Source of the DNA: Bacteroidia bacterium
Lineage (GTDB): Bacteria > Bacteroidota > Bacteroidia > Flavobacteriales_D > Cryomorphaceae
NCBI GenBank assembly: GCA_030427905.1
Contig: JAUICL010000002.1
Span: forward strand, 558,001-622,000
Length of the DNA stretch: 64,000 bases
Direction of reading: 5' to 3'
Shown piece after piece: positions 1 to 64,000 of the stretch. A model generated the notes under the pieces. That model saw only the letters and a list, made by a program, of their open reading frames with translations, ran no database searches and had not been told where the DNA came from. The position numbers and the translations under genes were made by a program. The number at the start of each line of letters is the position of its first letter. The first letter of the stretch is position 1.

Positions 1-1
1 A

Positions 2-2332
2 CTCGGAAAGTATCACCCACACGGTGATTCGTCAGTTTACGATACCATGGTGCGTATGGCTCAGGATTGGTCCTTGCGCTACCCGCTCGTAGATGGGCAG
101 GGTAACTTTGGGTCGATCGATGGTGATAGCCCGGCGGCTATGCGTTATACGGAAGCACGTCTCAGAAAGATTGCTGAAGAGCTTCTCTCAGATCTGGATA
201 AAGAAACGGTTGATTTCGCCAATAACTTTGACGACTCACTCCAAGAGCCAACAGTCCTTCCTACTCGGGTTCCACACCTTTTGGTGAATGGAGCAAGTGG
301 TATTGCTGTAGGTATGGCGACTAATATGCCGCCACACAACCTTTCGGAGGTAGTAGATGCTACCGTGGCTTATATCGACAATAGAGATATTGATGTAGCT
401 GGGCTGATGGAGCATATTAAAGCGCCAGATTTCCCAACCGGCGCTACCATTTACGGTTACGAAGGTGTAAAAGCGGCCTTCGAAACAGGTAAGGGTCGCG
501 TTGTATTGCGGGGTAAAGCTACAATTGAAGAAATTCGCGAAGGTCGTGAAGCGATCATCGTTACCGAAATACCATATCAGGTCAATAAGGCTGATATGAT
601 CAAGAAAACGGCTGATCTCATCAATGATAAAAAGATTGATGGGGTGAGCGATATTCGAGATGAGTCTGACCGTAAGGGAATGCGAATCGTTTACGAATTG
701 AAGCGTGATGCGATCCCTAATGTTGTGCTCAATAAGTTGTATAAGTACACGCAGCTACAGAGTTCATTCTCAGTGAATAATATTGCTTTGGTGAAGGGGC
801 GTCCGATGCTTCTAAACCTTCGTGATATGATCGAACTCTTCGTGGAGCACCGCCACGATGTTGTAGTGCGTAGAACGCAGTACGAACTTCGAAAAGCAGA
901 AGAAAGAGCGCACATCCTTGAAGGATTGCTAATTGCCCTCGACAACCTCGACGAAGTAATCGCGCTGATCCGTGCGAGCAATACGCCAGAAGATGCACGC
1001 AATGGCTTGATGGAGAACTTCAAGCTTTCTGAGATTCAGGCACGAGCTATCCTAGATATGCGTCTGCAAAAGCTTACTGGTCTTGAGCGAGATAAAATCC
1101 GCGAAGAGCACGCCGACTTGATGAAGCTTATCGAGCACTTGAGAGCTATTCTCGACAATGAAGATATGCGAATGGACATCATCAAGACTGAGCTTATTGA
1201 AGTGAAGGAGAAATACGGTGATGAGCGTCGCTCGGTAATTGAGTACTCAGCTAGTGAAATGAGCATCGAAGATCTCATTCCAGATGAGAATGTAGTTGTT
1301 ACGATTTCTCACCTAGGGTACATTAAGCGTACGCCACTGATCGAGTACAAGACTCAAAGCCGCGGTGGAGTGGGATCGAGAGGTTCTACGACTCGTGACG
1401 AAGACTTCCTTGAGCACCTGTTTGGAGCAACGAATCACAACTATCTCTTGATTTTCACCGAGAAAGGTAAGTGTTTCTGGATGCGCGTATTCGAGATTCC
1501 TGAAGGAACGAAAACGTCGAAAGGAAGAGCCATTCAAAACCTGATCAACATAGAGCAAGATGATAAGATCATGGCTTACATCAATGTGCTTGATCTGAAG
1601 GATGAAGAATACATCAATGGTCACAATGTAATCATGGCGACCAAGAATGGTGTGGTGAAGAAAACGTCGCTAGAAGCTTATTCAAGACCTCGTCAGAATG
1701 GAATCAACGCGATTACCATCAAAGATGGCGATCAGTTGTTGGAGGCCAGATTGACCGATGGTAATTCAGAGATCATTCTAGCCAAGCGTTCTGGAAAAGC
1801 GATCCGCTTCAACGAAGAGAATGTACGTGCTGTTGGACGTACTTCGCAAGGGGTGAAGGGTGTGACGCTCGAAGGAGACAACGACGAAGTAATCGGTATG
1901 ATTTGTATCAATGATCCTGAAGCCAATGTGCTGGTAGTATCTGAAAAAGGATACGGAAAGCGAAGCTCGGTGGATGATTACCGAATAACGAATCGTGGTG
2001 GAAAAGGTGTTAAAACCATGAACATCACCGATAAGACAGGAGCTTTGATCGCGATCAAGTTTGTTACAGACCAAGACGATTTGATGATCATCAACAAACG
2101 TGGAATCACCATTCGAATGAATGTTTCTGAGCTTCGCGTAATGGGTCGTGCAACTCAGGGTGTTCGATTGATCAACTTGAAGGGCAACGATGAGATTGCG
2201 GCAGTAGCCAAGGTTGAAGTTTCTCCAGAAATGGAAGAAGAAATATCAAATGAAGATTTGCCGGAAGGCGAAACTCCACAGGCAAGTGATGCGCCAGAAG
2301 TTGACGGCACTGACGAGCCAACGGAAGAATAA
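2..2332 (+). CDS. gyrA: DNA gyrase subunit A, 5'-truncated by window edge
   Basis: DNA gyrase breakage-reunion subunit, which with GyrB introduces negative supercoils in the cytoplasm. The frame is open from base 2, so about 73 N-terminal residues (E. coli numbering) lie outside the window; 776 residues are visible. The catalytic tyrosine of the RYTE motif is codon 146-148 (Tyr122 equivalent). The quinolone-resistance positions are Ser (29-31, Ser83 equivalent) and Asp (41-43, Asp87 equivalent), the ancestral sensitive-type residues. The C-terminal beta-pinwheel carries a GyrA-box-like QSRGGVG and a second NRGGKG, followed by an acidic Glu/Asp-rich tail. ParC is the only real alternative; the GyrA-box and wide CTD favour GyrA. 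Confidence 0.97.
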
Positions 2333-2357
2333 ATAATAGTTGATCTAAATGTGAAAG

Positions 2358-2385
2358 AGCTTCTCAGAAATGGGAAGCTTTTTTT
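2358..2385 (+). terminator. Intrinsic terminator of gyrA
   Basis: An 8-bp stem (2358-2365 with 2372-2379, one G-T pair) closes a 6-nt loop and runs into seven T. It sits 26 bp after the gyrA stop and before the convergent kinase gene, so it should end the gyrA transcript. Confidence 0.85.
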
Positions 2386-2406
2386 ATGTTCGGTTTTTAG
2401 CTCCGG

Positions 2407-3720
2407 TTAACTCGCAAACTGAAGCCAAATTTTTGTCCCTTCGCCGAGCTTAGAATGAATATGAAGACTGCCCTTGTGCATCCGCATGATCTGTCGGCTC
2501 AGCGCTAAACCTATTCCAGAACCATCTTGACGGGTGGTGAAAAAGGGAATAAGTACTTGATCGAGCGTGTCTTCGTCCATGCCACTTCCATAGTCTGTGA
2601 AACTCACTCTGATTCCTTGTTGATTCGCCTGTATCTCAATTTCGATCTTCGGACTCGTCGTTTCTTTTAGAGCGTGGACACTATTGAGCAATAGATTTTC
2701 GAAAACTTGTCGAATAAGGTTTTGGTCAAATTTCAATTTGAAACCACGTCCTTTAACTAGGTTGAATTCGATATTCGGATAGGTCGGAGCCCAAGCGTCA
2801 AATAACTGCGAAATCCACTCGTTTAAGTTGGTTTCTTCCATTTTGGGAGCTGGGATCTGGGTCAATGAACGATAATCATCCACAAACTGCATGAGTCCAT
2901 TACTCCGCTTTGCGATTGCCCCTGATGCAGCCTTCAAATCGTCTAGATTTGGAGCTTCGCTTTTAAGTTGGTCCACCATCGTGCTCGAAAGCGATGTTAT
3001 AATCGTGACCCCATTCATCAATTCGTGGGTAAGGATTTTAATCAGTTTTTCCCAGGCACCCATCTCGGCTTGTTCTAATTCGCTTCCTATGTTCTGGATG
3101 AGAGCCATTTTATAGGATCGGTTCTTTTCCGAAACCATCATGATTCGGGCAGAAAGCTTATAGACTTCATCGTCTATAGTGTACTGGATTACACCTGTGG
3201 TTCCCGTTGGAATTTTCTCTAATTCCGTCCAAAATAGGGGCCTAAGCTTCCTAAAACGCGCCGTGGTTTCGACTGGGTTGATTCCAATAGTATTCTGCAG
3301 GGCTTGATTGAATAGCTGAATCACGCCACTTTCATCCCATGCTAGCAAGCCAATAGGAGCGGACTGGATTGCAGCTCTTAGGAAATTGAGTTCTTCTTCT
3401 TTTCCAATCTTCGCCAAGCGAAATCCATCTCTAATTTCTCTGATGCGATCGTAAATGAGTTTGAACTTCTTCTCTCGTACAGCTCGCTTTGGCAGCAAGC
3501 TGAAATCGTCGTAATACAAAGCGTCGAGAAAATAGGTCACGTCTCTTAATGTACGGTTGACATAGCGGAGCAATTCGAAAAAAAGGAATAGGGAAACGAC
3601 GGAAGCGAGCCAGGGAGTGAAGATATAATCGGTTTTGATCCACACCCAAATGCTGCATCCGATCGACGCAGAGAGCAAGAGTACTCGAAAAATTAAGCCC
3701 AGATAAAAGCTTCGAAACAT
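2407..3720 (-). CDS. Membrane sensor histidine kinase (NtrB-like, PAS domain)
   Basis: 437-residue histidine kinase, partner of the NtrC-family regulator that starts 9 bp upstream of it in the same transcript. Two N-terminal hydrophobic segments (about residues 6-27 and 33-51) have almost no periplasmic loop between them, so sensing is probably within the membrane or in the cytoplasmic PAS-like domain (about 112-215). The phospho-acceptor is His232 in THELMNG, followed by an N-box (NLLLNSVHAL, about 342-351), G1 (DYGSG, 376-380) and G2 (GSGIGLAL, from 400). Its target genes are most likely the divergent exporter operon. The signal is unknown. Confidence 0.9.
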   Translation of the reverse strand: MFRSFYLGLIFRVLLLSASIGCSIWVWIKTDYIFTPWLASVVSLFLFFELLRYVNRTLRDVTYFLDALYYDDFSLLPKRAVREKKFKLIYDRIREIRDGFRLAKIGKEEELNFLRAAIQSAPIGLLAWDESGVIQLFNQALQNTIGINPVETTARFRKLRPLFWTELEKIPTGTTGVIQYTIDDEVYKLSARIMMVSEKNRSYKMALIQNIGSELEQAEMGAWEKLIKILTHELMNGVTIITSLSSTMVDQLKSEAPNLDDLKAASGAIAKRSNGLMQFVDDYRSLTQIPAPKMEETNLNEWISQLFDAWAPTYPNIEFNLVKGRGFKLKFDQNLIRQVFENLLLNSVHALKETTSPKIEIEIQANQQGIRVSFTDYGSGMDEDTLDQVLIPFFTTRQDGSGIGLALSRQIMRMHKGSLHIHSKLGEGTKIWLQFAS

Positions 3721-3729
3721 GCCCTAAAT

Positions 3730-5103
3730 CTACATCAAGTTAAATTTATCGAGCCTACGGTAGAGTGCCGTTCTGGTAATCCCCAGCTCACGGGCGGCTT
3801 TGGAGATATTGCCGTGGCATTTTTCCAAAGCTTCGATGATGAGCTTTTTCTCCATTTGATCGAGATTCAGACTATTGACCCGTTTGGTTGACTGCTGGGC
3901 ATTTTTGGGTAAAATGTCAGCGCATTTAATCTCGCTCGAATCACTCATGATTACCGCTCGCTCTATGGCGTGCTGGAGCTCGCGCACATTTCCAGGCCAT
4001 GGATATTGAAGCAATTTCTGGATACTTCCAGATTCAAGCCACATGGTGGGTTTTCGGTATTTCTTGACGTATTTGTCTACGAAGTGATCCACGAGAATGG
4101 AAATGTCTTCTGGCCGGTTTCTCAAGGATGGAAGATTGATTTCGACTGTGTTGATACGGTATAGTAAGTCTTGTCGAAAAGTACCTTCATCGATCATTTG
4201 ATTCAAATTCATATTCGTGGCGGCTATCAATCTAATGTCGATGTCGATCTCCTTCGTGCCACCAACTGGCATGATTTTCCTGTTTTGAAGTGCCGTCAAG
4301 AGCTTTGACTGCATGGAAAGATTGAGATTTCCGATTTCATCGAGAAAGAGCGTTCCCCCTGAAGCCAGCTCAAACCTTCCTTTCTTGTCGTGATTCAAAT
4401 CGGTGTAGGCACCTTTAACAGCCCCAAACATTTCGCTTTCAAACAGCGTTTCGGTAATGGCACCGCAGTCAACAGTCACCATCAGGTTTTTGGATCGGGA
4501 TGAATTCTCGTGGAGCATTCGAGCTACTATTTCCTTACCTGTTCCATTTTCTCCAAGAATAAGCACATTGGCATCGGTATTCGAAATCTTATCCACCATT
4601 TTTCGCACAGCGACAATCTCCTTGCTTCTACCGTGCAGTTCAGTCTTTTCTTGTCGCTGCGTGCGCTGCAGATAGGCTTGGTTTTCTCTGAGTTTTGATA
4701 TTTCGAGCTTACTCATTTTAAGCTGCATCGCTGACAACACAGTGGCCAAGAGCTTTTCATTTTGCCAGGGCTTCGTGATGAAGTCTGCTGCTCCGTATTG
4801 AATTCCACGAACAGCTAGCTCAACATCCGCATAAGCGGTCATCAAAACCACTTCGGCTTGCGGTGCTTCACTTTTTAATGACCGGAGCCAGGAGAGCCCT
4901 TCGTCTCCGTCATTCTTTCCCTTCGAGTAGTTCATATCCAATAACACCACATCTACATCATTCTCCAAAATGATGGGAATGATATTGGTCGGTTTCGGTG
5001 CGGTAATGATCTTCTCAATTCGTTGTTTGAGATAGAGTTCTGCAGATAAAATGACTTCTGGATCGTCATCTACAATCAATAAGGTGCCTTGTACTTTGCT
5101 CAT
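3730..5103 (-). CDS. NtrC-family sigma-54-dependent response regulator
   Basis: 457-residue bacterial enhancer-binding protein. Receiver domain 1-120 with acidic pocket DDD (12-14), phospho-acceptor Asp56 and Lys111; AAA+ domain with Walker A GENGTGKE (184-191), Walker B TLFLDE (251-256) and RQDLLYR arginine-finger region (310-316); Fis-type helix-turn-helix at about 415-455. The sigma-54 contact loop, normally GAFTGA, reads GAYTDL at 231-236. First gene of a two-gene operon with the kinase and divergent from the macAB-like exporter, its probable target. A perfect TAAATTTG box lies 4 bp before the start, with a palindrome just upstream suggesting autoregulation. Confidence 0.95.
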   Translation of the reverse strand: MSKVQGTLLIVDDDPEVILSAELYLKQRIEKIITAPKPTNIIPIILENDVDVVLLDMNYSKGKNDGDEGLSWLRSLKSEAPQAEVVLMTAYADVELAVRGIQYGAADFITKPWQNEKLLATVLSAMQLKMSKLEISKLRENQAYLQRTQRQEKTELHGRSKEIVAVRKMVDKISNTDANVLILGENGTGKEIVARMLHENSSRSKNLMVTVDCGAITETLFESEMFGAVKGAYTDLNHDKKGRFELASGGTLFLDEIGNLNLSMQSKLLTALQNRKIMPVGGTKEIDIDIRLIAATNMNLNQMIDEGTFRQDLLYRINTVEINLPSLRNRPEDISILVDHFVDKYVKKYRKPTMWLESGSIQKLLQYPWPGNVRELQHAIERAVIMSDSSEIKCADILPKNAQQSTKRVNSLNLDQMEKKLIIEALEKCHGNISKAARELGITRTALYRRLDKFNLM

Positions 5104-5107
5104 GTTA

Positions 5108-5115
5108 CAAATTTA
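5108..5115 (-). promoter_or_regulatory. Sigma-A (Bacteroidota) -7 box of regulator/kinase operon
   Basis: Minus strand reads TAAATTTG, an exact match to the Bacteroidota TA-N2-TTTG box, 4 bp before the ATG at 5103. The expected -33 position (T-rich, about 17 bp further upstream) falls inside the 5127-5142 palindrome. Transcript start would be at or next to the start codon. Confidence 0.55.
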
Positions 5116-5126
5116 AAGGGTTGCAC

Positions 5127-5165
5127 TGTTCGAAAACGAACAAACAACTGTATCAAAAACGAACA
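5127..5165. promoter_or_regulatory. Palindrome plus half-site, probable enhancer for the NtrC-type regulator
   Basis: Perfect inverted repeat TGTTCG-AAAA-CGAACA (5127-5142) followed 23 bp on, about two helical turns, by a half-site CGAACA (5160-5165). It lies 66-104 bp upstream of the sigma-54-like promoter of the exporter operon and overlaps the -33 region of the regulator's own promoter. Assignment to this regulator is inferred from position and symmetry. Confidence 0.65.
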
Positions 5166-5230
5166 ATATTAACAAGTTATTAAGGCGGTAAAGTTTTGAC
5201 GAAGGCTGTATATCAGGTAGATACGATTTC

Positions 5231-5247
5231 TGGCACAGCTCTTTCTA
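5231..5247 (+). promoter_or_regulatory. Sigma-54 -24/-12 promoter candidate for exporter operon
   Basis: TGGCAC, 5 bp, TTTCT: exact -24 element with invariant GG, correct spacing and the conserved C at -12; the -13 G is T. It precedes the exporter start by about 30 bp and lies downstream of the palindromic sites, the arrangement expected for an enhancer-binding-protein target. Confidence 0.6.
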
Positions 5248-5278
5248 ATGGTACTGTCAAAATTCAGGATTTCTAGAT

Positions 5279-6526
5279 TTGGACAAACAAATAGAAAAGA
5301 AGAAATACCCACTAAAAAAATTGCTCTGGGTAGCTGGTGTAGCCATCGTTATCACGATGGGGTCCGTTCTAATTGGATCTTCCAGTGAAAACAGGTATTC
5401 TATAGATGAATCGCGCGTCACGATTGAAGAAGTGCGGTATGGTGAGTTTCAGGATGTGATCGCTTTGAACGGTGTTCTCGAGCCAGTTCGCACAGTACAG
5501 ATTGCAGCAAATGAAGGCGGGCGGGTAGAAGAGATTTTCGTTGAAGATGGGGTGTTCGTGGAAGCTGGAGAGCCATTGATGCGTTTGAGTAACCAGACCG
5601 TTACACTGGATTTTATGAATCGAGAAACGCAAATAATCGAACAGATCAATAATCTCCGATCGACTCGAATTACACTAGATCAAAATAAAAGACAGATTCA
5701 AGAGCAAGTATTAGATATAGGCTATCAATACAAAGAGCGAAAGCGCCAATTCAGCATAGATTCAGCACTCTATGCTGATGGCGCTATTGCCCAATCGCAG
5801 TACGACGAATCTAGAAACGAACTTATTTATTTGAAGAGTAGAATGGACATGCTTCAAGAGCGAATGATCACTGATGAGATTTATCGAACAAGCCAGCTGG
5901 GCCGTATCGATCAATCGATTGAATTGATGGAGCGAAATCTAGATGCTATTCGAGCCAATCTCGAAAACTTGATTATCAAAGCACCAATCAGTGGGCAACT
6001 GAGTCAGTTTGATCACGAGATGGGTGAAACCAAAGCGCGTGGTGAGAATCTTGGTCGAGTGGATGTTTTAGATCAATTCCTAATATCTGCGCCAGTTGAT
6101 CAGTACTACTTGAATCGAGTCTCTACAGAACTCAAAGGTGTAGCAGAGCTGAACGGTGGAAGATATGAAGCCAAGGTGGCTAAGGTGTTCCCAGCTGTTG
6201 AAGCCGGACAATTTGAAGTTCATTTTGAGTTTTTAGCTGATCAGGTGCCCGATCAAATGCGTCGTGGACAAAATGCTCGCGTAAAGCTGGAATTGAGTGC
6301 AAGTGAGACTTCGAATATGATTGAACGCGGAGGCTTCTTCCAAAGCACAGGTGGAAAATATGTTTTTGTAGTAGATTCGGATGGAAGAGCCGTGAAGAGA
6401 GAAATTGAACTCGGAACACAGAATCCGGAGTACATTAAGATAATTTCAGGCCTAGAGCCTGGAGAACGAGTAATAACTAGTAGTTACGACGATTTTGGCG
6501 ATGCCGAAGTCATATACATTAAATAA
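5279..6526 (+). CDS. MacA/HlyD-type periplasmic adaptor subunit
   Basis: 415-residue membrane-fusion protein linking an inner-membrane ABC exporter to an outer-membrane channel. Lys-rich N terminus and one membrane anchor (about residues 14-32), then a beta-barrel/lipoyl part (residues about 45-105), a long alpha-helical hairpin rich in Gln/Glu/Arg (about 115-230), the second lipoyl half with APISG, and C-terminal barrel domains. The start is TTG: no ATG lies upstream in frame, the first internal ATG would cut the anchor, and an AGGA sits 9 bp before the TTG. First gene of the exporter operon, 2 bp before the ATPase. No outer-membrane partner is encoded next to it. Confidence 0.88.
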   Translation: MDKQIEKKKYPLKKLLWVAGVAIVITMGSVLIGSSSENRYSIDESRVTIEEVRYGEFQDVIALNGVLEPVRTVQIAANEGGRVEEIFVEDGVFVEAGEPLMRLSNQTVTLDFMNRETQIIEQINNLRSTRITLDQNKRQIQEQVLDIGYQYKERKRQFSIDSALYADGAIAQSQYDESRNELIYLKSRMDMLQERMITDEIYRTSQLGRIDQSIELMERNLDAIRANLENLIIKAPISGQLSQFDHEMGETKARGENLGRVDVLDQFLISAPVDQYYLNRVSTELKGVAELNGGRYEAKVAKVFPAVEAGQFEVHFEFLADQVPDQMRRGQNARVKLELSASETSNMIERGGFFQSTGGKYVFVVDSDGRAVKREIELGTQNPEYIKIISGLEPGERVITSSYDDFGDAEVIYIK

Positions 6527-6528
6527 GC

Positions 6529-7233
6529 ATGGCAGAGAATATGATAAAGTTGACGGACCTTACAAAGGCCTACAGAACTGACGAAATCGAAACAACAGCG
6601 CTCAACAAAGTAAGCGTAGAAGTCAAAAAAGGTGAATTTGTCTCTATCATGGGACCTTCGGGATGTGGTAAATCCACGCTCCTGAACATCATCGGTTTGC
6701 TCGATTCACCAGAATCCGGTTCTTATGAGTTTGACGGGAAAGAGCTCGCAAACCTGAAGGAAAAGGAGCGTGCTAGCATCCGTAAACAAAACATTGGATT
6801 CATTTTCCAGAGCTTCAATCTGATCGATGAGCTCACCGTTTTTGAGAACGTGGAGCTTCCCTTGGTTTATCTGAAGGTGCCAAAGTCTGAGCGGCAAACT
6901 AAAGTGCTCAAGATTTTGGAGAAAATGGGTATAGCACATCGCGCAAAACACTACCCACAACAACTCTCGGGTGGACAGCAGCAGCGTGTAGCCGTGGCCA
7001 GAGCTGTGGTAACAGAGCCTAAGCTCATCCTAGCCGATGAGCCAACGGGAAACCTGGACTCAGCGCATGGAAATGAAGTTATGGATATTTTGACCAAGCT
7101 TCACGAGTCTGGTAGCACCATAATCATGGTTACTCACTCATCGCACGATGCCAACTACTCTGAGCGTATTATCAAACTTCTCGATGGTGAAGTGGTGTCG
7201 CAGCTTTCCGGTGAGCGTGTGTCTGTAATCTAA
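6529..7233 (+). CDS. ABC transporter ATP-binding protein (MacB/LolD type)
   Basis: 234-residue ATPase that should drive the FtsX-type permease encoded just downstream. Walker [10 protein letters not shown] (42-50), Q-loop FQSFNL (93-98), signature LSGGQQQR (146-153), Walker B LILADEP (167-173) and an H-loop VTHS near 201 are all intact. The MacB/LolD/FtsE subgroup is indicated by length, by the GNLDS after Walker B and by the gene order adaptor-ATPase-permease. Substrate unknown: the family handles antimicrobial peptides, macrolides, lipoproteins or siderophores. Confidence 0.93.
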
Positions 7234-7243
7234 TCGAGCTCCT

Positions 7244-9658
7244 ATGTTATTCAATTATATCAAAATAGCGCTCCGTCACCTTTCCAAAAACAAGACTTAT
7301 GCGCTGGTAAGCATTATCGGACTTGCACTAGGAATCACGAGCTGTGTGCTTATTGCTCTCTATGTTGTGGATGAGTTGGGCTATGACAAACAGCATGAAG
7401 ACAGAGACCGAATTTACCGGGTACAGGCTTTACTCAATATGGGGAATGAAGTGAATGCGGCACTGAGCAATAGGGCGGTGGGTCCGACATTGGTAGCTGA
7501 CTACCCCGAAGTAGAGCAGTACACCCGTTTTCTGAGCGCTGGTGGGCAAACCGAAATAACCTATGACGATGTGTTGTTCCAAGAATCCAACTTATGGATG
7601 GCTGACAGTACCGTTTTCGATCTGTTTACTTATCCCATTGTAGCTGGAAAGCGAGAAGACCTTCTGAAAGCTCCGCGATCTATCGTATTGACTCAAAGTC
7701 TCGCCCAAAAGATTTTTGGAACTGCGGAGAAAGCCGTTGGTGAACTGATAAAGGTGAACAACCAAATGCTGGAAGTAGAAGCGGTGATGGCGGATATTCC
7801 CGAGAATAGTGAGATTCAAGCTACAGCCTTTATTTCATCGACTACCTTGCCCGAAGGGTTCAGAGCTGTGATGGATCAAGACTGGTTCCGTATTTCGTGC
7901 TATACCTATGTGAAATTTACAGAGCCAATCGAGCCTGAATCATTTCAATCAAAGCTTGATACAATTTCAGAGCGGTATGTGAAGCCATGGGCAGAAGCCA
8001 ATGGGGTAGTGGCTTCCATGAAGTATTCGCTCACGCCCTTATCAGATCTACACTTCACCAACACATTCGAGTACGACCTTCCCAAAGGAAATAGCTCCTA
8101 CATCACCATTTTTAGTCTTTTAGCCATCTTTATTCTGGTAGTAGCTGCGATCAACTTCGTAAATCTCTCTCTGGCGCAAAGTTCCAAACGAGCCAAGGAA
8201 GTCGGGATCCGTAAAACGCTGGGAGCCGACCGAAGTCAGATTGCGCTCCAGTTTATCGGAGAATCGATCATCATCACTATCCTGGCTGTGATTATTGGTC
8301 TGGGTGTGGTCGAGATTCTTTTGGGTAGCTTCAATCAGATTACGGGTAAGGAGTTTACTATTTCGGCGGTGTTCACACCTGAAATACTCGGAGTGCTCGG
8401 TATTCTCATCATTCTCGTAGGAGTTTTAGCTGGAAGTTACCCCGCCTTTGCGATGTCTTCTTTTAAACCAATTTCCGTGTTGCGTGGAAACATTCCAAAG
8501 ATGGGAGGGATTGGGGCGCTTCGAAAAGGACTTATACTGATTCAATTTGTTTTCTCGATGTTCATGATTACAGGAACGCTATTGATCGGGAGCCAAATGA
8601 ATTATATAAGAAGCATGAATCTCGGTTTTGATAGGGAGAATCTGCTGTCAATAAGCCTTCCAGCCGATACCACCGCAACTCAAATGCTGGCACCGATGCT
8701 CGATGAGTATCGCTCTGACTCTCGTGTGGTAGCTATGAGTCGCACCCGATTACCATCTGGAAATACAGGTGAATTGATGTTTCGGATAGAGAGTGAAGAT
8801 GGACAGATGATTGAGCGAGCCATCCGCGTTTTATTTATCGATGAGCATTTCATCGATGTGCTTGGCTTGGAGTTGATTGAAGGGCGAAACTTTTCTCAAG
8901 AGTTTCCGACCGATGCTCAGCAGGCCTTTATCATTAATGACTTCGCAGCCAAGAAGTTTGGCTGGCAAGGTGAAGCGATCGATAAAAGAATGCAGTGGGG
9001 GCTAGAAGCCAATGGCCAAGCGACCAATGATGGAAAAGTAGTGGGAATCGTTAACGACTTCAATTTTCTCTCGCTACACAATCCGCTAGAGCCACTGGTA
9101 TTATGCTATAATCCACAGGGCAATAATCAAGTGTCTATGAAACTGGCTAGCGGAGATTTCACACAGACCATCGACGAAATACAATCAAAGTGGGAGAGAC
9201 TCGCACCAAAGCACCCTTTTGTTTTCACGTTCTTGGATCAAACGCTCGAATCGAACTACGTTTCGGAGCAAAACATGTATGCGATATTCAAGTATTTTGC
9301 CTACATCTCGATTCTGATTGCCTTGCTTGGACTCTTTGCATTGTTAAGTTTTTCTGTGCAAGCTAAGACCAAAGAAATCGGAATTCGCAAGATCATGGGG
9401 GCAAGTGCACCACGAATTGCTTGGACTCTTGTCAGTGATTTTGTGTTAATTCTTGTTATGGCATTTGTGATTGCCACACCGCTAAACATATATTTGATGA
9501 ATAGGTGGTTAGAACAATTCGCCTACAAAGTATCTATCAGTCCGGTGAATCCTGGGATTAGTCTTTTGGTCGCTGGATTGCTTTCCGCCATTGTGGTGAT
9601 GTACCACACTTATCGAATAAGCCGTACCGATCCTGCATTGGCCCTGAGATACGAGTAA
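7244..9658 (+). CDS. FtsX-like ABC transporter permease
   Basis: 804-residue permease of the double FtsX (MacB_PCD plus FtsX) architecture common in Bacteroidota. An N-terminal membrane helix (about 20-42) is followed by a large periplasmic domain, three helices (about 285-305, 340-360, 380-405), a shorter fourth with a second periplasmic domain, and a C-terminal three-helix FtsX core (about 680-795). The repeated cytoplasmic motifs KEVGIRKTLGA and KEIGIRKIMGA mark the two FtsX modules. Starts 10 bp after the ATPase gene; probable last gene of the sigma-54-controlled operon. Confidence 0.92.
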   Translation: MLFNYIKIALRHLSKNKTYALVSIIGLALGITSCVLIALYVVDELGYDKQHEDRDRIYRVQALLNMGNEVNAALSNRAVGPTLVADYPEVEQYTRFLSAGGQTEITYDDVLFQESNLWMADSTVFDLFTYPIVAGKREDLLKAPRSIVLTQSLAQKIFGTAEKAVGELIKVNNQMLEVEAVMADIPENSEIQATAFISSTTLPEGFRAVMDQDWFRISCYTYVKFTEPIEPESFQSKLDTISERYVKPWAEANGVVASMKYSLTPLSDLHFTNTFEYDLPKGNSSYITIFSLLAIFILVVAAINFVNLSLAQSSKRAKEVGIRKTLGADRSQIALQFIGESIIITILAVIIGLGVVEILLGSFNQITGKEFTISAVFTPEILGVLGILIILVGVLAGSYPAFAMSSFKPISVLRGNIPKMGGIGALRKGLILIQFVFSMFMITGTLLIGSQMNYIRSMNLGFDRENLLSISLPADTTATQMLAPMLDEYRSDSRVVAMSRTRLPSGNTGELMFRIESEDGQMIERAIRVLFIDEHFIDVLGLELIEGRNFSQEFPTDAQQAFIINDFAAKKFGWQGEAIDKRMQWGLEANGQATNDGKVVGIVNDFNFLSLHNPLEPLVLCYNPQGNNQVSMKLASGDFTQTIDEIQSKWERLAPKHPFVFTFLDQTLESNYVSEQNMYAIFKYFAYISILIALLGLFALLSFSVQAKTKEIGIRKIMGASAPRIAWTLVSDFVLILVMAFVIATPLNIYLMNRWLEQFAYKVSISPVNPGISLLVAGLLSAIVVMYHTYRISRTDPALALRYE

Positions 9659-9707
9659 AGTATTGTGATATTTACAATGATAAGGTCCCAAACGAGGGAT
9701 ATCAAAG

Positions 9708-9790
9708 GAAGGGGGGAGTTAGTCAACTGAGTCTTTTCATATGGTTAATCAGGTTCTTCTCCCTTCTTTTTCTTTTTTCAATCTTTCTCT
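9708..9790 (+). terminator. Possible terminator after exporter operon
   Basis: GAAGGG (9708-9713) pairs with CCCTTC (9771-9776), extended by imperfect pairs, with a long 57-nt loop, and is followed by a pyrimidine tract rich in T. The long loop makes it a weak candidate. The same tract runs up to the lrp-like gene. Confidence 0.35.
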
Positions 9791-9809
9791 TTTTTTCTGA
9801 CTTTTGCGT

Positions 9810-10301
9810 ATGGATTTAAAGATTGATGATCTCGATTCGCAAATAATTCTCGCGCTGAACGAAAATGCGCGAAAACCTTTAACTGAAATAGGGAAGGAGC
9901 TCCTGGTTTCTACAGCCACGGTACATCAGCGCGTCAAGAAACTAGAACGAGCTGGAATCATCAGCGGATACTCGCTTTCAATAGACTATAAAAAATTCGG
10001 ATACCTTCTTACTGTTTACGTGGGAATACACGTGGCAGCAGGGCATTCTGCTCTTGAAGTACTCGATCAACTCGACGGCATTCCCGAAGTCACGGTTGCC
10101 GATCTGGCGGCAGGTACATACAGCATTTTCTGCAAGCTTAGGTGTCGTGATACCATTCACGCCAAGGACACCATTTTTGCCATTGAAGATCTAAGCGGTG
10201 TCAACGCCACTGAAACCATGATTATGCTCGAAGAGCATCTCAACGACAACAGGCGATTGCTCAGGAAAATTATAGAAACAAAGAAGGAGCAGTTTCGCTA
10301 G
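9810..10301 (+). CDS. Lrp/AsnC-family transcriptional regulator
   Basis: 163 residues: N-terminal winged helix-turn-helix (about 5-60, with STATVHQRVKKLE as recognition helix) and a C-terminal RAM ligand-binding domain (about 70-150). Family members bind amino acids and act as local or global regulators. The longer reading from a TTG at 9804 adds only two residues; ATG at 9810 gives the canonical MDLKIDDLD start. Its stop is 2 bp from the stop of the convergent gene. Confidence 0.92.
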   Translation: MDLKIDDLDSQIILALNENARKPLTEIGKELLVSTATVHQRVKKLERAGIISGYSLSIDYKKFGYLLTVYVGIHVAAGHSALEVLDQLDGIPEVTVADLAAGTYSIFCKLRCRDTIHAKDTIFAIEDLSGVNATETMIMLEEHLNDNRRLLRKIIETKKEQFR

Positions 10302-10303
10302 AT

Positions 10304-10906
10304 CTAGCCAAGCTTTTCCTTGAGTTCTTCTACCAAGTTTATTTCGGTCTGAAGATCGCGCTTGAGCTTAGTCTCGTTTTCTCTTGCTTTCTGTTTGTGC
10401 GCTTCAAACTCTTCAGATAGTGCTTGAAACTCACTTTTCGTTTCAGATGTCACCTTATTGGCATTCTTAAATCGGAAGAATAAAACGAGGGCGATGGCAA
10501 TCAGAACGAAAATGATGCTCCATGAAAGTACGATGTAAGAAGACTTGGTGATATCCATTCCAAGAAATGACATGTGCTCTACCTGATACGCCTGATCGGA
10601 CATGCTTTGGTCTTTTTCAGCAACTTGTCCTTGAAGCGATTTAACTTGAGCATTAAGGTCACCTACCGTTTTGTTCAATCCTTGAATTTCACGCGAATTC
10701 ATCAAAAGTGTATCGGCAACGCTGTTCCAGAATTGGTCCATCGAAGCTTCTTTCACCACCTTGTATATCTGGTAGTTGTTCGACTTGGCTTTTAGTTCAA
10801 TGTACTGTGCTTCGAGATCCATCACATCAGACGAGTCTGACTGAGCCACAGCCGATCCAAAAACAAAAAGTGCTACAAATGCGATTAATACTGACTTACG
10901 TTTCAT
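10304..10906 (-). CDS. Coiled-coil membrane protein of unknown function
   Basis: 200 residues. A signal peptide (MKRKSVLIAFVALFVFGSAVA, cleavage near residue 21) precedes a mixed helical region, a coiled coil (about 85-120: LNKTVGDLNAQVKSLQ), one membrane helix (about 135-158) and a second, charged coiled coil to the C terminus (about 160-200). The ATG at 10906 is preferred over an upstream one because the signal peptide begins there. The layout suggests a single-pass protein with the final coil in the cytoplasm. I do not recognise a named family. Confidence 0.75.
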   Translation of the reverse strand: MKRKSVLIAFVALFVFGSAVAQSDSSDVMDLEAQYIELKAKSNNYQIYKVVKEASMDQFWNSVADTLLMNSREIQGLNKTVGDLNAQVKSLQGQVAEKDQSMSDQAYQVEHMSFLGMDITKSSYIVLSWSIIFVLIAIALVLFFRFKNANKVTSETKSEFQALSEEFEAHKQKARENETKLKRDLQTEINLVEELKEKLG

Positions 10907-10933
10907 ATTCAAGGGGTAGACATATTCTAAAGG

Positions 10934-10951
10934 CAAAAGTAGTCTACTTTT
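10934..10951 (-). promoter_or_regulatory. Promoter -7 box overlapped by 17-bp perfect palindrome
   Basis: The minus strand reads TACTTTTG (10941-10934), an exact Bacteroidota -7 box, 27 bp before the ATG. The same bases form a perfect palindrome AAAAGTAG-T-CTACTTTT (10935-10951), a plausible operator for a dimeric repressor. No cognate regulator can be named from the sequence. Confidence 0.5.
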
Positions 10952-11082
10952 CTTAGGGAAAACCTAGGTTTCTTGTTTAACTTGTTCACATAAAAGCAGT
11001 GGAAATCTGAGATAAATTTCCAAAGTGTAAACGGTAAAGATTATTTTATCGTTTTATATTTCACATTCTGCCAGAGAATCAC

Positions 11083-11661
11083 ATGAAGTATACAAGAGCA
11101 ATTGAATACGCCATATCAGAATTGAAGGAGAAGCTACCGATGGAGCTCACTTATCATTCGCTACAGCACACCTTGAGTGTGATGGAGTTGGCGCGGGAGA
11201 TAGGCAAGGAAGAAGGCCTGAGTGAAGAAGAGATGCATTTGGTAAGCATTGCAGCAGCTTTTCACGACATTGGGTTTACGCGTAGCCTAGAAAAACACGA
11301 AGAAGAAAGTTGTAAGGTAGCTGAAGAGATATTGCCTGAACTCGGTTTTGATACAGGTGAAGTGGAGCGGATCAAAGAAATGATCATGTCAACCAAACTC
11401 CCGCAATCTCCTTCTGACAAATTGAGTGAAGTGCTCTGCGACGCCGACTTGGGTTATATCGGCAAGAACAAATACTTCGAAATTGCACATGGGCTTTACG
11501 AAGAGCTAGCCGCTACGGGGAACGAACTCTCGAATCAAGATTGGATCGATCTTCAAATTCGATTTTTGGAGAATCAGTCCTTTTTCACACCATATGCCCA
11601 AAAGACCTTCGACGAGAACAAGAAAAATGTCATTGTACAGCTTCGAGCGAATCAAAACTAG
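11083..11661 (+). CDS. HD-domain phosphohydrolase family protein
   Basis: 192-residue metal-dependent HD protein. The metal ligands are visible: His25/His29 (YHSLQHT), His61-Asp62 (FHDIGF) and a distal Asp in LCDADLGYIG (about 126-135). Single-domain HD proteins hydrolyse nucleotides or related phosphate esters; no nucleotide-specific domain is attached, so the substrate is open. A near-palindrome (CGGTAAA/TTTATCG, 11032-11051) and an AT-rich TATATTTC lie upstream. Its stop is 2 bp from the stop of the convergent Usp gene. Confidence 0.85.
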   Translation: MKYTRAIEYAISELKEKLPMELTYHSLQHTLSVMELAREIGKEEGLSEEEMHLVSIAAAFHDIGFTRSLEKHEEESCKVAEEILPELGFDTGEVERIKEMIMSTKLPQSPSDKLSEVLCDADLGYIGKNKYFEIAHGLYEELAATGNELSNQDWIDLQIRFLENQSFFTPYAQKTFDENKKNVIVQLRANQN

Positions 11662-11663
11662 CC

Positions 11664-12485
11664 TTACATACTCATGAACGTGAAGTTGGTATTCACGTTT
11701 GAGATATTGCGACCGTTCACAATCAATACGGGTACTTCAAGGTGGTTTGTGATAATCTCCTGACTGAATTTATCAAACTGTGGTAGGATACTATCCGAAA
11801 AGTGGGTCACAGCGATTAGATCACCGCGGAATTTGGCGCAGTAGTCAATAACTTCTTTGTGAAAGGCTTCTTTTCCATCGAGCTGATGTACTTCATGCTT
11901 AATGCCTTCCTTTTTGAGCTCCGCCTTCACCATATTCACATTGTTACGCACCTTGTTAGCAAGCCACTCATCGCTCTCGGTGTCATGTATTAGGTGCACT
12001 TCTGAGTCAAATCGTTTGGCTACATCCTTGGCAAACCGCGTGATCTGAATACTCTCTTTTGTCAAATCTACCGGCAAGACGATACGGTTGATGTCTGGAC
12101 CTGGCTTTTTGGATTGCGTAACGATAAAAGGCGTATTGGAACTGGTAATGACTTTGATCGCATGAGAACCAAAAATCTTCTGAAGACCTTTGGCTCCGTG
12201 AGTACCCATTACTAGTAATTGAGCATCTCCTTCTTCGGCTTCTCGACCAATGTCGGTGAAAATATCCCCAACTCTCACTTTGGCTTTAACTATGCCTTGC
12301 GCAGATGCTGGAAGCGCAGCCTTTACTTCTGACAAACGCTGCTCAGCTTTTCCGATTTCACCTTCTTTTCCTACAATATGCAATACTTCTATTTCTTCTA
12401 CCGGAACGTGGGTAGTCAATTGAATTGCATAGTCGAGCGCAGTTTCTGTTATCGGGCTAAAGTCGTAAGGCACTAAAAATTTCAT
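11664..12485 (-). CDS. Universal stress protein, tandem UspA domains
   Basis: 273 residues with two UspA-type alpha/beta domains (about 1-142 and 148-265). The first domain carries the ATP-binding signature G-x2-G-x9-G-S (GTHGAKGLQKIFGSHA, about 104-119); the second lacks a clean copy. This tandem form is common in Bacteroidota and related to stress survival. Cytoplasmic; monocistronic by context, divergent from the esterase gene at 12629. Confidence 0.9.
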   Translation of the reverse strand: MKFLVPYDFSPITETALDYAIQLTTHVPVEEIEVLHIVGKEGEIGKAEQRLSEVKAALPASAQGIVKAKVRVGDIFTDIGREAEEGDAQLLVMGTHGAKGLQKIFGSHAIKVITSSNTPFIVTQSKKPGPDINRIVLPVDLTKESIQITRFAKDVAKRFDSEVHLIHDTESDEWLANKVRNNVNMVKAELKKEGIKHEVHQLDGKEAFHKEVIDYCAKFRGDLIAVTHFSDSILPQFDKFSQEIITNHLEVPVLIVNGRNISNVNTNFTFMSM

Positions 12486-12628
12486 GCGAATCTCAGATAA
12501 ATTTTGAGCCGAAAGATAGGATTTTGATCGATAGTTTGCTGGGAAACTTCAAGCTATACCCATCATTCCTTAAAGAAAGAAGGAATAGTCCTAAATTGGT
12601 CAACTCAATTCAAATGATTCAGAACACG

Positions 12629-13909
12629 ATGGCAAAGAGTATTTCAATTCTTAAGTATTCCATTCTCATTTACTTATGCTCCATGGCCTATTTGGCTTTT
12701 GGGCAAAATGGACAGGCGTACACGCTTAATTCTGAACACCTGGGTGAACAACGCTCGTACCGAGTTTACCTTCCGATGAACCACGGCACAAATCCGAGTG
12801 AGACCTATCCGGTGCTTTACGTCGTTGATGGAGATTACAATTGGGCACATGTCACTGGTGTGGTTGAAAACCTGTCTGAAGTTTCGAAGCGCATTCCACC
12901 GATGATTGTTGTAGGTATATCAGATCGGGGACATGAGCGATACGTCGAAAATTGCACGCCAAAGGATTCCGTTTTAAACCCGACTGGTAATGCGGCGAAT
13001 CACTTGAAGTTTATTACCGAAGAACTTCGGCCTAAGATAGAATCCGACTACCAATGCAGTGCGTTTCAAATTCTTATGGGGCACTCACTCGGCGGTTTGT
13101 TTGTCATGAATACCTTGATCACCAAGCCCGAATCGTTTTATGGCTACCTGGCCATCAGTCCGAGTATGTGGTGGAATGACTACGGTTACGAGAGAGCAGT
13201 AAAGAGCTTCATCACCAGAAACCGCCTAATAAACCGAAAGCTCTTTCTCACGCTCGGTGATGAAACCGGTATGGGTGTTTTGGGCATTGTCGATGAATTA
13301 GATAAGGATGTTTTTGCTTCAGCCTATCTGCAAAAGGAGCCACTGGGATTGGATTATGAGTTTAGGCACTACACTTCGGAGTCGCACAATAGCGTGGGGC
13401 TGATTTCATTAATCGATGGTTTGAAATGGTTTTTTGAAGGATACGAGATATCAGTGGAAGAGTGGATGAAGATTGACTCGTTCGAGAAGTATGTAAAACA
13501 TATTACTCCGTTTAAAACTATGCTGGGCGATGGTTTTGTTATTCCTGAAGCTCAGCTGAATGTGTTTGTCAAAAAAGCGATAGGAGATGAAGCTGTTTTA
13601 AAAGAGATGGAGACTTTTCTGATGGAATCTTTCTCCGCAAGTTTACCTGTTTATAATAAACTGAAAGGCGATAATTACGTGGCAATTGAGAAGTGGAATG
13701 AAGCCATAATGGCTTATCGCAAGGCGAGTGAAATCGCTCCAGAGAGCCCCGAGCTGCAATTGGCTCAGGCCAAGCTTTTCGAAACAAAAGGCGACAACCC
13801 GAAGGCCAAGGTTTACTACCAAAAGGCCCTGGAAATGGCGCACGCCGGTGAGTCTAGGCAATGGTATATCAATCAGATTAAGGCTTCGCTGGAAGGGCTT
13901 TCAGACTAG
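12629..13909 (+). CDS. Secreted alpha/beta-hydrolase esterase (Fes/IroE-like) with TPR tail
   Basis: 426 residues. Signal peptide to about residue 25 (ends SMAYLAFGQ), then an esterase domain of the putative esterase/siderophore-hydrolase family with YPVLYVVDGD near the start, nucleophile Ser153 in GHSLGG, and later ESHNSV supplying the probable catalytic His. The last 80 residues form about two TPR repeats (EAIMAYRKASEIAPES, KAKVYYQKALEMA). Two alternative upstream starts exist; ATG 12629 (or 12614) is chosen because the signal peptide follows. Likely periplasmic or surface ester hydrolase; substrate not predictable. Confidence 0.85.
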   Translation: MAKSISILKYSILIYLCSMAYLAFGQNGQAYTLNSEHLGEQRSYRVYLPMNHGTNPSETYPVLYVVDGDYNWAHVTGVVENLSEVSKRIPPMIVVGISDRGHERYVENCTPKDSVLNPTGNAANHLKFITEELRPKIESDYQCSAFQILMGHSLGGLFVMNTLITKPESFYGYLAISPSMWWNDYGYERAVKSFITRNRLINRKLFLTLGDETGMGVLGIVDELDKDVFASAYLQKEPLGLDYEFRHYTSESHNSVGLISLIDGLKWFFEGYEISVEEWMKIDSFEKYVKHITPFKTMLGDGFVIPEAQLNVFVKKAIGDEAVLKEMETFLMESFSASLPVYNKLKGDNYVAIEKWNEAIMAYRKASEIAPESPELQLAQAKLFETKGDNPKAKVYYQKALEMAHAGESRQWYINQIKASLEGLSD

Positions 13910-14002
13910 CAAATGAAAGATACGATTGAGAAATTGTGTTCACGAAGCCCTCAATTCATTGTAATTCTAAAAGCGATTAATTAACTACTCTACTTTGCAG
14001 CA

Positions 14003-14539
14003 ATGAATTACACTCAAATTATGCGAATAGGATTAATAGTGATTGCGATTAGCTTCGCTTCATGTAGTGTTAGCCTTGATATACAAATGCACTCAGACGG
14101 AACCGCCAGTGTTGAACAATATTATGCCAAGACGACTGATAAAAGGAGTTTTGAATATTATAAAGAATCGCCAAATGTCATTGAGCTCAAGACGTCGGAG
14201 GCATCTATGCCCCCTAACTTTGCTGAGATGACTTTAAAAGTTGATCCTATAGACTCTCTTGGGGCTTATCTAACGGATTTTAAGCCTGGTTTTTTGACAT
14301 TTACCAAAGAACAAAATCAGGTTATTATTGCACTATCAGGGACGGAACCATTTTATTGGAATACCAATCAAAGGGTATTCATGCGTATCGAATTTGAACA
14401 AGATATCAGAAGTGTCGTCTCGGAGGATATAAAGGTCAAAAGGGATGGAGAAAATGCGGTTGAAATTTATCGAACTGGCCGTCAGCTGAAGAACAAAGGA
14501 GAGCCAACCGAGATAAAGGTTACCTTGGAAGATCTGTAA
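14003..14539 (+). CDS. Putative lipoprotein of unknown function
   Basis: 178 residues starting with a lipoprotein signal (IAISFAS followed by Cys at about residue 21). The mature part is predicted beta-rich with no motif I recognise. A TACTTTG box ends 5 bp before the ATG. Stands alone between the esterase and the convergent efflux cluster. Confidence 0.7.
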   Translation: MNYTQIMRIGLIVIAISFASCSVSLDIQMHSDGTASVEQYYAKTTDKRSFEYYKESPNVIELKTSEASMPPNFAEMTLKVDPIDSLGAYLTDFKPGFLTFTKEQNQVIIALSGTEPFYWNTNQRVFMRIEFEQDIRSVVSEDIKVKRDGENAVEIYRTGRQLKNKGEPTEIKVTLEDL

Positions 14540-14627
14540 ATGACTAAATGAGCTCTGAAAAGTTCCTTGCTAGAATTCAATAGTTGGAATATAACTCTGG
14601 ATAAACTCCCGCATTCTCGCAGAGTAG

Positions 14628-15161
14628 TTAACAGAGTTCAAGCTCTAGTCTCATTTTGTTGTTGATACTCCGTATCCGAGCTTTTACCCCAGCAGAGCCA
14701 AGCGGATAGAGATCGGATAGAATCAGTCCAAACTCCGACTTGAGCTCTGGATACCGATCTAAATGGTTGGCGATAACGCTCATCGAAAAGACTTTTCCGG
14801 CGATAGGCGTTTTGGGGTCCATCAGGTGATTGAAGGCACTATCGATAATGGGGCCTTGATAGTCGTCGGGAATTTCAAGCTTTTCCAATGCTCGGTACAC
14901 CACGCGAAGTCCACTACTGTGAGATGGGGCTTCAAGCACCTTGATCATTTCATCAAAAAGCGATTCAAAAAGCGTGGGGTTTGCATCGGAGCAATGTTGC
15001 ACGATGGCCGCTGAGCGCTGCGCTGCCACAGGGTCTGGTCCGTACATGGTGGTTAGAATCTGTCGAATGCCTTCCACGTCATTCCTGAGCCCCAGATCTT
15101 TGCCAATCTTACCGTAATCACGGTAGCCTTTTTCACTACCAAATGCCGTCTCTTTACCCAC
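14628..15161 (-). CDS. HEAT-like helical repeat protein
   Basis: 177 residues, no signal peptide, entirely helical in appearance, with repeated hydrophobic patterns reminiscent of HEAT/adaptin repeats (for example TLFESLFDEMIKVLEAP, PELKSEFGLILSDLYP). It begins 2 bp after the stop of the TolC-like gene and so is the last gene of the efflux operon. Function unknown; an accessory or regulatory role in the same transcript is an inference from position only. Confidence 0.7.
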   Translation of the reverse strand: MGKETAFGSEKGYRDYGKIGKDLGLRNDVEGIRQILTTMYGPDPVAAQRSAAIVQHCSDANPTLFESLFDEMIKVLEAPSHSSGLRVVYRALEKLEIPDDYQGPIIDSAFNHLMDPKTPIAGKVFSMSVIANHLDRYPELKSEFGLILSDLYPLGSAGVKARIRSINNKMRLELELC

Positions 15162-15163
15162 GT

Positions 15164-16576
15164 TTATTCAATTTTCCATCCGCCGCCTAGCGCTTTGTAC
15201 AGCCTGGCATGTGAAGAGAGAAGTTGCTGTTTGGTACCAACATAGTTCTGTTGCGCCTGAAAGGCCTGACGCTGCGATTCCAGATATTCCAAGTAGCTTG
15301 TTACTCCCTGATTATACCGTTCCTGCGAAAGGGTCTGTGCGTTCAAGGCAGCCACTACGTGCTCCTTCCGAGCAATCATCTCTTCCTTTAGAGAAGCAAT
15401 CTCTGCCAGTACATCTTCCACTTCCTGAAATGCGGTAAGGACAGTCCGCTCATAGACGAATAGCGCTTGATTGGTCTTGCTCTTTTCAATGTCGGCCAAT
15501 CGTTTGTATCGGTTCCAATTAAATACAGGCCCGAGCAGGGAACCACCAATACTCCATACCACATTGTCGGAAGTAATTGAACTCAAGTCATTGCTAGCAA
15601 CTCCAAATAGTCCAGTAAGGCTGATGTTCGGCAATCGATTGGCTTGGGCAGCTCCAGCCAATGCATTCTGAGAAATCAGATTTTGCTCTGCCACCAAAAT
15701 ATCTGGCCTTCTTTTCAATAGGTCGCTAGGCAAGCCCATGGGGATGGCAATAGTCGAATCCATTTTCGAAAGGGGTGTACCAGTCTCAATATTCTGTGGC
15801 AATACACCTGTTAATACGGAAATTTGATGCTCGGTATAGGCAATGGATCGTTCCCAAATCGGGATAGAACCAGCGGCGATTGCCCTTTGCACTTGCGCTT
15901 GATTCAAGTCAATTTCGGGAATATAACCCTTCTCAAAACGCGCACCAATGATGTAGACCATACTGTCTCGAAGTGCCAAGGTACTTTTAGAAATATCCAA
16001 TAGGGCTTCGTACTCCAATAATTGAAAGTAGAGTGTTGCTACAGTTGCGATCAGCTCAATTTGCGAAGCGCGATATCCTTCTGTGCTCGCCAAATAATCT
16101 GCCTTGGCAGCTTCTGTCAATCGACGGTATTTTCCCCAGAAGTCGAGCTCCCAGCTTACTTGACCAAAACCAGAGAAAACCGTTTGCGGCTCTGGCAACT
16201 GCAATACTTGAAAATTCCCACGACTCACTCCAGCTTGCACACCTACACCCGGTAGCATTTGCGATCGCTGAACGCCAATATTGTACTGTGCTTGAATCAC
16301 ATTTTCGGTTGCCGCTAAAAGATCGTAGTTGTAACGAAGGGCATTCGAAACAAGGGTGTCTAAAGTGGGATCGTTAAACAAAGCGTACCAATCCAGATCG
16401 TATAGCGAGTCAACGGCAAGTGTATCGACGTTTACCGTATCAATGATCATGGCTGCGGTTGTATCTTCAAAGCGAAACTTCTCAGGGTATTCCACTTCGA
16501 CACCACGATAGTTCTTACCCATTTTACAACTGTAGGCTAGAGCTAAAACCGAAAGTATTAAAAGTCCTTTTCTCAT
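15164..16576 (-). CDS. Outer-membrane efflux lipoprotein (OprM/NodT family)
   Basis: 470-residue TolC-family channel that completes the tripartite RND pump. Lipobox LALAYSC with Cys17, then two TolC repeats (roughly 60-255 and 265-465) with typical long helices and LLKRRPDILVAEQNL, the hallmark RRPDI motif. Its ATG overlaps the RND pump stop codon as ATGA, indicating translational coupling. Family length is usually 450-490, so the gene is complete. Confidence 0.95.
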   Translation of the reverse strand: MRKGLLILSVLALAYSCKMGKNYRGVEVEYPEKFRFEDTTAAMIIDTVNVDTLAVDSLYDLDWYALFNDPTLDTLVSNALRYNYDLLAATENVIQAQYNIGVQRSQMLPGVGVQAGVSRGNFQVLQLPEPQTVFSGFGQVSWELDFWGKYRRLTEAAKADYLASTEGYRASQIELIATVATLYFQLLEYEALLDISKSTLALRDSMVYIIGARFEKGYIPEIDLNQAQVQRAIAAGSIPIWERSIAYTEHQISVLTGVLPQNIETGTPLSKMDSTIAIPMGLPSDLLKRRPDILVAEQNLISQNALAGAAQANRLPNISLTGLFGVASNDLSSITSDNVVWSIGGSLLGPVFNWNRYKRLADIEKSKTNQALFVYERTVLTAFQEVEDVLAEIASLKEEMIARKEHVVAALNAQTLSQERYNQGVTSYLEYLESQRQAFQAQQNYVGTKQQLLSSHARLYKALGGGWKIE

Positions 16577-19500
16577 GCCTGAACCTGTTGAGTTTCCAAT
16601 TCGCGTTTCTGCTCAAATCGAGCAATTTTTCCCACCAAAACGAAGAGCATAGGGTAGAGGAGTATTCCCAATGCGGTAGCTACTCCCATTCCACCTAACA
16701 AGGCCATCCCCATTACTTTTCGGGCCTGAGCTCCTGATCCCGAAGCGGTGATGAGCGGGAGTATTCCAAGAATAAATGAGAAGGCCGTCATTAATATAGG
16801 TCTAAAGCGAAGCTTCGCCGCTTCCACAGCTGCGGGAATCAGATCAAGTCCTTCGTCGAACTTGAGCTTGGCAAACTCCACAATAAGAATGGCGTTTTTG
16901 GCCGCCATGGCGATGAGCATGACCAGTGAAATTTGAGCGAAAATATTGTTCAAGTATGTTTCGTCAACAAATCGAGCCAAATAGAGAAAAAGGAATGCTC
17001 CAAATAGCGCGAATGGCGTCCCTAGCAGAATAGCAAATGGGAGCGACCAACTCTCGTACTGAGCGGCAAGGATCAAGAATACAAAGAGCAGTGAGAATGC
17101 AAAGACGATTCCGGCTTGCCCCGAAGCCTTTCGTTCTTGATAACTCATGGCATTCCAACTAAAGGTCATATCGCCGGGTAGAACTTCACTGGCTACTTTT
17201 TCTAAGGCATCAAGCGCTTGGGCGGAACTGTAGCCCGGTGCAGGGGAGCCTGTAATTTCTGCTGAGCGATAGAGATTGAATCTGTTGGTATAATCGGGCC
17301 CATAGATTTCTTCGACCGTCACAAAACTGGCGACAGGCACCGATTCTCCAGCCGAATTTTTCACAAAGAAAAGGTCTAACCCTTTTTCATCGTGCCGGTA
17401 TTCGGGCTCGGCTTGCACATAAGCTTTGTAAAGTCGACCGAAGCGATTGAAATCATTGACATAAGCTCCCCCAAGAAAGGAAGCGAATGTATTGTAAACA
17501 TCATTCAAATTGACACCAGCTTTCAAGATTTTATCGGTATTGATGTCTAGATAGCGCTGTGGAACAGTGGCTTGATAAGTGGTGAACGCACTCGCGATCT
17601 CCGGTCTTTGATTTGCTGCAGCTACAAACTTATATGTGTTTTGCGCTAAATATTGGGGGTCGGAGCCACCTTTGTCCTGGATCATAATACTAAACCCAGA
17701 TCCATTCCCAAGGCCTGGAATGGCAGGCGGAGCAAAGGCGAAAACTTGGGCTTCATTAATCCCCATAGCAAACGCTCCATTTAGTTTGCGGACAATCTCA
17801 TCAGCATCTACATCACGCTCGTCCCAATGCTTGAGCTTGACAAAGAGAAATCCACTGTTTGGAATAAATGCGCCAGCCAGCATACTGAAACCGGCAGCTG
17901 TAGTGACGTATTCTACTTCTTCGATGTCTAGGAGAATGCTCTCCACCTTTTTTGCTACCTGATCCGTTCTTTGCATAGAAGCTGCATTGGGCAGCTGCAT
18001 GTTGACAAAGAAGTACCCTTGGTCTTCTTCGGGCATAAATCCACCCGGAACCATGTATCCAAAAACGCCTGCGGCTATCAAAGCCACGGTGACATATACA
18101 ATTCCACGCTTAAACTTCCCAGTCAAAACACGGGCTGTGGAAGTGTAGCCTTCAGTGCTTCGATCAAACCATCGGTTAAACCCGTCAAAAAACTTGCCGA
18201 GTGCACCGCCCGTTTTTGTCCCTGGCTTTAGCAGTAGTGAACAGAGTGCAGGGCTCAAACTCAGTGCATTGATAGATGAGAATATGACCGAAACAGCAAT
18301 TGTAATGGCAAACTGTTGGTAGAGCCTACCGGTAATTCCCGCCATAGCGGCTACCGGAATAAATACGGCAATCATAACGAGCGTTGTGGCAATAACTGGA
18401 GCAGTTACTTCGCGCATGGCTGTTGTTGTAGCCACCTTGGCCGACATCCCATTTTCCATGTTCACTTGCACGGCTTCTACCACCACAATCGCATCGTCAA
18501 CAACAATTCCGATCGCGAGAACAAGACCCAAAAGTGAAAGCGTGTTGATCGTAAACCCGAGAAGTGGGAATAGCATAAAGGCAGCTACTAACGATACGGG
18601 TATAGCCAGAGTAGGGATGAGGGTGGCGCGCCAATCCTGAATAAACAAGAATACGACCAAAACCACGAGAATAAGCGCAACGATTAGAGTAACGACAATC
18701 TCATTGATGCCGGCTACAATGGGCTCTGTGGCATCTAGTGAAACACTGTAGTTGATACCCGATGGAAAACGTTCTGAGAGTTCTTCCATTTTAGAAATGA
18801 CATCCTCAGCAAGTTCAACAGCATTCGATCCTGGAGCTTGGTACAGCGAGAGAATGGCACATTCCTTACCGTTTAAGCGGGTAAATGCATTGTATGATTC
18901 TACACCTAGCTCTACCCGAGCCACATCTTTAATGCGGACTTGCGAACCGTCTGACCTGGATCGAACTACCACATTGCCAAACTCTTTCTCGCTGATTAGT
19001 CGATCTGGAAGGCGCACGGTATATGTAAATTCCGTTCCCGATGGTGCAGGTTCAGCCCCGAATTTTCCACCAGGCGCTATTACGTTTTGCGACTTAATGG
19101 CGTTGATGATTTCGGGAATTGTAATTCCCAACTTGGCCAAGACATCAGGCTTGACCCAAATTCGCATCGAATAATCGCTAGCTCCCAGTACTTGTACCCG
19201 ACCGATTCCCTTTATTCGAGCCAACTCATCCTTTACGTTGATTATTCCAAAATTCCCAAGAAAGTTCTGATCATATTGACCGTTTTCACTGGTTAGGGAA
19301 ATGAGCATGAGAATATTGGGCATCGACTTTTCAGTCTTCACCCCAAGTCGCTTCACTTCTTCAGGAAGCTTGGGGGTAGCGGCAGAAGTACGGGTTTGGG
19401 TAAAAACCGTGTTCATGTCTGGATCTGTTCCCAAGTCAAAAGTCACATCCAAACTCATGGTACCGTCATTCGCATTTGTCGACTTCATGTAGAGCATATT

Positions 19501-19737
19501 CTCTACACCATTTATCTCTTGCTCCAAAGGCGAAGCAACAGATTGCTCCACACTTACGGCATTGGCACCGGTAAATGAAGTACTCACGCGAACAACAGGG
19601 GGTGTGATGTTGGGGTATTGCTCAATCGGAAGGCCCAGAATCGAAATCCCACCAACGATTACCATAAAAAGCGCAATAACGATGGCCACAATGGGGCGGC
19701 GAACGAAAAAGATGTTCTTAAATTCTTCTTTCCCCAT
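16573..19737 (-). CDS. RND multidrug efflux transporter, HAE1/AcrB type
   Basis: 1054-residue proton-driven inner-membrane pump. First helix immediately after MGKEEFKNIFFVRRP; GIVVDDAIVVVEA carries the proton-relay Asp pair, and AKNAILIVEFAK carries the helix-10 Lys. Length and the two large periplasmic loops match AcrB/MexB. The start at 19737 lies 1 bp after the adaptor stop and gives the conventional N terminus; a longer reading from 19764 would overlap the adaptor. Middle gene of adaptor-pump-channel-HEAT operon. Substrates are likely hydrophobic toxicants. Confidence 0.96.
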   Translation of the reverse strand: MGKEEFKNIFFVRRPIVAIVIALFMVIVGGISILGLPIEQYPNITPPVVRVSTSFTGANAVSVEQSVASPLEQEINGVENMLYMKSTNANDGTMSLDVTFDLGTDPDMNTVFTQTRTSAATPKLPEEVKRLGVKTEKSMPNILMLISLTSENGQYDQNFLGNFGIINVKDELARIKGIGRVQVLGASDYSMRIWVKPDVLAKLGITIPEIINAIKSQNVIAPGGKFGAEPAPSGTEFTYTVRLPDRLISEKEFGNVVVRSRSDGSQVRIKDVARVELGVESYNAFTRLNGKECAILSLYQAPGSNAVELAEDVISKMEELSERFPSGINYSVSLDATEPIVAGINEIVVTLIVALILVVLVVFLFIQDWRATLIPTLAIPVSLVAAFMLFPLLGFTINTLSLLGLVLAIGIVVDDAIVVVEAVQVNMENGMSAKVATTTAMREVTAPVIATTLVMIAVFIPVAAMAGITGRLYQQFAITIAVSVIFSSINALSLSPALCSLLLKPGTKTGGALGKFFDGFNRWFDRSTEGYTSTARVLTGKFKRGIVYVTVALIAAGVFGYMVPGGFMPEEDQGYFFVNMQLPNAASMQRTDQVAKKVESILLDIEEVEYVTTAAGFSMLAGAFIPNSGFLFVKLKHWDERDVDADEIVRKLNGAFAMGINEAQVFAFAPPAIPGLGNGSGFSIMIQDKGGSDPQYLAQNTYKFVAAANQRPEIASAFTTYQATVPQRYLDINTDKILKAGVNLNDVYNTFASFLGGAYVNDFNRFGRLYKAYVQAEPEYRHDEKGLDLFFVKNSAGESVPVASFVTVEEIYGPDYTNRFNLYRSAEITGSPAPGYSSAQALDALEKVASEVLPGDMTFSWNAMSYQERKASGQAGIVFAFSLLFVFLILAAQYESWSLPFAILLGTPFALFGAFLFLYLARFVDETYLNNIFAQISLVMLIAMAAKNAILIVEFAKLKFDEGLDLIPAAVEAAKLRFRPILMTAFSFILGILPLITASGSGAQARKVMGMALLGGMGVATALGILLYPMLFVLVGKIARFEQKRELETQQVQA

Positions 19738-19738
19738 C

Positions 19739-20902
19739 TTAGTCTGCTTTGTAATTGGACTCAAACTGGATCAACTCTGGCGTGACAACAGTTCCATCCG
19801 AAATCTTCTGCAAGCCTTCAAAAACGATGACATCACCTTCTTTCAATCCATCGAGAACTAGGAAATAATCCTTGTAAATGCTTCCAATTTGGATCTGCTT
19901 TTGAACCACTTTATTTGAGTCAGAAAGCAGCATGACATTGTGGATTCCTTGGAACTCGGTGACGCAGCGCTGAGGAATGACCAAACCACCTTCCATGTTT
20001 TGAACTGTCGCTCTTACACGTCCAAATTGACCAGGTCTTATCAATTGTTCAGGATTCGGGAATGTAGCCTGAATCAAAATAGATCCGGTCGTTTGGTCTA
20101 CTTCACGGTTTATGAAGTCCACTTTTCCGTTGTGTGGAAATATGCTACCATCGGCCAGAATTAAGCTCAAGCTAAACGGAGACGGCTCGGACTCTGAAGA
20201 GACTCTCGAATTCTTGGCCATCTGATTCTTGCTTTTTTGCACTTCGCGCACTAGAGCCAAATAATCCTTTTCGGTAATGAAGAACTCAACTCGAATAGAA
20301 TCGATCAGCGACACAGTATTTAAAATTACTGGGTTGGGATTGCGCCCAACAAACTCACCAACCTTTGCATTCGTTTTACCGATCAGCCCGTTGATCGGAG
20401 AAAGGATCTTGGTATAACTTCGATTTATTTCTTCGGCTCGCAGTCTCGCGCGAGAAGCTTCAACCATGGCTTCAGCAGCCCCACGTTCCGCTACCGCAGC
20501 GTCTAAATCTCTACCACTCACGGCATTCATCTCAGCCAAGGGCTCCACACGCTCAAGATCGTTTTCGGCCTTTACTAGTGACACTTGAGCTTCTGCCAAT
20601 TCACTCTGAGCTGCTGACACCGCTGCATCAAAAGGCTGTGAATCTATGGTATAAAGAAGTTGGCCCTTTCTTACGCGCCCACCTTCTTCGAAGTGAATTC
20701 CTTCCAGAAAACCTTCAACGCGAGCACGTATTGGGATGTCTAGCTTTCCAAAAATTTGGGCTACAAAGTCTTTTTTGAGTTCCACACGCTCTGAAGTGAC
20801 TGCTACGGTGGTTACTTTCGGCGGTGGAGCTTGGACGCTCTTTTGATCTGACTTACAGGCACTGATCAGCACGATAGCCAGCAAAACGATGATATTCTTC
20901 AT
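19739..20902 (-). CDS. RND efflux periplasmic adaptor lipoprotein (AcrA/MexA type)
   Basis: 387 residues. Lipobox LISAC (Cys16) anchors it in the inner membrane. The chain shows a split lipoyl domain (about 55-100 and 165-200), an alpha-hairpin with Ala/Glu-rich repeats (about 90-160), a beta-barrel and a membrane-proximal domain. First gene of the efflux operon. No TetR or other regulator is adjacent, but a hairpin with a U-tract on this strand lies 95 bp upstream and may attenuate the operon. Confidence 0.95.
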   Translation of the reverse strand: MKNIIVLLAIVLISACKSDQKSVQAPPPKVTTVAVTSERVELKKDFVAQIFGKLDIPIRARVEGFLEGIHFEEGGRVRKGQLLYTIDSQPFDAAVSAAQSELAEAQVSLVKAENDLERVEPLAEMNAVSGRDLDAAVAERGAAEAMVEASRARLRAEEINRSYTKILSPINGLIGKTNAKVGEFVGRNPNPVILNTVSLIDSIRVEFFITEKDYLALVREVQKSKNQMAKNSRVSSESEPSPFSLSLILADGSIFPHNGKVDFINREVDQTTGSILIQATFPNPEQLIRPGQFGRVRATVQNMEGGLVIPQRCVTEFQGIHNVMLLSDSNKVVQKQIQIGSIYKDYFLVLDGLKEGDVIVFEGLQKISDGTVVTPELIQFESNYKAD

Positions 20903-21253
20903 CCAGAAGTGATTGGTTACATGGCTAAATTAAGAGTTAGCTGGTTTTTATCAAGTCTTGGAGATCAGATTTTGATGAATTGATAGGAAGTAGCCTAAAA
21001 AAGAAAACCTGGCATTGGTTAGAGCCAGGTTTTACTATTCTGTTTGTAAGCATTTTATTCCACTCGCTTTGTATCGCGAGAAGCGTGTATAAGACGGGGC
21101 TAAAAACGAGGGTTGCCTGAGAGATTAAAAAAAATCATAAAAGTTTAAAAAGATGTGGCTATGTGGCTGATAAACAAAGGTCAATGTGATTCAACTTTAT
21201 TTTTTATTTCAATCATTTTTCAAAATCGTACTTTCATCGAAAATTAATACAAC
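20903..21253. other. 351-bp intergenic region between divergent efflux operon and S9 peptidase
   Basis: Contains no credible ORF. It holds the minus-strand terminator-like hairpin 20997-21033, a smaller CTCGC/GCGAG inverted repeat (about 21063-21080), and an A/T-rich tract (21120-21250) that should include both divergent promoters. A TACTTTC box at about 21229 could serve the peptidase gene. Confidence 0.5.
20997..21033 (-). terminator. Terminator-like hairpin upstream of efflux operon (attenuator candidate)
   Basis: A 10-bp perfect stem (21004-21013 with 21024-21033) with a 10-nt loop. Read on the minus strand, it is followed by TTTT-C-TTTTTT, a strong U-tract; on the plus strand the tract is poor. 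It lies upstream of the efflux operon, not downstream of any annotated gene, so it would terminate a leader or small RNA started at about 21050-21250. Confidence 0.7.
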
Positions 21254-23143
21254 ATGATTCGCATAGCGCTACTTTTTATGTCTACTGCCATATTTGGGGC
21301 AGTTTATGGTCAAGTTACTCCAGAAGATTTATGGTCATTGGGAAGAGTTTCCGGAATTGGCATTTCTGACGACCAGTCTACCTTTTACTATCAAGTTTCC
21401 ATACCCGATATTGAGAATAATTCCTTCAATAAGAAGCAATATCAAATGAACTTGAAAACAGGTGAAGTTTCTGAAATAGAGAAGAGCGAGATAAACGTGA
21501 TAGATACGGATGTTTCTGGTGATTATAAACTCTTTTCGGAAGAAGTAAAGGTCAAAAAGATGCTTTCGACTGATCTTTACCCAGATCTTCAAAAGAGTGA
21601 TGCAATGGTTTATGACAATCTGCACTACCGCCACTGGGATCACTACGAAGATGGGGCTTATGGCCATGTGTTTATTGAAAACACAAAGACGGGAGAGAAA
21701 ACCGACTTGATGGAAGGTGAGCCTTACGATTGTCCAACAAAACCATTTGGCGGAGCCGAAGACTACACGTGGAATCATGATGGTACGGAAGTGGTTTACG
21801 TTACGAAGAAGCTCTTTGGAACAGAGTACGTGAACAGTACTAATACCGATCTTTACGCGTACAATCTCGAATCTAAGCAAACGCGAAATCTCACTGAGTC
21901 GAATAAAGGCTACGATACGCATCCGGTCTTTTCAAAATCGGGTAAACTCGCTTATCTATCGATGGAACGCGATGGATACGAAGCTGACAAAAATGATATC
22001 AAGATTTGGGACAGTGCTGGAAGCATCAATCTCACAGCCAATTGGGATGGAACGGTTCGATCGTTTATTTGGAGTGAAGATGAGAAGACCATTTACTTTA
22101 CCGCGGCCACGGCTGGTACTGTGCAGCTTTTCAAAGTAAATGTTCCTAAAAAGGCAGGAGCTCAAACCGAAGTTGAACAAATCACCGAAGGTGTTTTTGA
22201 TCTTGGTGGAATGGTAGGCTGGGCCAATGGTAAACTTATCTGCGGTAGAACCGATATGAATCATGCTCGCGAGTATTATTCAATTGATGTGAAAAAAGGG
22301 GAGATGGAGCAAATCACCCATGTGAATGATGATTTCTACGCCAGCAAGAAGCTTTGTCATATCGAGCCGCGGATGATTGAGACTACGGATGGAAAAGAAA
22401 TGTTGACTTGGGTAATTTATCCACCCGATTTCGATGAGAACAAAACTTATCCAACCCTGCTTTACACGCAAGGTGGACCCCAATCGGCCCTCAGTCAATT
22501 CTATTCGTTTAGATGGAATTTTCAGATTATGGCTTCGCAAGGATACATTGTCGTTGCACCAAACAGACGCGGTATGCCTGGGCATGGAGTAGCTTGGAAT
22601 GAAGAAATCTCCAAAGATTGGGGTGGTCAATGCATGCAGGATTACTTGTCGGCTATTGATGCAGTTTCGAAGGAAGCGTATGTCGATAATGGAAGACTTG
22701 GATGCGTCGGAGCTAGTTTTGGTGGCTATTCTGCATTTTATTTGGCGGGAATTCACGAAAACCGATTCAAGTCATTTATCTCTCACGATGGGGTGTTTAA
22801 CTTGCAATCGATGTACGGAACTACCGAGGAACTATTCTTTGTAAACTGGGATGTAGGCGGACCGTACTGGGACACCGAGAATGCCGATGCACAGAAAGCT
22901 TACGCAGAGTTTAACCCAGTAAACTTTGTGTCAAACTGGACAGCACCAATGCTAATTATACAAGGTGGAAAAGATTACCGCGTTCCAATCGGTCAAGCGC
23001 TAGAGGCCTTTACCGCTGCACAACAACAAGGTATTAAAAGCCGTTTGCTCTACCTTCCAGACGAAAACCACTGGGTGCTGAACCCACAGAATGGATTGGT
23101 TTGGCAGAATGAGTTCTTCAAGTGGCTCGGAGAAACCCTATAA
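21254..23143 (+). CDS. Secreted S9-family serine peptidase (prolyl oligopeptidase/DPP type)
   Basis: 629 residues: signal peptide to about residue 19, a WD40-like beta-propeller (about 25-370) and an alpha/beta-hydrolase catalytic domain (about 390-629). Catalytic triad: Ser488 in GASFGGYS, Asp574 in GGKDYRVP and His606 in DENHW. This class removes dipeptides or acylated residues from peptides, here in the periplasm. First of three or four co-directional genes; the SDR gene begins 2 bp after its stop. Confidence 0.94.
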   Translation: MIRIALLFMSTAIFGAVYGQVTPEDLWSLGRVSGIGISDDQSTFYYQVSIPDIENNSFNKKQYQMNLKTGEVSEIEKSEINVIDTDVSGDYKLFSEEVKVKKMLSTDLYPDLQKSDAMVYDNLHYRHWDHYEDGAYGHVFIENTKTGEKTDLMEGEPYDCPTKPFGGAEDYTWNHDGTEVVYVTKKLFGTEYVNSTNTDLYAYNLESKQTRNLTESNKGYDTHPVFSKSGKLAYLSMERDGYEADKNDIKIWDSAGSINLTANWDGTVRSFIWSEDEKTIYFTAATAGTVQLFKVNVPKKAGAQTEVEQITEGVFDLGGMVGWANGKLICGRTDMNHAREYYSIDVKKGEMEQITHVNDDFYASKKLCHIEPRMIETTDGKEMLTWVIYPPDFDENKTYPTLLYTQGGPQSALSQFYSFRWNFQIMASQGYIVVAPNRRGMPGHGVAWNEEISKDWGGQCMQDYLSAIDAVSKEAYVDNGRLGCVGASFGGYSAFYLAGIHENRFKSFISHDGVFNLQSMYGTTEELFFVNWDVGGPYWDTENADAQKAYAEFNPVNFVSNWTAPMLIIQGGKDYRVPIGQALEAFTAAQQQGIKSRLLYLPDENHWVLNPQNGLVWQNEFFKWLGETL

Positions 23144-23145
23144 GG

Positions 23146-23841
23146 ATGCAAAAAACAGCCATCGTAACAGGGGCAAATAAGGGAATAGGGCTTGAGATCG
23201 CCCAGCAGCTAGCACGCAAGAAATACCGCGTGTACATGGTTGGGCGATCGCAATCCCGCATCGAAAGCGCGGCTCAAGAGCTGTTGGAGCAAGGGCTTGA
23301 CGTTATAGCCGTGGCAGTAGATGTAAATGACGCTCAACAGCGTCAAAATTGGGTTGCAGCTTTAAAGAACGAAGGTGTGACAGTGGATATACTGATCAAT
23401 AATGCTGGCGTGCTCTACGATTGGGATCTCAATATTTTTGAACTTAGTGAAGATCAAATTCGCGACACCATCGAGACCAACGCATTGGCACCGCTCTTTC
23501 TTACCAGAGACATGATTCCTTTGATGAAAAGCGGCAGCAAAGTCATCATGATTTCGAGTGGGGCAGGAGCAACGGAGAATGGAGTCAGACAATGGGCGCC
23601 AATCTACTCGAGCTCCAAATCAGCATTGAATGTTTTCACTCGACACTTGGCCTATAGTCTCGAGCCGAAAGGTATTGCCGTGGCTGCCGTGTCTCCAGGC
23701 TGGGTACGCACTGATATGGGTGGTGCCCAAGCCGATAGGTCAGTGGCAGAAGGAGCCGAAACACCCGTTTGGCTTGCCGAAGAGTTGACATTGGAAAATA
23801 CGGGCTATTTTTGGCGAGATAAAACACAAACTCACTGGTAG
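23146..23841 (+). CDS. Short-chain dehydrogenase/reductase (carbonyl-reductase-like)
   Basis: 231-residue classical SDR. Cofactor motif TGANKGIG (8-15), NNAG near residue 84, and the active-site YSSSK with an upstream Ser in MISSGAG. An Arg following the second beta strand (GRSQSR) favours NADPH. The start at 23146 follows the peptidase stop by 2 bp; a longer frame from 23122 would run into that gene. The carbonyl-reductase-like GANKGIGLE pattern and overall length fit; substrate unknown. Confidence 0.92.
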   Translation: MQKTAIVTGANKGIGLEIAQQLARKKYRVYMVGRSQSRIESAAQELLEQGLDVIAVAVDVNDAQQRQNWVAALKNEGVTVDILINNAGVLYDWDLNIFELSEDQIRDTIETNALAPLFLTRDMIPLMKSGSKVIMISSGAGATENGVRQWAPIYSSSKSALNVFTRHLAYSLEPKGIAVAAVSPGWVRTDMGGAQADRSVAEGAETPVWLAEELTLENTGYFWRDKTQTHW

Positions 23842-23843
23842 AC

Positions 23844-24608
23844 GTGATTAAGCTCTCGGCGGTAATCATCACATTCAACGAAGAAAAGAACATCGAACGG
23901 TGCATTCAGTCCTTGCTGCCTGTGGCCGATGAAGTGCTCGTGGTTGACAGCTTTTCATCAGATACTACCCGAGAGAAAGCCGCTAACATCGGGGCACGCG
24001 TATTAGAGCACGCTTTTGATGGCCATATCCAACAGAAAAATTGGGCAGCCAGCCAGGCCAAATTCGATTTCGTTCTTTCTCTCGATGCCGACGAAGCACT
24101 AACCGATGAATTGAGAGATTCGATTCTAAAAGTCAAAGCCAATTGGGTAGGAGAAGGATACCGGGTAAAAAGGCTGACCAGCTATTGCGGCCAGTGGATT
24201 AAGCACTGTGGCTGGTATCCAGATATGAAGCTTCGCTTATTCGACAGAAGACTGGGCGCATGGGGGGGAACGAATCCGCATGATAAGTACGAACTCAAGA
24301 GTGGAAATGCCGGCGCTATTCTCAAAGGCGATTTACTTCACTATTCATTCTACTCCATACGCCAGCACATAGATACGGTCAACAGCTTTTCATCCATCAA
24401 AGCTCAAGTAGATTTTGAGCGAAACAAGAAGCCTTCTTATCTAAAAATGATTTTCGGTCCGGTGATCCGTTTTCTGAGAGATTACGTCATAAAACTTGGG
24501 TTTCTAGATGGATTCTACGGATTTGTGATCTGTATCAACAACGCCCACTCTGTCTTTCTCAAACAAGTGAAACTCGCTCAGCTCCACAAAGACCGAAAGG
24601 CACAGTAG
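23844..24608 (+). CDS. Family 2 glycosyltransferase (WaaE/KdtX-like)
   Basis: 254 residues with a GT-A fold. N-terminal AVIITFNEEKNIERC and DEVLVVDSFSSD bind the nucleotide sugar, and LSLDADEAL is the DxD-type metal site (about 78-86). Resembles the lipopolysaccharide-core beta-1,4-glucosyltransferases, with a basic C-terminal amphipathic region that could sit on the membrane. Start is GTG, 2 bp after the SDR stop, so the two are probably cotranscribed. Role in cell-envelope glycan synthesis is inferred. Confidence 0.88.
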   Translation: MIKLSAVIITFNEEKNIERCIQSLLPVADEVLVVDSFSSDTTREKAANIGARVLEHAFDGHIQQKNWAASQAKFDFVLSLDADEALTDELRDSILKVKANWVGEGYRVKRLTSYCGQWIKHCGWYPDMKLRLFDRRLGAWGGTNPHDKYELKSGNAGAILKGDLLHYSFYSIRQHIDTVNSFSSIKAQVDFERNKKPSYLKMIFGPVIRFLRDYVIKLGFLDGFYGFVICINNAHSVFLKQVKLAQLHKDRKAQ

Positions 24609-24640
24609 GCTATCTGATTGATTTCACGTAAATTAAACCC

Positions 24641-25501
24641 GTGAAAGCTGGAGACGTCATTTTTTACAATCTCAAAGATTTTAAAGTAGCTCAGTCGGGA
24701 ATTGAACGAGCGACACGCTATGCCATTCTCTCATTGCCTTATACGGTTAATCGGATGGCGATCGGAAAATCAAACTCCCGATTGAGAAACATCATAAAAG
24801 GTAAGTTCGCTGAATTTCTCTTGGAGCAGTATGCAAAAGAGCAAGGGTTGGGAATGGATTTTACGGCAGGTGAAACACCCTTTTGGGAGCGCGATAGATT
24901 CGATTTTGCATGGAATGGAATGGTTTGGGATTTGAAGAACAATTTCACCCGAAAGCCAGGTTTGCTCGATGCAGAAGACTATATCAAACTACCAGCTTTG
25001 ATCCCGAACCGCTTCGATGGCGATCAGTGGTCATGCCGGGATGATTTTCCAGATGAATACAATGGAAAGGGTTATGTTTTCACTTTTATGTCGATGAACG
25101 AACAGGACTCAGGTAAGTCGTTTTTTGACCTGGTATTGAAAAGGGGGCATCTAGATTTCATCGAAAGCTTGATCGAATCTAAATCTGATGAAGATGAGCA
25201 AAAGGCGCTAATGGTAGAAAGGGAGTTTTGGAAGGAATTTGATCAGCTGGGGCCTTGGAGTGTTACTTTAAACTACGTCCCTTCCTTGATCATTTGCGGG
25301 GTGGCTACTAACGACACATATTCTTTTTTCGCCGATATAGATGGGTACGACCATCTAGGCTATGCACTTTATACTGGTCGTTGGTACTTGAGAGATGGAA
25401 ACCGATTGAATTTTAGAAATGGGCAGCTATTTACGCGTATCAAGAATGCCGCCTGTCCGATGGAAGCTCTCCCTTCTTTTAATTCGGTTTTTGGAAAATA
25501 A
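24641..25501 (+). CDS. Predicted PD-(D/E)XK restriction endonuclease of unrecognised family
   Basis: 286 residues, GTG start 32 bp after the glycosyltransferase gene. I do not recognise the family. Features seen: helix GKFAEFLLEQYA with Glu58, then RFDFAWNGMVWDLKNN, giving Asp88-x8-Asp97-x-Lys99, the spacing of a PD-(D/E)XK core with its preceding helix. The last 23 bp overlap the 3' end of a DNA methyltransferase on the other strand, so a type II restriction-modification partner is the best explanation. No signal peptide or membrane segment. A different nuclease role is possible. Confidence 0.6.
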   Translation: MKAGDVIFYNLKDFKVAQSGIERATRYAILSLPYTVNRMAIGKSNSRLRNIIKGKFAEFLLEQYAKEQGLGMDFTAGETPFWERDRFDFAWNGMVWDLKNNFTRKPGLLDAEDYIKLPALIPNRFDGDQWSCRDDFPDEYNGKGYVFTFMSMNEQDSGKSFFDLVLKRGHLDFIESLIESKSDEDEQKALMVEREFWKEFDQLGPWSVTLNYVPSLIICGVATNDTYSFFADIDGYDHLGYALYTGRWYLRDGNRLNFRNGQLFTRIKNAACPMEALPSFNSVFGK

Positions 25502-26900
25502 GGCAGTACTGGTGAAAGGTATTGCTCACAAAAGTGTTTCCATAGCCATAAGGAGCTATTGAGATATCGTCTTGTAGCCAGAATACTTCAGGGAGCAGAT
25601 GCATCTTTTCTTGAAGAATGGCCCCCAAATCCCAAGCAAAGGGGTAGTTTTTTCCTTTCTTCTTGATGTTTTTTACAACAACCACCATAATTCCACCAGG
25701 CACGAGCATATCGATAAGCTCGAAATAGAGCTTGGTCAGCTTACGGATAAAATCGTGGTAGTCGGCCACGTTGCCCAAGTCCTTATCATCATCGGAGTAG
25801 TTGGTGAGTAGTCCTTTCTTGATGCGTTTAGCTTGGTTTTCGGCCCCCTTCATATTTAGCATATCCCAATAAGGTGGCGAAGTGATCAGTAGATGTTGCT
25901 TCGGAAAACCCAATTCTTTGGCTCTAAAGGCATCGGCGTGAATAATATCGGCTTCTACATCTTGGTCGCGCCCGGCATTCACTTCTTGAAAAATATACGA
26001 CAACACTCGGTCTCGGGCAATGTCGGCAAAGAACGAGCTCAACTCGGTTCCGTAGCCATTGCGACCAAACTTGACAGCAGAAATCTGGGTCGACCCTGTT
26101 CCGCTCATCGGGTCGAATACATTTTCTCCTTTTTGGCTAAAAGTCTGAACAAACATCTCGGCCAGGTCTTCTGGATATTTGGCTGGATGCTGAACTTCTT
26201 TCTTATTTCTTCGCTGGGGCTTGAGAATAAACCAAGAGGGAATCTCTGAATCCGCATGCACTCTCAGTTTGGGCTGGCTATTTCGTTGGAAAAAATCTCG
26301 GTGAACCATTCGGTGTTCTCCGCTACGCTCATCTTTTCGAAAGTAAAGACAGTAGAAATGGCCTTTAGCTGGATGAAAATGATCCGATTCGACCGGGACA
26401 TCATCGCCTTCCAAACAAGCTATCTTTTCATCCTTTAACGTGTACTGCATGCCAATGGTATTGGCCAAGTCCCAAGCTACGGGGAAGTACGAACCGTCTA
26501 TATAAAGATTGGGCATTGCTACCATCAAAAACCGACGGTGTACCATTAAAGAAAATAGTTCAGAGACCGTGTTTAAGGTTTTTGTTTTCAGCTCATTCCA
26601 TTCTTCAAAACTCAAAGACTCGACAGCACTTCGGAGATCGATCAGAGCAAATTGAATCTGTTCAGTCGCATCGCTGAGATCATTAATAACTTCAAATCCC
26701 AGCTCCTTCGCTTCACGTGTAGCAATATCCAGGTCAGGACCTTGGTAAAAAACCTGATAAGACGTGGCTTCAAGCGTCGTAAAAAAGCGAAAGTTTGATC
26801 GAATCCAGTCTGTAGGGTCAGTGTACTTAAACCATGACTTTTGAAAAGGAAGCCATTCCTTTGACGTTATGCGATTGAATCGATTTTTACCTCCGCTCAT
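25479..26900 (-). CDS. DNA amino-methyltransferase (SPPY class), probable R-M modification enzyme
   Basis: 473 residues. AdoMet site: motif X HPAKYPEDL (238-246 from this start) then motif I FDPMSGTGST (262-271); catalytic motif IV TSPPYW (340-345), the tetrad favoured by N4-cytosine enzymes although N6-adenine is not excluded. Order X-I-IV. The N-terminal half (about 90-195) resembles the C-terminal half (about 380-473), including an AWDL block in each, so the protein looks internally duplicated. ATG 26900 is chosen over a TTG at 26927: a perfect TATTTTTG box ends 6 bp upstream. Confidence 0.85.
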   Translation of the reverse strand: MSGGKNRFNRITSKEWLPFQKSWFKYTDPTDWIRSNFRFFTTLEATSYQVFYQGPDLDIATREAKELGFEVINDLSDATEQIQFALIDLRSAVESLSFEEWNELKTKTLNTVSELFSLMVHRRFLMVAMPNLYIDGSYFPVAWDLANTIGMQYTLKDEKIACLEGDDVPVESDHFHPAKGHFYCLYFRKDERSGEHRMVHRDFFQRNSQPKLRVHADSEIPSWFILKPQRRNKKEVQHPAKYPEDLAEMFVQTFSQKGENVFDPMSGTGSTQISAVKFGRNGYGTELSSFFADIARDRVLSYIFQEVNAGRDQDVEADIIHADAFRAKELGFPKQHLLITSPPYWDMLNMKGAENQAKRIKKGLLTNYSDDDKDLGNVADYHDFIRKLTKLYFELIDMLVPGGIMVVVVKNIKKKGKNYPFAWDLGAILQEKMHLLPEVFWLQDDISIAPYGYGNTFVSNTFHQYCLIFQKPN

Positions 26901-26906
26901 AGGTGT

Positions 26907-26914
26907 CAAAAATA
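26907..26914 (-). promoter_or_regulatory. -7 box of the methyltransferase gene
   Basis: The minus strand reads TATTTTTG, an exact TA-N2-TTTG match, 6 bp before the ATG at 26900. The transcript should begin at or within a few bases of the start codon. Confidence 0.5.
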
Positions 26915-26962
26915 AAGAAGGCTGCAAGGCGAATGAGCTCCTTGAATTTTAATTTTCCACCA

Positions 26963-26996
26963 TTTGTTAAGAGCGTGGTTGAGAACTGTATTTTCG
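26963..26996 (+). promoter_or_regulatory. Promoter of MFS transporter gene
   Basis: TTTG (26963-26966), 22 bp, TATTTTCG (26989-26996): -33 and -7 elements with one mismatch in the -7 box. Divergent from the methyltransferase promoter. The predicted start of transcription is close to the ATG at 27003. Confidence 0.5.
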
Positions 26997-27002
26997 CACC
27001 GC

Positions 27003-28217
27003 ATGAAATCAATGAAGGCATCACTAGGCTTTATTTTTGTCACGATTCTGATCGATGTGATCGGGATTGGTATCATTATTCCCGTATTGCCAAAGCTGAT
27101 TGAAAATCTCTCTGGAGAAGGGCTTAGTGAAGCGAGCAGGATAGGTGGTTGGTTGATGTTTTCGTACGCCATTGTTCAATTTGCTTGTGCGCCGCTATTG
27201 GGAGCTCTAAGTGACCGTTTCGGACGTAGACCCGTTATATTGATAGCCTTGTTCGGGCTCGGTGTCGACTACCTTTTTCACGCCTATGCACCTACCTTGG
27301 GCTGGCTTTTCGTTGGGCGAGTATTGGCAGGAATGAGTGGTGCGAGTTTCACCGTAGCTACAGCATATATTGCCGATATAAGTACACCCGAAAAGAAAGC
27401 CCAAAACTTTGGTTTGGTTGGTGCTGCATTCGGGTTAGGGTTTATCATAGGCCCTGTGATTGGCGGTGTAGCTGCAAAGTGGGGCGTTCAGGTCCCTTTC
27501 TTGATCGCAGCCGGACTTAGTTTCATGAACTTGCTTTATGGATTTTTTGTCCTTCCTGAATCCCTTACGCCCGAAAATCGAATCAAAAAAATAGAGTGGA
27601 AGAAGGCGAATCCTATAGGTTCCATCATTAAGTTTAAAGACTTTCCCGTAGTTATCGGCTTTCTCGTCCCTTTCTTCTTGATTTACATCGCCAGTTATTC
27701 CGTTCAATCTACCTGGACATTCTATACGATGTACCGCTTTGATTGGGACGAAGCCATGGTGGGCTATTCGTTGGCTGCTGTGGGGATTGTCGTTGCCATC
27801 GTGCAGGGTGGATTGGTGAAGTTGGTTGTGAAAAAGATTGGAGAAAAGGCAACGATCATTGTCGGAATGAGCTTGTGGATTATCGGTTTGTTTTTGTTTT
27901 CTATTGCCAGCAATACCATCATGATGTTCGCATTTATTCTTCCGTATTGTCTCGGTGGGGTGGCCGGCCCAACCCTTCAGGGAATTATTTCGAATGTAGT
28001 TCCAGATAATATGCAAGGTCAATTGCAGGGTATGCTCACCAGTGTGATAAGCTTGACTTCAATCGTAGGTCCACCGATAATGACTTATATTTTCTACGCT
28101 TTCACGGGTGATGATCCCATTCTTCACTTCCCGGGAGCACCGTTTGCGGTAGGAGGGGTCGTGATGATTATCTCTTTGGTGATCACAATGAATCGATTGG
28201 GCCGACAAGGCTCCTAA
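27003..28217 (+). CDS. MFS transporter, TCR/Tet family
   Basis: 404 residues, 12 predicted membrane helices. MFS motif A between helices 2 and 3 (GALSDRFGRRPV, about 60-71) and the helix-5 motif C region (GAAFGLGFIIGPVIGG) typical of drug:proton antiporters. Closest in pattern to tetracycline-type exporters, which are widespread in Bacteroidota and often not linked to resistance. Start at 27003 or 27012; both keep the first helix (LGFIFVTILIDVIGIGI). Confidence 0.88.
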   Translation: MKSMKASLGFIFVTILIDVIGIGIIIPVLPKLIENLSGEGLSEASRIGGWLMFSYAIVQFACAPLLGALSDRFGRRPVILIALFGLGVDYLFHAYAPTLGWLFVGRVLAGMSGASFTVATAYIADISTPEKKAQNFGLVGAAFGLGFIIGPVIGGVAAKWGVQVPFLIAAGLSFMNLLYGFFVLPESLTPENRIKKIEWKKANPIGSIIKFKDFPVVIGFLVPFFLIYIASYSVQSTWTFYTMYRFDWDEAMVGYSLAAVGIVVAIVQGGLVKLVVKKIGEKATIIVGMSLWIIGLFLFSIASNTIMMFAFILPYCLGGVAGPTLQGIISNVVPDNMQGQLQGMLTSVISLTSIVGPPIMTYIFYAFTGDDPILHFPGAPFAVGGVVMIISLVITMNRLGRQGS

Positions 28218-28325
28218 AGAAAGGGATAGGTCAGTATGACTTCAGAATCCCAATCATCTTCTCAAGGTTAATTTGAACACTTCCTTAAATATGTGTTAAT
28301 TGTAGGTTGAAATCATTATTAACCT

Positions 28326-31300
28326 ATGAAAATTCGAAACCTACTAGTCGGGATGGTTCTCATCTTGGCTACAATGCCCGTGGTGGCTCAAAACCTTGAT
28401 ATGATCAAAAAAGATTTGATCGAAAATCACGAGTTCAAATCAAGTGATCTTGAAAGTCTAATCGTAACAAAATCTTACCCTACTAAGCACAACGGAGCCA
28501 TGCATGTGTATGCTTCGCAAAGTATAGATGGGATTAAGATCATCAATTCTAGTTTAACGGCTGTTTTTGACGCTGAAGGAAATCTGCTCAATGTAGCTCC
28601 AAGGCTCTTCAGAAATGTTGGAGCACAACATCCTTCTTCACAGCCAAGTGTCTCAGCCGTTGAAGCAGCTTCAATTGTAGCTGGAAACATGATAAATGGA
28701 GTGCAGACTGAAGCGCTATCTGGAACTGATAAAGTTCTTTTTATAACCGCGTCTGGTTACACATTTGAAACGCCAGTAGAGCTCGTTTTTCTTGCAGATA
28801 AGGAAGAGAATTTTCACTTGGTGTGGAAGTTTTACCTAGACATGCCTGATCAATCGCATTACTGGGCGGTGTTTGCTAGTGCAATGGATGGAAGCATTGT
28901 CAGAAAACACGATTTGCAGATTTCTTGCGATCATGGACACACACATTTCATAGGAGATAAGTGTGAACCCATCCACTTCGGGTCATTTGAAACGACAGAA
29001 GATGGATCTGGATACCGCGTTTTTGAATTGCCCATTGAAAGTCCCAATCACGGTGAAAGAACCCTTATTTCGGAGCCAGCCTTAGACGCTGCTTCGCCTT
29101 TTGGATGGCATGACACTGATGGTGTTGATGGAGCCGAGTATACCATAACACGTGGAAACAATGTATATGCCTACGAAGATGTTGACGATCAGGATAACCC
29201 CGGATTTTCTCCAGATGGAGGTGAGAACTTGCTTTTTGACTTCAACTATGTTCCCGAAAATGGACCAAATAGCTACCAGTCAGCTTCATTGACCAATCTC
29301 TTCTACATGAATAATCGGATTCACGACTTGCTGTACATATATGGTTTTGATGAAGCTTCAGGAAATTTTCAGCAAACCAATTACACGGGCGAGGGATTTG
29401 GAAACGATGCCGTTCAAGCTGAAGGTCAGGATGGCGGTGGTACAAACAACGCCAATTTTGCCACCCCAGGCGATGGAATGTCTGGCCGGATGCAAATGTA
29501 TCTGTGGTCAAGTGATGATGTGGTAGATGGATTGCTGACAATAAATTCACCTGAGTCAATTGCCGGTGGTTACTCAAGTAGTGCTGTTTCTTCTTTTGGA
29601 GCTGATGTGCCGCTCGAAGGAATTACAGCCGATTTAGTTTATGCCGAAGATGGAGCGGGAGCCGATATGCACGATCTATGCGAGCCTGCCATCAATTCAA
29701 GCGAGATCGAAGGAAAAATCGCCTTGGTTCAAAGGGGAAATTGCAATTTCACAAATAAGGTTTTAGCCGTTCAAGAAGCCGGTGCAGTGGCATGTATCGT
29801 TATAAACTACGAGAACACCGCATTTGAAATGGGTGGAACGACCCCAGATGAAATCAATATTCCTTCCATCATGATCACAGTAAATGACGGGAATACACTT
29901 CTCGATGAGCTAGAAAATGGCCCCGTTAACGCCACTCTAGGAAATATAGGTAGTGGAAGCAGTGTGCGAGATGGAAGCTTTGACAACGGCGTAGTTGTGC
30001 ATGAATACGTTCATGGATTGAGCAATAGATTAACAGGAGGCGACAACGTATTTTGTTTGACAAATGAAGAGCAAATGGGTGAAGGATGGAGTGATTGGTA
30101 TGCCACCATGATCACCATGGATATGAGTGTAGAAAATCCAGTGTATCGCCCTATGGGTACTTTTGCAGCTGGTCAGGCAACCGATGGAAACGGAATCCGA
30201 CCAGCTCCTTACGACACGAGCTTTGCTATAAACGATTATACTTACGGAAACCTGCCCGATGGAAACATCACAGTACCGCATGGTGTTGGATTCGTGTGGG
30301 GGACTATGCTTTGGGATCTCACCTGGGCGTTTATTGATGAGTACGGTTTTGATAATCTAGAAACAGGGATTGAAGGTGGAAATAACATCGTGATGCAACT
30401 CGTTACAGATGGTTTGAAGCTCCAGCCTTGTAGTCCCGGCTTTGTCGACGGAAGAGACGCCATTTTGCTAGCTGATGAAATAAACAATGACGGAGCAAAC
30501 CAGTGCTTGATTTGGAGAGTTTTTGCGAAACGTGGACTTGGTTACTCCGCTAGCCAAGGTTCTTCTGATAATAGAAATGACGGGGTTGAAGCATTTGATT
30601 TACCACCTGTATGTCAGCTTGCAACTGCCGCGCCCGTTGCGGCCTTTTCAGCGACCCCGACATCTACTTGTCTGGGATTTGTGGAGTTTACAGATTTAAC
30701 TCAAAATATAGCACAGACTTGGCTTTGGGATTTCGGAGATGGGAACACTTCCACCGAGCAAAATCCAACGCACCAATACGAGAATGAAGGTACGTATACG
30801 GTTTCGCTTACAGTTTCTAATAACATCGGAGAAGACAGTGTAGAAGAGATTGATTTCATCGTGTACCAAACCCCTGAAATGCCCACAGAAGCCCTTGGTG
30901 GAGAAGGATGTGAAGGAGATTTGGTTACATTGACTGCCACAAGCGAAAGTGAGATTCTATGGACTGATGAAGATGGGGTTTCAATTGGAATAGGGAGTGA
31001 AATTGAAGTAGAAGTTGGTTCTGAGTCAGCTACCTATTTTGCGCAGTCTGTCGTAGATTTTATCGCTCCAGAATTTGTAGGCCCTGAAAATGGAAGCATA
31101 GGTGGTGGTGGCCTCCACAACTCAGCATTTGTAGGAACCGTAGATTTTACCACCGAAGGCCCGGTCACTATTGTATCGGCTTGGGTAAATAGTGGAGCTC
31201 CTGGTCAAAGGATTATAAATCTTTGGGATGATGCTGGCGGTATCGGCAATTTACTAGGCCAATACCCTGTCGACATTGATTTCACTGGAGGAGACCGAGT

Positions 31301-32009
31301 GCAGCTGAATATAGAAATACCTAGTGCTGGTACCTACAGTATTGGTCTGAATGAAGCCAATTTGTTCCGAAACGAAGAAGGCGTGACATACCCATATTCA
31401 GAATCGGGCTTGTTTACTATTATTGGTAGCTCGGCTGGAGAAGATTATTACTACTATTTCTATGATTTGGAAGTAGCTGTTACAAATTGTGTTAGCGAAG
31501 CTGTAGAAGTATCGCTAACGGCGCTCGGAAATGCTGACTTTTCTGCTGATGTAGTAGGAACCACGGTCAACTTTACTGACCTTTCAGACAATGCATCTTC
31601 GTGGGAGTGGAATTTTGGTGATGGAAACACCTCAAATGAGCAAAACCCCATTCATACGTACACTCAAGATGGTGTGTATTACGTTACCTTGACCACCGAT
31701 GGAGGATGTAGCTATGGAACGGAAGTTCTAATTATCACAACAGGCCTAGAAGCTTTTAAAGATGTGGGAGCATCCATATACCCGAACCCGGCGACTACCC
31801 ATATTCGAATCGAAACGGGCGCTTTAAAGGATGTCGTATTTGTATCTTTTTATAGTGCTCAAGGAAAGCTCGCAAAGCGCGAAAGGCTAAGCAACAATGA
31901 AACTTTTGAACTGTCAGTAGGCAACTTATCCAATGGCTTCTACGTGGTAGTATTGGAAAACCAAAATGGAAGTCCTATTGCGCAAGAAAAAATAAGTATT
32001 GTACATTGA
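28326..32009 (+). CDS. Secreted M36 (fungalysin) metallopeptidase with PA, PKD and T9SS domains
   Basis: 1227 residues. Signal peptide (to about 21), FTP-like propeptide (about 30-200), then the M36 catalytic domain with a protease-associated insert (about 430-540), zinc motif HEYVH (559-563) and the downstream Glu586 in GEGWSD. C-terminal part: a PKD domain (WLWDFGDG), a beta-sandwich region, a second PKD (WEWNFGDG) and an 80-residue type A sorting domain beginning IYPNPATT. Exported and attached or released by the type IX system to degrade proteins outside the cell. Probably monocistronic or with the next gene, 20 bp away. Confidence 0.95.
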   Translation: MKIRNLLVGMVLILATMPVVAQNLDMIKKDLIENHEFKSSDLESLIVTKSYPTKHNGAMHVYASQSIDGIKIINSSLTAVFDAEGNLLNVAPRLFRNVGAQHPSSQPSVSAVEAASIVAGNMINGVQTEALSGTDKVLFITASGYTFETPVELVFLADKEENFHLVWKFYLDMPDQSHYWAVFASAMDGSIVRKHDLQISCDHGHTHFIGDKCEPIHFGSFETTEDGSGYRVFELPIESPNHGERTLISEPALDAASPFGWHDTDGVDGAEYTITRGNNVYAYEDVDDQDNPGFSPDGGENLLFDFNYVPENGPNSYQSASLTNLFYMNNRIHDLLYIYGFDEASGNFQQTNYTGEGFGNDAVQAEGQDGGGTNNANFATPGDGMSGRMQMYLWSSDDVVDGLLTINSPESIAGGYSSSAVSSFGADVPLEGITADLVYAEDGAGADMHDLCEPAINSSEIEGKIALVQRGNCNFTNKVLAVQEAGAVACIVINYENTAFEMGGTTPDEINIPSIMITVNDGNTLLDELENGPVNATLGNIGSGSSVRDGSFDNGVVVHEYVHGLSNRLTGGDNVFCLTNEEQMGEGWSDWYATMITMDMSVENPVYRPMGTFAAGQATDGNGIRPAPYDTSFAINDYTYGNLPDGNITVPHGVGFVWGTMLWDLTWAFIDEYGFDNLETGIEGGNNIVMQLVTDGLKLQPCSPGFVDGRDAILLADEINNDGANQCLIWRVFAKRGLGYSASQGSSDNRNDGVEAFDLPPVCQLATAAPVAAFSATPTSTCLGFVEFTDLTQNIAQTWLWDFGDGNTSTEQNPTHQYENEGTYTVSLTVSNNIGEDSVEEIDFIVYQTPEMPTEALGGEGCEGDLVTLTATSESEILWTDEDGVSIGIGSEIEVEVGSESATYFAQSVVDFIAPEFVGPENGSIGGGGLHNSAFVGTVDFTTEGPVTIVSAWVNSGAPGQRIINLWDDAGGIGNLLGQYPVDIDFTGGDRVQLNIEIPSAGTYSIGLNEANLFRNEEGVTYPYSESGLFTIIGSSAGEDYYYYFYDLEVAVTNCVSEAVEVSLTALGNADFSADVVGTTVNFTDLSDNASSWEWNFGDGNTSNEQNPIHTYTQDGVYYVTLTTDGGCSYGTEVLIITTGLEAFKDVGASIYPNPATTHIRIETGALKDVVFVSFYSAQGKLAKRERLSNNETFELSVGNLSNGFYVVVLENQNGSPIAQEKISIVH

Positions 32010-32029
32010 CGACAAATTAACCCAAGTTG

Positions 32030-34531
32030 ATGAGAAAGATTTTACTAATTCTGATGGCTGCTATGGCCATCGGATCAACCAGAGCCGCCCATATCATTGG
32101 TGGCGACATGACAGTTCAGCACGTTTCAGGAAACACATTTGAAGTTACGGTACAGTTGTTTCGCGATTGCTCCAGCGTTGGAGCACCCTTCGACGCTTCA
32201 ATTGGTTTAACTCTTCGAGATGCTCTTACTGATGAGCAGATTGATATTCTGACAATTACTGGTTTTGACGCAGAAGAAATAGCGCTCGGTAATTCTTGTT
32301 TTGTTCCGAACATCTGTCTTGAAATTGGAACTTATGTGCAAGAATTTGAAATTGCCGACAACCCAAATGGGCTTTACCTTACATGGGATCGTTGCTGCAG
32401 AAACGATTTGAGCATCAATATGGATGGTACGGATATTGGTTTATCAGATGACGAATTGGGCTTCGTCTTTAACGCTGATATTCCCGATCCAGCCATTGAA
32501 AATTCGAATCCCGTTTTTAATCCGTTTCCAGCAGAAGGTTTTCTCTGTGTAAATTATGCTCAGGAAATTGACTTTGGAGCTACAGATGCTGATGGTGACG
32601 AATTAGTGTACTCCTTCGCAGACCCACTACATGGAGCTAGTTTTGGGGCTCCCAATCCAGGTGTTGCTCAGCCGAAACCATTTACCGTCATCCCATGGGC
32701 TGATGGGTACGCTATTGACAATCAAGTAGGGGGTACCATGTCAATTGATCCCGCTACAGGGGTTGTAACAGCACAGCCTACTATGCTGGGATTTTTCACA
32801 ATTGCCGTCAAAATAGAAGAGTTTAGAAACGGTGTGAAAATAGGGGAGATACGACGCGAACTTCAAATGGAAAGCTCAGTTTGTGACGTGGACGCACCAT
32901 CTGTTATAGAGTTTGATCCCGATATTGAAGTGTACAATGTCTTGGCCAACACCGAATTGTGTTTCGATGTTTCCGCAACGGATCCCAACGAAGGCGATAT
33001 TCTCTTCTTGCTTGCAGAGGGAGAAGTTTTTGATGAATCCTTTATTCCAATGGCCGATTTTGAAGATGTAGAAGGCACTTCAAATGTTTCGTCGACATTC
33101 TGCTGGGCTCCGCTTTGTAATAATGTTCGCGATGAGCCTTACATCATTACGTTCCGAGCATTTAGTGAAGGATGTTCACCAGAAGTTCTTGAGACAGTGC
33201 GCCAAGTAGAAATCTATGTGTACTTGGATAATGACGTTCCAACAGAATTGATTTCACCCCAACCTAATGCGACTATTGATCTTTACGATCCGACGACCCA
33301 TTCCTTCAATATCAATTTTGAAGATCCGAATGAAGCAGACACCATTACAGTTTTTGCTACTGGAGACTTCCTGACCGATCAGAATATCACCTTCACACCT
33401 TTTCAAGTTGGGCAGGGGAGTGTGTCAATGCCCTTTCTTTGGGATGTGACTTGCGATGATGTACAAGACGAGCCCTATACGATCTCGTTTGAAGTGCAAA
33501 CAACAAACTGTAATGTCAATGAAACTACGAATTTCGAACTTGATGTGTATGTGATTGTTCCGGAAAATGAACCCACCACCTTTGTGGCTCCCCCAACAAA
33601 GCTCTATTGGGAATTGTACTCTGAGTTCATCTTTTGTCACGAAGTAATTGTCACGGATGAAAACTTTTTTGATGATTTAAGGCTAGAAGCTGTTTCGGAA
33701 ATCTTTGAACTGGAAGACAATCCAGCGACATTCTTCCCTCCGCAGGGCAATAGCCAGATAGAATCGGAGCTCTGCTGGGTACCTGAGTGCAAGGATGTAA
33801 GAGATGAGCCTTATGTAGTTGATTTTATCGCTACGGCTAATAGCTGTAAGACAAACGATACGGTGGTATATCCAGTGGAGATCTATTTGACCCTTCCGCC
33901 TGAAAATCCAGCGGAAATAGATATGCCTGTTGATGGTACCGTTTTCAATTTTGAAGTAGGTTCTGACGGCGCTATTTTAATCACAGCCCTTGGATCTGAT
34001 CCCGATTTATATGATACCCTTCAGTTTACTCTTGAGCGCACTGGTTTTGACGGTGTGGGTTCTGAGCCACTGTTCTCTTCGTCCGAAGGGGTTGGAAATG
34101 CAATTGGAGATTTCTCATGGGCTCCTACTTGTTCCGATATCTCACCAGAACCTTATGCTATCGATTTCATCTTAAACTCGAAATCCTGTCAAAAGCATAA
34201 TCAGGTGAGATCTACGGTGATTTTTAATATTACCACACCATCACTAGGAGATATTGAGCCTATCCCCAACATTATCACGCCCAATGGCGATGGTAAAAAC
34301 GATGTCTGGGATATTCGCGATTTAGATGACCCTTGCTTGACTAATTTTAAAGCCGTGATCGTAGATCGATGGGGTAAAGAAGTATTTGTTACTGAAAACC
34401 CAGCCTTTCTGTGGGACGCCAAATACAGCAATGGAAATACTGCGGAATCTGGAACCTATTACAGAACCATCGGGTATGAGTATTTCGGTAAACTGGTTCA
34501 AAGCGAAGGGACAATCCAGATCATTCGGTAA
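32030..34531 (+). CDS. Large surface protein with type B (gliding-motility) C-terminal domain
   Basis: 833 residues. Signal peptide ends at about STRA (residue 19). C-terminal domain starts NIITPNGDGKNDVWDI and ends LVQSEGTIQIIR, the T9SS type B signature. The middle contains four tandem repeats, period 112, 112 and 114 residues, each closing with a W-x-P/V-x-C block then D-x-x-x-EPY and a second Cys (Trp359, 471, 583, 697). ATG 32030 is preferred over TTG 32027. Likely cell-surface structural or adhesive protein; precise role unknown. Confidence 0.9.
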   Translation: MRKILLILMAAMAIGSTRAAHIIGGDMTVQHVSGNTFEVTVQLFRDCSSVGAPFDASIGLTLRDALTDEQIDILTITGFDAEEIALGNSCFVPNICLEIGTYVQEFEIADNPNGLYLTWDRCCRNDLSINMDGTDIGLSDDELGFVFNADIPDPAIENSNPVFNPFPAEGFLCVNYAQEIDFGATDADGDELVYSFADPLHGASFGAPNPGVAQPKPFTVIPWADGYAIDNQVGGTMSIDPATGVVTAQPTMLGFFTIAVKIEEFRNGVKIGEIRRELQMESSVCDVDAPSVIEFDPDIEVYNVLANTELCFDVSATDPNEGDILFLLAEGEVFDESFIPMADFEDVEGTSNVSSTFCWAPLCNNVRDEPYIITFRAFSEGCSPEVLETVRQVEIYVYLDNDVPTELISPQPNATIDLYDPTTHSFNINFEDPNEADTITVFATGDFLTDQNITFTPFQVGQGSVSMPFLWDVTCDDVQDEPYTISFEVQTTNCNVNETTNFELDVYVIVPENEPTTFVAPPTKLYWELYSEFIFCHEVIVTDENFFDDLRLEAVSEIFELEDNPATFFPPQGNSQIESELCWVPECKDVRDEPYVVDFIATANSCKTNDTVVYPVEIYLTLPPENPAEIDMPVDGTVFNFEVGSDGAILITALGSDPDLYDTLQFTLERTGFDGVGSEPLFSSSEGVGNAIGDFSWAPTCSDISPEPYAIDFILNSKSCQKHNQVRSTVIFNITTPSLGDIEPIPNIITPNGDGKNDVWDIRDLDDPCLTNFKAVIVDRWGKEVFVTENPAFLWDAKYSNGNTAESGTYYRTIGYEYFGKLVQSEGTIQIIR

Positions 34532-34720
34532 TAAATTCCCGAAGGGTTTTTAATAACCGATTGTTTTTAATTAGTCGATAAAAAAGCGTGATTAATCGAA
34601 ACTATTTTTTAGCTTGCAGCGTAATTCAGATAGACAGTTTTTAGGAAATTGATCTAAATCCCCTTAGACATTCTACGATTCTTCTGTCGAACTATGCTTA
34701 CAATCAAACAGAATAAAAAA

Positions 34721-34748
34721 ACGGAGTCTTTAACCAACTCCGTTTTTT
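34721..34748. terminator. Bidirectional terminator between convergent genes
   Basis: Stem ACGGAGT (34721-34727) with ACTCCGT (34737-34743), flanked by A-run upstream and T-run downstream, so it can work on both strands: plus for the surface-protein gene (190 bp further upstream) and minus for the DUF2147 gene, whose stop codon adjoins it. Confidence 0.85.
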
Positions 34749-35168
34749 TTATTTGCTCGTGTTTCTGATCCATGTTTCTGTTCTTCCGAGCCAGCCCATC
34801 GGATCTAAACTTCCTCTTACTTTTATCTTGTTCTGGTTCTCGAGACTGATGGTACAGTAGTACGTTTTTCCAGATTCAGGGTCGTAAATGGTGCCGTCCA
34901 CCCACTCATCGTCTTCGAAAATGAAATCGTTTAAAATTTGAAGCCCCATCACTTTGTTTCCATTTTCATCCAAACGAGGCTTTCCATCAACTAAAGGCTC
35001 TTTCAGCCATATGATTTTCCCGGAAAACATCTCGCTCTGGGAATTATACGAAATCTCGATGTGCGATTTGTTCTCATCAGTGATCCACACCCCAACAAGA
35101 TCATTGGCTGATTGCCCCAAGAGACATAGTGGAAGCGAAAAGAATAAAAAGAGTAAGCGATTTTTCAT
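34749..35168 (-). CDS. DUF2147 domain protein
   Basis: 139 residues after a signal peptide (MKNRLLFLFFSLPLCLLGQS). Matches the DUF2147 pattern: VGVWITDE near the start, FSGKIIWLKEP, then WVDGTIYDPESGKTYYC and a C-terminal GRTETW. Family is periplasmic and of unknown function. The start 35168 is used because the signal peptide begins there; the frame is open further upstream to 35234. Confidence 0.88.
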   Translation of the reverse strand: MKNRLLFLFFSLPLCLLGQSANDLVGVWITDENKSHIEISYNSQSEMFSGKIIWLKEPLVDGKPRLDENGNKVMGLQILNDFIFEDDEWVDGTIYDPESGKTYYCTISLENQNKIKVRGSLDPMGWLGRTETWIRNTSK

Positions 35169-35276
35169 GCTACAAAAATGAAAAGAAACGCGGACTTGTG
35201 AAACGAAACAAAAATGACGTGATGCTAGTCTCAAAAATATTCGCTATCTTCTTACACATCATTAAGTTATACGGAT

Positions 35277-35732
35277 ATGGTCAAAAGCTACACAGGAGTG
35301 CGCAAAGCGCCAGAGAAAGAAACGCAGCAAATACTGGTCAAAGACTTTATGACGACGCGTCTAATCCTTTTCAAACCAGAACAAACTGTTGGAGAAGTCG
35401 TGAAGGTATTGATTGAAAAAAACATATCTGGTGGGCCAGTCGTTGATTCTATTGGCAATCTTATCGGCATTATTTCGGAAGGAGATTGTTTGAAAGAACT
35501 CGTGAAAGGTAAATACTTGAATTCGCCCCGCGATCACGGTCTTGTCGCGGACCATATGGTGAAAGAAGTGAAGACGATAAGCCCAAACGTGAATATACTC
35601 GACGCTGCCAATATGTTTTTAACCGAAAAGGTTCGCCGGTTTCCCGTGATGGAAGGGGGCAAGTTATTGGGGCAAATCAGCCAACGCGATGTGCTGAGAG
35701 CGGTTGATGGACTTAAAGTAGAGACCTGGTAA
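35277..35732 (+). CDS. Tandem CBS domain protein
   Basis: 151 residues forming one Bateman module: CBS1 about 20-75 (with GGPVVDSIGNLIGIIS) and CBS2 about 85-145 (RRFPVMEGGKLLGQISQRDVLR). Such stand-alone modules bind adenosine nucleotides and regulate partner proteins. No enzymatic or transport domain is attached. Convergent with the bestrophin gene, with only 18 bp between stops. Confidence 0.9.
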   Translation: MVKSYTGVRKAPEKETQQILVKDFMTTRLILFKPEQTVGEVVKVLIEKNISGGPVVDSIGNLIGIISEGDCLKELVKGKYLNSPRDHGLVADHMVKEVKTISPNVNILDAANMFLTEKVRRFPVMEGGKLLGQISQRDVLRAVDGLKVETW

Positions 35733-35750
35733 GTAAGCTCAAGCCTCTCT

Positions 35751-36785
35751 TTACATCAAAATGCCATTCTTTGCCTCGATACTAGGTGGAAGGTTGGTTT
35801 CTCCAAGCATTTCGCGAAGATCAATCTCAATGGTTCTGCAGAGCGACATCATCGGTATGTCATTGCCAAGGCCTTCAAAAGGGTTTTCAGAGTAATCGCC
35901 TACTAATTCCATTACCAAATACAGCCAGGCTACGCAAGATGTAACCGGTATGGATATCCAAAGCCTTTCTATACCTAATGTTCCAAAAATACTCGTGGTA
36001 GCAAACGGCAAAAGAAAGATGAATATTCCGACAAAGATGGCGCTCATGTTAGCATACTGTCTCGGAAGTGGGAACTTCTTTATCCGTTCGCACTTTCCTT
36101 GGTGTATGTAGAAGTCATCTAGAATCTTCTGAAGCTGCACGTGGCGGTAATCATCAATCAACTTTCTTGAGTTCAAGTCTTTCAATCGCTGAGATTGATG
36201 ATCGATTAATTGAGTGGCGATATTCTTAACATCGGTAATGTTGTCGATCTCGCCTTCTGAGAGTAAATCAAGAACAATATCGCGTGTTTCTTCATCGATC
36301 AGTCCCACGCCAGCTACTTTTGCCCGTCTCTTGGCATAATTGCCTATCAACCTGCCTTGGTTTACGTGTTCCCAAGATGTGGGTATCAACAACTGTTGAC
36401 GTAGAACATACAACCAAGCGATATGCCGATATATCAAGTCTTTGTGAATTTCGTGTAACTCCTTTGCCGAGAGCTTTTCATCTCTCAGGTTGTTGGTTAC
36501 AAAAGAGCGAGATGCTGCTCCCCAGGAGCGACTTGAATTCACGATCGCCCCCCAAATCTTTCGCGCTTCCCAAAGCCGGTCATAACTTTGGTTGTTCTTA
36601 AAACCAACATAAAACGCAACGGCAGTACCGACGATGGCTACCGGTTGCCATGGAATAAAAAGCCACTTGTAGTCGGTAAAGGCATAGATGGCAGTTACAG
36701 CCGAGCACCATAGAACAATCCATATCATATGATGGCCGCTAAAGCCCCATATTCCTTTTATTCCGAAGTTTTTGGTTATGTACAT
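35751..36785 (-). CDS. Bestrophin-family anion channel
   Basis: 344 residues. N-terminal helices (about 20-45 and 48-65), FKNNQSYDRLWEARKIWG and a large cytosolic domain match bacterial bestrophins (YneE/UPF0187). The neck segment near residue 55-70 shows the expected GFKNNQSYDR motif. Inner-membrane chloride or anion channel role is known for related proteins; here inferred. Complete at usual length (about 300-350). Confidence 0.9.
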   Translation of the reverse strand: MYITKNFGIKGIWGFSGHHMIWIVLWCSAVTAIYAFTDYKWLFIPWQPVAIVGTAVAFYVGFKNNQSYDRLWEARKIWGAIVNSSRSWGAASRSFVTNNLRDEKLSAKELHEIHKDLIYRHIAWLYVLRQQLLIPTSWEHVNQGRLIGNYAKRRAKVAGVGLIDEETRDIVLDLLSEGEIDNITDVKNIATQLIDHQSQRLKDLNSRKLIDDYRHVQLQKILDDFYIHQGKCERIKKFPLPRQYANMSAIFVGIFIFLLPFATTSIFGTLGIERLWISIPVTSCVAWLYLVMELVGDYSENPFEGLGNDIPMMSLCRTIEIDLREMLGETNLPPSIEAKNGILM

Positions 36786-36812
36786 TTCGCTTTGATTAAG
36801 TTGTAGAGTGGA

Positions 36813-37298
36813 TTATGCACGGAGCAATGACTCGATGTCTACCCTAATTTTTTCTGGTTTGGTCGTTGGGGCGTAGCGCTTAACGGGCTCACCATTTCGA
36901 TCAATTAAAAACTTTGTGAAATTCCATTTGATGGAACTTCCGAGAATCCCACCCAGCTTACTCTTTAAAAATTTGAATAAGGGATCAGCATTTTTACCAT
37001 TAACATCCACTTTTTCTGTCAATTGAAAAGTTACACCGTGATTGACTTTACAGGCTTCGGCCATTTCATCATTCGAGAGTGGCTCTTGATTTCTAAACTG
37101 ATTGCATGGAAACCCCAACACAGTTAGCCCCGTATTACCGTAGTCAAGGTGCAGTTTTTCCAAACCTTCAAACTGCGGCGTGAGCGCACACTCCGTAGCA
37201 GTATTGACAATGAGTACAACACGGCCTTTATACTCATCCATTGACAATGGAGTGCCGCTTGAAGTCTTGGTTTGAAAATCGTAAAAGTTCATGAGCAT
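36813..37298 (-). CDS. Glutathione peroxidase-like thiol peroxidase
   Basis: 161 residues. Peroxidatic Cys37 in NTATECALTPQF, then LGFPCNQFRNQEP and WNFTKFLID, all diagnostic of the glutathione peroxidase family; bacterial cysteine forms usually use thioredoxin. Two possible ATGs (37298 and 37292). Upstream in-frame sequence to 37349 would add a hydrophobic leader not usual for the family. No signal peptide with this start, so cytoplasmic. Confidence 0.9.
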   Translation of the reverse strand: MLMNFYDFQTKTSSGTPLSMDEYKGRVVLIVNTATECALTPQFEGLEKLHLDYGNTGLTVLGFPCNQFRNQEPLSNDEMAEACKVNHGVTFQLTEKVDVNGKNADPLFKFLKSKLGGILGSSIKWNFTKFLIDRNGEPVKRYAPTTKPEKIRVDIESLLRA

Positions 37299-37382
37299 TA
37301 TTGGGATGTGGTTAAAACTAAGAGTCAAGAATAGTGACAAAATGAACAAAAACAGAATCTTGGCAATAAGAAATTGAAATAC

Positions 37383-37412
37383 TTGAATCGAATTAATAAA
37401 TCAACTACTTTG
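37383..37412 (+). promoter_or_regulatory. Promoter candidate for sulfotransferase gene
   Basis: TTG (37383-37385), 20 bp, TACTTTG (37406-37412). The -7 box lacks one base of the full consensus. The ATG at 37421 follows by 8 bp. Confidence 0.4.
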
Positions 37413-37420
37413 GATGGCTT

Positions 37421-38209
37421 ATGCTGCAAAAGGCCCGCCCGTACTACGATCGATTGAAAAGACGGTATGCTCGTATCAAAAACGAGCAGAATAAGCGACC
37501 ACTTGCAAATGGCTTGGAGCGTATCTATCACGTCCATATCCGCAAAACTGCAGGTACAAGTGTAAATGCTGCTTTCTGGGAATTGGGAAATAAAAACCTG
37601 GACGATATCAAGCGAAAAACCTTGTTTTTAGGAAATGAATTTATTTTCGTTCGCAACGACCGCGAGCTTGTATGCGATGGGAACTATTTTTTTGCGAACT
37701 CTCACATTCCATTTTGGAAGCTAGAATTACCTCCCAAAACCTACACCTTTTGCTTTATGCGCGACCCTGTTGAGCGATTGGTCTCGCTTTACAAGTACTA
37801 CGGATGGATCATCTCAGTAGACCCGAAGATCGGAAAAAGTGAAGAGCCTTATTACGCTCATGTTTTACGCGAAGCGAAGGATTTTATTGGGGGGAGTTTT
37901 ACCGACTTTGTTGGTCGTTTGGACAAGGAGCATTTACTCAGTCAGGTTCATATGTTCTCTGAGAATTACGATCCCGAAGAAGCATTTGCACGCATAAATG
38001 AACTGAGTGCAGTGTTCTTTCAATCGGAGTTTGAAACCGCGATTCAAAAACTAAATTCTACCCTCGGTCTAAACCTCAACGTACGGCACGACCGAAAGTC
38101 TGAAATAGATACCAACTTTACTTTAAGCACAGAAGAGTTGAACTTTGTGAAGGAAAAGCTCAAAGTAGAGTATGAATTCTATGAAAAGTGCCTTTCAGCC
38201 TTCAAGTAA
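37421..38209 (+). CDS. Sulfotransferase family protein
   Basis: 262 residues. PAPS-binding 5'-phosphosulfate loop RKTAGTS (41-47, after VHI) and 3'-phosphate motif FCFMRDPVERLVS (about 109-121) define the sulfotransferase family 2 fold. Such enzymes sulfate surface polysaccharides or lipids. No signal peptide, so cytoplasmic. Stops 4 bp from the end of the convergent CoA-transferase gene. Substrate unknown. Confidence 0.85.
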   Translation: MLQKARPYYDRLKRRYARIKNEQNKRPLANGLERIYHVHIRKTAGTSVNAAFWELGNKNLDDIKRKTLFLGNEFIFVRNDRELVCDGNYFFANSHIPFWKLELPPKTYTFCFMRDPVERLVSLYKYYGWIISVDPKIGKSEEPYYAHVLREAKDFIGGSFTDFVGRLDKEHLLSQVHMFSENYDPEEAFARINELSAVFFQSEFETAIQKLNSTLGLNLNVRHDRKSEIDTNFTLSTEELNFVKEKLKVEYEFYEKCLSAFK

Positions 38210-38213
38210 TTCG

Positions 38214-39506
38214 CTAGAGAGTTTTGAATCGTTCGTAGGCTTCCCTTTCAAGCTGAGCGCGGTGATCGGGGTGTGCTATTTCGATCAAAGCTTTGGCCCG
38301 CTCACGTAAATTCATCCCGTAGAGATCTCTCGCTCCATATTCTGTAACCACGTGATGAACGTGCGCACGGGTAGTTGTGACGCTGGCACCAGGCTTGAGC
38401 GTTGGTACGATCTTAGAAATTCCTTTTGGCGTTTGGCTACCAAGCGCTATGATGGGCAATCCGCCAGCCGATAGTGAAGCACCCCGTATAAAGTCCATTT
38501 GACCACCTACTCCCGAAAACTGCAATGAGCCTATGGAGTCGGCACAGACTTGACCAGTCAAGTCAATTTCGATCGCAGAATTTATCGCCACCACTTTTGG
38601 ATTCTTGCGAATCACTGCCGTGTCGTTGGTATAGGAAGCATCCTTGAAGTTGACCATGGGATTGTCGTCGATGAAATCAAAAAGCCGCTGGCTACCCATG
38701 GCAAATGTGGCTACGATGCGCGTCGGATCTACCTTTTTCTCTTCGCCGGTCACAATGCCCGCATCCACAAGATCGATTAAGCCATCCGAAAACATTTCGG
38801 TATGAACACCGAGTCTTTTATGCCCTTTCAGTTGAGCTAAAACCGCGTCTGGAATGGCGCCAATCCCCATTTGCATCGTGGCCCCATCTGGAATCATCTC
38901 CGCAATGATTTTACCTATTGATTCTTCCACTGGTCCGATTGGCCGCGGAGATGCTACAGGCAGAGCTTCATCAACTTCAACTGCTATATCGAGCTCTTTC
39001 CAGTGGATTGTTCCTTCGCCGTGTGTGCGGGGCACTTGGGGATTCACTTGTGCGATGACGAGTTTGGCCGACTCAAGGGCACCAAGAGTCATATCAATCG
39101 AAGAACCCAGGCTACAAAATCCGTGTTTATCTGGTGGCGATACAGAAATCAATGCGACATCTATCGGCAATATCCCGCGCCGGAAGAGTAGGGGCATTTC
39201 GCTCAGGAAAACGGGAATGTAATCGGCATTTCCTTCGGCTACAGCCTTTCTGGTATTTCCACCTACAAAGCAGGCATTGTGATGAAAATGCCCTTGAAAC
39301 TGCACGTCGGTGTACTTCGCTGGACCTTCTGTGTGGATGTGAATAATCTCAACATCTTTCAATTCTTTTCCCCTTTCACAAAGGGCATCCAGAAGTTTGT
39401 GAGGAGTCATTGCAGCGCCTTGTACAAAAACGCGATCTCCAGACTTAATGCGCTTTACAGCTCCAGCTGGAGACTGCAATATGGTTTTGGTTGGTGAGTT
39501 TCTCAT
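38214..39506 (-). CDS. Acetyl-CoA hydrolase / 4-hydroxybutyrate CoA-transferase family
   Basis: 430 residues with two CoA-transferase lobes. GIGAIPDAVLAQL (about 219-231) precedes the catalytic Glu in HTEMFSDG, followed by GGQMDF and the C-terminal VTEYGARDLYG. Family members move CoA between short-chain acids (acetate, butyrate, succinate) or hydrolyse acetyl-CoA. Single gene with a strong sigma-A type promoter (39523-39552). Cytoplasmic. Confidence 0.92.
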   Translation of the reverse strand: MRNSPTKTILQSPAGAVKRIKSGDRVFVQGAAMTPHKLLDALCERGKELKDVEIIHIHTEGPAKYTDVQFQGHFHHNACFVGGNTRKAVAEGNADYIPVFLSEMPLLFRRGILPIDVALISVSPPDKHGFCSLGSSIDMTLGALESAKLVIAQVNPQVPRTHGEGTIHWKELDIAVEVDEALPVASPRPIGPVEESIGKIIAEMIPDGATMQMGIGAIPDAVLAQLKGHKRLGVHTEMFSDGLIDLVDAGIVTGEEKKVDPTRIVATFAMGSQRLFDFIDDNPMVNFKDASYTNDTAVIRKNPKVVAINSAIEIDLTGQVCADSIGSLQFSGVGGQMDFIRGASLSAGGLPIIALGSQTPKGISKIVPTLKPGASVTTTRAHVHHVVTEYGARDLYGMNLRERAKALIEIAHPDHRAQLEREAYERFKTL

Positions 39507-39522
39507 GGTCTTAGCGATTACT

Positions 39523-39552
39523 CAAATGTACGGCAAACCACCCGTATTCAAA
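39523..39552 (-). promoter_or_regulatory. Promoter of CoA-transferase gene
   Basis: Minus strand: TTTG (39552-39549), 18 bp, TACATTTG (39530-39523). Both elements match the Bacteroidota consensus exactly and the spacing is normal. The ATG at 39506 lies 16 bp after the -7 box. Confidence 0.75.
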
Positions 39553-39589
39553 ACCAAGAGATATCCCACAAAATAGGTATTCTCAGGCT

Positions 39590-41053
39590 CTAATTGTCCC
39601 CATAAAAATGTTTAGAAAGGAAGTTTGGCTCAAACTTAAAGGCCTGCGAAGAAGCCGTTCTATCTAGCTTTTCGTTAATGGCCAAGGTCCACAGCACGAT
39701 CTCCATGCAGAGATATCGATCAGAGTCGGTCAAATTCGGTCTGAACTGATCGACCAGTTTTCCGAGCGGAGTGATTTTATCGAGCGCCTTACGATAATTC
39801 TCATCTGTGAGCTCATTGCTCAGTTCGAGAAAGGCGTTTTGATCAAACCACTCAATAATCTTCGAGTATGGAGTTGGAACCCCGTCTTTCTCAAGACGCT
39901 GAATTCGCGGAAATGTCTCTTCAAATTCAGCTACTACAGCTTCATCGATCAATTTGCGTGCTACTTCATCAGCGCCTTCCTGCTCGCCCTCATACACCAG
40001 CTCTATTTTTCCTGTTATGGACGGAATGATCGCCAGAAAATCGATTAAACGCACTTCCGTTTTTTCTGCACCAGATTCAATTAAGCGCAATTCGGCGGCC
40101 GCCATCAAATTTTCCATCGCGGTGATGCTCAAGCGGGCACTTACGCCACTCTTGGCATCTACGAATTCACTCTTTCGCGCTTCAAAGGACACCCGTTCTA
40201 TCAAGTCACGGGCGATATTGGGAACGTGAACCAGATTCTTAATTTCAGGAGAAATGCGAGCTTCTTGTTCGGTAATGGTACGCGCTAGCCCAATGGTTTC
40301 GGGGTAATGCGTAAAAATTTGTGAACCAATCCGATCTTTCAGTGGGGTCACGATGCTCCCGCGATTGGTGTAGTCTTCGGGGTTTGCGGTGAAAACGAAC
40401 TGGATGTCGAGTGGAAGTCTCAGTTGAAATCCACGAATCTGAATATCGCCTTCTTGAAGGATATTAAACAGCGCTACTTGAATGCGCGCTTGAAGGTCGG
40501 GAAGCTCGTTGATCACAAATATGCTGCGATTGGCACGCGGTATCATCCCATAGTGCAATACGCGCTCATCGCTATAGGGCACCTTGAGCGTAGCTGCTTT
40601 GATTGGGTCTATATCTCCGATTAGATCGGCTACATTAACATCTGGAGTTGCCAGCTTTTCAAAAAACCGCTCAGAACGATGTACCCACGCTATTGGAGTG
40701 TCGTCGCCTTTCTCAGCGATTAAATCTCGCGCAAATTTAGAAAGCGGCAGGAGGGGATCATCGTTTATTTCAGACCCCGCTACCACGGGCATATACTCAT
40801 CGAGCAGTTCCACCATGTTTCGAGCTATTCGGGTCTTGGCCTGTCCGCGTAGGCCCAAGAGATTGATGTGATGACCGGCAATAAGCGCTTTCTTCAATTG
40901 CGGTATCACCGTTTCTTCATAGCCCCAAAGGCCACTAAAAACGGGTTCGTTCTTTTGGATTTTTGAAATGAGATTGGACTTAATCTCCTCGCGAATACTC
41001 TTCGTTTTATAACCGGACGCCTTCAGCGCTCCAAGTGTCTTTATATCGTTCAT
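39590..41053 (-). CDS. MoxR/magnesium-chelatase-type AAA+ ATPase
   Basis: 487 residues. Walker A GLRGQAKTR (67-75), then RSIFVINELPDL at the Walker B position, where the usual Asp-Glu reads Asn-Glu, and AARNPEDYTNRG-like sensor I (FVFTANPEDYTNRG). Related to Mg-chelatase I/MoxR ATPases that work with VWA proteins, whose gene ends immediately upstream with no spacer. Such pairs act as chaperones inserting metals or remodelling complexes; client unknown here. Confidence 0.88.
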   Translation of the reverse strand: MNDIKTLGALKASGYKTKSIREEIKSNLISKIQKNEPVFSGLWGYEETVIPQLKKALIAGHHINLLGLRGQAKTRIARNMVELLDEYMPVVAGSEINDDPLLPLSKFARDLIAEKGDDTPIAWVHRSERFFEKLATPDVNVADLIGDIDPIKAATLKVPYSDERVLHYGMIPRANRSIFVINELPDLQARIQVALFNILQEGDIQIRGFQLRLPLDIQFVFTANPEDYTNRGSIVTPLKDRIGSQIFTHYPETIGLARTITEQEARISPEIKNLVHVPNIARDLIERVSFEARKSEFVDAKSGVSARLSITAMENLMAAAELRLIESGAEKTEVRLIDFLAIIPSITGKIELVYEGEQEGADEVARKLIDEAVVAEFEETFPRIQRLEKDGVPTPYSKIIEWFDQNAFLELSNELTDENYRKALDKITPLGKLVDQFRPNLTDSDRYLCMEIVLWTLAINEKLDRTASSQAFKFEPNFLSKHFYGDN

Positions 41054-42175
41054 TTAAATGCGTTTGATTCGGTTTCTTTCGTAATCTTCAAAAATCATAT
41101 CACCCAGGTTTTGCAAGCCAGTTAAAAAGGCTTTCCCTTTGTTTTGCGCGGTAAAAATCTCCACAAAATTCCGCAAATAGGGGTCTTGAGCTATCATGAA
41201 GGTTGTGATGGGAATTTTCAACTTTCGCGCTTGAGCCGCTCGGTTTAAACAAGCTTTTACGATGGTTTCGTCGAGTCCCATGCTATTTTTGTAAAACTCT
41301 CCATTCGGCAAGCGCATGCAGCTGGGCTTCCCATCGGTAATCATGAAAATTTGCTTATTGGTATTTCTTTTTCGCCTGAGAATATCCATGGCCAACTCAA
41401 GCCCAGCAACTGTGTTGGTGTGGTATGGCCCCACTTTCAGATAGGGAAGGTCTTTCACTTGGATGGGCCAGGCATCATCGCCAAAAACGATTACATCAAT
41501 TGTGTCCTTTGGATATTTTCGATGAATGAGCTCAACCAGGGCCATCGCTACCTTTTTAGCTGGGGTAATTCGATCTTCGCCATAGAGAATCATGGAGTGC
41601 GAAATATCAATCATCAGCACAGTACTCATCTGCGCTTTGTGCTGCGACTCTTCCACCATCAAATCAGATTCGGTCAACTGAAAATCATCTATCCCATGAT
41701 TGATTTGGGCGTTCTTCAAACTCTCAGTCATATCCACATTCGATAGGCCATCACCATAGCGGAAAGAACGAAGATCGCCCGTTTTCTCATCACCTTGGCC
41801 TGTCTTAGACGTTTTGTGGTTTCCAAGCCCGCTTTTTCTCAATTTCCCGAAAATCTGATCGAGTGCATACTTGCGCAAGGCACTTTCCATCTTGGCGGTA
41901 AGCAAGCTCTTTCCTTTGCCAGTTCCTGTATTTCCTTCATCAAGTTCTTCTCTTATGTACCCACGCTTTTTCAGGTCTTCCAGAAAATCTTCGAAACTGT
42001 ACGACTCGTTGAAAATGTCGTATTCCTTGTCGAGCTCTTGAAGCCAGTCTAACGCTTCGTCTACATCGCCAGATGTGTGAGTAATCAACTCTTTGAAAAT
42101 GTTGAATACGCGCTCAAATGGGTCTTGATCCTTCGGGGTGAACTTTGAAAATACGAATCCCTTGTTTGATATCAT
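41054..42175 (-). CDS. VWA domain protein (partner of AAA+ ATPase)
   Basis: 373 residues. N-terminal helical region (1-130, including a Gly/Lys-rich linker), then a von Willebrand A domain with an intact MIDAS: Asp190-Ile-Ser192-His-Ser194 and a downstream ITDGKPS. The gene is directly followed (0 bp) by the AAA+ gene, the arrangement of MoxR-VWA operons. Cytoplasmic, no signal peptide. Likely substrate-recognition partner of the ATPase. Confidence 0.9.
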   Translation of the reverse strand: MISNKGFVFSKFTPKDQDPFERVFNIFKELITHTSGDVDEALDWLQELDKEYDIFNESYSFEDFLEDLKKRGYIREELDEGNTGTGKGKSLLTAKMESALRKYALDQIFGKLRKSGLGNHKTSKTGQGDEKTGDLRSFRYGDGLSNVDMTESLKNAQINHGIDDFQLTESDLMVEESQHKAQMSTVLMIDISHSMILYGEDRITPAKKVAMALVELIHRKYPKDTIDVIVFGDDAWPIQVKDLPYLKVGPYHTNTVAGLELAMDILRRKRNTNKQIFMITDGKPSCMRLPNGEFYKNSMGLDETIVKACLNRAAQARKLKIPITTFMIAQDPYLRNFVEIFTAQNKGKAFLTGLQNLGDMIFEDYERNRIKRI

Positions 42176-42288
42176 GTGCTCTCTTAAGTCTCTTCTTTAA
42201 CAGGGTCGGGAAAGAATTGTTCCCGGAAAACTTCCACTCAAAGTTAGTTGAAAATGCTGTAGATTGACCCGCCGTAACAAACCTTAAC

Positions 42289-42726
42289 ATGGATAAAACG
42301 CACTACGAAAAATTGAGTAGAATGTATCTGGGAGCCCGTATCAATAGAGATCATTTTCCTACAACCACATGTGCAATTGAACATGGTTTGGCCACTATTT
42401 CGCTGGAAATTGATCCTTCGTATTTTCATGCTTTGGGGGCGATTCACGGTTTGGTATACTTCAAGCTTCTTGACGATAGTGCATACTTTGCGGCACAATC
42501 GATGGTCACCGATTCATTTTTACTCACCACTAATTTTTCTACGAATATCATCCGGCCAGTCAGTGAAGGTAAACTCGCTGCCACTGGCAAAATCAAGTTC
42601 AGGTCTTCTGGCTTGCTAATCGCAGAGTCTACCATTGTAAATGAAGCAGGTAAGGAAGTGGCCTTTGGAACGGGACACTTCGCAAAGGGAAGGGGAAGAC
42701 TGAGCCCAGAAATCGGTTATATTTAA
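42289..42726 (+). CDS. Hotdog-fold thioesterase (PaaI-like)
   Basis: 145 residues with the hotdog pattern: GAIHGLVYFKLLDDSAYFAAQ (central helix) and TTNFSTNIIRPVSEGKL. The usual HGG is HGL and the catalytic Asp equivalent is in LLDDSA. Hydrolyses acyl-CoA or aryl-CoA thioesters by family. First of three closely spaced plus-strand genes. Confidence 0.85.
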   Translation: MDKTHYEKLSRMYLGARINRDHFPTTTCAIEHGLATISLEIDPSYFHALGAIHGLVYFKLLDDSAYFAAQSMVTDSFLLTTNFSTNIIRPVSEGKLAATGKIKFRSSGLLIAESTIVNEAGKEVAFGTGHFAKGRGRLSPEIGYI

Positions 42727-42750
42727 TCAATTACTTGAAATTGGACTATT

Positions 42751-43203
42751 ATGAATCAAGGGCTTAATAAAGAACTCAAGGTATCGGACTCGATTCTGAT
42801 CCATGCCAAACCCGAAGAAGTTTGGGATGCACTCACCAACCCAACCAAAATCAAAACCTACCTTTTTGGCACCAATACTTCAGGTGAATGGAAGGTCGGG
42901 GGTGAGATTCGATTTGAAGGGGAATACAATGGCCAAGCATATTCCGACAAGGGTTTTGTTCAGACTGCAAAACCGTACCAAGAGCTTTCATATACTTATT
43001 GGACTGGGTTTTCTGGGCTAGCTGATTTGCCCGAAAACTACGCTTTGGTTTCTTACCAGCTTCAACAAACCCAAAAAGGGGTAATGCTCACCTGGACTCA
43101 GGCAGGGTTTGTCAGCGAAGAAGGTCGATCGCATTCAGAAAAGGCTGTAGCCGACTTTCTAGCTCAGATCAAAACGATTGCGGAATCTTCGAACTATCAT
43201 TGA
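42751..43203 (+). CDS. SRPBCC (AHSA1-type) domain protein
   Basis: 150 residues with the START/Bet v1 pattern: HAKPEEVWDALTNPTKIKTYLFG near the N terminus, then GGEIRFEGEYNGQ and a C-terminal amphipathic helix. Family binds hydrophobic ligands or Hsp90. Its TGA stop overlaps the ATG of the next gene (TGATG), so translational coupling is likely. Confidence 0.88.
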   Translation: MNQGLNKELKVSDSILIHAKPEEVWDALTNPTKIKTYLFGTNTSGEWKVGGEIRFEGEYNGQAYSDKGFVQTAKPYQELSYTYWTGFSGLADLPENYALVSYQLQQTQKGVMLTWTQAGFVSEEGRSHSEKAVADFLAQIKTIAESSNYH

Positions 43204-43814
43204 TGTACATCCCAAAACATTTCGAAAGTACCGACGAAGCGGCTGCGCTTGCCTTTATGCAGCGATTTAGCTTTGCAACCCTGGTGACGGTGGATGGCGA
43301 GACTCCAGTAGCCACACATCTTCCGTTTGTAGCTGAAAATCGTGACCATCAAATTGTACTGACGACTCATTTGGCCAAAGCCAATCCACATGCCAAATTA
43401 CTGGGGCAGGAGCAGCTCGTGATTTTTCAAACGCCACATGCGTACATCTCGCCAGATCACTACGAGAAAAAACAGAATGTGCCAACCTGGAACTACTTGG
43501 CCGTACATGCATATGGACAAGCAATGCTGATTGAATCAGAGCCAGAAGTAATGACTGTACTCGAATCGATGATAGGCTTTTATGAGTCGGCATATATGGA
43601 TCAGTGGGCTGAACTTTCACCCGAGTACAAATCAAATATGGCCAAAGGAATCGTGGCCTTCGAGCTGGTTGTGAATCGCATTCAACACAAGGAAAAACTG
43701 AGTCAAAACAAAACGAGTGAAGAGCGAAAATCGATTGTTTCTAGCCTTGCGGGCTCCAGCGCTGAGCACGAGCAATTAGTGGCTGAGTATATGAAGAAGC
43801 ACGAAGGAAATTAA
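43203..43814 (+). CDS. PaiB-like FMN-binding negative regulator
   Basis: 203 residues. MYIPKHFESTD at the start, ATHLPFV, and HAYISPDHYEKKQNVPTWNY match the PaiB/FMN-binding split-barrel family, which in Bacillus represses protease and sporulation genes; molecular role in Bacteroidota is not established. Start ATG 43203 overlaps the upstream stop. Third gene of the operon. Confidence 0.9.
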   Translation: MYIPKHFESTDEAAALAFMQRFSFATLVTVDGETPVATHLPFVAENRDHQIVLTTHLAKANPHAKLLGQEQLVIFQTPHAYISPDHYEKKQNVPTWNYLAVHAYGQAMLIESEPEVMTVLESMIGFYESAYMDQWAELSPEYKSNMAKGIVAFELVVNRIQHKEKLSQNKTSEERKSIVSSLAGSSAEHEQLVAEYMKKHEGN

Positions 43815-43870
43815 GGTCTGTTGGCTGGTGTAACAGTGCTGAACCCGAAGCGAAATCTTAGGTTTGAATC

Positions 43871-44737
43871 ATGTTAAAAAACATCGTCAGAATCATTCTC
43901 GTTTTGCTCATCTGCCAAGATGTTGTAGCCCAGATGCCGGACCGACCAAACACGCTGTTGTTTAAGGTGAGTCACCCTGACAGCCCAGTAATTTCTTACC
44001 TTTTTGGAACCCACCACGCTTTTGGGAAAGCGTTTTTTGACTCACTTACGCCAGCTAATACAGCCTTAGCCGAGTGTTCCATTCTCCTTACCGAGACTGA
44101 TCCAAATCATCTTTCATCGACCGAGATTATAAACAAGCGTACACGTGATACGGAGTGGAAAAAGTACTTCAATAAGCAGGATTTGGAATACCTGGATACC
44201 TTGTTTTCGGTTAGCGATGTAGCTTTAACCAAACTCAGCCCGGCAGAGCTATACACGGCTTTAAATCGCAAGTACAATGAGCGCGTATGCGGGGCAAAGG
44301 CAGAAGGCGATTCACATATTTCTCTCGATGAGTATATTCAAGAGAAGGGTAAAAAACTCGGTTTGAAACTAGCCGGGTTTGAAAGTCCGGCTCTACAGCT
44401 TGAGTTTATCAATCGCGACATAGAAGGCATGCCAATCAAAGTCCATAAAAAGCGACTCAGACACCTATTAGAACTGTTCAAAACCGAGAATCCAGCCAAT
44501 TGCCAAGATGTAGGTTGGTACAGTAAGATGGATTATCAGCTTCAATTGGAAAAGGCCTGCACCAACGCATTGATGCTCACGAATCGAAACGATCAATGGA
44601 TGAAAACCATTGTTCCGGAGATCACAAAGAATCGTTGTTTTATTGCCGTAGGCTTAAGCCATTTGATGTTTGAATGTGGACTGATAAGCCAGCTCCAGGA
44701 AATGGGTTTTGTAGTAGAGCCAGTCCTAATCAACTGA
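43871..44737 (+). CDS. TraB/GumN family protein
   Basis: 288 residues. Signal peptide to about residue 20 (ends CQDVVAQ), then SYLFGTHHAFGKAF with the paired-His motif and FIAVGLSHLMFECGLISQL near the C terminus, the two conserved ends of the TraB/GumN (Tiki-like) metalloprotease superfamily. Likely secreted or periplasmic. Activity not proven for bacterial members. Confidence 0.88.
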   Translation: MLKNIVRIILVLLICQDVVAQMPDRPNTLLFKVSHPDSPVISYLFGTHHAFGKAFFDSLTPANTALAECSILLTETDPNHLSSTEIINKRTRDTEWKKYFNKQDLEYLDTLFSVSDVALTKLSPAELYTALNRKYNERVCGAKAEGDSHISLDEYIQEKGKKLGLKLAGFESPALQLEFINRDIEGMPIKVHKKRLRHLLELFKTENPANCQDVGWYSKMDYQLQLEKACTNALMLTNRNDQWMKTIVPEITKNRCFIAVGLSHLMFECGLISQLQEMGFVVEPVLIN

Positions 44738-44888
44738 TTTTGCCTCAGCAATTCTTGGAGTTTGATGAGATGAGCAATTATCTCAGTTTCCCCATGATGC
44801 CTAACAATTTTAGTTCTATCTCTGACATAGGTATATAATTCTTTAGTTTTTCAGCCATCTATTCGCATTTTACCTCGTCGAATAGTTG

Positions 44889-47696
44889 ATGAAAAGCACT
44901 TTTAAATCAGTTTCGGTAAAAGCTTATTACAAGCTATGCATAGCCACTTTGTTGGTGTGCTTTTACTTTACAGGCCAAGGTCAGTCTTGTGTCGATATCG
45001 ATATCCCAGCATTGCCATTTTCTACTGCTACCACAACGTGCAACGCTGGGAATGATATTAATGCAGGTAATTCTTGTGGATCGTGGTTTATGACGGGAGA
45101 AGATTTGACTTTCGCATTCACAACCGATCAGGAAGAATGTCTTAACTTAGAGCTATCTGGTTTTACTGATGGTGCTTTGGGAGTGATTGTGACTTCAGAC
45201 TGTCCAGAAGATGGCGATGCAGATTGCGTAGCTTCCGCATCAAGCATGTGGGGTGTATCTGATTTATCTCTTGTCGTTTCAACTGCCCCAAGCACCACGT
45301 ACTACATCACGGTGAGCACAGATAACTGGCTAGCAACCTGTACGGATTTTTCCATGGAACTAAGCTCTGTTTGCCCTGATCCAACGCCGGAAGATTGTCT
45401 AGGTGCGATTAATATTTGTGAGGACTATTTCTTCGAGCCCACCGCTCCATTGGGGAATGGAAACTATCCCGACGATCTTGGAAACACGGCTTGCGGATTT
45501 TTTGGCGCCAACAATTCTGGCTGGTATACATTTACGATTCAGGAAGATGGAGTGTTGAACTTCACTTTGACTCCGACTGGTGATGATGACTATGATTGGG
45601 CGCTTTTTGATTTGACAAATGCTACCTGTTCTGAGATTTCAACAAACCCAGATCTCTTGGTAAGTTGCAATACCTATGGCCTTATTGGAGTTAATGGTCC
45701 TACCGGAATATCGTCAGCTGAAGGCGGTACGGGAAGCGCCAATGGCCCAGGAGATTTGAACGGCCCACCATTCAACGCCGATTACAATGTAGTGGCTGGT
45801 GAAACTTACGTGTTGATGGTTTCAAACTGGTCGGGAACGACCAATGGCTACGAGCTTGATCTATCTGAATCTACAGCGACATTTATCGATGATGTTCTTC
45901 CTGAAGTGAATGTTGTGAACGCTTCTTGTGATGGTTTGTACGTGCAGTTTTCGGAGTACATGGATTGCGCCACCGTTTTGCCAGAGCACTTTACAGTCCA
46001 GGATGAAACTGGGCTCCAATATCCCGTTTCAGCCGTAGAGTCAAGCTGTGAAGATGGGTTGGACTACACCTTGTCGGTTGTATTGAGCTTCGACCTAGCT
46101 TTCCCTTCTGAGGGTGGAGAGTTCACCCTTAATTTTCAGGCCGACGAGCTGGCCGATCTATGTGGAAACTTTCTAGAGCCGAGCACTTTTCCCTTCACCG
46201 TTGCCGATGGGCCTGAGATTAGCATTACTTCAATTCCGGCGGCTTGTGGAAATAGCAATGGCGCAATTACTGTAGATGTTGTGTCGGGAGGGGTAGAACC
46301 ATTTACATTTAGAATAGACAACGAAGCTTTTCAAACTTCAAATGTGTTTTCTGGTTTGCTTCCAGGCGATTACACCATCACCACCATGGATGCCACAGGA
46401 TGTCAATATCAATCGCTTGCTACGGTAGAAAATGAAGAGATAGAGTTCACGGCTGGAGTCGACATAAACATTTGCGAGAACCAATATCAAGCTACGGCTA
46501 CCGTACCCGATGGGTATTCAGGTCAATGGACGGTTGCAGGCGATGTTGAAATTGCAGACCCAACCGATCCAAACACGACCTTTACAGCCAATGAAGCAGG
46601 GACGTTTGAGTTCATTTGGACAATTACAAACGGAGTGAATTGTACAGAAAGTAAATCCATTGAGATAGGCTTCACCGATATTCAGCCGGTGGCAATAAAC
46701 ATAACATCGCCTATTTGCCACAACGGATGCGATGGGAGTGCAGAAGTACTAATCTCTGGCGTACCGGCCACCAGCGATGTAACCTATACCTGGTCAGATG
46801 GCGATGCGTCTCCCGATCAGCCTACACAGGTCGAAAACCTCTGCAGTGGCTTAGTCAGCTTAAACATTGTAACAGATGTGGGGTGTGAGTATGAATTGGT
46901 CTTACCTGTTTCGAATCCGCCAGAATTGCATATCGATGAATTGACTTCGACAGCAGAATCCTGTCCGGAATATTGTGATGGCGAAATCATGATACAAAGC
47001 GATGAAGCAGTTGATTACAGCATCGATGGCGGTGAGACTTTTAAAGCAGGAGGGCATTTTACCGACCTTTGTGCTGGCTTTTACACTGTAGTTGTAAGGA
47101 ATGAAAGTCAATGCGAAACAAGTGCTACGCTCACCATCTTCGCACCCGAAGGCCCTAGCGCTAGCTTTTATGCCATCGAGAAGAGAAAATCAGTACTCGA
47201 CCCAAATTTTGAATTCGAAAACACGAGTGAGAATTTTACTTCGAGCTATTGGGAGTTTGAACATCCAAATGGGAAGGAGAGTTCTCGAGATGAAAATCCT
47301 TCATTTTCTTTCTCTGATCCTGGGCCAGGAGAATACGATGTGATGTTAGTGGCAAGTAACGAAACGGGCTGTGCAGACACGACTCACAGCAGCATTTCGC
47401 TTTACGAAGATGAAATGATCTACATCCCAAATTCGTTTACACCAAATGGCGATGGGATAAACGATGTATTTAAAGTGTCTGGAGTAGGAATAGGTTCCGT
47501 TGAGTTGCAGATCTATGACCGTTGGGGAATGGAGATTTACAAAGAGTCTGGAACGGATGTATCGTGGAATGGTGATATCAATAGCAATGGGTACTACCCA
47601 GAAACCGGAGTTTACATTTACAAACTAAAGGTCCACAGCGCTGAAGATCCCAGGGTGGTTTGGGAAGAGAGTGGGAATGTCCTGCTTTTAAGGTAG
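44889..47696 (+). CDS. Large T9SS type B surface protein with SprB-like repeats
   Basis: 935 residues. Signal peptide (to about FTGQGQ, residue 32), two pre-peptidase-like beta domains (about 33-160 and 165-325), an Ig-like domain with PEVNVVNASCDG, at least two SprB-type repeats (ISITSIPAACGNSNGAI and INITSPICHNGCDG), a PKD-like segment (SSYWEFEHPNGKE) and the type B C-terminal domain from NSFTPNGDGINDVF to VLLLR. ATG 44889 preferred over TTG 44886. Probably a cell-surface adhesin or gliding-related protein. Confidence 0.9.
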   Translation: MKSTFKSVSVKAYYKLCIATLLVCFYFTGQGQSCVDIDIPALPFSTATTTCNAGNDINAGNSCGSWFMTGEDLTFAFTTDQEECLNLELSGFTDGALGVIVTSDCPEDGDADCVASASSMWGVSDLSLVVSTAPSTTYYITVSTDNWLATCTDFSMELSSVCPDPTPEDCLGAINICEDYFFEPTAPLGNGNYPDDLGNTACGFFGANNSGWYTFTIQEDGVLNFTLTPTGDDDYDWALFDLTNATCSEISTNPDLLVSCNTYGLIGVNGPTGISSAEGGTGSANGPGDLNGPPFNADYNVVAGETYVLMVSNWSGTTNGYELDLSESTATFIDDVLPEVNVVNASCDGLYVQFSEYMDCATVLPEHFTVQDETGLQYPVSAVESSCEDGLDYTLSVVLSFDLAFPSEGGEFTLNFQADELADLCGNFLEPSTFPFTVADGPEISITSIPAACGNSNGAITVDVVSGGVEPFTFRIDNEAFQTSNVFSGLLPGDYTITTMDATGCQYQSLATVENEEIEFTAGVDINICENQYQATATVPDGYSGQWTVAGDVEIADPTDPNTTFTANEAGTFEFIWTITNGVNCTESKSIEIGFTDIQPVAINITSPICHNGCDGSAEVLISGVPATSDVTYTWSDGDASPDQPTQVENLCSGLVSLNIVTDVGCEYELVLPVSNPPELHIDELTSTAESCPEYCDGEIMIQSDEAVDYSIDGGETFKAGGHFTDLCAGFYTVVVRNESQCETSATLTIFAPEGPSASFYAIEKRKSVLDPNFEFENTSENFTSSYWEFEHPNGKESSRDENPSFSFSDPGPGEYDVMLVASNETGCADTTHSSISLYEDEMIYIPNSFTPNGDGINDVFKVSGVGIGSVELQIYDRWGMEIYKESGTDVSWNGDINSNGYYPETGVYIYKLKVHSAEDPRVVWEESGNVLLLR

Positions 47697-47732
47697 TATG
47701 TTGTGAACAGGCTCTTTCAATTTGATTAATTC

Positions 47733-48389
47733 TTATCGCTTCAAGTAATCGTTAATCGCACGGCTCACTTCGTCTGGTTTATCGAGAATCATCAAATGGG
47801 TACCCGAATCAATGATCACCGATGATTTATCTACCAGAGGGATTACGATATCTTCAGTTCCGTGAATCTTCAACTTCTCTGATAGCCTAACATCGTTTTC
47901 CCATTTTCCTATGGCTCCCAAAGCCCACCTTGTGAAATCGATATCTGAATCAGCTAGTATGGCTTTGAGAAGTTCCTTTTTCTTGGTCCCAAAGAACTTA
48001 GCAGCTAAATCAATCGGTGGATTGGCTAACATGTCGGGGATGAATTTATTGGCTTTCATCTTGGCGCCAGCCTTGATGGCTAGAGGGAGTTCACTTCGAG
48101 TTTCGGATGTAGAAATGAGAATAGCCTTTGAGCCTGGGATTATTTTGGCCATTTCTGTCGCGAGCATTCCACCAAAACTCAACCCCAAAATAATTGGCTT
48201 TTCGACCTGATCAATCCCGTAAGTGGTCATCATCCTATGAGCATATGATTTCAAAGTTTCATCGGGCAGGGGCTCAATCCAAGGCAAGTACTGCAATGGG
48301 TTGTCCAAATTTAAAAACTGAAAGACCCGGTCATCTGCCGCGATTCCACTTATAGCGTATATAGTCTGCTTATTTGTCATATGATCCAT
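47733..48389 (-). CDS. Alpha/beta hydrolase
   Basis: About 218 residues. Nucleophile Ser in GLSFGG (residues about 66-71), Asp in the IHGTEDIVIP strand, and His in SGTHLMI complete a triad. No signal peptide. Start uncertain: ATGs at 48389 and 48380 both give a sensible N terminus; the frame stays open to 48482 but adds an unlikely extension. Substrate unknown. Confidence 0.82.
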   Translation of the reverse strand: MDHMTNKQTIYAISGIAADDRVFQFLNLDNPLQYLPWIEPLPDETLKSYAHRMMTTYGIDQVEKPIILGLSFGGMLATEMAKIIPGSKAILISTSETRSELPLAIKAGAKMKANKFIPDMLANPPIDLAAKFFGTKKKELLKAILADSDIDFTRWALGAIGKWENDVRLSEKLKIHGTEDIVIPLVDKSSVIIDSGTHLMILDKPDEVSRAINDYLKR

Positions 48390-48676
48390 ATTCTGATATG
48401 AATTTATCATAAAGCCACTTATCGAATACGGTATGGTCCCTTCGGTAAGTAACAAGCCTTTGTTTAAAGTATACTGTGGCAAAATATGTTCTGAAGAACT
48501 TGTTGGTGAAGGATTCTTATCGCCAAAGCCAAGTCCATGCAGCCTATAGCTTACTCATAATCAGAGATTACCGGTCTTTCATGCTTAAGGAAGGTATGAC
48601 AGGGTGAAGTAGAGAATCAATCTAAATTTTAGTAATTCCTCCCGACGTACGTAAATCCTTACTAAATTGAGTTTGA

Positions 48677-49555
48677 ATGTCTCAGGTAGTTGTATCATAC
48701 GAAACTGGTGAAGGGGAAATCTCAAAAGATGAAACCATTGCTACGCTTCAGGAAGAACTAACCAAGTATAAAGATGAAGCAAATCAGGTGGAAATGGTGG
48801 TGCTGGGAAGTCTCGTACCGCTAGCCATCGTCTTTGTCTTCCTTTTTTTTGTGGTTTACCGGAGTAGGAGAGAAAGGGCAATCAGACGCGCACAATTTGA
48901 GCTGGAGTTGGCTCGAAGCGGAATGGAAATGAAGGCTTTGCGGTCGCAGGTCAACCCGCACTTTATCTTCAACTGCCTGGCATCGATTCAATACTTTATT
49001 TCATCAAACAACAATACCCAAGCGAAGTATTACTTGGTTCAATTCAGCAGTTTGATCAGACGAATTCTCGAAAACAGTACGGAGAAAATGGTCAGTGTGA
49101 AAGACGATATCGATCCTTTGGTCAAATATGTGGAGATGGAGAAGCTGCGCCTCGCTGATGCTTTCACTTTTGAGTTGATCGTAAGCGATGAAATCGATCA
49201 GGACTACACCTTTATTCCTCCGCTTATCATTCAGCCTATTGTGGAAAACGCTATCTGGCACGGAGTCAGCAACCACAAGGGTAACCCGGTGATAGAAGTG
49301 GAGCTAACTAAAGTGGATGAAAACGGTATTCGCTGTGCTGTCCGAAACCCGATCTCAGAAGAAGTAGAACTACGCCCTGCGCGAAACCCTGACAAGAAAA
49401 AATCCCTTGGACTATCGCTTATCAGAGAGCGTATCGATTTGTTGAATAATCTCTATGAGCGGAATGACTCACTTGAAATGCGAGATCTTGAGATGGACGG
49501 GAAGTCTTATCGCGTAAAGGAAGTGAGCCTGGTAATACCTTGTGAGACAGAGTAG
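48677..49555 (+). CDS. LytS-type sensor histidine kinase, unusually short N terminus
   Basis: 292 residues. One membrane helix (about 41-61), a short coiled linker, then the LytS His_kinase motif ALRSQVNPHFIFNCL with His95 and the N-box ENAIWHG. A Bacteroidota kinase of this class usually has a long TPR or sensor region before the helix; here only about 40 charged residues (LQEELTKYKDEANQVE), and no signal peptide, precede it. No LytTR response regulator is adjacent. May be a truncated copy or an unusual compact kinase. Confidence 0.85.
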   Translation: MSQVVVSYETGEGEISKDETIATLQEELTKYKDEANQVEMVVLGSLVPLAIVFVFLFFVVYRSRRERAIRRAQFELELARSGMEMKALRSQVNPHFIFNCLASIQYFISSNNNTQAKYYLVQFSSLIRRILENSTEKMVSVKDDIDPLVKYVEMEKLRLADAFTFELIVSDEIDQDYTFIPPLIIQPIVENAIWHGVSNHKGNPVIEVELTKVDENGIRCAVRNPISEEVELRPARNPDKKKSLGLSLIRERIDLLNNLYERNDSLEMRDLEMDGKSYRVKEVSLVIPCETE

Positions 49556-49630
49556 AGAAGCAAGCGGTTGGAAAGGGTGATTGATTGCATCGCGCAATAA
49601 GGACAGCATTAAAACCAAAACCTAAATAAT

Positions 49631-50308
49631 ATGAGTTCTTACCAAATCACACTGGCCGAAGCGGTAGACTATCTCTACAACTTCAACCAAAATTCAGATT
49701 TACTTTCCATAGCTCAAAACACGGCATTTGGTGGCACTTTTGCCGCTCCGACTCTCCCGACAGATCCAGATAAAGGGTTGATGTTCTGGTTTAATTGGAT
49801 TGACACAGTTGGTGCCAATCAGTTCTTCCTAGCCTACCAAACTTATGATGATCAGGGAGATGGTATTAGGATGGAGCTACCCGTATTGAGTGCTGATCTT
49901 CGAATTCCCGATGAGACATTCCTCTACAGCCCAGTTGGTACGTCCAAAACAGATATTGAGAACTTTATTCTCAACCACGACACCAAGATACCGCCCCAAA
50001 GCACACTTACCAGCCAAGCTTCTGTGCAAGGGCAAACCCAAGACTTCCTTGATCATTTCCCCTCCGGAACGGAGAATCGCTTGAATATTCGTCCGCATAT
50101 CTTTTATTCGGCTCGGTCTACAGGTAGTGATTTTGCCGATCTCCTGAGCCAGTCGGGTGCCGCTGGTCTTCGATATTATTTTGGACTTGAACCAAAAATG
50201 AGTTTCATAAATCAAATCAGGATCATTCTAGTTGCCGTAGATTCGAACGGAAAGAATATTTTGAGCGGTTCTGGAACATGTATTCTACTTCAAAAGGGAT
50301 CGCCATAA
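49631..50308 (+). CDS. Hypothetical protein
   Basis: 225 residues, no signal peptide, no membrane segment, no motif I recognise. Mixed alpha/beta with several aromatic stretches (DKGLMFWFNWIDTVG, HIFYSARSTGSD). Starts 76 bp after the kinase gene on the same strand; a functional link is only positional. Confidence 0.7.
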   Translation: MSSYQITLAEAVDYLYNFNQNSDLLSIAQNTAFGGTFAAPTLPTDPDKGLMFWFNWIDTVGANQFFLAYQTYDDQGDGIRMELPVLSADLRIPDETFLYSPVGTSKTDIENFILNHDTKIPPQSTLTSQASVQGQTQDFLDHFPSGTENRLNIRPHIFYSARSTGSDFADLLSQSGAAGLRYYFGLEPKMSFINQIRIILVAVDSNGKNILSGSGTCILLQKGSP

Positions 50309-50372
50309 TTACTAGTCGAAAATGAGTTTTAGCTCAATGCCGGAAACTTCATTTATTAAGTAGATTCGTCCT

Positions 50373-51038
50373 GTGAGTACCCAAGTTCTAGATATAATCA
50401 TGAATGTGGTGACCTACATGGTCATCGTCGCTAATGTACTCGTTCTACGAAAGAAGCCACTTCTCTTGTTTAAAGCTCTACTTGCCTTTCTTTTGATCGG
50501 CGAGGTGACTCACTTTAGTATGGACTACGCTATTTACGCCTTGAAAAACAAAGATTTAGCATGGGAAATTCGGTATATCTATGGCTTTTTTGACACGGCT
50601 TTTCTCACGTGGATGGCGATAGCCTATGGAAATTACCCATCGCCAAAGAAAAAAGCCTTGTTAGCTGCAGCTACATCAGGTGGGATCTGGATCTTATTTT
50701 TGATTCTGCATTACTTGGGAATACTCGAATTTCAAGTGGCATGGATGGAAAGTATAGCCAATATTATACTCACTTTGCTGTTTGGATTTGGGATTATCAC
50801 CAGGGTTGAAATTCCCGAAACGCCTTTGGTCAGCGGGATAAACTTTATTCTTGTCGGATTTTTGATCTACTTGTTTTCGACGATAGTCATCTTTGGGATA
50901 CAAGGCACATCGATTCGCGAAGAAGTGTACGGGTTTATACACGGTGCCTTGCACATATTGCGAGATGTATTCTTTCTACTTGCGTTTTATGTGGAATTCT
51001 TTGGAGCGGGTAGGGTACTGGCGAGAATAGATAAGTAA
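50373..51038 (+). CDS. Seven-helix membrane protein of unknown function
   Basis: 221 residues, GTG start. Seven predicted helices (about 6-24, 28-45, 65-82, 90-110, 120-138, 148-168, 187-210) with short loops, resembling the membrane part of 7TM sensor kinases but without a kinase domain. Its stop abuts the stop of the convergent RraA gene with no base between. Co-directional with the LytS kinase, so a sensor role is conceivable. Confidence 0.72.
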   Translation: MSTQVLDIIMNVVTYMVIVANVLVLRKKPLLLFKALLAFLLIGEVTHFSMDYAIYALKNKDLAWEIRYIYGFFDTAFLTWMAIAYGNYPSPKKKALLAAATSGGIWILFLILHYLGILEFQVAWMESIANIILTLLFGFGIITRVEIPETPLVSGINFILVGFLIYLFSTIVIFGIQGTSIREEVYGFIHGALHILRDVFFLLAFYVEFFGAGRVLARIDK

Positions 51039-51701
51039 TCAGTTTTCTGGGCTGCCCTTTTGACGAATCTCATTGGGATCTTCGCGCTTGATCTCTTCCA
51101 TGGCTTGCATGTCTTCGGTTTCTACTTTGAGTGCTTCTTCAAAAACCTTCTCCACAGCTCTAGCGGGAATCACCACCGCGGCCGCTTCATCGGCGTATAT
51201 GTAGTCGCCTGGAAGGATGGTGACGGCGCCTAAAACGACTTCCACATTGGCGGCATAGGGCATGATGGTACCGCCACCCCAATTTACCGTTTCGCCTGAG
51301 CAATAAGTTGCAAAATCATAGTCAGCAAGCTCACCAAAATCTCTGAGACTTCCATCGGTGAGAAGCCCTGAAAGTCCATGGTTTTGAAGTCGCGAATTCT
51401 TCGTACCACCGCCTACCGATGTGCTCTCATGGCCATTGCTCGCCAGCACCAGCACTTTTCCTGTGCCCTTGTCGCCAATGGCCTTGTAAAACTGCGCGGC
51501 AAAATTGTGGACATCGGGATTCTGGATGTCATCTCTAATGGGCAAAAAGTTGATGGTAACGGCCCGCCCAAAAAGCACGCGACCCGGAGTAGGAGATATG
51601 AGTCCTTCGATCGTGTATTGGTGGTCAAAATGTCGGCCCATGGCGTCGGCCAGCGATGCTGATTTGACTTGGGGAAGGATGGATAGAAAAGATTCGGTCA
51701 T
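51039..51701 (-). CDS. RraA-like protein (aldolase/RNase E-inhibitor fold)
   Basis: 220 residues. The fold is shown by SLADAMGRHF near the start, the phosphate/oxaloacetate region GLLTDGSLRDFGEL and GDYIYADEAAAVVIP. RraA-like proteins in organisms without the matching RNase are often 4-hydroxy-4-methyl-2-oxoglutarate or related aldolases; which activity applies cannot be told. Single gene. Confidence 0.85.
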   Translation of the reverse strand: MTESFLSILPQVKSASLADAMGRHFDHQYTIEGLISPTPGRVLFGRAVTINFLPIRDDIQNPDVHNFAAQFYKAIGDKGTGKVLVLASNGHESTSVGGGTKNSRLQNHGLSGLLTDGSLRDFGELADYDFATYCSGETVNWGGGTIMPYAANVEVVLGAVTILPGDYIYADEAAAVVIPARAVEKVFEEALKVETEDMQAMEEIKREDPNEIRQKGSPEN

Positions 51702-51816
51702 ATCGGTAATTTAAGGGTTTTCAATTCAATTACGAAGTCCAATTCAAAGAGTGTTCTTAGATCGCAAGAATCGGATTTTCTAATTGATGGCATTTCATCA
51801 ATTTTGCCAAACCGAT

Positions 51817-52116
51817 ATGAATAATCAAGAAGAGAATTTCAAGCGTATTGCTAGAGCTATAGCCTTTATTCGGCAGAACCACAGCGCGCAACCATCACTC
51901 GATGAGATCGCGAAAGAAGCGGGACTCAGCCCCGCGCATTTCCAGCGCCTTTTCTCGGAGTGGGCTGGAACGAGCCCCAAGAAGTTTATTCAACACCTGA
52001 GTATTCAGCATGCCAAATCGGTGCTTCAAGAAGGAAAGACGCTATTTGATACCAGCTTTGAATTGGGCCTGAGCAGCACCAGCCGTCTCCACGATCTATT
52101 TGTAGGCATCGAGTAA
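51817..52116 (+). CDS. AraC-type HTH domain (Ada regulatory half, split by in-frame stop)
   Basis: 99 residues: two helix-turn-helix motifs of an AraC domain (SLDEIAKEAGLSPAHFQRLF and TLFDTSFELGLSSTSRLHDL). It ends FVGIE-stop, and the next codon in the same frame is ATG of the methyltransferase. In Bacteroidota Ada-type proteins these halves are one polypeptide with sequence of the form LHDLFV-x-IE-x-MTPxEYK, so the TAA replaces one linker codon. Start at 51817 gives the family N terminus; a longer TTG/ATG frame begins at 51784. Confidence 0.85.
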   Translation: MNNQEENFKRIARAIAFIRQNHSAQPSLDEIAKEAGLSPAHFQRLFSEWAGTSPKKFIQHLSIQHAKSVLQEGKTLFDTSFELGLSSTSRLHDLFVGIE

Positions 52117-52647
52117 ATGACGCCTGCCGAATACAAGCAAGGTGGCAAAGGGTTGCGAATCAACTACAGCTTCAGCACCACGCCTTTTGGTGCAGTGCTG
52201 ATCGCGGCTAGTTCGCGTGGCATTTGCCATATCGCCTTTTTTGATGGAGAGCAAAAGGCAGCGCTCGACGCGTTAGTTTCCGAGTATCCCCAAGCCGAAT
52301 TCAAAGAAACAATCGATGATTTTCAGAAAGCTGGACTTAAGGCCTTAAACGGAAGTACAGACCGCTCCCAATTGCGTATTCATTTGAAGGGGACCGATTT
52401 TCAGCTAAAAGTCTGGGAAGCACTTTTGCGGATTCCCGAAGGGAGACTGGTAACCTACGACGCCATTGCCAAAGCCATCGGCAAACCAAAAGCCCAACGA
52501 GCAGTAGGCACAGCCATCGGCAAAAACCCAATAGCCTTACTTATTCCTTGCCATCGCGTAATTCGCTCCAATGGTGACTTTGGTGGCTATCGCTGGGACC
52601 AAACCAGAAAGGCGGCGATAATAGGGAAGGAGATGGGGGATATATAA
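52117..52647 (+). CDS. Methylated-DNA-protein-cysteine methyltransferase (Ogt half of Ada)
   Basis: 176 residues. Removes methyl groups from O6-methylguanine by transfer to Cys145 in IPCHR. N-terminal MTPAEYKQGG is normally internal to a fused AraC-Ogt protein; the C-terminal domain contains RAVGTAIGKNP and FGGYRWD. Translation may start at the ATG that directly follows the upstream stop (TAA-ATG), or by stop-codon readthrough. All catalytic residues are intact. Confidence 0.92.
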   Translation: MTPAEYKQGGKGLRINYSFSTTPFGAVLIAASSRGICHIAFFDGEQKAALDALVSEYPQAEFKETIDDFQKAGLKALNGSTDRSQLRIHLKGTDFQLKVWEALLRIPEGRLVTYDAIAKAIGKPKAQRAVGTAIGKNPIALLIPCHRVIRSNGDFGGYRWDQTRKAAIIGKEMGDI

Positions 52648-52699
52648 TTGACTCGAAAGGTTAAGAATTTCTTTATTTTGCCCAAAGAAATCCTACACG

Positions 52700-53425
52700 A
52701 TGAAACAGTATTTACTTCTCTTTCTTATCGCACTAATTTCTATCTCCATGAATGGGCAAGGAGAGGAGTCTTCCAAAATAAAGTGGGGTGTATTTTTCTC
52801 TCCGGGTGTGAGTCACCTTCAAGTTAAAAGCAAAAATGGATCTGGAAACCTATTTGATTTCTCGCATGATCCCTACGATCTCAAGATTGCCTATTCCATT
52901 GGAGGTGTCATGAATCTTCAGTTTAACCACACTTGGGGGATGGAAATTGGAGTGCAATATTCTAATCGCGGATTCCAAGAAACCAACGAAGACCCCACAT
53001 ATGGTGACTATCTTGGAAATGACAATGTGTATGAAACAAACGACCCATCAATTTCTTCAGTAACCATCAAGCAGAACTATAATTACCTTGAACTGCCTTT
53101 CCGATTTACACTTACCGCCGGAAAAGGCAATCTCTGCTTCATAACTGGCCTTGGCATAACACCTGGAATTTTAATTGCACCAAGAGAAGTCGGTATTATC
53201 GAATACGAAGAAGGTGATACAGAGCGAAATACTTCTAGAATAGAAGATATCCGCTCATTCAGTTTAACCCCCACCATTAGTTTAGGGCTGGAGTATCATC
53301 TAAACAACAACCAAATGATCCGCCTGGAACCCAATCTGGGATATAGCATCTTGAGCTTAACTGATTCTGATGTGAGTGGAAGCTATTTATTGACTGGCGG
53401 CTTAAGAGCAGGGTTTTATTTCTAG
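52700..53425 (+). CDS. Outer-membrane beta-barrel protein (PorT-like)
   Basis: 241 residues. Signal peptide to about residue 19, then alternating beta strands ending in a final Phe (GGLRAGFYF), typical of an outer-membrane barrel. Pattern GVFFSPGVSHLQVKSK and MEIGVQYSNRGF match the PorT/beta-barrel family. An 8-bp inverted repeat (ATTTCTTT/AAAGAAAT, 52667-52691) lies just upstream. Two bp separate its stop from the convergent SRPBCC gene. Confidence 0.85.
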   Translation: MKQYLLLFLIALISISMNGQGEESSKIKWGVFFSPGVSHLQVKSKNGSGNLFDFSHDPYDLKIAYSIGGVMNLQFNHTWGMEIGVQYSNRGFQETNEDPTYGDYLGNDNVYETNDPSISSVTIKQNYNYLELPFRFTLTAGKGNLCFITGLGITPGILIAPREVGIIEYEEGDTERNTSRIEDIRSFSLTPTISLGLEYHLNNNQMIRLEPNLGYSILSLTDSDVSGSYLLTGGLRAGFYF

Positions 53426-53427
53426 AC

Positions 53428-53916
53428 TCAATTATTCACCCCCTTCAGCTCCGCCACCTTATTTCTCAAATCATAACCCGTTTCGTAAAACGATTTTAGG
53501 TTAGCCAGGTAGAAAGTCCAGCCTTCCAAACAGCCGATGCGGATATTAAACTTCGACTTTTCGTCGGTGGGGATATTATGCTGGGTTAGGTTGACGAGTA
53601 CGTGGTCGCCGATCTCCTTGAGCTGGATATCCACCAGACATTCTCCGGCAAAAGAAAACTGAAAGAAATCGCGGCCGTTGGCGGATGTTATTTTGCCTTT
53701 TTCTGTCTCTTCGTACAAATACCAGGTCCACTTATAGGTGTCGCCAGCTTCGGTGTTTTCGTTGCCGCTTCGTGGTTCTTGAGTATTCTTGAAATAGGTG
53801 CATGTCTCCAAAAACCACTTCTCAATCTCCGCCGATTTCGTCCAAGCATCGTAGATGGTTTCTAAACTCGTTTTTACAGCGATGCTCAAATTAAAGGATG
53901 TCCAGTCTTGTGCCAT
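53428..53916 (-). CDS. SRPBCC (AHSA1-type) domain protein
   Basis: 162 residues with a START/Bet v1 fold: SIAVKTSLETIYDAWTKSAEIEKWF near the N terminus, AGDTYKWTWYLYEE and a C-terminal helix with CLEGWTFYLANLKSFYE. Similar in type to the protein at 42751 but not a close copy. Likely binds a hydrophobic ligand or acts as Hsp90 co-chaperone. Confidence 0.88.
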   Translation of the reverse strand: MAQDWTSFNLSIAVKTSLETIYDAWTKSAEIEKWFLETCTYFKNTQEPRSGNENTEAGDTYKWTWYLYEETEKGKITSANGRDFFQFSFAGECLVDIQLKEIGDHVLVNLTQHNIPTDEKSKFNIRIGCLEGWTFYLANLKSFYETGYDLRNKVAELKGVNN

Positions 53917-54032
53917 GTTTAAGGGTGTTTCGTTTTGGGTTGATTAAAATACGGCTTCACTTCGGTTTAACCAACTCAGTAGCAATACCGAAAGAAGGCA
54001 TTCTATTTTAGCTCAAGTCTTATTTTAGCACC

Positions 54033-54638
54033 ATGGAAGCTCATTCGCAGGGATACCCGTATGATATGATTCTCAATAACATTGCCCGCTTTGTCGACTT
54101 GGCCGATGAAGAGAAGGATCTATTCGTTTCCTTTTGGAAAAAGGGGAGTGCAAAGCGAAAGGAGTATGTGCTAGAGCCTGGTGGAATTACGAAGTACGAA
54201 TACTTTGTCACCAAAGGCTGCCTGAAGGTGTATTCCTTAGACCCGAGTGGGGGTGAACACGTCAATATGTTTGCCATCGAAGACTATTGGACGGGCGATT
54301 TGGCCAGTTTCACCCTTCAGCAACCATCTACTTACTTTATTAAAGCGCTCGAAGACTCCGAGTTTTTGACAATTACAAAAGACAATTTTGAGCGGATGCT
54401 TCGGGAAATACCCAAATTGGAGCGGTTTTACAGGATCCTTTACCGAAACTCCTTGGTCAACTACATCAAAAGGACCAATGAAGGCATTTCACTGACTGCT
54501 GAAGAACGATACGAGATTTTCTTAAGCACGTACCCACAAATCGCTAACCGCATTACGCAAAAAGACCTGGCGGCCTATCTGGGAATCACTCCAGAGTTTT
54601 TGAGCATGATCCGCAGCAAAATCACCAAACGCAGCTAG
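54033..54638 (+). CDS. Crp/Fnr-family transcriptional regulator
   Basis: 201 residues. N-terminal cyclic-nucleotide-binding-type beta roll (about 25-120: EYFVTKGCLKVYSLDPSGG) lacking obvious Arg-Ser-type cAMP ligands, dimer helix, and C-terminal winged HTH with TQKDLAAYLGITPEFLSMIRSK. Followed by four co-directional genes ending in DoxX and FMN reductase, which it may control. Confidence 0.92.
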   Translation: MEAHSQGYPYDMILNNIARFVDLADEEKDLFVSFWKKGSAKRKEYVLEPGGITKYEYFVTKGCLKVYSLDPSGGEHVNMFAIEDYWTGDLASFTLQQPSTYFIKALEDSEFLTITKDNFERMLREIPKLERFYRILYRNSLVNYIKRTNEGISLTAEERYEIFLSTYPQIANRITQKDLAAYLGITPEFLSMIRSKITKRS

Positions 54639-54751
54639 GAATCAAATTGGCTTGGCTGTTATATACCGTAGACAATCAGCGCATTGAGCCCAAACCACCT
54701 TTCTTAAACTAGTTTATTTTTTAGGGCTTTTGTTCGAGGGTTCTTTGTGGC

Positions 54752-55405
54752 ATGATAAAGAAAACCACCCTCGTTGCGATTGCTTTTATGGCTTTGATCC
54801 ATGCCAGCAATGCTCAGATTGCTCTCCTGGAATTGGCCACCGGTCCGAAGAAGACCGACTTCACTTCCATTTCCTATCGCCCCATTAGTGATAAGGCAAA
54901 GTTCACGGTAGCCACACTAGCTTTTTTTCAAAAATACCACGAGAAGGAAAGCTACATGTTCGATGAAGCGGGCGTTCAGCCCACATTTTACTGGAATATC
55001 AATAAGTCGTTTTCCGCTGGCCCAGGGCTGTACTACAACAGCATCGCTGGTTTTTCGGAGCGCCTTTCGGTATTGTACGCCATACGGTCACCGCATTTTG
55101 TGATGACGGCCATCCCCACCATTGCACACGCCGAAGAAACGGGTTTCATCAATGGCGAACTCTTCCTGCAGATGCAGGTAAACCGTCCGATAAAAGGGGA
55201 GTGGGAAGCCCTGATTAGCGCCCAGATTCTCACTTATTGGGATGAGTTTTCGCGACACGCGCGCAGCTTTCAGCAAATGAGAGTGGGGCTTCAGAAAAAA
55301 TCTACCCAGTTTGGTTTGGCCATCGACTTCGATCAATACGGTGAAGCGCCGATAACACGGGTTTCACCCGGCGTTTTCGTCCGAATGATTTTCAAAAACA
55401 ACTAG
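54752..55405 (+). CDS. Probable outer-membrane protein of unknown function
   Basis: 217 residues. Signal peptide (ends HASNAQ, residue 21), then repeated amphipathic beta strands (FYWNINKSFSAGPGLYYNS, MRVGLQKKSTQFGLAID) and a near-terminal aromatic strand (VSPGVFVRMIF). Looks like an 8- to 10-strand barrel. Upstream of DoxX by 22 bp, likely cotranscribed. Confidence 0.75.
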   Translation: MIKKTTLVAIAFMALIHASNAQIALLELATGPKKTDFTSISYRPISDKAKFTVATLAFFQKYHEKESYMFDEAGVQPTFYWNINKSFSAGPGLYYNSIAGFSERLSVLYAIRSPHFVMTAIPTIAHAEETGFINGELFLQMQVNRPIKGEWEALISAQILTYWDEFSRHARSFQQMRVGLQKKSTQFGLAIDFDQYGEAPITRVSPGVFVRMIFKNN

Positions 55406-55427
55406 CAAACAACAAATAAATACCAAT

Positions 55428-55883
55428 ATGAAAGTGAATCAAATTTTAAACACAGAAGGCAATTGGGGCACCCTGATTGCACGCCTTACGCTCGGAATCG
55501 TATTGTTTCCGCACGGAGCTCAAAAAATGCTGGGCTGGTTTGGGGGATTTGGGTTCTCTGGAACTATGGACGCCTTTACTACACAGATGAACCTTCCCTG
55601 GATCGTCGCCTTCTCGGTGATCTTAATCGAATTTCTAGGTGCGATCAGCTTGATCGTAGGCTTTGCCAGCAGGGTATGGGCGCTTGCCATCGCGGGGCTC
55701 TTTACCGGTATCATCTTCACCGCTCATCTGGAGCACGGCTTTTTTATGAACTGGTACGGCACTCAGGCCGGCGAAGGATTCGAATACGCCCTTCTTGTGA
55801 TTGGACTAGCTTTGGTGGTACTGGCCAACGGCGGCGGGAAATACGCCCTTGATATTGAATTGACAAAACGCCTAAAAAAGTAA
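55428..55883 (+). CDS. DoxX family membrane protein
   Basis: 151 residues, four helices. LIARLTLGIVLFPHGAQKMLGWFGGFG and LSLIVGFASRVWALAIAG are DoxX hallmarks. Family members associate with thiosulfate, thiol or oxidative-stress chemistry; here paired with an FMN reductase 3 bp downstream. Confidence 0.92.
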   Translation: MKVNQILNTEGNWGTLIARLTLGIVLFPHGAQKMLGWFGGFGFSGTMDAFTTQMNLPWIVAFSVILIEFLGAISLIVGFASRVWALAIAGLFTGIIFTAHLEHGFFMNWYGTQAGEGFEYALLVIGLALVVLANGGGKYALDIELTKRLKK

Positions 55884-55886
55884 GTC

Positions 55887-56435
55887 ATGAAAAAGATTAT
55901 CGCATTTGGAGCGAGCAGTAGCAGCGCTTCTATCAATAAAACGCTTGCCGTATACGCAGCCAGCAAAATTGAGAATGCCGAAGTAACCGTGGTCGATCTC
56001 GCCGACTATATGCTACCCTTGTTTAGCGTAGATGTGGAGCAAAGGTCTGGAATACCCGAAGGAGTCTATCGATTTAGCGAGCTGATCGAATCGGCTGATG
56101 GCTTGGTGATATCTCTCGCAGAGCACAACGGCTCGTACACAGCGGTCTTCAAAAACCTGATAGACTGGCTTACCAGAATTGATATGAATGTGTGGAAGGA
56201 AAAGCCCATGCTGCTGATGGCTACATCGCCTGGTGGAAGAGGGGGAGCCACGGTTCTCGCGGCGGCCAAGTCGTTCTTCCCATTTATGAATGGAAATATC
56301 GTTGCCGAATTCTCTCTACCATCTTTTTACGAGAACTTTTCAGAAGGGGCCCTTGTAGATCAAGAGCTCGAAAAACAGTTGGTGGATAGCGTAGGGGAGT
56401 TGGAGCGGGTTTTGACTGGTGTTGTGGTTGATTAA
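55887..56435 (+). CDS. NAD(P)H-dependent FMN reductase
   Basis: 182 residues, flavodoxin-like fold: AFGASSSSASINKTLA phosphate loop at the N terminus, VVDLADYMLPLF, LAEHNGSYTAVFKNLIDWL and SPGGRGGATVLAAAKSFF match the azoreductase/FMN-reductase family. Cytoplasmic partner of DoxX in the same operon. Confidence 0.92.
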   Translation: MKKIIAFGASSSSASINKTLAVYAASKIENAEVTVVDLADYMLPLFSVDVEQRSGIPEGVYRFSELIESADGLVISLAEHNGSYTAVFKNLIDWLTRIDMNVWKEKPMLLMATSPGGRGGATVLAAAKSFFPFMNGNIVAEFSLPSFYENFSEGALVDQELEKQLVDSVGELERVLTGVVVD

Positions 56436-56512
56436 TGCGATCAATCACACACCTAATCTTGGTATTGTCCTAATAATGAGCTTAATTAGGGAAGCACAAA
56501 ATCAAACCGCTT

Positions 56513-56860
56513 ATGAAATTCAATATCAAAACCGCTCTGGCCATAGCCTTTTTGGGAACTTGCTTTGCCTTTACGAGCACTACAAACGATGGGTTGGACG
56601 TCACTTATGGCGTGAGCAGCAGCGATCCCGTGGCAATAGAGCTCGACCTGAATAGTGATTTCACCTTCACCTACCACGACCACTCGCTAAAAGACAATAA
56701 AGTGAATGTGAGCGGAACCTACACGCTCGAAAACAATCGCGTGCGCTTGGTTGCAGATCAAGGCCAACCCGACTTTCACGACAACTGGAAAATTGTTGAA
56801 GACGGACAGGCGGCGAAGTCTAGAAAGGGATTGACGTTTTATACTTTGAGAAAGAAGTAG
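56513..56860 (+). CDS. Small secreted protein of unknown function
   Basis: 115 residues. Signal peptide to about FAFTSTT (residue 22), then a mostly beta domain with lipocalin-like lysine-rich C terminus (VSGTYTLENNRVRLVADQ). No named family recognised. Convergent with the next gene, stops 3 bp apart. Confidence 0.75.
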   Translation: MKFNIKTALAIAFLGTCFAFTSTTNDGLDVTYGVSSSDPVAIELDLNSDFTFTYHDHSLKDNKVNVSGTYTLENNRVRLVADQGQPDFHDNWKIVEDGQAAKSRKGLTFYTLRKK

Positions 56861-56863
56861 CCA

Positions 56864-57091
56864 TCACACCAGCGCGGTGTCCTGACCCACTTCTACATCA
56901 TAACCCCAATACGCCATCCACTCCATGATCATGGGCACCATATCGTCGGTGGCTGGAAACCGCATTACAAAGAGACCTTCTCCGATCTCAACTCGGGGAC
57001 GGTCGCCTTTTAAAAGTCTCTCTTTTAAGAGTTGTCTCGCACGCGCTACATTGGTCAGGGTAGGCTCCTGGTTAATGATTATCGCCTTCAT
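56864..57091 (-). CDS. Small hypothetical protein
   Basis: 75 residues with a regular ATG (57091), charged and without signal peptide (KAIIINQEPTLTNVARARQLL). No family recognised. Supported by good codon use and by the tight convergence with the neighbouring gene. Confidence 0.6.
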   Translation of the reverse strand: MKAIIINQEPTLTNVARARQLLKERLLKGDRPRVEIGEGLFVMRFPATDDMVPMIMEWMAYWGYDVEVGQDTALV

Positions 57092-57412
57092 TTCGTCTAC
57101 GGTTTAGGGTCTGATTTGCTGGGTTTTGGATCAGCTTTTTATTAGAACCGTTGAGAGCTGAAAAGGTTTAAATATTAGAAATGTATATGAGCACTAAGAA
57201 AAGTTTGGGCAGGGAAGAGTAAGGGAAGTGGTGCAGATCGAAGATAGGTTTACTTAAAGACTGACTAGACAAAACTGTGGTAACAACTTTGATTCTAAGA
57301 AAGTCCGACCAACGGCCTATTTCAGATTCCGACTTTATGGATTTTGTTGAAGAATTCAGAGCGGCTGATGCTGATGTGCCTTGCAGTTTTTCAAATTGGT
57401 TGTTGAGTTCTA
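57092..57412. other. 321-bp gap, possible short ORF fragment
   Basis: No convincing gene. A GTG-initiated 48-codon frame (57277-57423, plus strand) reads like protein (KSDQRPISDSDFMDFVEEF) but overlaps the next gene end and has no start context; it may be a remnant of a decayed gene. The rest is AT-rich without clear promoters or hairpins. Confidence 0.35.
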
Positions 57413-58009
57413 TTATTTTGTAGTTTGATCGCTAGTTCCTGTATCAGAATTTTTTTGTGTCATTCTTAGACGTCTCATATCTTCTACATCTCGAGAAATG
57501 TCATGCAAGTTATGTTTCACTTCTTTCAATTCTGTATCTATATCATCCACTTTATCTTCAATTCTCTGAATATCACCTTTGGATTGTTCATTGAAAAAAC
57601 TAATTACAACAAAGACAATTACCACAAGCCCGCCTACTATCCAAAAAAATAGATTTCTCGATATGAACCCGGTCCTTATACTATTTCCTTCGTTACGAAT
57701 CTTCTCATGTATCCCGGCTATTTGATCACTAGTGCTTTTTGCATCTTCCCGCATTTCCGATCTCAATTCGGTTAATTTGATCTCAGCCCAATTTCGAATT
57801 GATTCAATTTCTTCCGAAACAGATTTCTCTGGGTTAGAATTGGTCTGTTCTTCACTGAAGCTTTGATGGGTTTGATATAACGTCGAGTCTTGCTCATGGA
57901 TATTTTCTTGGGTCTCATCATAGTCTATGAAGCGACCAAACCTTCGCTCGTAATCTAAAAGCTTTTTCTTTAAATTCTTCTCGTTTCCTTTCCGCCGCCT
58001 ATTGCCCAT
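57413..58009 (-). CDS. Membrane-anchored coiled-coil protein, second gene of unknown cassette
   Basis: 198 residues, no signal peptide. Very basic start (GNRRRKGNEKNLKKK), a long charged coiled region (about 40-110), one membrane helix (about 122-144), a further coiled coil (IQRIEDKVDDIDTELKEVKH) and a hydrophilic tail. N terminus most likely cytoplasmic. The start overlaps the upstream gene by 11 bp, indicating coupled translation. AT-rich compared with its surroundings. Function unknown. Confidence 0.75.
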   Translation of the reverse strand: MGNRRRKGNEKNLKKKLLDYERRFGRFIDYDETQENIHEQDSTLYQTHQSFSEEQTNSNPEKSVSEEIESIRNWAEIKLTELRSEMREDAKSTSDQIAGIHEKIRNEGNSIRTGFISRNLFFWIVGGLVVIVFVVISFFNEQSKGDIQRIEDKVDDIDTELKEVKHNLHDISRDVEDMRRLRMTQKNSDTGTSDQTTK

Positions 58010-58706
58010 ATATATCAGAAAGTTTTTGGTAGAGGTTGCTTTCTATATCAAGTGATGTATCATAAATATTCCTGATTTCACTCTCACTTACTGCTTTATC
58101 TCCAGCTTTGTTGATAACATAATTGTCCGTATCGATTGCAAAACCACCCTTACTTATTGATTTTTTATGCTTGAAGTTTTGAGCAATCCAAGGATCATCT
58201 TTTCGAATTGGCCCAATCTTATATCTACCAGATGGATAAGTTATTGTGAGGCTTGCATCCCTGACAGGGAAATCTTCGATAAGCGCTTCATTAGTAAAGA
58301 CTTTCACAAATTTTGAGACAGTTCCATCAGGGGACCCACTTTGTGGAACGTATGAGCCCATAATCCTGCAACCAACCCTACGAATTTTGGGGCGTTTTAA
58401 AACTGAATTGAATACAGCAAAGACTTTTTCGAAGGTTTCAAGGAACGAATCTTCATTTAATGCGCATTCATCTATAAATGAAAGCCGATTTATTCCTACA
58501 AATACACGTTTTGTGATCTCATCTTGGTATTCGGAGTCAAACACTTCTACTGTATCCACTGAAATCTTCCATGACTTTGCATTCAACTGATCTATTTCTA
58601 ATAGTTTATCTGAAATCTCTCCTCTTTTATCAATTATAGATGATACCGAATCGTATCTTAATTCAAGAATTAATTTTCTATTTGATATGAAGTTCTTCTT
58701 AATCAT
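57999..58706 (-). CDS. TIGR04255-like hypothetical protein, first gene of cassette
   Basis: 235 residues, cytoplasmic. The pattern (NRKLILELRYDS near the start, FSKVFAVFNSVLKRPKIRRVGCR-type core split as EKVFAVFNSVLKRPK and RVGCRIMGSYV) recalls the sporadic TIGR04255 family, but I cannot verify this. A TATTTTTG box ends 7 bp before the ATG. Overlaps the downstream membrane-protein gene by 11 bp, so the two probably form one unit. Function unknown; sporadic families of this type are often accessory or defence genes. Confidence 0.65.
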   Translation of the reverse strand: MIKKNFISNRKLILELRYDSVSSIIDKRGEISDKLLEIDQLNAKSWKISVDTVEVFDSEYQDEITKRVFVGINRLSFIDECALNEDSFLETFEKVFAVFNSVLKRPKIRRVGCRIMGSYVPQSGSPDGTVSKFVKVFTNEALIEDFPVRDASLTITYPSGRYKIGPIRKDDPWIAQNFKHKKSISKGGFAIDTDNYVINKAGDKAVSESEIRNIYDTSLDIESNLYQKLSDIYGQ

Positions 58707-59058
58707 GATGGGTCAAAAATATTGTTAGTACCAGGGCAATAAAAATATTCGTCTCTTTTAGGCTGTCCATAGTTCATGTTAAAAATATGAAAATCCGAAT
58801 AAGTAGTCGAAGGGACATTTTCAAATTGAGAAAGACCACATAATTTACATTATGTTAAATAGCATTTTCAAACCATCTCCCGCTGTCTAGTATACTATGC
58901 GAATCAATTATTTCGCACAGAGCATTATAAATGATTTTTAAACCGAAATACGGGCTTTATTTCTCCCCCAGAATTCGTGTAGAGATTTTTATGCCGAAAT
59001 ATGTCCAGGAAATTGAAACGAGTTTGAAACAAGTTTGTTTGGCGTAAACGTCCGCAAA
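58707..59058. other. 352-bp AT-rich gap
   Basis: Contains the -7 box of the downstream cassette (58714-58721) and no ORF worth listing. Strongly A/T-biased compared with the housekeeping genes. No hairpin or repeat obvious by eye. Confidence 0.45.
58714..58721 (-). promoter_or_regulatory. -7 box of the two-gene cassette
   Basis: Minus strand TATTTTTG, exact TA-N2-TTTG, 7 bp before the ATG at 58706; the same octamer and similar spacing precede the methyltransferase gene (26914-26907). Confidence 0.5.
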
Positions 59059-59427
59059 TTATTTCTCCAGTGCCTTGCTTAGTGAATCTCGTCGAAATTT
59101 GAGCTCCAAAAGAATACTGTCCTGGTTGGCGAGATTTACGCGAGCCTTATCGATGGTCACGCGTTTCATTTCAATATCCCGGCGAATTTTCGCTTTCATA
59201 CCTTCGGTATTCGCCATTTCCACGTTTTGCTCCAATCGCTCGATCTGCTCGCCCTGCTCCGTTATAATCTGGAGTTCTGCGTCGCGGCGATCTTCCAACA
59301 TATAGATGGCGTGATCGAGATCTTCGATGCCAAGGGCCCTTTCCTTCTCATCGGGTATTCCAACGCAGCTATTTAACATAATATAGATAGCGGCAAGGAA
59401 AAGTGATTTTGACAAATGGCAATTCAT
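59059..59427 (-). CDS. Small coiled-coil lipoprotein
   Basis: 122 residues. Lipoprotein signal with lipobox MLNSC (Cys21), then an almost continuous coiled coil (about 40-120, for example QGEQIERLEQNVEMANTEG). Probably outer-membrane attached. Function unknown. Confidence 0.72.
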   Translation of the reverse strand: MNCHLSKSLFLAAIYIMLNSCVGIPDEKERALGIEDLDHAIYMLEDRRDAELQIITEQGEQIERLEQNVEMANTEGMKAKIRRDIEMKRVTIDKARVNLANQDSILLELKFRRDSLSKALEK

Positions 59428-59570
59428 ATCGCGAAAATAACTTTGAATGCATAATTTCGAATGGGGAATGACAATTTTCCTTTTAGTTCATTAGTTTTTC
59501 CCACTTGCAGATACGCCATTAATCGTATTCTTCCTAATTAACATCTGCGAGTAACTACGGTTAACGGCTC

Positions 59571-59737
59571 CCCGTTTTCCCACCAGTGCAGATGAATCAA
59601 ATATTGCAGACGACCGACAGGGAGCGAAAGATTTGTTCAGCGTTTCGGAAGGCCGTTAAATTCTAAAAACGGCCTGGAGAAGCACCTTTGGGAAAACAGG
59701 GAATTTTTGTTCCTTTTGTTTCCATAGACAAAAGGAA
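59571..59737. repeat. Structured intergenic element with nested inverted repeats
   Basis: Outer pairs CCC/GGG (59571-59573 with 59699-59701) and GTTTTCCCA/TGGGAAAAC (59574-59582 with 59689-59697), next GTGC/GCAC (59586-59589 with 59682-59685), then an inner hairpin GGCCGTT/AACGGCC (59651-59657 with 59668-59674). It is followed by a perfect 10-bp hairpin TTCCTTTTGT/ACAAAAGGAA (59710-59737). Probably a dispersed, non-coding element. Confidence 0.65.
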
Positions 59738-59943
59738 AAGAAAGGAAAACGATCTATATCAGATTACTTGAGTTTGATTGAGAGTATCATCTATTCTATA
59801 GGAACCTCAAATACATTTGAGTGAAAACTTTAGCTCACAACCCTCTTACCCTTCATACTTAATTATCAACAGTTAAGGTAAAAGCGTAAAGAGTTGTCCT
59901 CCCTACTCTATTCTCACGCCCAACCATAAGCTTTGGTTTAACT

Positions 59944-60003
59944 CGTCCTTCTCGATACACCACTGATACTCCCACAGGTCGATCAGTGCCACTCGAATTG
60001 ACT
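59944..60003. repeat. 60-bp interspersed repeat, copy 1
   Basis: 51 of 60 positions identical to copy 2 (63700-63759). Contains stem CACTGAT (59961-59967) with ATCAGTG (59982-59988), loop with CC...GG, and a conserved end CACTCGAATTGACT. Lies between the lipoprotein and TPR genes. Confidence 0.8.
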
Positions 60004-60024
60004 AAATAAAAAAACATTAATATC

Positions 60025-60056
60025 AAAAAAGCCCTTCCAAAACTGAAAGGGCTTTT
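60025..60056 (-). terminator. Terminator of the TPR gene
   Basis: Stem 60027-60036 with 60047-60056 (AAAAGCCCTT/AAGGGCTTTT), 10-nt loop. On the minus strand it is followed by a run of T, 22 bp after the stop of the TPR gene. Confidence 0.85.
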
Positions 60057-60077
60057 AATATTGAGAGAAAGAACTCC

Positions 60078-61214
60078 TTAGTTCGCTCCTTCCATTTTCT
60101 TTTTGATATCGAGATACTTATCATTCTCGCCGAGCAATCCGTAAAGCTGCTTCAAAGATCCCATAGCCGACATATCAGTTGGGTCAATCTCGTGAGCGCG
60201 CTCTAGGTAAGGCTGTGACTTAACAAACACCTGCTTGGCTTCTTCTCTTGCCGCAGCGTATTTCTTGTTGTCTTCGATTGAGTTGGCAGCGTCGTTCATC
60301 TCTACACCTTTGTTGAAGTAAAGTGCTCCCAAGTTGTAAACGGCATCGAAGTAATCGGGATCGATGTCGATAGCTTTTTGGTAAGCCGCAGCTGCTTCTT
60401 CTGTTCTTCCCAAGTTGTCGTATACAACGCCAAGTGAGAAGTGCAATTGCTTGTTGTTTGGCTCTTTTTCAATGGCCAGTTTCAAGTTGTTTTCAGCTTC
60501 TTCAAACTTGTTGTTCTTTAAGTAGTAGTTCAACTCATAAACGATCAAGTCAGCGTCTTCTGGGTATTTTGTTCTTCCTTCTTGTACGATAGCCAAGTAC
60601 TCTTCTGGCTGCTCATTGCGCTGGTACAAGTTGGCTAGGTATAGGTACATTTTAGCGCCTAGGTAATCTACTTCAATTGCTTTTTTGTAGTAGGTGATCG
60701 CCGTTTCAAAGTCTTCTGACTGCTCAGCAGAAAGAGCGGCATTGTACACAGCCAAGGTGTCGACATATCCCATTCCTTCAGCGGCATTGGCACCAGCCAT
60801 AAACAAGTCTTTGGCTTTGGCGTATTCCTGTGCGTTGTAGGCCTGAATACCCATATTGATGATCAGGTTTTGCGACTGGGCAGCTCCCAATTTATTCTCT
60901 TTTTCCCAACGGCCTTTGGTGTCGAGCTCCATGGCTTTCTGGTAAGATTCGAGAGCGGTAAGCGCTGCTGTTCCCTTATCTACTCCAAAATCGTCTGTAC
61001 TCACGGCAATGCCTTGGTAGATTTGACCACGGTATCTCCAGGTCTTCTCTTGCATTGACGTTTTCTCGTGTTGAGTAGCTGGCTCAATGTATTCTACAGC
61101 CTTATCATATTCACCTGCCTTCATGGAATTGTAGGCAGATACCACTTTTGAACTTTGCGCCATCGTCGCCGTAGCAGACGCAGCGGTAAAAAGAAGAATT
61201 AGTACGCGTTTCAT
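60078..61214 (-). CDS. Tetratricopeptide-repeat protein
   Basis: 378 residues. Signal peptide (to about TATMAQ, residue 19), then at least seven TPR motifs spread over 30-370 (AVEYIEPATQHEKT, SYQKAMELDTKG, YYKKAIEVDYLG, AYQKAIDIDPDYFDAV, ERAHEIDPTD). Periplasmic scaffold or assembly factor is typical. Start 61214 chosen at the signal peptide; a six-residue longer frame exists. Preceded by its terminator-facing neighbour, divergent from the helicase gene. Confidence 0.92.
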   Translation of the reverse strand: MKRVLILLFTAASATATMAQSSKVVSAYNSMKAGEYDKAVEYIEPATQHEKTSMQEKTWRYRGQIYQGIAVSTDDFGVDKGTAALTALESYQKAMELDTKGRWEKENKLGAAQSQNLIINMGIQAYNAQEYAKAKDLFMAGANAAEGMGYVDTLAVYNAALSAEQSEDFETAITYYKKAIEVDYLGAKMYLYLANLYQRNEQPEEYLAIVQEGRTKYPEDADLIVYELNYYLKNNKFEEAENNLKLAIEKEPNNKQLHFSLGVVYDNLGRTEEAAAAYQKAIDIDPDYFDAVYNLGALYFNKGVEMNDAANSIEDNKKYAAAREEAKQVFVKSQPYLERAHEIDPTDMSAMGSLKQLYGLLGENDKYLDIKKKMEGAN

Positions 61215-61388
61215 TCTGTGTTTTTTAATCATTAACCCATCCCTTTCAAAATAAGTGCCAAAGGACGGTTTCGGCTCGCAAAATTAATGCTTTGGCCGTC
61301 TTCTGCAAGGAATAAGGATGTTTTAAGAAGCTGTATTCCACATTTTAGAATGGGTGATTTGCTCATTTTTCAACCCGCTTAGAATCTT

Positions 61389-61396
61389 TACCTTCG
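61389..61396 (+). promoter_or_regulatory. -7 box of helicase gene
   Basis: TACCTTCG, one mismatch to TA-N2-TTTG, 4 bp before the ATG at 61401. A TTTG (61358-61361) lies upstream but with a 27-bp spacer, longer than usual. Confidence 0.35.
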
Positions 61397-61400
61397 GCTT

Positions 61401-63674
61401 ATGGACACTTTGGTGAAGAAGGAAGGAGAAAAAACGCCCGCCCAGCTGGCCGCTGAGTTTATCGCATCTACGGGGCGTCACGTTTTTCTGACGGGAAAGG
61501 CCGGTACGGGAAAGACCACTTTTCTAAGAAAAATGGCCGAAGAAACGCACAAGAAGTTTCTGATTCTGGCGCCTACGGGTATCGCAGCGCTAAACGCGGG
61601 TGGTGTGACGATTCATTCCCAGTTTCTCTTCCCACTTGGGGCTTTTATTCCCGAAATGGTCAATCTCAGCGAAGCCGAGCACGGGAAGTTTTACACGCCC
61701 AAGACCCTGGCCATTCGCCATCCGCTCAACGCCGTCCGGAAACAGGTACTGCGCGACATCGATCTCCTGATTATCGACGAGGTGAGTATGCTGCGCGCCG
61801 ATATACTCGACGCCATCGACGAAAGATTGCGCTCGGTTCGCGGCTATCGAAGCAAGCCTTTTGGCGGGGTACAGCTCCTGCTCATCGGCGATTTGCTCCA
61901 GCTCCCCCCTATTGTTCGCGATCAGGAATGGCGCGTGCTGAAAAAGTACTATCCATCTATGCATTTCTTTTCGAGTCGGGCGCTTCGGCAGGATGGATAT
62001 GCTTACGTGGAGCTAGATAAGGTATACCGTCAGGAAGATGAGCGGTTTATTTCCATCCTAAACAACCTGCGAAACGACGCCTGTACCCAGGAAGATATTG
62101 CTGAGCTCAATAAGCACTACCGCGCCGATGCCGATAGAATACCCAATACCATAACGCTGACTACCCACAATAGGCAAGCCGATGGCATCAATCAGAAAGA
62201 ATTGGACGGTCTGGATGGAAAGGAATCTCGGTTCTCAGCCAAAGTATCGGGTGATTTTCCCGAAGGGATGTACCCCATGCCTTCTGAGCTAGCCTTTAAG
62301 GAAGGAGCGCAAATCATGTTTGTGAAAAACGATAATGTCGAAAACCGGTTTTACAACGGGAAGCTCGGAAAAATTGAATCGATCGAGAAATCGCACATCA
62401 AGGTGAAGCTGGCGGGTGAAGAAACGGTGATCAAGATTGAGCCCATGCTTTGGGAAAACATCAAATACACGGTAGACGATCAGAAAGAACTTCAGGAAGA
62501 AAAGGTGGGGAAATTTGAACAGTACCCGATCAAACTAGCCTGGGCCGTGACGGTTCACAAGAGCCAGGGACTTACCTTCGACCGTGCCATTATAGATGTG
62601 GGGAGCGCCTTTGCTCCAGGACAAGTATACGTTGCTCTATCGCGACTCCGATCTCTGGATGGGCTCACCTTGCGCACCAAGATCACCCCTTCGGCTATCT
62701 CCACCGATCGCGATGTGCAAACGTTTCAATCTATCAGAGATCGACAAACCGACTTGGAAACACAACTCCGTCAAGGTCAGAAAGTCTATTTGGAAGAAGC
62801 CTTGATTTCCACTTTCGACTTTGACTCTATAACCCGACAAATCACCTATATCCAAAACAAATCGGGTAAAAAAATGGAGTTCTCGGAAGAAGATATGCGA
62901 GAAGCCTTGCCCAATTTGAAGATGAAGTTTCTCTCTGAAATCAAGAACACCCAGATCTTTCAGAATCAACTGCGGATACTTCTTCGAGATGAAGATTTCC
63001 AAAAACTAAAGGATCGCATTGAAAAGGGATCGGTATACTACCTAAACTTTCTCTACGACGGGCTCTACGACTGCCTTCTGCATATGGAAGATGCAGCTCA
63101 GTTTGCACGCACCAAGACGTACGTAGGTCAACTCGGCGAGCTCGATCAGCTTATTATGAAATCGATAGCCCGCTTACAGATGATTGGGCGGATGGTGAAC
63201 TCCATAGTAGATCACGCGCCACTCGAAGGCATGGCTGAAGACGGCAGAAAGCGAAGAGCTAAGCGCGAGGCGTTTCTCGCCAAGATTGAAGCCCATCTCA
63301 AGGCCAATCCCCGACAAGGCGTATCGAAGACAGGAAGGCGAAAAAAGAAAGGACCTACTCAAAAAGGAGCGACATACGAAGAAACCTACCGCCTGGTAAA
63401 AGATGGTTTGTCGGTGAAGAATATCGCCATCAAGCGTTCTTTTTCTGAGTCGACTATCGAATCGCACGTGGCTCGGGGTATTAGTGAAGGTCGGCTAGAG
63501 CCCGGGAGTTTTTTGGAGAAGGACCAAATCACCGAGATTTCAGGGGTGTTTGACCAGGATGGTCAGCGCAATCTCTCGGATGTACACGCCGAGCTCAAGG
63601 GTAAATATTCCTACGGTCAAATCAGGATGGTTCAGGCCTTTTTGCGCAGAGAATCTGGTGAATTGAGTGAGTGA
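61401..63674 (+). CDS. Pif1-like SF1B helicase with C-terminal helix-turn-helix
   Basis: 757 residues. Walker A GKAGTGKTT (32-40), Walker B DLLIIDEVSML (121-131), motif III LLLIGDLLQLPP, then VTVHKSQGLTFDRAI (motif V) and YVALSRLRSLDGL (motif VI): a 5'-3' DNA helicase of the Pif1/RecD2 type. After a basic linker (about 610-660) a HTH_40-type domain (EETYRLVKDGLSVKNIAIKR) ends the protein. Likely helps resolve unusual DNA structures at forks. Divergent from the TPR gene. Confidence 0.92.
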   Translation: MDTLVKKEGEKTPAQLAAEFIASTGRHVFLTGKAGTGKTTFLRKMAEETHKKFLILAPTGIAALNAGGVTIHSQFLFPLGAFIPEMVNLSEAEHGKFYTPKTLAIRHPLNAVRKQVLRDIDLLIIDEVSMLRADILDAIDERLRSVRGYRSKPFGGVQLLLIGDLLQLPPIVRDQEWRVLKKYYPSMHFFSSRALRQDGYAYVELDKVYRQEDERFISILNNLRNDACTQEDIAELNKHYRADADRIPNTITLTTHNRQADGINQKELDGLDGKESRFSAKVSGDFPEGMYPMPSELAFKEGAQIMFVKNDNVENRFYNGKLGKIESIEKSHIKVKLAGEETVIKIEPMLWENIKYTVDDQKELQEEKVGKFEQYPIKLAWAVTVHKSQGLTFDRAIIDVGSAFAPGQVYVALSRLRSLDGLTLRTKITPSAISTDRDVQTFQSIRDRQTDLETQLRQGQKVYLEEALISTFDFDSITRQITYIQNKSGKKMEFSEEDMREALPNLKMKFLSEIKNTQIFQNQLRILLRDEDFQKLKDRIEKGSVYYLNFLYDGLYDCLLHMEDAAQFARTKTYVGQLGELDQLIMKSIARLQMIGRMVNSIVDHAPLEGMAEDGRKRRAKREAFLAKIEAHLKANPRQGVSKTGRRKKKGPTQKGATYEETYRLVKDGLSVKNIAIKRSFSESTIESHVARGISEGRLEPGSFLEKDQITEISGVFDQDGQRNLSDVHAELKGKYSYGQIRMVQAFLRRESGELSE

Positions 63675-63699
63675 GTCTTACCAATTGCCGTCCATAATA

Positions 63700-63759
63700 C
63701 GTCATTCTCGATAAACCGCTGATGCTCCCTTAGGTCGATCAGCAGCACTCGAATTGACT
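63700..63759. repeat. 60-bp interspersed repeat, copy 2
   Basis: Partner of 59944-60003, 85 percent identical by direct count. Stem GCTGAT (63718-63723) with ATCAGC (63738-63743); relative to copy 1 the third pair is changed from A-T to G-C, a compensatory change. Lies 25 bp after the helicase stop. Confidence 0.8.
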
Positions 63760-63921
63760 CGATTTCGTTTCAACTCAAGTTTAAAGAAGAATCAGCGATA
63801 AAGAATAAGTTTTCACAAATCCCGTTGGTATTTACACTACTTAACAATCATTAACGGGATTATCTTTTCCCAAATTCGATTCTTAGAAGTAGTTTCACCG
63901 CAACTCAAGCAATCTCGCCAT

Positions 63922-64000
63922 ATGAAGACCAAGTTCATATACATCGGTGGTGCTGTCATCGCCTTGATCATTATTATTTTTATCGCCACTTCAGGGTCGA
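63922..64000 (+). CDS. Start of membrane-anchored protein, cut by window end
   Basis: Begins MKTKFIYIGGAVIALII: Lys-rich N terminus and one hydrophobic helix, open to the last base. The fit is with a membrane-anchored periplasmic protein such as an adaptor, but 26 residues do not allow a family. Confidence 0.5.
   Translation, partial: MKTKFIYIGGAVIALIIIIFIATSGS

Follow-up and report, generated by a model that had tools for sequence, protein, structure and literature searches.

A tail-to-tail nuclease and methyltransferase pair of a Bacteroidia genome, probably a Type II-like restriction-modification system whose endonuclease belongs to an uncatalogued family

Does an unrecognised protein that faces an SPPY methyltransferase tail-to-tail in a Bacteroidia genome act with it as a restriction-modification (R-M) system? 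The locus lies in the window, i.e. the whole stretch of 64,000 nucleotides that was analysed, which belongs to a 3.8-Mb assembly estimated to be 99.77% complete. Both ORFs, as well as the overlap between their 3' ends, were found as the original prediction had placed them (Table 1). The arrangement is not a chance one, since homologues of both genes are again found next to each other in records with titles of Bacteroidota groups, Calditrichota, KSB1 and Neomarinimicrobiota. In 12 relatives the distance between the two 3' ends ranges from an overlap of 32 bp (-32) to a gap of 66 bp (+66).

Table 1. Position of the predicted features of the pair in the window
Feature	Coordinates	Strand	Remarks
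Putative restriction endonuclease ORF	24641..25501	+	286 aa, GTG start; PD-(D/E)XK core E58, D88, D97, K99
DNA amino-methyltransferase, probably N4-cytosine	25479..26900	-	473 aa if started at the ATG (26900), 482 aa if at the TTG (26927)
Overlap of nuclease and methyltransferase 3' ends	25479..25501		23 bp, tail-to-tail
Degenerate copy, N-terminal part of the methyltransferase	26328..26795	-	Approximately residues 45-200, numbered as in the 482-aa form; hhalign and model
Catalytic copy of the methyltransferase	25482..26222	-	Residues 236-482; FDPMSGTG and TSPPYWDMLNMKGAE

The methyltransferase is likely to start at the ATG and not at the TTG, since M-x-N-x-F-N is the exact beginning of 11 of the 28 aligned methyltransferase rows and, in the window protein, KNRFN is found four residues past this ATG. 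The GTG start of the nuclease is the same in the aligned protein of locus L007. Upstream of the nuclease, a glycosyltransferase gene (GT, PF00535) ends at nt 24608, thus leaving the 32 bp that had been noted between the two genes. The suggestion that nuclease expression is tied to the glycosyltransferase operon holds locally, the order S9-SDR-GT-nuclease being common to genomes G000, G396 and G395, and does not extend to the other loci, which differ in their flanks. A promoter of its own, proposed for the methyltransferase, was not borne out by a scan for promoters of the sigma-70 type only, in which 5 sites were predicted, shuffled sequence giving 4.0 on average. Elsewhere in the window, GC content goes down to 0.384 and 0.345 between nt 57001 and 59000, all the remaining 1-kb bins being in the range 0.392-0.494.

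In the PD-(D/E)XK superfamily the catalytic D...(D/E)xK residues sit on adjacent strands, after a helix carrying an acidic residue. Glu58, Asp88, Asp97 and Lys99, originally claimed as such a core, were found at these positions and are invariant in 14 nuclease homologues (31-44% identity to the window protein), as is the block D128-Q129-W130 in the same alignment. In the AlphaFold model (pLDDT 86.6, pTM 0.88), E58 falls within a helix (residues 44-68), D88 just ahead of a strand (89-91), and D97 and K99 inside a further strand (94-103), so that, judging from sequence and predicted model, both residues and secondary structure elements appear arranged as in the superfamily. When the model was compared with known structures by VIA-align, the best score was obtained with the Hjc resolvase (Z 7.7, rmsd 3.2 over 115 residues), with SPARDA (7.0), Eco15I (6.4) and PvuII (6.0) among the other top rows, all Z values being under 8; for comparison, the best Z of 44 models lacking a clear match was typically 7 to 8. 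Foldseek ranked EcoRV first (E 0.035), with no match at E 0.001 or better. Taken one by one these fold scores are modest; residue pattern, order of the elements and identity of the top rows agree, and this agreement is suggestive of a PD-(D/E)XK-like fold. The structural check that accompanied the original prediction did not refute it, the top VIA-align rows being nucleases, although the outcome is suggestive and not strong alone.

No profile of Pfam, NCBIfam, PADLOC or PHROGs matched the window nuclease. The 14 members of the family, searched against Pfam, PADLOC and NCBIfam, matched no endonuclease family either, stray hits being confined to single members; the strongest one, RTasYodC of PADLOC (E 1.4e-5), covers residues 178-235 of the L010 protein, outside the catalytic core. 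The family is therefore as unrecognised as first stated, with no credible match in Pfam, NCBIfam and PADLOC for the 14 members and in PHROGs for the window protein only, and it would add to the catalogue an endonuclease family which the profiles of all four collections miss. Two candidate identities were discarded as chance matches: an ankyrin-repeat protein, suggested by a PDB sequence search with the nuclease (26 chains, best E 0.0072, residues 152-187 only), and RGS18, the only PDB match of the nuclease profile (E 0.23). Scans of genome contigs and viral contigs, and tblastn of plasmids and phages, retrieved no nuclease relatives. Weak single-sequence matches in G345 and G111 were dropped as the profile did not repeat them, and so was a second place in G395, interrupted by stops and absent from the profile search. 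Word searches of the open PMC full text listed no published account of the pair.

The partner gene is more readily assigned, since the methyltransferase matches N6_N4_Mtase (PF01555) with an E-value of 1.2e-20 and 74.8 bits, against a gathering score of 26.7. Its best PDB sequence matches include 2zie (E 1.3e-19) and the DNA cytosine-N4 methyltransferase 8s9m (E 3.4e-7). An SPPY motif IV is the mark of N4-cytosine methyltransferases; here TSPPY occupies residues 349-353 (482-aa reading) and TSPPYW is invariant in the 28 methyltransferase rows. Based on this motif and on the nearest relatives, the product is probably N4-methylcytosine (m4C).

A second feature of the methyltransferase concerns the make-up of its chain. 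When residues 14-235 were aligned with residues 325-482 by hhalign, a probability of 98.8 (E 5.9e-16) was obtained, against probabilities of 0.1 and 0.2 when either part was aligned with the middle part (residues 236-324), and in the predicted model a similar strand-helix pattern occurs twice. Both signatures, FDPMSGTG and TSPPY, are missing from the first copy. Two copies thus appear to be joined in tandem within one chain, a degenerate one first and an active one after it, the former possibly amounting, as far as the model tells, to a whole Rossmann domain. That the N-terminal copy represents a circular-permutation intermediate was considered and dropped, the model suggesting that a Rossmann-type copy is present twice with its elements in unchanged order. 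A comparable architecture is known in RsmC, a 16S rRNA methyltransferase with two Rossmann-type domains in a single chain, the N-terminal one being a degenerate copy; RsmC is the top Foldseek hit of the methyltransferase model (2zwv, 3dmf and 2zul being among the top hits). RsmC differs from the window protein in having an RNA substrate and no nuclease partner. Scanning of viral contigs did not reveal methyltransferase relatives.

If the two proteins work together, their genes should be found in the same genomes. The methyltransferase alone was used to fetch 28 loci, whose records bear as titles Bacteroidota groups, Calditrichota, KSB1, Neomarinimicrobiota or simply 'bacterium', and the whole genomes were then searched for the nuclease. 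A homologue was present in 23 of the 28: adjacent and tail-to-tail in 12, at 1.5 kb in one (L018, where the interval is taken up by an IS200-like transposase and by a gene with weak similarity to DUF6252), on another contig in nine, and in one as a 96-aa remnant directly after the methyltransferase (L027). The remaining five genomes contained no nuclease homologue; as MAGs make up most of the 28 records, absences are to be taken as soft. By comparison, the background rate of the nuclease was 1/395 genomes in a phylum sample, 3/120 in an order sample and 4/375 in a class sample, with genomes partly shared among the three samples. Linkage and co-occurrence are thus those expected of a Type II system (12/28 adjacent and 23/28 co-occurring vs 1/395), and the eventuality that the genes are never together in relatives, which would have spoken against the original prediction, is not what the loci show. 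In 23 of 26 nuclease rows E58, D88, D97 and K99 are all kept, and these 23 rows all come from genomes with the methyltransferase, that of G539 being truncated where its contig stops. The three remaining rows are the L027 remnant beside its methyltransferase, a dead second copy in L072 and the nuclease of G395.

Related genomes offer a natural test of R-M addiction, as they include intact pairs, decayed or absent nucleases beside a methyltransferase, and a disabled nuclease without methyltransferase. Searches with the nuclease retrieved six genomes, four with the adjacent pair (G000, G396, G751 and G569, of which G396 corresponds to L007, and G751 and G569 to L021 and L033) and two devoid of the methyltransferase (G395 and G731). 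G395, 99% complete, has a generic methyltransferase match only (E 6.5e-7) and none of the family. Its locus (S9 peptidase-SDR-GT-nuclease-MFS) maintains the window-like order minus the methyltransferase, and its nuclease has lost three catalytic residues (E58I, D97K, K99I) while keeping an open frame of 284 aa (L062:3088-3942); the disabled protein may have been taken over for another use, e.g., as a DNA-binding protein. Neither gene has a homologue between GT and MFS in G397, G398 and G401. In G731 (88% complete, found by the nuclease), a stop codon interrupts the nuclease, no methyltransferase match was obtained, and a different ORF occupies the place expected for it. A further inactive nuclease is the second copy of G531 (L072:5750-6559), catalytically dead, in a genome where the first copy is intact and paired.

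Altogether, the nuclease is intact in 23 of 24 genomes having the methyltransferase and a detectable nuclease, and in neither of the two genomes without methyltransferase (Fisher p about 0.009, with phylogeny ignored and only two methyltransferase-free genomes). The opposite condition, a methyltransferase without intact nuclease, occurs in 6/28 genomes (five with none and one with the remnant). It can be followed in five Neomarinimicrobiota loci, where the methyltransferase precedes the same gene (91-96% identical; a sigma-70 factor in the L029 copy): the methyltransferase is present in 5/5, while the nuclease is intact in L029, L031 and L032, reduced to a remnant in L027 and absent from L028. 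A nuclease broken where the methyltransferase is missing, along with tolerance of the reverse loss, is the asymmetry that restriction-modification predicts, and a nuclease not tolerated without its methyltransferase is what a Type II system would show, small as the sample is (0/2 vs 23/24 intact). Considering the catalytic set, the fold model, the adjacency, the co-occurrence and the broken nucleases together, the restriction-modification role originally proposed is well supported, and we regard it as very likely that the pair is a Type II-like R-M system whose nuclease represents an uncatalogued endonuclease family, cleavage and a shared target being the presumed part of this reading.

Among the observations that count against it, besides the five of 28 genomes with a methyltransferase and no nuclease and the moderate fold scores, is the separation of the two genes in 9 of 23 genomes, which is unusual for Type II. 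In these nine genomes the nuclease lies on another contig with all four catalytic residues kept, and no family methyltransferase was found in the nuclease neighbourhoods that were fetched. In six of them (G517, G521, G525, G527, G530 and G535) the ORF lists show each gene flanked on both sides by further ORFs. Contig ends are close in two further genomes, at 388 bp from the nuclease in G528 and near both genes in G524; the least certain case is L019, with the methyltransferase at 236 bp and the nuclease at 157 bp from contig ends. When linked and separated states were mapped by parsimony for 22 pairs, the nuclease tree required 5 changes and the methyltransferase tree 4, with a linked root state, while shuffled labels gave means of 6.8 and 6.7, respectively (minimum 4). 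Deep nodes of the trees are weakly supported, and the genes of the pair would have separated about four or five times. Distances in the two trees correlate (r 0.69 for all 22 pairs, 0.69 for the 14 linked and 0.91 for the 8 separated), and none of 5000 permutations reached any of these values, although shared host ancestry accounts for part of the correlation. The two trees disagree in places, e.g., at L018 and in the L019-L020-L023 group.

Repeated separation is the least ordinary feature of the family, because, according to the excerpts of Ershova et al. (2012, PMC3488263) that deal with such cases, all known functional separated R-M systems are Type I and the Type II candidates put forward there need proof. 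The systems described in those excerpts resemble ours in that the R and M genes lie at a distance from each other while orthologous systems elsewhere are linked; here, nine separated genomes belong to one uncatalogued family with the catalytic residues kept, and they turn the working of unlinked Type II systems into a directly testable question.

Persistence of both genes when apart would also be explained by a pair devoted to methylation-directed repair or strand discrimination, in which the nuclease nicks DNA according to its methylation state and serves genome maintenance. MutH with Dam, and Vsr with Dcm, are the models for such pairs. Besides the nine of 23 genomes that retain both genes at a distance (4 or 5 parsimony changes), housekeeping flanks (AIR carboxylase, aldehyde dehydrogenase, ARMT1-like, sigma-70 factor, DNA ligase) and the single conserved location of the five Neomarinimicrobiota loci would fit this function. 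A spread as patchy as one in 395 genomes is instead unlike maintenance, and an enzyme that only nicks need not die with the loss of the methyltransferase, yet both genomes in this condition have a broken nuclease; a repair pair is thus unlikely. We hold as rather more improbable that the methyltransferase is an orphan regulator, next to which the nuclease happens to lie while serving a different function. Methyltransferases without nuclease do occur, in 5/28 genomes plus the one with the remnant, and short Bacteroidota relatives lacked the nuclease in 12/12 neighbourhoods; against this, a nuclease homologue adjoins the methyltransferase in the window and occurs in 23/28 relatives (one as a remnant) vs 1/395 in the background, the trees co-vary, and the nuclease is broken in both methyltransferase-free genomes. 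Finally, a nuclease acting in its hosts as a DNA-binding regulator and no longer as an enzyme, as perhaps in G395, would fit the open ORFs with lost catalytic residues of G395 and of the second copy of G531, but is hardly credible given that catalytic residues are kept in 23/26 rows, window included.

As a Type II-like system, the pair would operate as follows. The methyltransferase would mark one short sequence of the host DNA, probably as m4C, and the PD-(D/E)XK nuclease, presumably metal-dependent, would recognise the identical sequence and cut it where unmarked, e.g., in incoming phage or plasmid DNA. The degenerate methyltransferase copy might contribute to recognition or serve as a built-in dimer partner. 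PvuII is a Type II restriction-modification system with an m4C methyltransferase, and with systems of this kind the pair shares separate genes for nuclease and SPPY-type methyltransferase, a PD-(D/E)XK core, a patchy distribution, and a nuclease that is not kept intact without the methyltransferase. It differs from them in the uncatalogued nuclease, the apparent tandem methyltransferase and the repeatedly separated genes.

No conserved third gene emerged from 15 neighbours in loci of the full-length family and from 5 proteins encoded at loci of short relatives, which are mostly unrelated housekeeping proteins, with AIR carboxylase, aldehyde dehydrogenase, an ARMT1-like protein, a sigma-70 factor and DNA ligase among the flanks. 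DUF983 recurs in L012 and L016, which are related loci. In L021 (3-1523, 506 aa) and L033 (4463-6001, 512 aa), an ORF overlaps the start of the methyltransferase; the two proteins are 47% identical to each other, have no Pfam match, and possibly represent an extra third component in this branch.

More distant methyltransferase relatives were found in other settings. On the Kozakia plasmids (L090:5953-7392 and L091:5953-7392) a full-length relative of about 30% identity is encoded; the stretch around it contains no nuclease homologue, and its flanks are annotated as an M48 peptidase and a class A beta-lactamase. On plasmid pSVX82-3 of Haloferax lucentense (L092:4863-9878), a short methyltransferase, a UvrD/PDDEXK_1 helicase and a 462-aa nuclease-like protein are encoded in series. 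The methyltransferase (294 aa) is related to the active half of the window protein, with 43% identity over residues 231-481, and the nuclease profile is matched by the N part of the 462-aa protein (E 1.4e-12), where D, D and K are conserved and Q takes the place of E58. This locus resembles the window pair in having a methyltransferase relative two genes from a nuclease-like protein, and differs in lacking the degenerate N-terminal copy, in the UvrD/PD-(D/E)XK helicase between the two and in the Q at E58; the three-gene cluster is a possible archaeal multi-gene form of defence. We tentatively entertain, as a doubtful whole, that R and M genes of the family separate repeatedly and still work, that the degenerate twin provides target recognition or a dimer interface, and that the short-methyltransferase branch joined a UvrD-type helicase in haloarchaea to give a multi-gene defence form with the same nuclease.

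The H. lucentense methylome, in the excerpts of PMC11001535 that concern this plasmid, lists SVXHx_5097 as a solitary methyltransferase on pSVX82-3, and reports cytosine methylation at cTAG, credited to another enzyme, and at CcTTG, assigned to no single enzyme. It is possible that SVXHx_5097 is the short methyltransferase of L092 and the maker of CcTTG. As a target of the window enzyme CcTTG was rejected, since it is not ascribed to a single enzyme in the same excerpts and since the window enzyme carries an additional domain.

In Bacteroidota, 27/395 genomes contain short methyltransferase relatives at E 1e-20, the full-length match being that of the window's genome only, and none of the 12 neighbourhoods fetched around short relatives (12/12) contained a nuclease homologue. 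In eight Bacteroidota loci (L094-L099, L104 and L105) the short relatives (286-313 aa) adjoin a gene for a protein of 388-400 aa; the neighbour in L094 (392 aa), the sole one tested, proved to be the exonuclease VII large subunit.
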